Positions 1-29,909 of a stretch of 29,909 nucleotides of DNA are shown in pieces. The translations under genes were made by a program, and so were the position numbers. The notes beneath the pieces are model-generated. The model searched no databases and was not told where the DNA came from. It worked only from the letters and a program-made list of their open reading frames with translations. Every line of letters begins with the position of its first letter. Position 1 is the first letter of the stretch. The DNA comes from a virus: the IMG/VR virus record IMGVR_UViG_3300030099_006105, positions 1 to 29,909 of that record; one strand, given 5' to 3'.

Positions 1-2
1 TC

Positions 3-176
3 GAATACATTACAAAAAACGTAGACACCCTGCTTCAAATCGCAGCGAGTGTAATCGCCGTAGCTTCTCTTGTTGCTACATTGACTCCGAACGAAAGCGA
101 CAATAAGTGGGTTTCCCGCGCTTCAGCAGTCATTTCATGGCTTGCGCTCAATGTGGGCAAAGCTAAGAGCAAGTGA
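3..176 (+). CDS. Small hydrophobic phage protein, 5' truncated
   Basis: The reading frame is open from the window edge to a TGA at 174-176, giving 57 residues; the start lies upstream of the window. The visible part has a hydrophobic stretch (TLLQIAASVIAVASLVATLT) followed by a polar turn with Asn, Glu, Ser and Asp and then a short amphipathic segment (SAVISWLALNVGKAK). Small proteins of this layout often sit just upstream of lysis genes in phages, and the next four genes here are lysis genes, so a membrane-associated accessory or holin-like role is possible but inferred. Its stop codon overlaps the GTG start of the next gene (GTGA), which suggests co-transcription and translational coupling. 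Confidence 0.6.
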   Translation, partial: EYITKNVDTLLQIAASVIAVASLVATLTPNESDNKWVSRASAVISWLALNVGKAKSK

Positions 177-373
177 AATCCTTTGTTCAACTTTTAACTG
201 CTGCACTCAATGCTTACATCGAAAGTGTTAGGTTCAAAAGAGACCGGCGTATTGACGAGCTGGAAGATGAGCTTGCTCGTTTGGCTGCTGACGGTAGTCC
301 TTCTAGTAAGCTGCTCCTCGAACGTATGGCACGAAGAATTCGCAGAGAGCGTAAACGACTCCGCTCTTTATGA
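173..373 (+). CDS. Small basic coiled-coil protein, possible Rz-like inner spanin
   Basis: A 66-residue protein starting at GTG 173, coupled to the upstream stop by a GTGA overlap. After an amphipathic N-terminus (FVQLLTAALNAYIESV) it is a highly charged helix rich in Arg, Glu and Lys (RRIDELEDELARLAADG, then ERMARRIRRERKRLRSL), consistent with a coiled coil. The next gene, an apparent outer-membrane lipoprotein, begins inside this one in another frame. That is the nested arrangement of Rz/Rz1 spanins, the proteins that disrupt the outer membrane at the end of lysis. A real inner spanin needs an N-terminal membrane anchor, and this N-terminus is only weakly hydrophobic, so the spanin label rests on position and charge pattern rather than a domain match. 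Confidence 0.6.
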   Translation: MKSFVQLLTAALNAYIESVRFKRDRRIDELEDELARLAADGSPSSKLLLERMARRIRRERKRLRSL

Positions 374-503
374 TCCCCCAACGATTACTCTAGTAGAGGG
401 AGTTCCTTATTCTTTTGTAGAAGGAACTTTAATCGGACGAAAAAATCATAAATTTCATTCTGATTACAGTTATCAACGAGCAATTATTATTGGCGAAAAA
501 TGA
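267..503 (+). CDS. Rz1-like outer-membrane lipoprotein (outer spanin candidate)
   Basis: A 78-residue protein read from ATG 267, chosen because it starts exactly at a lipoprotein signal peptide (MSLLVWLLTVVLLVSCSSN) and has GGAAG just upstream. An upstream in-frame start at 210 would bury the signal. The lipobox is L-V-S-C with Cys16 as the predicted lipidated residue. The first third lies inside the preceding 66-residue gene in another frame and the rest runs on alone, the overlapping form of Rz/Rz1 pairs. In that family the small lipoprotein sits in the outer membrane and fuses it with the inner membrane for final lysis of Gram-negative hosts. The mature part contains DPP and is rich in Tyr, Ser and Asn but lacks the strong Pro-richness of lambda Rz1. 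Its stop overlaps the ATG of the holin-like gene. Confidence 0.65.
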   Translation: MSLLVWLLTVVLLVSCSSNVWHEEFAESVNDSALYDPPTITLVEGVPYSFVEGTLIGRKNHKFHSDYSYQRAIIIGEK

Positions 504-664
504 TCAATACTAGAATATTTGATTCTTTGATCGGGATGGCCGCCCCCGTCATAGGGCTGGTTACAAGTATGCAGGAGCAATTCGAGTATTGGTTACGAGT
601 AGGGTCTTTATTAGTAGGTATAGCTGTTGGACTAGCCTCTCTTTACAGGATTATTAAGAAATGA
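500..664 (+). CDS. Holin-like two-helix membrane protein
   Basis: A 54-residue gene, start ATG 500 overlapping the previous stop (ATGA) and stop TGA 662-664 overlapping the endolysin start (ATGA). It has two hydrophobic segments (IGMAAPVIGLVTSM and VGSLLVGIAVGLASLYRI) joined by a polar stretch with Gln, Glu, Phe and Trp, and ends in Lys-Lys. Size, two membrane helices, a basic tail and position directly before an amidase are typical of phage holins, which make lesions in the inner membrane and time lysis. No specific holin family is recognised, so the role comes from topology and context. Confidence 0.65.
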   Translation: MINTRIFDSLIGMAAPVIGLVTSMQEQFEYWLRVGSLLVGIAVGLASLYRIIKK

Positions 665-1218
665 AAATTGGTTTGGCTGTAGGACACTCTCGCAAAGGAG
701 ATGAAGGAGCTATGACTTCAAGGGAGTCAGGTTACTCTATTTCTGAGTGGCAGTTTAACTGCGATTTAGTCCGTAGGATTTTGCCAAGCTTACAAGTAGA
801 TTATGTAATCTACGATGACTATGTAGCCCGTAGTTATGTTGGAGGAATAAATTACCTTTCTCGGAAGTTAACTGAAGACAAAGTCGATGCGGTCATTGAA
901 TTTCATTTCAATTCAGCAGGTCCTAAGGCCGAGGGGCATGAGTGGTTGTATTGGCACACGAGCAAAGAAGGGGCACGGTTAGCTTATGCTTTAAGGGACG
1001 AAATGCAGATTACATACCCTGAGATGAAATCTCGGGGGGCTAAACCTAGAGCCAAAAATCAAAGGGGCAGTTACGCTCTTCGCAAGACTCCGGTCCCGTG
1101 CGTTTTGGCCGAGCCATTCTTTGGAAGTAACTGCGACGAGTGGCAAAAAATTAATAATCATAGGGGCAAACTCGCCGGAGTATTTGCCAGAGCTATAAAT
1201 AAATTCGCAGACGGATGA
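661..1218 (+). CDS. N-acetylmuramoyl-L-alanine amidase, endolysin (Amidase_3-like)
   Basis: A 185-residue protein that should cut the amide bond between muramic acid and the peptide stem of peptidoglycan. Features of zinc amidases of the Amidase_3 type are in order: GHS with His9 after a hydrophobic strand, Glu29 in SISEWQFN, His82 in VIEFHFNSA, and Glu151 in LAEPFFGSN as the likely catalytic glutamate. It is a single catalytic domain with no signal peptide and no separate cell-wall-binding domain, as expected of a holin-released endolysin of a Gram-negative host. It sits between a holin-like gene (ATGA overlap at 661) and a small metallopeptidase (ATGA overlap at 1215). The N-terminal strand begins at once after the Met, so the start is well supported. 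Confidence 0.88.
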   Translation: MKIGLAVGHSRKGDEGAMTSRESGYSISEWQFNCDLVRRILPSLQVDYVIYDDYVARSYVGGINYLSRKLTEDKVDAVIEFHFNSAGPKAEGHEWLYWHTSKEGARLAYALRDEMQITYPEMKSRGAKPRAKNQRGSYALRKTPVPCVLAEPFFGSNCDEWQKINNHRGKLAGVFARAINKFADG

Positions 1219-1526
1219 CTCTCCCCAAATCAGTCCATATAGCAGGAGTTCCTGTTAAGATAATCAGGGAAGATTTGAGCGATGAGAACGGACGTTCAAA
1301 AGGATATTTCGGGTATTACTCACATGAGCGCAAAACTATTGTGGTAGATTCTAATTTAAAACCAGCCGAGGTTAAGGCGACTGTACGACACGAGATGCTT
1401 CATGCCTGCTTCGCTTTTTCCGGTTTAGATCGTCTAGAAACATTTGCTGAAGAATCTGTAGTAGTATGCTTGGAAGAATTATTTTTTGGACCTTGGGAAA
1501 GATTTTGTAAGCGTTTTAGAGCATGA
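1215..1526 (+). CDS. Small HExxH zinc metallopeptidase-like protein
   Basis: A 103-residue protein with a clear zincin signature: a strand (KTIVVDSN) followed by a helix carrying His59-Glu60-x-x-His63 in RHEMLHACFAF, then Glu79/Glu80 about 16 residues later as a possible third zinc ligand. Phages encode small HExxH proteins related to the ImmA/IrrE and SprT groups, and this looks like a minimal member, but I cannot assign the subgroup. It is coupled to the amidase upstream (ATGA at 1215) and to the basic protein downstream (ATGA at 1523), so it is expressed with the lysis genes. Possible roles are cleavage of a host or virion protein late in infection. There is no signal peptide, so it should act in the cytoplasm or be packaged. 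Confidence 0.7.
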   Translation: MTLPKSVHIAGVPVKIIREDLSDENGRSKGYFGYYSHERKTIVVDSNLKPAEVKATVRHEMLHACFAFSGLDRLETFAEESVVVCLEELFFGPWERFCKRFRA

Positions 1527-1924
1527 GTAGAAAAAAGAAAACTTCGGGAACTGCGACTAAGTCGAACCCCAAACTTTGGGCTCAAGCTAAAGCCGAGGCT
1601 AAACGAAGAATGGGAGGAAAGCATTCTGCTCGAGCAATGCAGCTCGCGACTAAAATTTACAAGAAAAGAGGGGGTCGCTATAAAGGAAAAAGAAAATCCG
1701 GAAATAAATTACGCAAGTGGTCTAAACAAGATTGGGGAACTAGTTCTGGTAAAAAATCATCAGAAACGGGAGAGCGTTATTTGCCGAAAAAAGCTCGCAA
1801 GATGTTAACTAAATCGCAAAGAGCGGCTGGTAACAGAGCTAAAAGAAAAGCGACCCGTGCTGGTAAACAACGAGCTAAGTATACCAAGGCTGAAAGAAGA
1901 GCATTTGTAAGAGCAACTAGATAA
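1523..1924 (+). CDS. Very basic small protein, DUF5872-like
   Basis: A 133-residue protein extremely rich in Lys and Arg. An N-terminal module (NPKLWAQAKAEAKRRMGGKH, then an Ala/Lys helix) is followed by a second module around residues 62-95 with WSKQDWGTSSG and TGERYLPKKAR. From memory these motifs recur in short phage and large-DNA-virus proteins annotated DUF5872; the label is not from a search. The function is unknown. High positive charge suggests nucleic-acid binding, for example DNA condensation or a capsid-internal role, which is inference. It overlaps the metallopeptidase gene by 4 bp (ATGA), and two further basic proteins follow. Confidence 0.75.
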   Translation: MSRKKKTSGTATKSNPKLWAQAKAEAKRRMGGKHSARAMQLATKIYKKRGGRYKGKRKSGNKLRKWSKQDWGTSSGKKSSETGERYLPKKARKMLTKSQRAAGNRAKRKATRAGKQRAKYTKAERRAFVRATR

Positions 1925-1932
1925 CAATAACC

Positions 1933-2208
1933 ATGAAAGGTGTAGCACACTACCTAAAAGACGGAACCATCCATAAGGGTGGTACTCACAAGATGCCTAA
2001 TGGAGATCTTCATACAGGTTCATCTCATAACAAAAACAGCCAAAAACTTTTTCATTTTGATGAGCTTTCTGAAAAGGCTCAGAAAAAAGCTAAGAAGAAA
2101 ACGGCAAAGAAAAAAACGGCTAAGGAAAAGTCAAAAAAAGATGACGTTCCTTTTGAAAAGGCCGTTGAAGCCCGAATGAAAAAAGAAGTTCCACGCCGTG
2201 GCTACTAA
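1933..2208 (+). CDS. Basic protein with repeated His/Gly/Thr motif and Lys-rich tail
   Basis: A 91-residue protein. The N-terminal half has a repeated pattern of short turns (KDGTIHKGGTHKMPNGDLHT) ending in SQKLFHFDELSEKAQKKAKK, then a low-complexity Lys-rich tail. Similar 'THKMPDG...LHTG...L' segments occur in small phage proteins that travel with the DUF5872-like and following genes (recollection, not a search). The function is unknown. The leader before ATG 1933 (taacaataacc) has no Shine-Dalgarno sequence, and the gene is 8 bases past the previous stop. The 3' end overlaps the next gene by 11 bases. Confidence 0.65.
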   Translation: MKGVAHYLKDGTIHKGGTHKMPNGDLHTGSSHNKNSQKLFHFDELSEKAQKKAKKKTAKKKTAKEKSKKDDVPFEKAVEARMKKEVPRRGY

Positions 2209-2494
2209 GAGACAATTCAAAAGATTACCTTCAGGAAAGATCTCGTATCGAGGCGAGACTTTTCCTGGCATAAACAAGCCAAAGCGAGCCCCTAAAGGTA
2301 GCAAAAAAAAGTTCATCGTTCTTGCAAAACAGGGGAATAAAATCCGCAAAATATCTTACGGGCATCGCGATTACGAAGATTTTAGAACGCACAAAGACCC
2401 CAAACGCCGAGCTAACTTTAGATCAAGGATGCGGTGTTCAACAGCTAAAGATAAAACGACGGCCCGATATTGGGCCTGCAAACACCTCTGGTAA
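2198..2494 (+). CDS. Small basic protein, DUF5754-like
   Basis: A 98-residue basic protein starting at GTG 2198 inside the end of the preceding gene. The core has KKFIVLAKQGNKIRKISYG, then an acidic/aromatic stretch, HKDPKRRANFRSRMRCSTA and a C-terminal DKTTARYWACKHLW. The order of hydrophobic strand, HKDP-R, an RxR/Cys stretch and a terminal YW-C-LW resembles proteins called DUF5754 in large DNA viruses and phages, judged from memory. Two Cys residues and the His could bind metal or form structure. The function is unknown. Together with the two genes before it, it forms a run of three small Lys/Arg-rich proteins. The stop TAA shares its last A with the next ATG (TAATG). Confidence 0.68.
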   Translation: MATKRQFKRLPSGKISYRGETFPGINKPKRAPKGSKKKFIVLAKQGNKIRKISYGHRDYEDFRTHKDPKRRANFRSRMRCSTAKDKTTARYWACKHLW

Positions 2495-3033
2495 TGAAGC
2501 GTCACTTGCCCTCCCAATTCTCAAAGGAAAAAGGGGGTAAGTTTGTGGTTTTCGAGCCTGCGCCAGAAGATATAAAAATTGCGTTCCAGCGGAGCAAACG
2601 GCAGGGGGTTTTACCAAACTCGTTTACGTATGGAGCGGGCCGCATGACCGGATTTTTAGGGGAGCTTGCATTTGAACATTTATATCCTGAGGCGTCATAT
2701 GTTGGGGGAACAAGTTTAGACCATGATTTTATTCTTGGTCGCCGAAAGATAGACGTTAAGTCAAAAACTTGTGGGTCTCCTCCTTTGCCACACTACACGG
2801 CTTCTGTTAACTGTGCGGCCAAAGTAATTCCAAAAGCAAGTTATTACTACTTTGTCCGTGTAGACAAAGATTTAACAAAGGCGTGGTTGTTGGGGTGGAT
2901 AACTAGAAAAGCTTTGCTCAATGAAGGTGAGTTTAAAAAGCGCGGCGACGAAGACTCTAGCGGTTTTATGTATCGAGCTAGTGGATATCACATTCCTCTA
3001 GAAAGATTACGATCCCCTTTAAGTTGGAAGTGA
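2494..3033 (+). CDS. PD-(D/E)XK nuclease-like protein
   Basis: A 179-residue protein from ATG 2494; a TTG at 2470 would add 8 residues but overlap the previous gene, and the TAATG junction favours the ATG. The centre fits a restriction-endonuclease-like fold: Glu in GFLGELAFEHLYP, Asp in SLDHDFILG, and the D-x-K pair in RRKIDVKSK. Strands and an aromatic stretch (ASYYYFVRVD) and a GWIT segment follow. It is probably a Mg-dependent DNA nuclease, but substrate and role (host DNA degradation, packaging, repair) are not visible. Its 3' end overlaps the convergent primase-helicase gene by 15 bases, with no terminator in between. Confidence 0.62.
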   Translation: MKRHLPSQFSKEKGGKFVVFEPAPEDIKIAFQRSKRQGVLPNSFTYGAGRMTGFLGELAFEHLYPEASYVGGTSLDHDFILGRRKIDVKSKTCGSPPLPHYTASVNCAAKVIPKASYYYFVRVDKDLTKAWLLGWITRKALLNEGEFKKRGDEDSSGFMYRASGYHIPLERLRSPLSWK

Positions 3034-5181
3034 CACCATTGCTGGAGTAATATCATACTTTTCGTCAATACTTATTGACCAAACCTTACCGCCGCCGTGC
3101 CCCACAGATTTAACTGGCCTCACGTTTGGGTTTGCTTTGCCTGCTTCTTCTAAGGCTGACATACCCCGCCGAACAAATTCTAAGTTGTTCGACATCCCCA
3201 CATTTCTTCCGTTGTTAAAATCGTGCAGAGTTACTTGAAACTCTGTAAGGGTTCCTTCCCATTGCTTTATTGAGTCGTTTAATGAACGACATCTTTTGGC
3301 AAAGAACTCAACTAGTTCCGCCACCGACGACCTGCTCGAGTTGTCGTATGCGGCTGACGCAACCGCGATGTCAATAAAGCTATTAACGCCGAACCGGCCA
3401 TACGATTCTATTTCTTGTGGGACTTCCCAATCCATGAGCCACTTCCCAAGGTGGGGTAATTCTCTCCAGATAGTCTCTTCTAAAATTTTATTTGCTGGGA
3501 ACTTGCTTGTAGCTTCATCTCTTACTTTTAAAGCTATGAGCTTATCCCGATTACTGCTGTCCAAGGCCGGTATCACAGACAAGCTATTTGCGTCCATGTT
3601 TAAGGACATGATAACTCTACCGGCCCAAGGAATAGATAAGGCATCAGCATACTTAGCCATGTATTCTATACGTGGATTAGCGACGGCCCTTTTTATTAAC
3701 TCCGTAGCTTTACGCTGATCTTGGAATGAACTGGCACTTGTCGTGTCGTCGATGACCCAAGCAGCTACTCGACCAAGGTCTTTGTTAAACTTGGTGTGTC
3801 CCGATAAGTAATCCGAAGCGTCAGAGAATCCTCCAACCAATCCAGAGATGACCCTGTTTGATAGTAAGCTTTTGCCTTTGTTCGTCGGGCCCACAAGAAT
3901 AAGTGCCTGGCCCTGCTTCGGTTCTCTTTCCAAGACAGCCTCATAAAATCTCTTCATCCACGCAAAGAAATATTCGACAGTGGGCCTGTCAGTAGAGTTC
4001 TCGAATAGTTGGGCAAGCCACCCGTATAAGAAAGGCCAGTGTTCTTTAGCACCGCTTTCAGCCGGTTCTACAGGCTCAATCATAGATGTATTAAGAATCC
4101 TGTTCCCACTACATTCTACAATTCTTTCTTTTGAAAACACTACGGGGGCGATTTCGTGGATTCTATTTTGATTGCTGATGACAAGAAGGGCCGACTCTAC
4201 TTCCGACAAAGGAACACCTTTCTTCTTCTTGGGACTAAATCCCAGTTGTCTTAGCTCTAGTATTATTTGGTCTCTGGGAATTTGAACCGCGATATTGTTG
4301 AGCAGTTTAAAAAATGTTTTTCCATTGAACCAATACTCATCCAAAAGATTCCCCATCTTCTTTTGTTCGTAGTCAGATACAAATTCGGCTCCAAAGATAT
4401 CCCTCCATGTTACGAATCCCCTACCAGCACGGTCGCTGTAACAAATCATCCCATCCTCCGAGACTTGAGCCCCCTCTCTATCGATACCATCATCAATCCA
4501 AAACAAAGGACCTCTGCACCCTACTTCAAATTCTCCTCGCCAACGATGCCCATAGGTTTCGGCTACCTTAGCCGCAATGACCTCGATGGGGATCGCGGTG
4601 TCTTTACTCTGAGGAGGCGCTACATTCGCTGCTTTCAACAGCGCCGTCTGTATCACACTGTCTGGCAAGGGGTCTCCTATCTTTGTCCAGTCTTCTCCAA
4701 GCTCGAAATATTGAGCCGCGTTTAAAGAAGTGTTGTCAAAGCCCGCGAAGACTTTATGCGCTTGGAGAATATTTTTTAACTCGTTAAAGAAAGCAGAAAA
4801 CATATCAGGACTAATAGGGACGGGTGTGTCAAACTCCCATACTAGTCTTATGTATCCTGAGTGCGTCCTAGACCTCCATGTCGGAAGTTTATCTTTGCAC
4901 ACCGTTTTTATTTTGAGTTCTACCAAGTTCCAATCTACCGGGGCATCGTAGTCGATCACCATGCCGTGCGCTACGTTGACGGGATTGTCGGCCGATATTC
5001 TTTTCGACGGGGCTCTACCTTCTAGGGCTGTGTAGAATACATGATTGGTGGTATCTGTGGCGCACCATGCTCTATAGTCAGCCTTGTTTTGAAATCCAGG
5101 TTTTTGTGATTTTAGAGACGACAGGTCAGAGCACTTTTGCGCTGAAGCATCCCTAAGGTTTTTTATATATCGGTAAGTCAT
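3019..5181 (-). CDS. Primase-polymerase / SF3 (D5-like) helicase
   Basis: A 720-residue fusion-type replication protein. The N-terminal third looks like an archaeo-eukaryotic-type primase-polymerase domain: Asp77-Tyr78-Asp79 in MVIDYDAP is the candidate metal-binding pair, followed by WRSRTHSGYIRLVWEF and a later AAQYFELGEDW. A linker region with RGPLFWIDDG follows. The C-terminal half is a superfamily 3 helicase, with Walker A GPTNKGKSLLS (Lys437), Walker B AAWVIDDTTS (Asp478-Asp479) and a sensor-like IMSLNMD. The layout matches phage primase-helicases such as the NrS-1 type and D5-like proteins. It should make primers and unwind DNA at the fork. It is the last gene of the leftward replication block; its ATG overlaps the polymerase stop (ATGA at 5178-5181). 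Confidence 0.85.
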   Translation of the reverse strand: MTYRYIKNLRDASAQKCSDLSSLKSQKPGFQNKADYRAWCATDTTNHVFYTALEGRAPSKRISADNPVNVAHGMVIDYDAPVDWNLVELKIKTVCKDKLPTWRSRTHSGYIRLVWEFDTPVPISPDMFSAFFNELKNILQAHKVFAGFDNTSLNAAQYFELGEDWTKIGDPLPDSVIQTALLKAANVAPPQSKDTAIPIEVIAAKVAETYGHRWRGEFEVGCRGPLFWIDDGIDREGAQVSEDGMICYSDRAGRGFVTWRDIFGAEFVSDYEQKKMGNLLDEYWFNGKTFFKLLNNIAVQIPRDQIILELRQLGFSPKKKKGVPLSEVESALLVISNQNRIHEIAPVVFSKERIVECSGNRILNTSMIEPVEPAESGAKEHWPFLYGWLAQLFENSTDRPTVEYFFAWMKRFYEAVLEREPKQGQALILVGPTNKGKSLLSNRVISGLVGGFSDASDYLSGHTKFNKDLGRVAAWVIDDTTSASSFQDQRKATELIKRAVANPRIEYMAKYADALSIPWAGRVIMSLNMDANSLSVIPALDSSNRDKLIALKVRDEATSKFPANKILEETIWRELPHLGKWLMDWEVPQEIESYGRFGVNSFIDIAVASAAYDNSSRSSVAELVEFFAKRCRSLNDSIKQWEGTLTEFQVTLHDFNNGRNVGMSNNLEFVRRGMSALEEAGKANPNVRPVKSVGHGGGKVWSISIDEKYDITPAMVSLPT

Positions 5182-6953
5182 TTAGTGTATTTCTCTACTA
5201 CAGAACCTTCTGCATCTAAGGGTATATCCGGAATCCATTCCGGGGGAGTCGTCATAATTTCAATTATTTCAGAAAGAGTTTGCTCGGCACAGTTTTTCTC
5301 CGTCTCCACGACGATTTCATCGTGAACGTGCATAATTATTTTGTGACCGGCTTCCGATACCCGGACAAGCATGTCTGAAAAAATATCCCGCGCTAATGCT
5401 TGAGAGGCGTTCTCAGCCACAAACCCTCCCCACAATCTTGTAGGAACCATCTTTGTGCCTTTAGGAAAATAAGCTGTGTACTGACTCCCTTTGTTCTCGA
5501 CATAGTCTTCTCTGATGTAACCGTAATCCAGAACCCGGCCACTTGGTAGGGGCACGACAAACTTTGTGGGGTAACCCTGTTGTGTCAGTTCGTGCGACGA
5601 CGAGATTGTCATATTATATTTTTGCCATAATTTAGTCACGCTCCTCATCGAGTCTCTATACATATCCACGGCCGCGTCAGCTTCTGAACGCTTCATGCCA
5701 GACATTTCTGCAAAGCGTTTCTTGCCTGCTCCGTATCCGCATCCTAGCACCATAGCTTTTACTTTGTGCCGGAGCTTGGGATCCTGTTTCAGGGATCCGG
5801 ATTCCTTTTGCCAGAGGTTAAATCGAATTGCAAACGCCTCATAAATGTCTTCGCAAGAAGCGATTTCCTCCATCATCTGACTATCCTTAGCAAGCCAACA
5901 TAAAGTTCTCACTTCGATCTGGCTTAGATCTACAACGACTAACCGCTTGCCCTCTTTAGCCCGTATAAGGTGCCGAAGATTGACCCCGAACATTTCGTCC
6001 CTTGGTAAATTCTGGAGATTAAGGTTCCCACCGCTCCCACTAAAGCGCCCGGTGTGCGCTCCGAAATACATAAAGCCGCCATAGTATCGACCGTCAGGCA
6101 TCGTCGCCACATCGAAGCTTTCGACCTTTTTCTTTAGCGCATTTATGCGCCTCCAATTTTGCACGGCGTTGATCCAAGTATGTTTCTTTCCGTGGTATTC
6201 CAACCATTTTTTAGCCTCTGGGTCTGTAGCTGCAAGACTGGCGGGCGGCTCTAAACCTAAGTTTTGACATTGCTCGTCGAATGCTGCCCGACTCAAAAGA
6301 GGCTTGGACCCCATCCACGGGATCGCATTCTCTGCTTCAAACAAATACCCAGCTATGGTTTCGAGCTGGGCCTTCAGTAAATCAGTGTCGATAGGAATCC
6401 CACCCTGACAAATTCTTCGATTAAGTGTGCTTATGACGCGCTCCCTTTCGGGCCATTGTTCGCTAAAAGTGTCCCAAAGCTGTAAGCATAGCTCCGAGTC
6501 TTTAAGGGCGTATTTACTTACTTCCGCCCTAAAGTCTTCGTCCATCGACTCCCATTTCTTCCCACTCATGTTGTCCCGTGTGGACTTATCAACTTCTAGT
6601 CCAAAGGCCGCTTTAGTAGATGCTTTAAGCGAGCGAGGAAGCCGCACATACGCGGCCATATCCGCCGTACAATGCCAGTGTTCTGGCGTGGCTTCTTCCC
6701 ACCATCCTTGCCTAATTCCATATAAATATAAGGTTTCATCAAAAGTAGCATTGTGGGACAGGGCTATGTTTCCCGTTATCAAAGCCCAATCAAAATTTTT
6801 AGGGTGCCCAACAAACTCAGTCCCATCGTCCCCGACGACCGTAACCATGTAGGCGTCAAAATCTGGGTGAGCAAAATACCCTAGAGGTCCAAGAGTTCGG
6901 ATAGAACAATCCTTGTCGTAGTAGGTCTCAAAATCTATTGCGTAAACAGTCAT
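5178..6953 (-). CDS. polA: Family A DNA polymerase with 3'-5' exonuclease
   Basis: A 591-residue replicative polymerase. The exonuclease domain has Exo I IDFETYY (Asp7, Glu9), Exo II SHNATFDE and Exo III YALKDSELC. The polymerase domain has motif A VVDLSQIEVR (Asp342), motif B KAMVLGCGYG (Lys399, Tyr407) and motif C MHVHDEIVV (His544-Asp545-Glu546). There is no 5'-3' exonuclease domain, as in T7-like phage enzymes. I start at ATG 6953, directly before the Exo I strand. A GTG at 6971 would add six residues but lies inside a perfect 13-bp inverted repeat. The leader has no good Shine-Dalgarno sequence except a GGGGG run held in the 3' arm of that repeat, so translation may depend on the hairpin opening. 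Confidence 0.95.
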   Translation of the reverse strand: MTVYAIDFETYYDKDCSIRTLGPLGYFAHPDFDAYMVTVVGDDGTEFVGHPKNFDWALITGNIALSHNATFDETLYLYGIRQGWWEEATPEHWHCTADMAAYVRLPRSLKASTKAAFGLEVDKSTRDNMSGKKWESMDEDFRAEVSKYALKDSELCLQLWDTFSEQWPERERVISTLNRRICQGGIPIDTDLLKAQLETIAGYLFEAENAIPWMGSKPLLSRAAFDEQCQNLGLEPPASLAATDPEAKKWLEYHGKKHTWINAVQNWRRINALKKKVESFDVATMPDGRYYGGFMYFGAHTGRFSGSGGNLNLQNLPRDEMFGVNLRHLIRAKEGKRLVVVDLSQIEVRTLCWLAKDSQMMEEIASCEDIYEAFAIRFNLWQKESGSLKQDPKLRHKVKAMVLGCGYGAGKKRFAEMSGMKRSEADAAVDMYRDSMRSVTKLWQKYNMTISSSHELTQQGYPTKFVVPLPSGRVLDYGYIREDYVENKGSQYTAYFPKGTKMVPTRLWGGFVAENASQALARDIFSDMLVRVSEAGHKIIMHVHDEIVVETEKNCAEQTLSEIIEIMTTPPEWIPDIPLDAEGSVVEKYTK

Positions 6954-7085
6954 ATCTAAAAATACCCCCACAGGCCCGAGACAACCTGTGGGGGTATGAT
7001 TTTAGGGTTTTATGTGGTTACCCTAAAGGCCATGAAATGACCAGACCAATAAGGCGACCTCCGTCTTATTGATCCGCCACATTAC
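6954..7085 (-). promoter_or_regulatory. Structured 132-base leader before the polymerase with three hairpins
   Basis: This is the longest gap in the leftward replication block and holds no credible ORF. It contains three successive inverted repeats. One pairs 7047-7056 with 7062-7071 (10 bp with one G-U, loop 5). One pairs 7001-7008 with 7020-7027 (8 bp perfect, loop 11). One pairs 6962-6974 with 6985-6997 (13 bp perfect, loop 10). All could form on the minus-strand transcript between the 80-residue gene and the polymerase. Pairing is read directly from the sequence; a regulatory role (attenuation, processing, translation control) is inferred. No clear -35/-10 promoter is seen. Confidence 0.55.
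6957..6997 (-). terminator. GC-rich hairpin with T-tract at the polymerase start (possible attenuator)
   Basis: In transcript (minus) sense a perfect 13-bp stem (ATACCCCCACAGG pairing with CCTGTGGGGGTAT, loop TTGTCTCGGG) is followed at once by TTTT, the form of an intrinsic terminator. It ends only 8 bases before the polymerase ATG, so it would act as an attenuator between the upstream genes and polymerase/primase. Otherwise it could mask the GGGGG ribosome-binding candidate in its 3' arm. Confidence 0.5.
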
Positions 7086-7328
7086 CTATTTATCACCCAG
7101 CGATGTCTCGGTAATCACATCGTCAATAACGAGGGAAAGGTTGAGCTGATTGTCATCAGGGATGTCAATGCGCTCTCCAATGGAATGAGCCAGTGCGCTC
7201 CGAACGTGGTAAAAAGTAGACAGAGCAGACTTGCTCACTTTTATTTGCTCGTTAGCCTGGCCAATCATGTCGTTGAGATTATCGATCTCTTTGCGGACGA
7301 CCCCAGCGTCAAAGTTTGGATCACTCAT
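7086..7328 (-). CDS. Unknown 80-residue helical protein
   Basis: Not recognised. Start ATG 7328 shares a base with the stop of the upstream 216-residue gene (TAATG); a longer in-frame start is less likely. The middle (VRKEIDNLNDMIGQANEQIK) is a predicted coiled-coil helix, and the C-terminus is acidic with DIPDDNQLNLSLVIDDV. It has no membrane segment or catalytic motif. It is co-transcribed with replication genes and lies just upstream of the structured polymerase leader, so a small accessory role in replication is plausible but only by position. Confidence 0.6.
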   Translation of the reverse strand: MSDPNFDAGVVRKEIDNLNDMIGQANEQIKVSKSALSTFYHVRSALAHSIGERIDIPDDNQLNLSLVIDDVITETSLGDK

Positions 7329-7978
7329 TAAATAACAAACTTTGTAGCCCAATCCCGCTCGGCTTCAGTGGTTCTACTGGTGCTATTTGAAAGCATCGGT
7401 TCAAACCATGTGTTCATACCTGCGGTTTTCTCCATCGTAGTGATAGACCAATTCACCCAGAATAAGGGTAAAGTTGGGTTACATTGCAAGAACGTCGCGA
7501 GTTTTTTGAAGACAAATCTATACGCTCCTTTTTGCACGTAGATTTTACCGATTGCGTAGTTCTTACCTCCAACGATGTGGGGGTAGGCTTCATCGGCTGT
7601 TTCAGACTCTTCGGGCTGCGGAAAACCCAACACGACTTCTGCAAACTCCAAGATCTTAAACTTAGAATTCTTTTGCAGCGTATCCTTATCGGCCTCATTG
7701 TATGCTCTTTGAGCATCGCCCTCACCAAAAGGAACGTCTTCGACCCACCCTTTCATGGTGTTGATTGGGATACAGCTTATTTTCTGACCGGGATCAGCAA
7801 GCACGAATTGCTTGTCGATTACCAATGACCCAAAAGGGGCATCGATGTTTGAGGTTTTCTGCACGACGTTAAGTCTTGGTATTTCCAAGTCGCCTGCATC
7901 GACCATCATGTTTTGCTGCAACTGGGCAACAATTGCTTTCTGTGTCTTACTGATTTTAGCTAGCTTAGTACTACTCAT
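7328..7978 (-). CDS. Unknown 216-residue protein of the replication block
   Basis: Not recognised with confidence. I start at ATG 7978, which has purine-rich GAGAAATAAG before it; the ORF stays open to a TTG at 8014, but that would read through a tandem repeat. The N-terminal 30 residues are basic and helical (KLAKISKTQKAIVAQLQQN), followed by a beta-rich, mixed region with DLEIPRLNVVQK, CIPINTMKGWVEDV and YRFVFKKLATFL, and an aromatic FWVNW. A single-stranded DNA-binding or recombination-mediator role would fit between nuclease and polymerase genes, and no other SSB is visible in the window, but no OB-fold signature or acidic tail can be claimed. Confidence 0.65.
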   Translation of the reverse strand: MSSTKLAKISKTQKAIVAQLQQNMMVDAGDLEIPRLNVVQKTSNIDAPFGSLVIDKQFVLADPGQKISCIPINTMKGWVEDVPFGEGDAQRAYNEADKDTLQKNSKFKILEFAEVVLGFPQPEESETADEAYPHIVGGKNYAIGKIYVQKGAYRFVFKKLATFLQCNPTLPLFWVNWSITTMEKTAGMNTWFEPMLSNSTSRTTEAERDWATKFVI

Positions 7979-7982
7979 CTTA

Positions 7983-8010
7983 TTTCTCTGTTCTATTTTC
8001 TCTGTTCTAT
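7983..8010. repeat. Perfect 14-bp tandem duplication upstream of the 216-residue gene
   Basis: Two identical copies of TTTCTCTGTTCTAT lie head to tail at 7983-7996 and 7997-8010. They fill the gap between the stop of the Fe-S nuclease gene and ATG 7978. In coding sense each copy carries CAGAGAAA, so the purine-rich translation signal is duplicated. Confidence 0.85.
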
Positions 8011-9125
8011 CCAAGAGTAAATCTTGGATTTGAGGTTTCGATAATGCCTTGGCTTTTTAAGTCGTCAAGAAATTCGTCAGAAATTTTCTTCTTGCTTCCT
8101 TTTTCAGCGTTTGCTGCCGCTTCTTTTGACAGCTTTCCAAGGGGTATGCTGGCGAGTCCTAAGATAGTTTCTAGGCTCATGCCATAGCTTTCGGCTACTT
8201 TCAGCATCGCTTCATTATTCGAAATTTTTCTAGGAGAGCCCATACTTTTGAGTTTCAAGGTGGGAAACTCCACGCCCTCTTGCGCCATTTCAATGGCTCT
8301 TTTTTTAAGTCTCTGTGACCAGTTTGATACGATCTTAGCAATCACCCACAGTTGTTCGACAATCTCAGGATTGTCCGTGTTATCGAAGTCCACCTCGGGA
8401 AGGTCTGGATTTATTTTCTTGGCGACTGAGATGACTAGATACCCAAGTGCGGGACAAGTTTCTTCGTGTTTGCAGAACCTGCAATTGACTGTGGGAAATA
8501 AGTCGGAAGGGTCCTGTTCACCCAGTTTCCATCGAGGACGTATTTTCTCTCCATCCTTAATGATTTTGGACAGCTGGGCTACGAGACCCGGCAAGTCGTC
8601 TCTATGAAACTTGTGCGATAGCACCTCGTTCCTCACAGGAACATAGAAAACAAAGGTGATCTCTGTAATGTCAGGATACTTTTGAAAAGCCCCTACTGTG
8701 TATGCTTGAGCCTGCCTATTAATATCTGGTGAGTCTATGACTGAGATACCGGTTTTGTAGTCCCCAAGAACGGCGGTCTGGTTGTCGAAGATACTCAACC
8801 GGTCACAGGTTCCCCAAGTTTCGGTTCCTGTCAGCTCTACGTTAAGTTGAATCTCTTTTAAGTCTTCCAAGACCGTAACTCCTTGATCCGTAAACTCTTT
8901 CAGGAATCCGGATTCCTGAACCATAATCTGGTTGTAAATGTCTACCTCTTCCTCGCTTTCGAGGTTTGAAGGATCTTCGATTTCTAAAGCTTCGTGGATC
9001 CGGGTTCCTTTTTCAGCCGCCGCGCTAGTTCCACTGCGACCTTCATAGCCAGGACATCCGGCTACATATTTAAGGGACGACGGACTGAATTCCGCGTGAT
9101 CGCGGTCAGAGTGACTGTCAGGCAT
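8007..9125 (-). CDS. PD-(D/E)XK exonuclease with Fe-S cysteine set (RecB/Cas4/AddB-like)
   Basis: A 372-residue RecB-family nuclease. The catalytic core is visible: His44 in EKGTRIHEALE, Asp108 in WGTCDRLSIF, and Asp122 with Lys124 in GDYKTG, followed by RQAQAYTVG, the Q-x3-Y type helix of this group. Four cysteines, Cys24 in VAGCPGYEG and Cys215, Cys218 and Cys224 in NCRFCKHEETC, match the C-Xn-C-X2-C-X5-C pattern that binds a 4Fe-4S cluster in AddB, Cas4 and Dna2 nucleases. It should process DNA ends during recombination or replication. The C-terminal 140 residues are helical and charged and match nothing I know. It lies 8 bases after the RuvC-like gene, with AAGG about 7 bases before the ATG. 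Confidence 0.85.
   Translation of the reverse strand: MPDSHSDRDHAEFSPSSLKYVAGCPGYEGRSGTSAAAEKGTRIHEALEIEDPSNLESEEEVDIYNQIMVQESGFLKEFTDQGVTVLEDLKEIQLNVELTGTETWGTCDRLSIFDNQTAVLGDYKTGISVIDSPDINRQAQAYTVGAFQKYPDITEITFVFYVPVRNEVLSHKFHRDDLPGLVAQLSKIIKDGEKIRPRWKLGEQDPSDLFPTVNCRFCKHEETCPALGYLVISVAKKINPDLPEVDFDNTDNPEIVEQLWVIAKIVSNWSQRLKKRAIEMAQEGVEFPTLKLKSMGSPRKISNNEAMLKVAESYGMSLETILGLASIPLGKLSKEAAANAEKGSKKKISDEFLDDLKSQGIIETSNPRFTLG
8899..8920. repeat. 22-bp perfect palindrome inside the nuclease gene
   Basis: Arms TTCAGGAATCC and GGATTCCTGAA meet with no spacer. It lies in coding sequence, over the residues Gln-Glu-Ser-Gly-Phe-Leu, and shares ATCCGGATTCCT with a site near 5806-5817 in the polymerase gene. 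It may be a chance product of coding constraint or a protein-binding site. Confidence 0.75.
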
Positions 9126-9133
9126 AGCGGGCC

Positions 9134-9625
9134 TTATAGATTTTTGTTAGCCTTTGTCAAATAATATCGGGCTATCAAGAACGCATCGATCATCCCGTCG
9201 TGCGGTGTCCGGCAGCGTTTGTTTTTAAGCCAGTTTTCCTGTGGCGCTAATCTTTCAGCGGTGTTGAGGGCTGCGATTTTAGTCATACCCTTGGAGGTCC
9301 TACCGAGCATTTCTTTTTGCCATTTATGGACAGAGATCCTGTTATGCGCCCAGCCTTTGACCTCGGCCATACCCAACAGTTTTCCAAAACTAAGTGCCAT
9401 CGAGCGAACTGCCTGTGAACTTTTGGCGTGTGCCAAGGGCTCCTCGATAGCTAGCGTAAACCGAGAATCAAACTGCGTTAGCCAGTTAGAAATAGAATGA
9501 ATGCAGACCTCTTTCTTTTTGGATCGCTGAAGTGTTGGCATCGCAATCTTGTCTATGATTACACCATTGAAATCGGAGATTGCACAAAGACCTCCAGCCA
9601 ACCCGTTATCAATTCCAATGATCAT
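9134..9625 (-). CDS. RuvC-like Holliday junction resolvase
   Basis: A 163-residue RNase H-fold nuclease. Candidate acidic metal ligands are spaced as in RuvC: Asp6 in IIGIDNGLAGG, Glu61/Glu62 in LAIEEP, and Asp143 and Asp147 in HDGMIDAFLIA. The central segment (VHKWQKEMLG) and a basic stretch (KNKRCRTPHDG) also fit phage RuvC-like proteins. It should cut four-way or branched DNA, either in recombination or to clear branches before packaging. I chose ATG 9625, which overlaps the upstream stop as ATGA and sits just before the first strand; an ATG at 9643 would add six residues. It stands between unknown small genes and the Fe-S nuclease, suggesting that the two nucleases act in one pathway. Confidence 0.85.
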   Translation of the reverse strand: MIIGIDNGLAGGLCAISDFNGVIIDKIAMPTLQRSKKKEVCIHSISNWLTQFDSRFTLAIEEPLAHAKSSQAVRSMALSFGKLLGMAEVKGWAHNRISVHKWQKEMLGRTSKGMTKIAALNTAERLAPQENWLKNKRCRTPHDGMIDAFLIARYYLTKANKNL

Positions 9626-9870
9626 TGAACATGCTTCAAGCAAGAAGGAGCGAGAATTAAACCGTCACCAACATCAGGAGTAAAAAGAACAGAATTCTTA
9701 GCTAGCCCCTGAATAAAAAATATTTCTTTAGACGTTTTAGGAGTTACTCGATAGTAGACACCGAACAATTGTTTTCGATAAAAAGTAAAATCGTTTTTAC
9801 TTTTGTTGTCTTCTCTGATCAAGACGGTAGGATTAATTTCTACCTCCCTGTCCTTGAAAATAGAGTCCAT
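9622..9870 (-). CDS. Unknown 82-residue protein
   Basis: Not recognised. Start ATG 9870 shares the A of the upstream TGA (TGATG); a GTG directly before it is the alternative. The protein has a charged N-terminus, a likely strand-turn-strand middle (KQLFGVYYRVTPKT), a hydrophobic stretch EIFFIQGLA, and a Cys near the C-terminus. No motif gives a function. It overlaps the RuvC-like gene by 4 bases, so it belongs to the same leftward transcript. Confidence 0.6.
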   Translation of the reverse strand: MDSIFKDREVEINPTVLIREDNKSKNDFTFYRKQLFGVYYRVTPKTSKEIFFIQGLAKNSVLFTPDVGDGLILAPSCLKHVQ

Positions 9871-10253
9871 CACTCAATCGAACTTGAATCTAAAAAACAA
9901 GGAGTCTCTGGACCGAGGTTGCACGATTTCAATTGATCCAGAGCTAGTTCAGCTTCTGTAGAGTTAAGACCATGCTTAGTCTGTAGAATGGACAATGTTC
10001 CTGAAGTCGAGTAACAAGCAACAGGGGGCTTGGTCGCGTGTTCTACAATCCCAAGGAAGGCGTCGCGCAGCTCACTGTATAAAATTACCCCCTTAGGGCC
10101 TGCGGTAGATTTACCTGTGGAGTATTTTTTTGTTTCTGTGAACTCCATATACACAGGATTTTCCTGCCTAAAAATATACGGGTCATTGTCCGGATCGTAG
10201 TGGGATCCATCAAATTCTGGGGCTCCTGAATCAAAATTAAAAAAGTAGCTCAT
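9870..10253 (-). CDS. Unknown 127-residue protein
   Basis: Not recognised. The N-terminal third is acidic and aromatic (EFDGSHYDPDNDPYIFRQE), the middle has a basic KKYSTGKSTAGPKGVILY, and the C-terminal half looks helical (LNSTEAELALDQLKSC). The GKST string resembles a P-loop fragment, but the rest of an NTPase fold is absent, so I do not call it one. The start shares a base with the terS stop (TAATG at 10253), so translation is probably coupled to terS. Confidence 0.62.
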   Translation of the reverse strand: MSYFFNFDSGAPEFDGSHYDPDNDPYIFRQENPVYMEFTETKKYSTGKSTAGPKGVILYSELRDAFLGIVEHATKPPVACYSTSGTLSILQTKHGLNSTEAELALDQLKSCNLGPETPCFLDSSSIE

Positions 10254-10816
10254 TATTCAACGTCAATAATAGGTTTTACTGCGCCACCTCCCCTGTCTGC
10301 TTTCGTGTTGTTAAGAATAGAAATATCGATCTGCATCTTCGCGGGCGCTCCACTCTTGGAATTCAGACCCAGATTACGCCGCACGATCTGATCTAACTCA
10401 GAAAGCTCCCGCACGGTCTTAGGGGGGCGGAGGTTTTTGACTCCATCCCGCATAAGTTTAATGCCCGTAGCCGCAATATAGTGCTGATACTTTTCGGCCG
10501 GAGATGCTTGGCTTGCGGCGATGTCTATAATCGAAGCATCTTCTCTTTGCCTCTCGTCGTGCTGCGCTCTTTTAATCGCCTCGTCGGTAGTGTTCTCCAA
10601 GTGCGCTTCGATGGCGTCGGTTTCCTCAGATACTTCCTGTATAGGATTTGGTTGCAGCCCGTTTTTCTTTGCAGGCATCCCCATCTTTTTAAACCACCGC
10701 CGCACCGTTCCCGGATGGACTCCCAGTTCTTTAGCAATCGAAACGGTCTTCCAGTTGTCTTTATACATAGCAAGGGCTCTATGTTGCAAGCTATCGGGTT
10801 TAGGTTTGTCAGACAC
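10253..10816 (-). CDS. terS: Terminase small subunit, HTH DNA-binding
   Basis: A 187-residue protein starting at GTG 10816, with AAGAAAA just before it. Residues about 12-45 form a helix-turn-helix (ALAMYKDNWKTVSIAKELGV, then HPGTVRRWFKKMG), the domain by which small terminase subunits bind the packaging start site. An acidic linker and a helical core (about 95-150, with ELSELDQIVRRNLGL) follow, as in the oligomerisation region of TerS proteins. It neighbours the large subunit but on the opposite strand, head to head, heading the leftward replication block. A simple HTH regulator is the alternative. Length, the helical core and the adjacent terL make TerS the better call. Confidence 0.75.
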   Translation of the reverse strand: MSDKPKPDSLQHRALAMYKDNWKTVSIAKELGVHPGTVRRWFKKMGMPAKKNGLQPNPIQEVSEETDAIEAHLENTTDEAIKRAQHDERQREDASIIDIAASQASPAEKYQHYIAATGIKLMRDGVKNLRPPKTVRELSELDQIVRRNLGLNSKSGAPAKMQIDISILNNTKADRGGGAVKPIIDVE

Positions 10817-10845
10817 TTTTCTTAGGCGTAGGCTGTGAGTTTAGT
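10817..10845. other. 29-base divergent junction between terS and terL
   Basis: The two terminase genes start back to back here. The sequence is too short for two complete independent promoters, and no convincing -10/-35 pair can be read, so promoters must overlap the genes or lie inside them. The strand switch defines the boundary between the leftward replication block and the rightward structural block. The terL side has only GAG seven bases before ATG 10846. Confidence 0.5.
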
Positions 10846-12633
10846 ATGTCCGTTTCAAAGAAATCCATCAAGCAGATACTAGAACCGCACATCGATGCGG
10901 AGACTAAGAAGATGGACGTAGGTGGGTTAATGATACCACCTACGAGTGCGTTAACTGGCTTGCTTTATGGTTTTGCACACCATGAAAATTTACGTGCGAA
11001 GGAATACTACTTTTGGCGCATTTGTGACGAGCTATGGAACCATGATGAATTGCCGGAACCTTTGATGGTTCGTCATCCTTGGGCGGAGCAAATGATTTGG
11101 GCTGCTTTGAATAACAAGTATTTAGCAATCGGGGGCAGCGCATCATCTGGTAAGAGTCACACTATGGCGGCATGGGGTATTGTTAATTGGCTGTCCCAGC
11201 CCAAAGACACACTAGTCTTGATGACTTCGACTACCTTACGGGAAGCCCGTAAAAGGATTTGGGGTTCTGTCATGTCTTTACTGTCAGTGGTTGAGGGTGC
11301 CCCGATCAAGATTCGGGATTCAATCGGATCGGCTGCGTATGTTTCTGAAAAGGGGACTTTGATAGAGCGTGCTGGCCTATCGTTGATCGCGTCCGAGCGG
11401 TCTAAGACACGCGAGGCTGTGGGCAAGCTGATCGGTATTAAAGCTCGTAGGACGCTGCTCATTGCGGACGAGCTATCTGAGTTGTCAGAAAGTATTCTGC
11501 AAGCTGGATTGACCAACCTGTCAAAGAACCCTGAGTTTCAGCTCATAGGCATGAGCAACCCCAACAGCAGGTTTGATGCTTTTGGAGTGTGGTCCGAACC
11601 TATTAATGGGTGGGACTCAGTGGACACAAACAATCAAGACGACTGGACAACTAAATGGGGCGGGGACTACATCCGATTAGATGGAGAAAGATCCCCCAAC
11701 ATACTGGCCGGAGAGGTCTTGTATCCGTGGTTACCTACAGAAGAAAAGATTAATGAGGACAAGGCGTTGCTAGGGCCTGAGTCCCGAGGCTACATGCGGA
11801 TGGTTCGAGCTGTTTTCTTCGACAGCGATGAGACCCAAGGCATATACGGAGAAAACGAGCTAACCATAAGTAAGGCTATGAGCCAGGTATCGTGGAAAGG
11901 GCAACCAATCTATTTGGCTGGTATTGACCCCGCCTTTACCAACGGCGGTGACCGAACCATTTTGTTCACGGCGGCTGTTGGATACGACTCGACGGGGCAA
12001 TTTGTAATCGAGTTTGGGGAGTCGATACATCTTAACGATGATGCGTCGAACAAGGCTGTTCCTCGCACATATCAAATAGTGAGACAAATCAAAGAGCACT
12101 GCACCAGAAGAAATATTTTACCTGAGAACGTGGCCGTAGATGCCACAGGAGCCGGAGCACCTTTTTGTGACGTATTGGCCGGTGAGTGGTCGGATCGATT
12201 TCTAAGGGTTAGCTTTGGTGGCAAAGCTAGTGACCGTCGTGTTAGTGCAAATAGCAAAGCAATTGGAGAAGAATTGTATGTTAATCGAGTCTCGGAGCTT
12301 TGGTTTGTAGGAAAAGAGCTGATGCGAACTCGTCAAGTATTTGGCATCAAGCACGATTTAGCCCAAGAAATTACCAGCAGAAACTACGATTTAGTCAAAA
12401 GCGGAACTCTTCGGGTCAAAATAGAGTCTAAACAAGAATTCAAATCCCGCTTTGGAAAAAGCCCTGATTTAGCAGACGCCGCGTTTCTGGCTTTGGATTT
12501 AGCTAGGCAACGTCTTGGGTTAGTCGCCGTGGATCCACCTAATGAAGCGGAGAAAAACAACCCGCGCCAACGCCGAACAATTAAATCTCTCAGGAGGGCC
12601 TTACAAAACAACGATGCGGTTTTGCTGGATTGA
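10846..12633 (+). CDS. terL: Terminase large subunit, ATPase and nuclease
   Basis: A 595-residue DNA-packaging motor. The ATPase domain has Walker A AIGGSASSGKSH near residues 93-105 and Walker B LLIADELSE (Asp208, Glu209). The C-terminal RNase H-like nuclease has Asp361 in LAGIDPAFTNGGD, Asp432 in VAVDATGAG, and Asp541/Asp544 in SPDLADAAFLAL, the acidic residues expected for metal-dependent cutting of concatemers. It docks on the portal and pumps DNA into the prohead. Length and architecture are those of full-length phage TerL proteins, with no intein or break. The next genes are not portal or capsid genes, which is unusual. Confidence 0.94.
   Translation: MSVSKKSIKQILEPHIDAETKKMDVGGLMIPPTSALTGLLYGFAHHENLRAKEYYFWRICDELWNHDELPEPLMVRHPWAEQMIWAALNNKYLAIGGSASSGKSHTMAAWGIVNWLSQPKDTLVLMTSTTLREARKRIWGSVMSLLSVVEGAPIKIRDSIGSAAYVSEKGTLIERAGLSLIASERSKTREAVGKLIGIKARRTLLIADELSELSESILQAGLTNLSKNPEFQLIGMSNPNSRFDAFGVWSEPINGWDSVDTNNQDDWTTKWGGDYIRLDGERSPNILAGEVLYPWLPTEEKINEDKALLGPESRGYMRMVRAVFFDSDETQGIYGENELTISKAMSQVSWKGQPIYLAGIDPAFTNGGDRTILFTAAVGYDSTGQFVIEFGESIHLNDDASNKAVPRTYQIVRQIKEHCTRRNILPENVAVDATGAGAPFCDVLAGEWSDRFLRVSFGGKASDRRVSANSKAIGEELYVNRVSELWFVGKELMRTRQVFGIKHDLAQEITSRNYDLVKSGTLRVKIESKQEFKSRFGKSPDLADAAFLALDLARQRLGLVAVDPPNEAEKNNPRQRRTIKSLRRALQNNDAVLLD
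10917..10944 (+). repeat. 9-bp inverted repeat in the early terL coding sequence
   Basis: CGTAGGTGG at 10917-10925 pairs perfectly with CCACCTACG at 10936-10944 across a 10-base A/T-rich loop, 72 bases after the terL ATG. It lies about 100 bases from the terS start. It could be an RNA hairpin affecting terL translation or a DNA site, since phage packaging sites often lie near terS. No further evidence is visible. Confidence 0.55.
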
Positions 12634-12673
12634 CTTCGACCCTTAAAAATTAGACACTTGCAATCTCTAAATC

Positions 12674-13999
12674 ATGGATCCTGAACAGCTAAAAAAGCTC
12701 CAAGAAGAAAGTAACGCTCTTGAAAAAGAGATTAGTGATTTTCAGAAAAAAATAGGACGGGGAAAAGCTACAAAGGCTCAACGAGAAAAGTTATTGGTGT
12801 TGCAAGCCCGACGTAACACAGCTTTAGAAAAGCAACAAAAAGCTTTAAATGAATTTTTTGGCGCGGATGACGAAGCCGACGCAGAAACCGTCGAGGAAAA
12901 TACAGGCGCAGCCCCGTACAGTGACGCAGCTCGAAAATATCTAGAGCAAGCAGGGGTGGATCTCCCAGAAAAGCCAGAACCTTCTTTTAAAGATCGTCTA
13001 GCCAGTTCACCAAAAAATAATCTGACGGGTCCTGATTTAGAGGACATTCAGAAGATAATAGCTGACGCTAGAAACGCTCGTACGGTTACGTCGCAAGATA
13101 CACCAAAACCGGCACCTTCAGAGGTAGTAGGTCCTATGGGAGCTGCTATGAGCATACCTGCGGGTCTTGCGAGTGGGGAACTTGAATTAGGCTCGGAAGT
13201 AGGTCCGACAACACGGACTGAAAGTAACTTACTCGATCCTGATGGAAATCCGGTCCTAAGCTCATCGGGAGAGCCGATGAAAACAGTTTCGTATGAAAAC
13301 CCAACTCGATCAACTGTTGTTAAATCTACTCCCGGTCTGGGAGCGGCTATAGCAAAAGGACTTCTTGAAAGAAAACAAAAGCAGTCTGACCTTCGTAAGG
13401 AGTTTGGCAAAGCGTTGCAAACAGGGCTAGAGAATCTCTCAGGGGACGCGCTGAAAGCTAATATGAGTGGCCTGAGAGAGGCTATGGTTAGCCAAGGTCT
13501 TGTGTCGGCTGAACAGTTCAATCGGACTGGCCGCCGCATGATGAAAAACCTCGAGGCTCAAAGATTTAAAGATTCTTTGACTGACCCAGCCCGTAGCGCA
13601 GTTACCAAAACGCCGGGTTTGGATAGACAGGAGGCCATGCAAGGAAGGGCATTCGGAACTTCTACAGCATTAGAGGGGTCTGTAGGAGGATTAGGAGACG
13701 CTAATCGCAGCTTAGAATCAGAAAAAGGAAGACTGAATAGAGCTGCTAGAGCCCTCAAGAGAGCCGGTAATAAAAAAGAAGCCGGAGAAGCACGGGCCGC
13801 AGCCGAAGCTATGGGCAGGCCAGGTATTCGCACTCAGGCGGCAAGGGCCGCAGAAAAAGCCGCTCGAGAGCAGCAAGAGAAACTCGAAGAAGAGAAACAA
13901 AAACAAATAGCGGCAATGGTGCAGGAGGGTAAGGATCGGTCTCAAAAGACCGTAAATAAAAACGCGACACCGGGAGCGGGTCGAGGAACTAGAATATAA
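12674..13999 (+). CDS. Unknown 441-residue coiled-coil protein, probable structural or scaffold-type
   Basis: Not recognised. The first 65 residues are a charged coiled coil (QLKKLQEESNALEKEISDFQ and on), followed by an acidic patch (ADDEADAETVEEN) and a long low-complexity middle rich in Pro, Ser, Thr and Gly (residues about 75-215). The C-terminus, from about residue 345, is helical and Ala/Arg/Lys/Glu-rich. It has no Cys and no catalytic motif. Position between terL and the giant virion-type gene, and long helices separated by disorder, suggest a scaffolding, head-internal or connector-associated protein, by inference. The 40-base leader after terL has no Shine-Dalgarno sequence before ATG 12674. 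Confidence 0.7.
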   Translation: MDPEQLKKLQEESNALEKEISDFQKKIGRGKATKAQREKLLVLQARRNTALEKQQKALNEFFGADDEADAETVEENTGAAPYSDAARKYLEQAGVDLPEKPEPSFKDRLASSPKNNLTGPDLEDIQKIIADARNARTVTSQDTPKPAPSEVVGPMGAAMSIPAGLASGELELGSEVGPTTRTESNLLDPDGNPVLSSSGEPMKTVSYENPTRSTVVKSTPGLGAAIAKGLLERKQKQSDLRKEFGKALQTGLENLSGDALKANMSGLREAMVSQGLVSAEQFNRTGRRMMKNLEAQRFKDSLTDPARSAVTKTPGLDRQEAMQGRAFGTSTALEGSVGGLGDANRSLESEKGRLNRAARALKRAGNKKEAGEARAAAEAMGRPGIRTQAARAAEKAAREQQEKLEEEKQKQIAAMVQEGKDRSQKTVNKNATPGAGRGTRI

Positions 14000-14005
14000 A
14001 GTAAG

Positions 14006-14998
14006 ATGGCCGAAGAATTTTCTTACTCAAATGATATTGCCCCGATCAAAGGGGACTTTTTTAACACTAGACCCTTGTCTAATCGCGAAAGTGATTTTAT
14101 CAGAAAAAGGTTTGGCGCTCAAAACGACAAGCTCGCAGAGGATGTAATTCAATTACAAACCGCGCGAACTAGAATGCGGTCAGCAGACCTTGCATACGAG
14201 GCCGGACTTTTAGATCTCGAAGAAAAAAAAGAACAGGCTAGAAGAAGAAGAGAAGAGATCGCTCAAATGGGAACTTTGTCCCAAGAGCTAATGAGTATTG
14301 TCGATGATCCTGAAAAAACTACTTTTCAAAAATCTCAGGAATTAGCGAGAAAGCAGATGGAAATAAATGCTCGAGGCGGTCTGACGACTACAGCTAGCCG
14401 GTCGTTGTTTGATGGCGCATTTAAAACTGTTTCGGCGCAGGCAAGTCAAGGCCGTCCTTCTTCGTTTACTTCTAACGCGGCTCAACAAGGAATGGTAGAC
14501 TACGTTACAGACGAGGCTTTGGCTGACGGAAACATTTCTCCGCAGGAACAGAGTGCCATTGACTATGCCGTTCGTGTTAGAGCTAAGAATGCCGAGGCGG
14601 CACAGAAGGCTCTAAAAGAAGAGCAAGGCGAGGACATGGCTAGGAACCAGTCTAATCAATCCAGATTTTTGGATAAAATCGCTGCCGATATTAAAGGTAT
14701 TTCTCCGTCTGAGATACCCGAAAGCGTTTCTTCTGATGATGATTTAATCGACGCGATCCGAGAAGGCAGCAAAGACATTCCAAAAGTATTTTCAGCAAAT
14801 CAAGTCGGGCAATTAAAAGCCTACGCTAAAATTGTATTTAAGGACGACCCTGCCGGACTTAGATTGGTAAATAGCGCGACAAGCGGCGAGCTAATTCAAG
14901 GTGCTATCTTGAACAAGATACGACGCCAGCAAGCTAAATTTTCATCCTCTACAGATTCCGCTCCTGTAAAAAGCGCGGGCCTCGGTTTTTTCGAGTAA
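14006..14998 (+). CDS. Unknown 330-residue helical protein, probable virion-associated
   Basis: Not recognised. The start lies six bases after the previous stop, within agtaagATG. Residues about 30-120 are helical and strongly charged (LDLEEKKEQARRRREEIAQM). A Gly/Thr/Ser segment (ARGGLTTTASRSLFDGAFK) follows, then further helices with acidic SSDDDLIDAIREGSKD. There is no Cys, membrane segment or enzyme motif. It is co-directional with the 441-residue gene before and the giant gene after, so the three probably form one late operon. If the giant protein is packaged or ejected, this protein is a candidate partner; that is inference from order alone. Confidence 0.7.
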   Translation: MAEEFSYSNDIAPIKGDFFNTRPLSNRESDFIRKRFGAQNDKLAEDVIQLQTARTRMRSADLAYEAGLLDLEEKKEQARRRREEIAQMGTLSQELMSIVDDPEKTTFQKSQELARKQMEINARGGLTTTASRSLFDGAFKTVSAQASQGRPSSFTSNAAQQGMVDYVTDEALADGNISPQEQSAIDYAVRVRAKNAEAAQKALKEEQGEDMARNQSNQSRFLDKIAADIKGISPSEIPESVSSDDDLIDAIREGSKDIPKVFSANQVGQLKAYAKIVFKDDPAGLRLVNSATSGELIQGAILNKIRRQQAKFSSSTDSAPVKSAGLGFFE

Positions 14999-15034
14999 AT
15001 CCTACAACATACATATCCAAACCCAGCTACAGCT

Positions 15035-18000
15035 ATGTCTGAGCTTCTTGATTTTATCAACCGCGTTGAAGCCGCCGAAGGGCAGGCAGAATTAGTTCAG
15101 CCGAAAGGCTACTCCGAATGGTCCCAAGAAAATACCTTCGATGATAAACTCGAGAGTCGGGTTCGATACGGGGATTACGTTCGGGAACAGTATATTGACA
15201 ACGACGCATACAATGCTGAGATAGAATCTCAGATTTTTGAAGGTTACACGGCGTCTCTTATTCAAGACGGAGTTCTTTTAGAGGACGGTTCAAACGCAAC
15301 GGAGGTCGATGAGCTGTCAAAAAAGTATGATTCTCGAGGATCTTTTGACGATCAAGCAAAGTTCTTTAGAGATTCTCTTGATTCCCGATCTGACGATTGG
15401 AAAACACTTACTAACTATCTTGCGGCTACAAATGTAGCTGACCCCACAGAGGACTATCTTAACACTACGGTAGCCAATTTAAGAGAAGAAGCGGAGGAAG
15501 TTCTCTCTAAAAATTACGACCGTCTTTTAGAGCAAAAAGTTGATTCGGGAGAACTAGCGGTTGCGAAACTCTCTTCAGGGCAACTTTACATCGGGGATTC
15601 CATTGAAACAATGGGCACCGTTGCGGCCTTAAAACAAGGAGCACCGACGGGAGTCACAATGCGTGACGCTCTAAAACTGGATCAGCTAATGCAAAACCCA
15701 GAGGGGTATGACATACCGCTGTATAAGCTTCTTAAAGTAATAGAAGTCAAAAAAGCAATCGATGATGATCTTCGTCTTAATGAAGAATTTCAAATTATTG
15801 CCGAGGGGGTAACGCGGCGAGCGGGAGATAAAGAAGATAAAAGCTTTAGTGACCGAGCGTTTGGGTTGTTTAGAGGGGCATTTAGACAATTTAAAAAAGC
15901 GTTTCATTCCGCAGCGCACGGCGCGAATCCGCTTGCCCCTCCGACATTCCTTCTAAGAAAAGGGATGGAGGCGCGGGGAGTGGAAATCCCTGAATATGAA
16001 GTTAGCGACCCGGAAAAAAGGTTGCAGGCTGTAGATAGGGCGAAGGGGACTAAACTTGAAGACTTAGTATCAGAATACTCGGATAGGCTTGGGTTCAATC
16101 CATCTGATGTAATGCCTGCACTGAAACAATCCCTCCTAGAGTATGGAACTGAGAAAGGATTTTACAGGTTCCACGAAGACGAAGAGGACTTAGGTAAGAA
16201 TATTCGTAAAGGAGGTTTCGGACTCCCATATGTACCCACTCAATTGTCTTTCAAAAAAGATCTTTTTGAGAAGGCATTAGCTGCTCGAAACGACTTAACA
16301 CCGGAGATTAAAGAAGCTCTAAGTGTGCAAAGAGTAGAACGCTTAAAAGCAGGTTTTCAGCAGACTAATGATTTTTTGCTTACTACTTACAAAGCAAACG
16401 ATTGGTCTAATGCGGTACTAGCCGGGCAACAAGCGGGCTTACAGCCATATGAAATATTAGAAGACTACTTAGCCGACGACGATAATTACAGTCATTTTGG
16501 AAATAGGGCGCTAGGGTTAGGGTTTGCTGCGCTTGATACTATAGCAGCCTTGCCTATGGCTGTCGGGGGCATCTTTGATAAAGAAGCCTCGGCTGAATAC
16601 TTTTCAGGTATGGCCGACATGCGGGCTAAACGAAGGCGCGTGGCGGCGATGTTTGGGGATGAATACGGATTTGTATCCGAGTTGGCTGAAACAGCATTGC
16701 CGATGGTAGGAGACATCGCGGCTACCGCCATGATAACAGCCGCTACAGGAGGTGCCGGGGCAGGAGCTGGAGCAGCCTTGTTTGCTGCTAGGACAGCCGC
16801 TAAGTCCGGCGCAAAATTTACACTCTCCGGATTTGGTAAAGCTGCGGTAGGTCAGACGTTTAAAACCAGTGCGGTTCGGGATAGTAAAAGTTTAGCTGAT
16901 GAGCTTTTAAAAGCTGGCGTGGTAGGCACCAGAACAAAGACCGGTGTCAAAAAAGTTACTAAAGACGGACTTGATGAGGCTAGTGATAGCCTTACTAAGA
17001 AGTTAATCCTAGTTTCCGACCCAGACAAAGCAGCGTCTCAGTTGACCAGCTTTTTAGATGACTTTAATAAGAAGCATATAGCCCGAGTAATGGGGGACAT
17101 GATTGGGCCTTCGACGATGCCGTTAATGGCAACGGCTGGAACTAGATCGGGGTCCGCTACATATGGCCAGGTATACGGTCAGTTGATCGATGAAGGAAAC
17201 TCTAGAGAGGAGGCCCACGACAAGGCGTTAGGGGCGGCGATGCAAGCAGGAGCATTCACGGGTATTCTAACTGCATCGTTTTCTCGAATAGGCTTCGGAG
17301 GTTTAGAAAGTGTTCTTGGTAGGGGGCTCAGTTACTCTCAATTAAACAAAGTGGGTGACTTTTTAATTAGCAAAGCTAAAGGTATAAAGGGCACCTTTAA
17401 AACTACGACCGGAGAAAAAGTTAAATTTTCAGACTTACTCGAGGCGGAACTAAAGGAAAATCTTAAAAAGTCTGCGGGGTTAGCTGGAGCAGCTAAAGCT
17501 GTATTTTATCCTGCCGGGCAAGAGGCCGTTGAAGAAGGCATCGATGAACTGGTTACAAGCATGTTTGCTGACGCGGCTCTAAACGAGAATGCTCCTTTAG
17601 AACAACAACTAAAGCAGACCTTCATGGCAGCTATGATGGGTGCTGCATTAGGGGGAGCAGTTCCAACAATCCAAGCCGCTAAACGCCTTATCAGTCCAAA
17701 TGTTGCTGACGCTCGAAGGTCTGCAATGGATTCTTTAATCGTAGCCGCCGCGTCAAAGCTTGAAGCCAGCGATAGCAAAGAAGCAGCGAAGGCTCTCAGA
17801 GAGCAGTTTTTAAACCTTGGTAGATCTAAAGAACAAAATCTAGATGAGAGGGTTGCCCTGTCCTTGGCTAGGGGGCAGGGAGTTACTCAGGAGACTGAAA
17901 CAACAGAAGCAGAAACTCCCCCTCCTCTTCCTGTAAGTGACACGGCAACGACCGTTGAAGAGTCCGCTGAAAATCTATCAGAGCCCACGCCAACAGTTAC

Positions 18001-21000
18001 CCCTACTCCGGAGGACACGACTTCTCCTGTAGAGCCTGAAGTAAATGCGGAGTCCGTGCCGGAGACACCCCGTAAGGCACCGGCCCCTCAAAGGGGTGCC
18101 GCCCCTCAATTAGCCGACGTAGAAAGTAAGCTCGCAAAAGCAGCTCCCAAGCCGGTTCACAATGGGCTACAACGAGAAGTTAGATTCGCAAGTTTGCTAG
18201 ATAAGGCCGCATATATCGTTCGCCGTAGTAGCAAGAGTAGATCAAAGAACTTTGATGCTTTTTTGAACTATGCAATGCAACAATCAGGAATGACCGAACA
18301 ACAAGTTCGGCAGCACGGGGACGAAGTTAATACCTATATTGCGAATAGAGCCGAAGAGGGTGGGACCGTATTGGAAATCCCTGCGTTGTTTACCAACAAA
18401 GAGCAAGCAGCGGCTCCGCCTCGGGAGCAACTCGAGTTAAATCTAAAGGACGAAGCTAGTCCCAAGTCCATTAGGTCCGCCTTAGCTGCCGTCACCTCAA
18501 GTGCAACAGTTGATTCTGAGACCGTTAGCCCCCGAGTATTGGCTAGAAAGCGGGGGCTTGCTAGTGGTCTGGGGGCAGATCCTGTACAAAACAGTGCGGT
18601 CGAAGGATCAGACCATCAAGCTTTCAGAGACACTGCCGCAGGGTTAGAAGGCGTAGTTTATTCGGAGCCAGAACCCTCGACTATACTGGAGCAAGATCCA
18701 GAGAAGTCTGAGCAGGCTGAACAGATAGAGCAGACTTTTACTGACAAAGTAAATGAAGTCAGACAAGCAGAGGCGGAAGAAACAATTACTCCGGAGGAAG
18801 CAAAAGCTCAAAAACGCACGGCGTTCCGAGAAAGAAACAAATCTCTGAATGCCCTCCGTGTGCCTCGCACCGTTGAGTCAAATGAAGAAGTTGATCCGGA
18901 AGAAGATGCTGCCGTGGACCGGCTTATTGCAACAGGGTTCCCGTATGTTCTCACTCCAGCTAAGTTAGCCAGGCTTGGGGTGCCGGTTTCAGAAAGAACT
19001 TTGTCAAAGAAGTTTATTGAAGATAGTAACGCCAAGATCCAAAGAGAAACTTCTAGAAGGTTTCCTGTGACGGATGTCAAAACTCCCGAAGGTGGCTACG
19101 CGGTGACTACGCTTACTGATGTAAAAGCACAAGTAGGCCCCGACCAAGTGGGCATTTTTAACAACGACCCACAAAGCATGGCTACGTTGATGGAGCAAGG
19201 AACCCCAATCCGGGTTCCGGAATCCGTAATCAATGCTACGACAACAAACCCGTCGTTTAGGTTTGCTCAGATTGGAGATCAATTCGTTGTGTCGGATATA
19301 GTTCTATCAGAGTCCGGAGGACAAGTATCCGCCCTCGCGCCCTCCGACAAAGTTCTTACGCTCCGCGAAGACTACTCCACGCTCCAAGGTCTAATCGAGC
19401 AAGTGGCCGAGATTAGAGAATCAAGATCCGCAGACCAAGACGCTACTACTCTTATACGATCTCCGTTCGACAACGACCAAGAGATCACAGTCGAGGAGGC
19501 ACTGGATCTGTTATCCAATGAAGAAAATCTCCGCAGATTTATTCCCGAAAGCTTGACTCCTACCGTTGAGCAAACGGCTCTTCTCGACTTGCAACTCAGG
19601 GGGATGAACGCCGTGATGCGGGGGCAAGAGCCGTCGATGATATCGCTTGGGCGTGAGATAACGCAAGAGTATACGAAGATGCAAGACGCGCGTTCAGAGC
19701 ATCTGAAGCAGTCATATATTGCGACCGTTCCGGTAGATGCCGCCCCCGCACTCGAGCAGAACGAAAACTTCTCACCTGAACAGGAAATATCAGATCCGTA
19801 TCAGCCGTTCCCCGTGCTCCCTGCGGAGCAACTACCTACACGTAAGATTGCTTCAACGATCAAGGATGCCCAAGACCAAGCTATTGAAGCAATGGCGGCA
19901 GACCCCGAAATCCGCGCGGCTGTTCTTAATATCCTCGAGCAAGAAGTTTATCAGTCGTCGTCGATTAACTTCTCAAAGATGACGAATAAAGAAGCTTGGG
20001 GGCTATTTACTAACTGGATGGCACAAGGCAACAATCAATCTAATGTTGTTAGCTTAGATTTCCAACAGGCCCTGAAGACAGACTTGTTTGAGATGGGAGC
20101 CCCTGTTCGTAAGGCCCTAAATATATTGTCCCTGTCAGCGAAGTCTGTTGAAGGAGACCCGATGCAGGATTCCGGATACCGGCAAACCTTTGAAGTTAGC
20201 TTGCAGCAACTACTGGGGAGAACTCCGACCCCTCCAGAGATAAACGCATTCATTGCGTCGATTGAAAAAGCAAAGTCTGACCTATACCTGAGATCAGAGA
20301 ACGCGGATTTTAGTCTCGAGGAGATACAGGAAGCTAACCTCGAAGAGATATTGGCGCTCGGTTTAGAAAACAACAATCCGGACAGCATCCTCGAGGCGCT
20401 ACGGCGAATTATCGAATCGTCTTCAGAAGCAGAGTCTGAATATGACCAGCATCTAGTTGTCTTGGCAAGGTTGCTCATCCAGAACCCCAGCTTTTTGGCA
20501 GACCTGTCGTTTACAATCGACCGGACGAACTTGGACTACGCAGGACGTATGCGGATTCAAGACGACGGGACTCGGGCAATATCAATCAATATCAACGGTA
20601 GAAACCCGAGAGGTGTGGCCGACACACTTTTACACGAAGTGACTCATGCTTATGTCTCGAACATAACAAGGAAACCCAAGGCAGAACTGACTAGACGCGA
20701 GCGTTCCGCTTTGGCAGTTCTCGACAATGTTCTGAACCAAGTCAGGGAACAGTTTTCCAATCAGTCAATGGGGGGCTTTGGAGGCACGACATTTGTCAGC
20801 ACGGGATATGATAACCACGACTCTAGAATGTATGATGCCCTAGAGAATGTTGACGAGTTTATCGCGCACTTTCTGACGAACATTAAGTTCCAACAGGCTG
20901 TTAAAGTTCTATCCGACCCCTCTCGAGCAGTTGGTGTCCGTAAGCGCAACGTGTTTGAAGTGATCATCGACGCAATCTTGGGGCTCTTCCCTAACCTTGC

Positions 21001-24000
21001 TCGAGCACAATACCCTAAGTTCAGGAAAGCATTTTCCGCAGTCCTAGACCTCGCACATACTTCGGTATTGGCAGGGCTACCGAACACAAAACGAGCTGCG
21101 TCAATGTCTACACAAGACTTCGCTAGTTTGCAAAGGGATGGAATGACGGCGACAAAAGAAATTCCACCAAAGGCAAAGAAGTATATCGCAAACAGGGTCT
21201 TTAAGACTCAGGCCGTGACCCCGCAACCAAGCTTGGCAGTCCCACTTACTTCCAGCTCGCTAGCTAGCAATGCCGCCGAGAAAGTTTCTTCGGATCGTCG
21301 GTCCACTGTGGGTTTGTCCTCTGGTTTGGAAGGAGCAACGGGAACCGAAAGAACCGCAAAGCAAGAGCATGAACAGCGCAAGCAAGAATATGCGGATCTC
21401 GTAAGGCGCATTGTTCCTCCCGATATTGAAGTGCAGGTGGACGAAACCATCAAAGGACAGGCAGAGGTTGACGTAGAGACTGGCGTAATGAGGGTCAACC
21501 CGAACAAGATCATTGAATACTTGCAGTCCCTTGTAGAAAGAAACGGTGGCGAACCAGTCCCCGTTCGAGAGATAGTTGAGGTTGTAATCGACGAAGAGAT
21601 CTCTCACGCCGCATCCGTGGCCGCGTTATCCGAAAGTGAGATAGACGCTATTTCATCCGCGTTAACCTTGTCAGATGTTAATGAAGTCTTAGCACAATAT
21701 GGCAACCAAGATTCAATTCGAGAGGATTTGAAAGCCCGGTTCCTTGAAGGGGATCCGGATGCCAGACTCATTATAGCCGAGGAGATGCTTCGGATATTTG
21801 GGCAACGGTCCCGGATGGGGTTCACAACAGAAGAGCAGGCAGAATTCTTGTCCCGAAATCCGGGCAACAAAGACATTTTGATGCGGTATCTCAAAGGCCA
21901 CTTCAGACGTAAGAAGTTTGAGAGAAACATGAAGAACCTGTCCCCGAAAGTTAGAACGGCTATCGAACGGACTAGGATACAGCTCAGAGCGTTACAGGAA
22001 GGGTATGTCTATAAATCCCGCGCATTGCAGTTCGACCCAGAAAATCCTGCGGCCACGATAGAGGAGTTCATGCGGCAGCTTGATATTAACAACCGAGTAG
22101 CCGCAGGCGTAGACGCCCCACAACCGGAAGAAGATCAGACCGCCCCGGCAAGAGCGGCTAGCGGCCTTGGGATCAATGCACAAACTGAAGGGGCCTCAGA
22201 TTTTCCTGAGTCCTTAAATGTAGATGACGACCTGATTGACTTCAATCACATGGAACTTTTAGAGATCCCTGTTATTGCTAAAACAGACGCCGCCTATGAA
22301 AAATCGAAGAGCCTGTTCTCGAAGTTATTTGTAAGGACAGCGGATCCTACGGTTGTCAGGTTCTTGCGTGAGCGTGATAACTTTATTAAGGCTAACGACA
22401 ATCTGATTGGCCGCTTCTATCAGAGCTACAAAGAAGCGATGAAAGAAGAGTTCGGGGACAACGTGCCCCCGTCTGACGATATCTTCTGGACTATGCTGCA
22501 ACAGGCCACTGGTTCTAGAACCGTCGTCCCGGACGAAGCTCGTGTCAAAGAGTTAGAAGATAGCATCGCTCAAGCGAGCGCGGTCATAACAATTAACAGA
22601 GACCAAGGCATTATAGATGATGCTGAAGCTGAGACTCAACGAGCAGCTCTCAGGGCTCGACAAGCTGAAGGGATGCAAGACCTCAGAGTGCAAGCCCGAG
22701 AGAAAGCAAAAGCCGAGAGAAATGAAGGACTACAATATCTGAAGGATACTCACAGATCGGTATACACCGTGGTGCTTAACCTTCGTAATTTAACAGATAA
22801 GATGTCCGCCTCCGCAAAGGTCTTGTTCGGGGGAGACGGAGTTGATTTGAGGTTTGATAACCAGATGGGGGTCTACATCACGCGGACTTACCAGATGTTT
22901 ATGAATCCGGATTACATCGACATGATCAAGACTTCGGATTCAGCGGAGGCCGTCAATATACGACAGGCTGCAATCCAGTTCATGCGGGATGTCTTTATCT
23001 CTCAAGAAACTCAAAGGCTGATCACAGAAGGGGCCACTGTTTCGGAAGCCGAGCAGCAAGCCAAGCAGTTGTATGATGAAGCTGAAGTCGGGGGCGCTAG
23101 CAAAGGGCACCAGATGATGATTGAGTTTCTCGATGCTTATGGCAGCGCGAACTCAGCTCGAGACTTCGCGGATGCCTTTGACCTGGCAGAGGGTTCCGCA
23201 ATCCGGATCGAGGGTACATCGGATGGTCTCAAAGCTCTTGTAGATAATCTGAAGAAAAGAAAAGAGCTACCCGAGGCACTGGCTAACTTGATGGGGGCAA
23301 ACAACATCAAAGAAGACAGCGTCAACGACCTCGTTTACTCGTTGGGTATGGTGAGCCGTATCGCCGCGCACCAGTCATTTCTTCAGAAGCTAAAGGCACA
23401 AGGTCAAGCGGGGGGCTGGCTGCTTACAGCCCCACAAGTAGAAGAACTCAAAGAGAGTAACTTTGCTGAAGGCAGTAAGTATAGAAGAGTTAAGAGCGAT
23501 AAGGCCGACATGGGTAACAACCCCCTTGCAGATCTTTACGCAACAGAAGACATCATAGAAGAACTTAAAGTTCTCATGCAGCCGATCTCCCGGACAGGGA
23601 GTGACGCCACCTCGCAGACCCTGAACAACATCATGGGCTACATGCATAAGTTCACGGGCTATTCAATGGGGGCTAAGACCCTGCTGTCTTTCGGATTCTA
23701 CCTACGTAACGCACTGTCGAACATTATGTTCTTTGGTCCCGCTCAAGGATTCTATGGGTCCTTTAGGTTGCTCAAGATCGGAGGCAAGTATGGGGCAGGC
23801 GATATGTTTAGACGGGCTATCGGGAGTGGCAGCGTGAGAGATACGGACGCTTACCTATCTCGGCTCGAAGCTACCGGAGTATTCGGCAACGAGATTCGTT
23901 CTCAGATTATGATCCGCCTGATGCGCGGAGAAGAATCCATGAACAGCTTGCAAGCTAAACTGAGTGAGCTATCGAAGCAGGCCAAGAACCCTAACGTAAC

Positions 24001-25393
24001 GGGTGCCGCTCTAAGACAAATCAGAGATAACCTTGGTCGGATCGCATCGGCAATGGATTCTTTCTACAAGATTGCTTACTTCGAGCATGAAAAGAAAGTC
24101 CTGCTTGAAGCACGGGCGCACGATATAAAAACAGGCAAGTTCAACAAAGAGAACCCGCCGCCCTCTGATACTCAGATAGAGCAGGACGCTGCCGATATCG
24201 TCAGTGCTACCGCGCAATCCTATGACCGGGCTCTTCCGATTATTAAGAAAATAACTACGGAGACTAATTTTGGATTGCTGTTTGCTCCGTTCATTCGATT
24301 CACCGCAGAGATCCCCCGCATCACCGCGAATACAATTCGTCTCGCGCGGAAGGAAATGAAGTCGGATAACCCAGTCATCCGGGCACGGGGGAAGAAGAGA
24401 ATAAGAGGATTTATAGGGACCGTGGGTCTAGTAAGCATGGTCCTCCCTACATTGCTGAGAGCAGTAGTCGGCGGGATCGGTAGAGACGAAGACGAAGCAA
24501 TACGAGCATCTCTTCCCGTCTACCTGAGAAACCACACGTTCTTCTACTTCAAGCGACCAGGATCAGATCAGCTAAGATCTCTTGACCTGACTTACATGAA
24601 TCCGTTTAGCATGATTGCGGATCCCTCGCTCCGATTTATGGAGCACTTGTTCCGAGGAGAACCAATTGAAGGTGTGCAGAAGGCCGTGATGACTGGAGTG
24701 TTCGCTCCATTCTTAGGGCAACAGATACTATCGGGAGCTGTATTTGATGTCTTAGAAAACAGGCAAGCCTCAAACGACGCGCCGATTTACGAAGAGTCTG
24801 AAGACTTTAACAGCAAGATTGGTAAGTCTCTGGGCTACATTCTCCGGGAAGCCTACGGGGGAAGAACTCCTAAGAAAGTCATGGAGGCATATCGCACGGC
24901 CGTCGAAGGGGGCGAGGCGCACTTCTTAGATTCGCCTATGGGTCTTATCTTGCAAGAGGCAATGCCAGTTACGTCACGCCCGGTTGATCCTAAGAGACAG
25001 TTTGAGAGAACCCTTTACGCCCTCCGGGATGAATACAGCCGGGCAAGGCGGATGTATAACGAGCTAGGAGCGGACAAAGCAATGTCCGATAAACAAATCG
25101 CGGATCTCTACAAGGATACAAAGGAACGAATGATGGAAATCAACGCATCACTCGGGACTGCCATACGTGGGTTCGGTTCGTTTATGTCCGAGGGCGAGAT
25201 GTATAGAGCCATGCGGAAAGCAAAGTATGGCGAGACCAGATCGCAGTTGTTGTTCGCGGGGTATCAAGAAAGATACCTGCCATCAAAACCATTGATGCAG
25301 CGCCTAGTGCAAACTCCTAATGGAGAAGCTAGGCTTAGGAAGCTGTTGGAAACTGCAATGCAGGATCCAAGGTTTATAGAGATTGATCAGTAG
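15035..25393 (+). CDS. Giant multidomain 'large polyvalent' phage protein with zincin domain
   Basis: One unbroken frame of 3,452 residues. Residues 1-480 are charged. Hydrophobic Gly/Ala-rich segments lie near 489-512, 552-589, 736-756 and 861-882. A Pro/Glu/Thr linker spans about 952-1022, followed by a small helical module at about 1046-1112. A zinc-metallopeptidase motif follows: His1867-Glu1868-x-x-His1871 in LLHEVTHAYVS, with Glu1941 in ENVDEFIAHF as probable third ligand. A second, altered site is Glu2187-Glu2188-x-x-His2191 (VIDEEISHAA). The C-terminal part has MGVYITRTYQMF (about 2611), LLSFGFYLRNALSNIMFF (about 2890) and a hydrophobic GFIGTVGLVSMVLPTLLRA (about 3125), patterns I associate with phage large polyvalent proteins. 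Such proteins are thought to be carried in the capsid and injected with DNA. I see no N4-type RNA polymerase motifs. The leader lacks a Shine-Dalgarno sequence. Confidence 0.88.
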   Translation: MSELLDFINRVEAAEGQAELVQPKGYSEWSQENTFDDKLESRVRYGDYVREQYIDNDAYNAEIESQIFEGYTASLIQDGVLLEDGSNATEVDELSKKYDSRGSFDDQAKFFRDSLDSRSDDWKTLTNYLAATNVADPTEDYLNTTVANLREEAEEVLSKNYDRLLEQKVDSGELAVAKLSSGQLYIGDSIETMGTVAALKQGAPTGVTMRDALKLDQLMQNPEGYDIPLYKLLKVIEVKKAIDDDLRLNEEFQIIAEGVTRRAGDKEDKSFSDRAFGLFRGAFRQFKKAFHSAAHGANPLAPPTFLLRKGMEARGVEIPEYEVSDPEKRLQAVDRAKGTKLEDLVSEYSDRLGFNPSDVMPALKQSLLEYGTEKGFYRFHEDEEDLGKNIRKGGFGLPYVPTQLSFKKDLFEKALAARNDLTPEIKEALSVQRVERLKAGFQQTNDFLLTTYKANDWSNAVLAGQQAGLQPYEILEDYLADDDNYSHFGNRALGLGFAALDTIAALPMAVGGIFDKEASAEYFSGMADMRAKRRRVAAMFGDEYGFVSELAETALPMVGDIAATAMITAATGGAGAGAGAALFAARTAAKSGAKFTLSGFGKAAVGQTFKTSAVRDSKSLADELLKAGVVGTRTKTGVKKVTKDGLDEASDSLTKKLILVSDPDKAASQLTSFLDDFNKKHIARVMGDMIGPSTMPLMATAGTRSGSATYGQVYGQLIDEGNSREEAHDKALGAAMQAGAFTGILTASFSRIGFGGLESVLGRGLSYSQLNKVGDFLISKAKGIKGTFKTTTGEKVKFSDLLEAELKENLKKSAGLAGAAKAVFYPAGQEAVEEGIDELVTSMFADAALNENAPLEQQLKQTFMAAMMGAALGGAVPTIQAAKRLISPNVADARRSAMDSLIVAAASKLEASDSKEAAKALREQFLNLGRSKEQNLDERVALSLARGQGVTQETETTEAETPPPLPVSDTATTVEESAENLSEPTPTVTPTPEDTTSPVEPEVNAESVPETPRKAPAPQRGAAPQLADVESKLAKAAPKPVHNGLQREVRFASLLDKAAYIVRRSSKSRSKNFDAFLNYAMQQSGMTEQQVRQHGDEVNTYIANRAEEGGTVLEIPALFTNKEQAAAPPREQLELNLKDEASPKSIRSALAAVTSSATVDSETVSPRVLARKRGLASGLGADPVQNSAVEGSDHQAFRDTAAGLEGVVYSEPEPSTILEQDPEKSEQAEQIEQTFTDKVNEVRQAEAEETITPEEAKAQKRTAFRERNKSLNALRVPRTVESNEEVDPEEDAAVDRLIATGFPYVLTPAKLARLGVPVSERTLSKKFIEDSNAKIQRETSRRFPVTDVKTPEGGYAVTTLTDVKAQVGPDQVGIFNNDPQSMATLMEQGTPIRVPESVINATTTNPSFRFAQIGDQFVVSDIVLSESGGQVSALAPSDKVLTLREDYSTLQGLIEQVAEIRESRSADQDATTLIRSPFDNDQEITVEEALDLLSNEENLRRFIPESLTPTVEQTALLDLQLRGMNAVMRGQEPSMISLGREITQEYTKMQDARSEHLKQSYIATVPVDAAPALEQNENFSPEQEISDPYQPFPVLPAEQLPTRKIASTIKDAQDQAIEAMAADPEIRAAVLNILEQEVYQSSSINFSKMTNKEAWGLFTNWMAQGNNQSNVVSLDFQQALKTDLFEMGAPVRKALNILSLSAKSVEGDPMQDSGYRQTFEVSLQQLLGRTPTPPEINAFIASIEKAKSDLYLRSENADFSLEEIQEANLEEILALGLENNNPDSILEALRRIIESSSEAESEYDQHLVVLARLLIQNPSFLADLSFTIDRTNLDYAGRMRIQDDGTRAISININGRNPRGVADTLLHEVTHAYVSNITRKPKAELTRRERSALAVLDNVLNQVREQFSNQSMGGFGGTTFVSTGYDNHDSRMYDALENVDEFIAHFLTNIKFQQAVKVLSDPSRAVGVRKRNVFEVIIDAILGLFPNLARAQYPKFRKAFSAVLDLAHTSVLAGLPNTKRAASMSTQDFASLQRDGMTATKEIPPKAKKYIANRVFKTQAVTPQPSLAVPLTSSSLASNAAEKVSSDRRSTVGLSSGLEGATGTERTAKQEHEQRKQEYADLVRRIVPPDIEVQVDETIKGQAEVDVETGVMRVNPNKIIEYLQSLVERNGGEPVPVREIVEVVIDEEISHAASVAALSESEIDAISSALTLSDVNEVLAQYGNQDSIREDLKARFLEGDPDARLIIAEEMLRIFGQRSRMGFTTEEQAEFLSRNPGNKDILMRYLKGHFRRKKFERNMKNLSPKVRTAIERTRIQLRALQEGYVYKSRALQFDPENPAATIEEFMRQLDINNRVAAGVDAPQPEEDQTAPARAASGLGINAQTEGASDFPESLNVDDDLIDFNHMELLEIPVIAKTDAAYEKSKSLFSKLFVRTADPTVVRFLRERDNFIKANDNLIGRFYQSYKEAMKEEFGDNVPPSDDIFWTMLQQATGSRTVVPDEARVKELEDSIAQASAVITINRDQGIIDDAEAETQRAALRARQAEGMQDLRVQAREKAKAERNEGLQYLKDTHRSVYTVVLNLRNLTDKMSASAKVLFGGDGVDLRFDNQMGVYITRTYQMFMNPDYIDMIKTSDSAEAVNIRQAAIQFMRDVFISQETQRLITEGATVSEAEQQAKQLYDEAEVGGASKGHQMMIEFLDAYGSANSARDFADAFDLAEGSAIRIEGTSDGLKALVDNLKKRKELPEALANLMGANNIKEDSVNDLVYSLGMVSRIAAHQSFLQKLKAQGQAGGWLLTAPQVEELKESNFAEGSKYRRVKSDKADMGNNPLADLYATEDIIEELKVLMQPISRTGSDATSQTLNNIMGYMHKFTGYSMGAKTLLSFGFYLRNALSNIMFFGPAQGFYGSFRLLKIGGKYGAGDMFRRAIGSGSVRDTDAYLSRLEATGVFGNEIRSQIMIRLMRGEESMNSLQAKLSELSKQAKNPNVTGAALRQIRDNLGRIASAMDSFYKIAYFEHEKKVLLEARAHDIKTGKFNKENPPPSDTQIEQDAADIVSATAQSYDRALPIIKKITTETNFGLLFAPFIRFTAEIPRITANTIRLARKEMKSDNPVIRARGKKRIRGFIGTVGLVSMVLPTLLRAVVGGIGRDEDEAIRASLPVYLRNHTFFYFKRPGSDQLRSLDLTYMNPFSMIADPSLRFMEHLFRGEPIEGVQKAVMTGVFAPFLGQQILSGAVFDVLENRQASNDAPIYEESEDFNSKIGKSLGYILREAYGGRTPKKVMEAYRTAVEGGEAHFLDSPMGLILQEAMPVTSRPVDPKRQFERTLYALRDEYSRARRMYNELGADKAMSDKQIADLYKDTKERMMEINASLGTAIRGFGSFMSEGEMYRAMRKAKYGETRSQLLFAGYQERYLPSKPLMQRLVQTPNGEARLRKLLETAMQDPRFIEIDQ

Positions 25394-25395
25394 GC

Positions 25396-25575
25396 TTACC
25401 AGTCAGCGGCCTCTTCGGTCTTTAAGCGGACGAGCCGGGCCCGGATGCCTCGATACTCGCGGTTGATCTCCTTGCGGCGCTCTTGCAGGATCTTGATGCG
25501 ATTTGTCGTGTCCGCAGAGAAAGACTTCAATGTCTCAAGTCTAGCTTCCAAGTATTCTTTTTCTTCAACAGTCAT
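25396..25575 (-). CDS. Small coiled-coil protein, 59 residues
   Basis: A short gene from ATG 25575 to TAA 25396-25398, overlapping the upstream 81-residue gene by 11 bases. It is almost wholly charged helix (MTVEEKEYLEARLETLKSFS, then ILQERRKEINREYRGIRARL), a predicted coiled coil, ending in Ala-Ala-Asp-Trp. It is unrecognised. It is the last gene of the leftward accessory block and stops only two bases from the stop of the convergent giant gene, leaving no room for a terminator. Confidence 0.62.
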   Translation of the reverse strand: MTVEEKEYLEARLETLKSFSADTTNRIKILQERRKEINREYRGIRARLVRLKTEEAADW

Positions 25576-25810
25576 CGGTCACAGGTTTGCCGTGATGAAT
25601 ATTAGATAGGCGGTTCATTATCGCCTGCTCTAAATCGTTCGGGGGGAATGCTCTAAACATAGGGAGCCGGGCCCCTACAGTTCCTTCTGGGGTGATCGGA
25701 TATACAGCAGTCTGATGGTAGATCAGGAGTCCGTCTTCCGGGTCAATCTCTCCTTGAGTCAACAAGGGCATCCCCTTCGGTTGTACATCTCTGACAATAG
25801 TCTTAGGCAT
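25565..25810 (-). CDS. Unknown 81-residue protein
   Basis: Not recognised. It overlaps the helicase stop by 8 bases and the next gene by 11 bases, so it is part of the same transcript. It has likely short strands (DGLLIYHQTAVYPITPEGTV) and a helical C-terminus (DLEQAIMNRLSNIHHG). There are no catalytic or membrane features. Tight coupling to an SF2 helicase may mean that it assists it, but nothing in the protein shows this. Confidence 0.6.
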   Translation of the reverse strand: MPKTIVRDVQPKGMPLLTQGEIDPEDGLLIYHQTAVYPITPEGTVGARLPMFRAFPPNDLEQAIMNRLSNIHHGKPVTDDC

Positions 25811-27110
25811 GGGGGTCTATATTGTGCAATTCTTTTAGATTCTGCAAGCGTCGGTTTACTGAGCGCATCACTTGCTGTTCGATAGATCCTTCGGATACCA
25901 ATACATATTGAATGGCGTCGGTCTTGCCACCATTGCGGTGGATCCTTCCGAGGACCTGCATATATGTCTTGCAGGAGAACGAGGGCGTTATCAAAGAGAT
26001 CCGGGGCCGGTTGCCGTGCGTGTCGTGGAGCGATATCCCCGTGCCCCCAGCGGCCGAGTTAACTACGATGCAGTGCTCTTCGTCGGCTTGGAAAGCCTCG
26101 ATTGTTCGCTGACGTTCCTCCGCGTCTTGCCGCCCGTCGATCTTAGGGCACTCAAGGATGTCCTGTATGCCGTCGATGGTTTCTGAATAGTTAACAAATA
26201 TGACTATCGAGTTGCCTTCGTCTCGCAAATCTTTGGCGAGGTCGCATATGTCCGGGACCTTCAGGGCCTCCGCCAGTCGCCGGGCTCGCGTTATGTCCGA
26301 GAGAATATGCCCCGTGTCAGTCACGGTTCCGTTCTCGATGTAGTCTTCGATGATCTCGGCGGTGAGCCCCAGTTCCTCGTAGGCTTTTACAATCTTCTTA
26401 TTCTCTTTGAACTCCATCGGCTGAACGAATATCCTGTTCAGCTTGAATGAGTCCGGAAAGTCATCCACCGATAGCCGGTGCGTAGTCGTCGCATACATGA
26501 TCTGTCGCAGATACTTCAGCTTACTGCGGTCTGCTAGCTCCCACGATTTGAAGTGATTGCGGCGGCATCCATACTCCTGCATCCACGGCCACCACATCTT
26601 ATATCCTTCCTTGCGCTGGTCACCGGAGTGGAGCTTGAGCATCAACCCCAACGGACGCATCTCAGTCGGATCCTCGCAGCTTGTCCCGCTCATGCCATGT
26701 ATGCTGTAGCCCTGCTTCACCAAGGCCACCAGCAGGCCAGCGGCTTGCGAGAACGGGCCTTTGCATTTATGGATCTCGTCTACAAAGACCAGGGTTCCGG
26801 GTTCCAGATTCCAGCGGTATGTTTTCTTGCCGGTCTTAGTTACCCACTGCTTCCGGCCACCGCGTAAGGCTTCCAGATTCAGGATGAAGGTTGCCTCGAT
26901 GCCCTCTTCCGCTAGCTCCTGCCTCCATGCAGGAATGACAGCCTTCGGGCATATGACGGCGAGGGGTTTCCCTTGGCGCTTCGCCAGCTTCACAGCCACC
27001 ACTGTCTTACCAGTGCCGGTGTCAGATTGATCTAGCGTATTGTGCCCGTTGTCGTGGGCACGATCAAAGAAGTCAAGGGCCCCCTGTTGCTTGGGGAATA
27101 GCGTCTTCAT
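25803..27110 (-). CDS. Superfamily 2 (SNF2-like) DNA helicase/translocase
   Basis: A 435-residue ATPase with the SF2 motifs in order: motif I SDTGTGKTVVA (Lys35), motif Ia near AVICPKAVIPAWRQEL, motif II LVFVDEIHK (DEIH, 111-114), motif III GMSGTS, motif IV region IVIFVNYSETIDG, motif V SAAGGTGISLHD and motif VI QVLGRIHRNGGK. The spacing and GGTG-L-H-D resemble SNF2-type phage helicases, which move along double-stranded DNA to remodel or unwind it, possibly at forks or during recombination. I start at ATG 27110, coupled by ATGA to a possible 24-codon leader ORF. A GTG at 27176 is the alternative and would add 22 residues that look unlike the family. Confidence 0.88.
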   Translation of the reverse strand: MKTLFPKQQGALDFFDRAHDNGHNTLDQSDTGTGKTVVAVKLAKRQGKPLAVICPKAVIPAWRQELAEEGIEATFILNLEALRGGRKQWVTKTGKKTYRWNLEPGTLVFVDEIHKCKGPFSQAAGLLVALVKQGYSIHGMSGTSCEDPTEMRPLGLMLKLHSGDQRKEGYKMWWPWMQEYGCRRNHFKSWELADRSKLKYLRQIMYATTTHRLSVDDFPDSFKLNRIFVQPMEFKENKKIVKAYEELGLTAEIIEDYIENGTVTDTGHILSDITRARRLAEALKVPDICDLAKDLRDEGNSIVIFVNYSETIDGIQDILECPKIDGRQDAEERQRTIEAFQADEEHCIVVNSAAGGTGISLHDTHGNRPRISLITPSFSCKTYMQVLGRIHRNGGKTDAIQYVLVSEGSIEQQVMRSVNRRLQNLKELHNIDPHA

Positions 27111-27181
27111 ATCAAGAGCCGGTGGTCCGGGTGTTTCATATAGGCATTGAAAACCCGTTGCAGGATCTCCCTGCACACCAT
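27107..27181 (-). CDS. Possible 24-residue leader peptide upstream of the SF2 helicase
   Basis: ATG 27181 opens a 24-codon frame whose TGA overlaps the helicase ATG (ATGA), the same coupling used across this genome. The peptide is basic and protein-like (MVCREILQRVFNAY, then MKHPDHRLLI). Its start lies one base past the 5' arm of a 14-bp inverted repeat, and its end covers the 3' arm. No Shine-Dalgarno sequence precedes it, so it may be untranslated. Confidence 0.35.
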   Translation of the reverse strand: MVCREILQRVFNAYMKHPDHRLLI

Positions 27182-27196
27182 GCCCGGACCACCGGC
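27118..27196 (-). repeat. Perfect 14-bp inverted repeat framing the helicase leader
   Basis: GCCGGTGGTCCGGG at 27118-27131 and CCCGGACCACCGGC at 27183-27196 are exact reverse complements separated by 51 bases. A small nested stem (GCAGG/CCTGC at 27160-27174) lies between. In transcript sense the structure ends seven bases before the helicase ATG, much like the polymerase leader. Confidence 0.7.
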
Positions 27197-27241
27197 AAAT
27201 TTATGTTATGGCAAATCGTTGTCCCCAGCATTCGATTAGTT

Positions 27242-27538
27242 CTAGTTGTTTAGTGGACGGTCTTGCCCTTCCCAATCGCCACCTTTTTCGAGACGCTTCT
27301 TATAGATTGCACACAAATCAAGGTGACAACTTTCGATGTCAACTTCACCTGCAATACCTGCAACCCTAGTCCCTGCATAATCTCCCACACCATCGATAAT
27401 TTCTCGGTAGGCAACGGTGTGATAGACATCGACTTGCGGATCTTCAATGTCCTTACCCATATACCTAGTGACCACATAAAAGTAGTCTCCTATCTTTGTC
27501 TTAAATAGTATCTCACCTTGCCTTAATCCTTTAGACAT
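27242..27538 (-). CDS. Unknown 98-residue protein
   Basis: Not recognised. I start at ATG 27538 because the longer open frame upstream lies over the 281-residue gene; the 8-base overlap ATGTCTAA resembles other junctions here. It is predicted beta-rich (GEILFKTKIGDYFYVVTRYM, then PQVDVYHTVAYREI) with a Gly-rich middle, two Cys (SCHLDLCAIYKKR) and a charged C-terminus. It is the last gene before the 45-base spacer and inverted repeat ahead of the helicase. No function is suggested. Confidence 0.6.
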   Translation of the reverse strand: MSKGLRQGEILFKTKIGDYFYVVTRYMGKDIEDPQVDVYHTVAYREIIDGVGDYAGTRVAGIAGEVDIESCHLDLCAIYKKRLEKGGDWEGQDRPLNN

Positions 27539-28376
27539 AACCTTTGCGGATTGATTTAATTTCGTTGTCCTTAACGTCGAAGTCGTCGTCGCCCATATAC
27601 CCTTTGCCAATCTCGTAGGCTCGGGTGTGGATCCCATAGTATTCGCGTAGGCCCTCGATGGTGGTGAACATTTCATTCCGGCTGGGGGCCTTACGCATAA
27701 ACTCAAACCACAAGGCGTCTTCCGCTTCTTCTCGCGTATACCCTGTAGCCGTCAGCCCGTAGCCCTTGAAGACATCCGCGCATGACGATACCCAGATTAG
27801 CTGGCGGGTTGGCTTGTTGCCCGGACGAACGTGTTCCCTTGTCACGACACTGCGTAGGTCACGGGGCCCGTCAAGTAGGACATACTCGGTGCGCTCGTTG
27901 AGCCCGCCGATTGCGACATGGCGATCCTCCCAGTATTGAAATGCTTCCAAGCCGTGGAAGTTATTCTTGTTGGGGAAGTAAAGTAGGCAAGGGCTGTTGT
28001 CTCCGTCCGCCTGCCAATCTTCCCATTTATGAATCTCCGGCACGGCATACTTATGCAGGAACTCCATCGGTATGTCGTAGCCATCCGCTCGCGAATGCTC
28101 GAAGAGCATAGGCTCAAGGTCTGAGAACTTCTTGGATTTGTAGATCGCGTTGTCAATATGCGCCACCCATAGTGGCGGGTTGTGGTTACCCAACAAGTAA
28201 TAGTTGCCGGGATACATGTAAGCACAATCAATCTCGCCCGGCTGGAAATCTGCGAACAATTCGCTTTCTAGGTCTGCTAGCTTATCGCCAGGAAGTCTGA
28301 GGAGTGTCATCAATTCAGGCAGGGTAACGTGGGCCGCGCCGCCAATGAATTGTTCGTAGCGTTCTTTAACTGTCAT
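27531..28376 (-). CDS. Unknown 281-residue protein
   Basis: Not recognised. It is rich in aromatic residues, His and acidic residues, and looks like a soluble globular enzyme or structural domain: YYLLGNHNPPLWVAHIDNAI, CLLYFPNKNNFHGLEAFQYW, TRQLIWVSSCADVFKGYGL. His and Asp residues in NHNPPLWVAHID could be catalytic or metal-binding, but no family pattern is complete. The C-terminal 80 residues are helical and acidic (GYTREEAEDALWFEF). It starts at ATG 28376 with an 11-base overlap with the small gene upstream, inside a run of coupled unknown genes. Confidence 0.68.
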   Translation of the reverse strand: MTVKERYEQFIGGAAHVTLPELMTLLRLPGDKLADLESELFADFQPGEIDCAYMYPGNYYLLGNHNPPLWVAHIDNAIYKSKKFSDLEPMLFEHSRADGYDIPMEFLHKYAVPEIHKWEDWQADGDNSPCLLYFPNKNNFHGLEAFQYWEDRHVAIGGLNERTEYVLLDGPRDLRSVVTREHVRPGNKPTRQLIWVSSCADVFKGYGLTATGYTREEAEDALWFEFMRKAPSRNEMFTTIEGLREYYGIHTRAYEIGKGYMGDDDFDVKDNEIKSIRKGYV

Positions 28377-28539
28377 GGTCTTGGATTTGTTCTTCTAATT
28401 CGTCGGCATTGAGGATCCCGGAACGAGGGCCGTCGTGCTGGGCTTCGCGGATGTCCTGAAGGACACGACGAATCTTCTCAGCACTGGGCATGTCCTTCGG
28501 GCGGGCCTGTTCAAATAGATCTCGAATGTCAAACATCAT
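28366..28539 (-). CDS. Unknown 57-residue acidic protein
   Basis: A short gene from ATG 28539 (the next codon is also ATG) to TAA 28366-28368. The start shares a base with the upstream stop (TAATG) and the 3' end overlaps the 281-residue gene by 11 bases. It is helical and charged (DIRDLFEQARPKDMPSAEKI, then ADELEEQIQDHDS). No known family is recognised. The precise junctions on both sides support it as a real gene. Confidence 0.6.
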   Translation of the reverse strand: MMFDIRDLFEQARPKDMPSAEKIRRVLQDIREAQHDGPRSGILNADELEEQIQDHDS

Positions 28540-29183
28540 TACGCTTGGTTCTGGATTCCACGGCGGCGGATAGCCTCTTCATCTTGACCGGCAAGCTCCC
28601 ATGTCCACCACTGTGAGCCCACTGGGAATACTTCTCGCAAGCCGTCCGGGGTGAGAACATCCTCGCCCCCGTAAACGTCCGGACCTTCTGCCTCTAGATC
28701 ATCTTCCTCGATCCCGATCAAGGACACGTATGCCCTGAGCCGGAGTCCGGATCCATTGTCGTAGTTGCCATCGAACCACAAGCCACTATGCCCCATGCGC
28801 TCCACGATCTTGTCGGCATCTTCCTTGGTAAAATAGGGGCATTCCCACCCATTCCACTTGACCTCCGGCTGGTGGTAGCCGTTAACAACTAGCCTATCAG
28901 GCTCATCGCCTAGGCTGAAGGTGGCAGGCGTCATGGTCTTCGCATAGTGCTCCCACAAATCAATTTTGTAAGTGTGCGCGAGGGATTTCAGCGCCATGTG
29001 ATTCTCTGACAACCGCCGCCGCCACGGGTCCACGGGTTCAGAATTATGAATGCCGAGGGCATTGAATTCTATGTCCAAAGGATCATCGTCAAGGTGGTAT
29101 TGGTAAGGGCTCTTCCAGAGCCACGATAAATATTTCTTAACGCCGTCGGCGCTTTCTTCTATGTCAGGGATTGGTGGTATCAT
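28539..29183 (-). CDS. Unknown 214-residue protein
   Basis: Not recognised. I start at ATG 29183, two bases after the upstream stop; an ATG at 29216 would add 11 residues and overlap that gene by 31 bases. The protein is Trp- and acid-rich (KKYLSWLWKSPYQYHLDDDP, VKWNGWECPYFTKEDADKIV, SQWWTWELAGQDEEAIRRRG), soluble, with no membrane segment. The middle (GLWFDGNYDNGSGLRLRAYV) looks like beta structure. No catalytic motif is visible. It shares the aromatic, acidic style of the 281-residue neighbour but I see no clear sequence repeat between them. Confidence 0.64.
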   Translation of the reverse strand: MIPPIPDIEESADGVKKYLSWLWKSPYQYHLDDDPLDIEFNALGIHNSEPVDPWRRRLSENHMALKSLAHTYKIDLWEHYAKTMTPATFSLGDEPDRLVVNGYHQPEVKWNGWECPYFTKEDADKIVERMGHSGLWFDGNYDNGSGLRLRAYVSLIGIEEDDLEAEGPDVYGGEDVLTPDGLREVFPVGSQWWTWELAGQDEEAIRRRGIQNQA

Positions 29184-29185
29184 TT

Positions 29186-29506
29186 CTATATTGTGTTGGT
29201 GGTTAGGTTGCACCATCTCTTGATGGCAGCGGATTTTGCTTTGGAATTTTTAATAAGAGAGGTGTCTCTCAGGCGTCGAGCTACGAATCTTCCTTGGTCG
29301 CATATGCTATTCAACTCGGCTGCTGATTCCGGCTGGATTAAAAAATCCGCCCGTGCTCCGGATCGATTGATCGCGTTCACTAGGCGGATTGCCTTCTGTT
29401 GCACCCGCCAATGACGGGGCAGCAGGTTCTCGTTTTCTTCTGGAAGGAGCGTGATAGTATCGCTCCATGCTCCGGGCTCCGGAGTAATGGTCACTTCTAT
29501 TTTCAT
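29186..29506 (-). CDS. Unknown 106-residue protein
   Basis: Not recognised. The start ATG 29506 overlaps the upstream stop as ATGA. It begins with a likely strand (MKIEVTITPEPGAW) and has a basic helical middle (HWRVQQKAIRLVNAINRSGA) and a basic C-terminus (KNSKAKSAAIKRWC). Net positive charge would allow nucleic-acid binding, but no domain is recognised. It is part of the coupled leftward gene set. Confidence 0.6.
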   Translation of the reverse strand: MKIEVTITPEPGAWSDTITLLPEENENLLPRHWRVQQKAIRLVNAINRSGARADFLIQPESAAELNSICDQGRFVARRLRDTSLIKNSKAKSAAIKRWCNLTTNTI

Positions 29507-29688
29507 GAGTCGATAGCTTTCGATATCTGTTGCGGGGCCGCACTAGGCAAGATCTTGCAGGCGGAGCCGATCTCTACGAGCGCCTCGGTGGTGCGCTCCT
29601 CATCCGGGAGCCGGTTTGTCCTCTTCCGCTCGTCTTGATAGACGACATCGGCAAAGAACTGGCTAAAAGATTCGCTGTCGCGGGGCAT
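29503..29688 (-). CDS. Unknown 61-residue protein
   Basis: Not recognised. ATG 29688 lies four bases after the stop of the upstream partial gene and is my preferred start; ATGs at 29712 and 29727 would extend it by 8 or 13 residues into that gene. The protein is charged (DSESFSQFFADVVYQDERKR, then EERTTEALVEIGSACKI). The stop overlaps the next gene as ATGA, which supports the frame. Confidence 0.55.
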   Translation of the reverse strand: MPRDSESFSQFFADVVYQDERKRTNRLPDEERTTEALVEIGSACKILPSAAPQQISKAIDS

Positions 29689-29692
29689 CTGG

Positions 29693-29908
29693 TTAGATGG
29701 TAGCAGGCTCATCTTCCGGGAGAGCATATCCCACGCGCAGCTCTTTGATTGTTCGCGGTTGCTCAGGCAGGGTGAGGGCCAGAGTGTGCTCTTCCAGATA
29801 CGCTTCTATCATGTCGAAGGCGGCGTGGATTGCGGCGCGTCCGGCACTGCTCACCGCGATGGCATCTTGACCGAGGGGGTAGTAGTCGCGCGGGTGGAAT
29901 TCGATCTT
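29693..29908 (-). CDS. Unknown protein, 5' truncated at the window edge
   Basis: An open frame enters from the right edge and ends at TAA 29693-29695, giving at least 71 residues. The visible part has FHPRDYYPLGQDAIAV, a helix AAIHAAFDMIEAYLEEH and an acidic C-terminus (ALPEDEPATI). It is not recognised. It continues the leftward run of coupled small genes. Confidence 0.55.
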   Translation of the reverse strand, partial: KIEFHPRDYYPLGQDAIAVSSAGRAAIHAAFDMIEAYLEEHTLALTLPEQPRTIKELRVGYALPEDEPATI

Positions 29909-29909
29909 G

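Follow-up and report, generated by a model that had tools for sequence, protein, structure and literature searches.

A giant phage protein that shares its zincin with the N4 virion RNA polymerase and probably belongs to an ejection set with other cargo

What kind of protein is encoded by a phage gene of 3,452 codons, and where would it act? The question is raised by IMG/VR record IMGVR_UViG_3300030099_006105, which was analysed over its whole length of 29,909 bases (the window). An earlier note, made from the letters alone, had proposed a packaged and injected effector with hydrophobic N-terminal segments, a Pro/Glu/Thr linker, two zincin-like sites and a C-terminal region typical of large polyvalent proteins, distinct from RNA polymerases of the N4 type. 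The unbroken 10.4 kb frame was found exactly as described there (Table 1). In a 60.6 kb relative (G001, IMGVR_UViG_3300030012_003336), the whole gene was present in the same neighbourhood, with 3,486 aa and 89% identity to the giant. Compared with G001, dN/dS was 0.18 overall and about 0.02-0.2 in most windows along the gene. The giant is therefore a selected gene, and a chance frame is excluded.

Table 1. Features of the giant gene and of its upstream neighbours; positions are those of the window, residue numbers those of the giant.
Feature	Position	Strand	Basis or remark
Terminase large subunit (TerL)	10846..12633	+	phrog_2, E 3e-14; 74-100% identity across 80 contigs
Gene A, 441 aa	12674..13999	+	position kept across the lineage; putative third ejection protein
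Gene B, 330 aa	14006..14998	+	directly upstream of the giant; position kept across the lineage; putative second ejection protein
Giant ORF, 3,452 aa	15035..25393	+	ATG start, no internal stop (ORF listing)
N-terminal module, aa 1-930	15035..17824	+	in all 41 lineage giants >1,900 aa; probable ejection/conduit part
Hydrophobic segment, aa 492-510	16508..16564	+	mean hydropathy 1.73
Pro/Glu/Thr-rich linker, aa 945-1040	17867..18154	+	composition; edge of the exchanged block (divergence breakpoint)
Junction peptide ASGLG, aa 1176-1180	18560..18574	+	junction motif
Gluzincin metallopeptidase domain, aa ~1800-2010	20432..21064	+	active-site conservation, HHalign, model topology
HEVTH zinc-binding/catalytic motif, aa 1867-1871	20633..20647	+	conserved motif
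DEF motif with third zinc ligand E1941	20852..20860	+	conserved
Junction peptide SSGLE, aa 2095	21317..21331	+	ASGLE in G001, ASGLG in G004/G005
Zincin-like domain with EExxH, aa ~2120-2260	21392..21814	+	predicted not to be a canonical protease
Junction peptide ASGLG, aa 2375-2379	22157..22171	+	here G003 has ~1,400 and G004 ~275 extra residues
C-terminal module, aa ~2430-3452	22322..25390	+	found at the end of ~45 phage giants
Most hydrophobic segment of the giant, aa 3130-3148	24422..24478	+	mean hydropathy 1.87; within the C-terminal module

Whole-protein scans of the giant against Pfam and PHROGs gave no domain family above threshold (no Pfam match at E<=0.01). The neighbours recognised by PHROGs were an endolysin, a primase, a PolA-type DNA polymerase, an exonuclease, a RuvC-like resolvase, TerL and a helicase, the latter among the opposite-strand genes downstream of the giant. 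Portal and capsid of the near-complete 60.6 kb relative were found neither by PHROGs nor by Pfam, and both genes were called by eye. A search of isolated phages at the DNA level and with the TerL and portal proteins gave no match. Adjoining the endolysin, positions 1215-1526 encode a stand-alone zincin-like protein of 103 aa with the motif HEMLH (phrog_1233, E 3e-13; weakly Peptidase_M78/DUF6782-like); the giant's zincin matches phrog_1233 as well, weakly.

The lineage is widespread. A TerL search of IMG/VR returned 153 matching stretches, 80 of which were fetched (74-100% identity), and the order TerL, gene A, gene B, giant recurred in about 50 related contigs. Most contigs with enough DNA past TerL carried gene A (~250-710 aa) and gene B (~300-440 aa), followed by the giant, whose N-terminal module and first part of the centre were found in all 41 lineage giants longer than 1,900 aa. 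Absence of the C-terminal module from most lineage loci is uninformative because these loci end short of it. Neither gene A nor gene B had a significant match in Pfam or PHROGs. One sub-clade (L116, L117, L119, L120, L123, L132 and L133) kept the gene order but lacked HExxH over the giant's first ~2,200 aa; its zincin may be lost or lie further along. TerL relatives occurred in two metagenome-assembled genomes only (L173/L174, labelled Blastopirellula, 85%, and Opitutae, 73%), possibly as host hints, possibly as binning contamination, and they are too thin for naming a host.

The first of the two zincins proposed in the note is genuine. H1867, E1868 and H1871 of its HEVTH motif were invariant (37 of 37 lineage sequences), and the third ligand E1941 was present in 36 of the 37. 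A low-confidence model of the region showed the gluzincin order of a helix, three strands, the HExxH helix and the Glu helix. When this model was compared with the PDB, minigluzincins reached the top probabilities (abylysin 0.75, selecase ~0.5, jannalysin 0.47). By E-value no match attained significance, and a small number of unrelated folds also came close to 0.55. The lineage zincin profile matched the N4-type virion RNA polymerase (vRNAP) family in HHalign (97.2%, E 4e-11), hit the HExxH of N4 gp50 with 20.0 bits (maximum of 200 shuffles, 3.8) and gave 50.9 bits with the N4-like Acinetobacter phage nACB1. Among 35 distant giants, 27 contained HExxH, against 0.7 expected from shuffles. Judged by these profile comparisons, the giant's zincin is a homologue of the N4 vRNAP zincin. 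Both the HExxH with a Glu third ligand looked for in polyvalent proteins and a zincin of the N4 type were thus found; zincins of polyvalent proteins have been proposed to process their own chain (Iyer et al., PMC5512222).

The second site, at aa 2187-2191, reads EEISH. Its zincin-like strand/helix arrangement was seen in a low-confidence model, so that this part of the claim held, but the first ligand was never His: position 2187 was E in 27, K in 6 and R in 1 of 34 lineage sequences. It is for this reason not a canonical zincin site, and with the His missing a second active zincin protease is not supported. The second Glu or the His of EExxH was also missing in 8 of the 34 sequences, and a comparison with other zincin groups by hhalign found nothing. 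The giant of the window contains one recognisable enzyme, the zincin, and a degenerate zincin-like domain. Of the membrane passage, proteolysis and other activities that the note had it combine, proteolysis alone can be recognised in it; membrane passage would be a task of its hydrophobic parts, and GNAT and ART-like cargo was seen in orthologues.

The likeness to N4 gp50 goes beyond the homologous gluzincin. Both proteins have ~3,450-3,500 aa, both genes come third after two smaller ones (gp52-gp51-gp50 in Schitoviridae), and both follow a layout of a hydrophobic N-terminal part, a cargo middle and a large C-terminal part. The middle differs, however, since the window giant has other domains there and no RNA polymerase core. 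Neither Pfam nor PHROGs matched such a core in the giant, phmmer with the N4 core found nothing significant in the proteins of the window, G001, G003, G005 and phage Y3, and the lineage mid-profile reached 0.3% against the N4 core in HHalign. The claim that the giant is not an N4-type RNA polymerase was borne out by all of these comparisons. The N-terminal module resembled that of N4 without significance (HHalign 7%), and for the C-terminal module, homology to the C-terminal domain of N4 vRNAP was rejected (hhalign probability 0.1%). Because the two terminal modules are without significant N4 homology, 'N4-like' rests here on the zincin and the gene layout. In N4 and DEV, three ejection genes lie in one operon; two of the products form channels in the outer membrane and the periplasm, and for the third, a giant, passage across the inner membrane has been proposed (PMC12633501, PMC10925440).

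A link to virions was provided by the C-terminal module. This part of the giant matched Cellulophaga phages phi18:3, phi19:3 and phi13:2 (E 3e-8 to 2e-6), and the closest C-terminal match among isolated phages was Pseudoalteromonas phage vB_Pun_Y3 (28%, E 3e-27), whose bridging protein belongs to PHROG 22602, 'virion structural protein'. The record of phi18:3 gp123, annotated as a virion structural protein, bears the remark 'annotation based on experimental MS/MS proteomics analysis'; its alignment to the giant covers only the C-terminal ~650 residues (aa 2612-3267 against 1183-1713) at ~22% identity. Like our giant, gp123 and its counterpart phi19:3 gp129 (Pachyviridae) are giants with the module at the protein's end, and they likewise come as the last gene, in their case after virion proteins of ~230 and ~500 aa that were detected by MS; unlike our giant, gp123 has 1,935 aa, a different middle and no HExxH zincin. 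The Y3 proteins WPJ21802/WPJ21803 share the module and an HExxH zincin in the upstream part, but they carry ddrB-ParB (as annotated) and ART domains and have a dissimilar N-terminal half. In the Y3 genome (OR779980.1, L004:345-13719), WPJ21802 has, immediately ahead of its divergent tail, ~315 aa that recur unchanged as the first ~315 aa of WPJ21803; this tandem duplication of ~1 kb may stem from faulty assembly, by which a single gene of ~4,100 aa was split. The published vRNAP label of Y3 ORF30 received no support from the comparison with the N4 core.

A five-sequence alignment of the C-terminal part retrieved 46 further viral contigs, three of which were the Cellulophaga phages again. In ~45 distant relatives, a giant ORF of ~1,900-4,000 aa always finishes with the module, which usually lies 100-220 aa from the end; ORFs present in full length measured ~1,900-3,700 aa. 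Other module-bearing giants contain ART-PolyVal, LPD1, LPD3, LPD5, LPD23, MuF_C, InPase or ddrB-ParB domains, and the module therefore belongs to giants of the polyvalent type. The C-terminal region is thus shared by many large polyvalent proteins, as the note had it, but it does not match a Pfam LPD family: no Pfam family covers the module, and a search of the giant for LPD38 was negative, the controls being equally silent. Structure prediction, suggested in the note for every piece, yielded two models, of the C-terminal part and the zincin region, both of low confidence. The C-terminal AlphaFold model was all-helical (pLDDT 60) and had no meaningful match in the PDB; a search of solved structures with the C-terminal alignment found none either.

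With the polyvalent proteins of Iyer et al. 2017 (PMC5512222) the giant shares, besides this module, the zincin as a hub domain, its place among late or virion genes (TerL-A-B-giant) and the GNAT and ART-like cargo of its orthologues. It differs from them in that it has no curated LPD or other polyvalent Pfam domain, in that its module has no Pfam family and in a repeated SG(L/I)(G/T) peptide. As a mark of giant virion proteins across many unrelated phages, the module could be of use in annotation.

At the other end of the protein, a hydropathy scan of the N-terminal module (aa 1-930) indicated moderate hydrophobicity. The N-terminal hydrophobic segments of the earlier note are present but weak (aa 492-510, and aa 863-881 with a mean hydropathy of 1.31), and the strongest segment of the giant is C-terminal. 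At the end of the module, residues ~801-887 have homologues in the N-terminal parts of distant giants (HHalign 93.7%, E 2e-7). The Pro/Glu/Thr linker was confirmed by its composition, with 17 P, 14 E and 15 T among 96 residues. Compared with G001, dS exceeded 1 in aa 1-900 of the giant, was mostly 0.02-0.35 elsewhere, with 0.08-0.35 for most of the remaining giant, and dropped again at this linker. Gene B had 57% amino acid identity with a dS saturated along the whole gene, and in gene A dS was 0.6-1.5 over aa 1-300 whereas aa 301-441 were 99% identical (dS 0.02). Gene A is hence a mosaic with a sharp recombination edge in its interior. The jump in dS across aa 1-900 of the giant, gene B and aa 1-300 of gene A means that this block was replaced by a diverged allele. 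The N-terminal module moves as a block together with the two genes upstream of it, as expected for interacting parts.

The centre is variable in another manner. Orthologues found via the zincin differ between the centre and the C-terminal module, where G003 (4,966 aa) has ~1,400 extra residues with GNAT, methyltransferase-like, ASCH-like and ART-like pieces and a further zincin (HEIVH...DEF). The GNAT domain (PF00583) of this orthologue, L071/G003, scored 22.6 bits against a Pfam cut-off of 20.7 and was the sole domain past its cut-off; the methyltransferase- and ASCH-like pieces rest on weak matches or on inspection by eye, and both the ART-like domain and the zincin were called by eye. An SG(L/I)(G/T) peptide recurs at the boundaries of the central block and of cargo cassettes. 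The pieces of G003 are separated by (A/G/L)SGL(G/M)(P/A), in six copies against 0.7 expected by shuffling, and in L102 a junction-type peptide at 879 and at 2174 flanks a block spanning 883-2178. G004 and G005, ~97% identical here, differ by one cassette, which in G004 has the same ~14 bp (TTCAGGGATCACGG) at both ends; G005 has a single copy, slightly changed.

Taken together, these data make it probable that the giant is an ejected polyvalent virion protein akin to N4 vRNAP, the third member of an A-B-giant ejection set, with other cargo instead of the polymerase. We infer its packaging, ejection, membrane conduit, protease substrate and order of steps as follows. The giant would be packaged in the head, the C-terminal module serving packaging or docking in the virion, and its ejection into the cell would precede or accompany that of the DNA. 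Together with the products of genes A and B, the N-terminal module would build a conduit through the envelope. The middle would be the cargo: an RNA polymerase in N4, here the gluzincin, the degenerate zincin-like domain and unassigned domains, while cargo in this slot of sister phages also includes a GNAT acetyltransferase, ART-like domains and one more zincin. After entry, the zincin may cut its own flexible junctions or host proteins. The note's idea of a packaged and injected effector gained ground from the MS/MS-detected C-terminal homologue, the TerL-A-B context and the N4-homologous zincin; judged by homology and context, the giant is probably packaged in the virion and injected.

Alternatively, the giant could act during assembly, its zincin being a procapsid protease for head maturation or self-processing, with little of the protein entering the cell. 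P1 DdrB is indeed processed before packaging, and the N4 region including the zincin is needed for encapsidation (PMC5512222); furthermore, a separate prohead protease was not recognised in the 60.6 kb relative. We nevertheless hold this to be unlikely, since N4 vRNAP is packaged unprocessed (PMC5512222) and the variable cargo cassettes suggest activities after entry.

The great length, the hydrophobic segments and the rank of largest late protein would also suit the tape-measure protein of a long-tailed phage with an embedded zincin, and tape measures can include peptidase domains. Yet no tail-tube or tail-chaperone gene was recognised adjoining the giant or in the 60.6 kb relative, and cassettes of ~270 to ~1,400 aa, gained or lost between sister phages, would alter tail length. 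Homologues moreover occur in the podovirus-like Y3 (PMC11654794) and in Pachyviridae, whose Gundel is podoviral (PMC8776804), so that a tape measure appears very unlikely.

There is a similarly slight chance that the giant is made after infection and takes over the host without being packaged, to which the opposite-strand genes (helicase) that come next and a GNAT or ART cargo, fitting an intracellular effector too, would correspond. Against it stand the place of the giant after TerL and A-B throughout the lineage, the detection of a C-terminal homologue in virions by MS/MS and the conserved hydrophobic terminal modules, of no evident need to early intracellular proteins. A diverged N4-type virion RNA polymerase with its core beyond recognition, which the homologous zincin, the similar length, the similar three-gene layout and the naming of Y3 ORF30 as an RNAP (PMC11654794) might suggest, is most improbable in view of the negative Pfam, PHROG, phmmer and HHalign comparisons of the core.

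An ejected polyvalent protein of this kind would bring together polyvalent effector proteins and the giant polymerase ejected by phages such as N4, two themes that are usually handled separately: zincin and overall layout are found here with other cargo where N4 has its polymerase. New features are the repeated SG(L/I)(G/T) peptide, the gain or loss of one cassette at a ~14-bp direct repeat and the exchange of the N-terminal module with gene B and much of gene A as a block.

The junction peptides deserve a closer look. The copies in G003 have the DNA TCAGGGCTC in common, whereas the three copies in the window have the same peptide with different codons. Together with the cassette ends of G004 and G005, this suggests recombination at the junctions and some selection on the peptide, the selection being judged from few copies. 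The peptides are natural candidate sites for cleavage by the zincin. A more daring and, to our mind, doubtful extension is a self-processing ejected polyprotein whose zincin cuts the SG(L/I)(G/T) junctions and thereby frees separate effectors in the host cell, the cassettes being swapped at the short direct repeats that encode these junctions. If true, a junction would serve both as the protease's site and as the seam for recombination; in any case the peptide offers a concrete prediction of what the zincins of polyvalent proteins cut. The peptide was not seen in the more distant half of the lineage. A search for junction motifs in other distant giants gave a clear repeat of its own (KFSIxxP) in L035/L036 only, with four to five copies in aa 821-2894 of the L035 giant, and repeated junction peptides may thus be a wider habit of giants.
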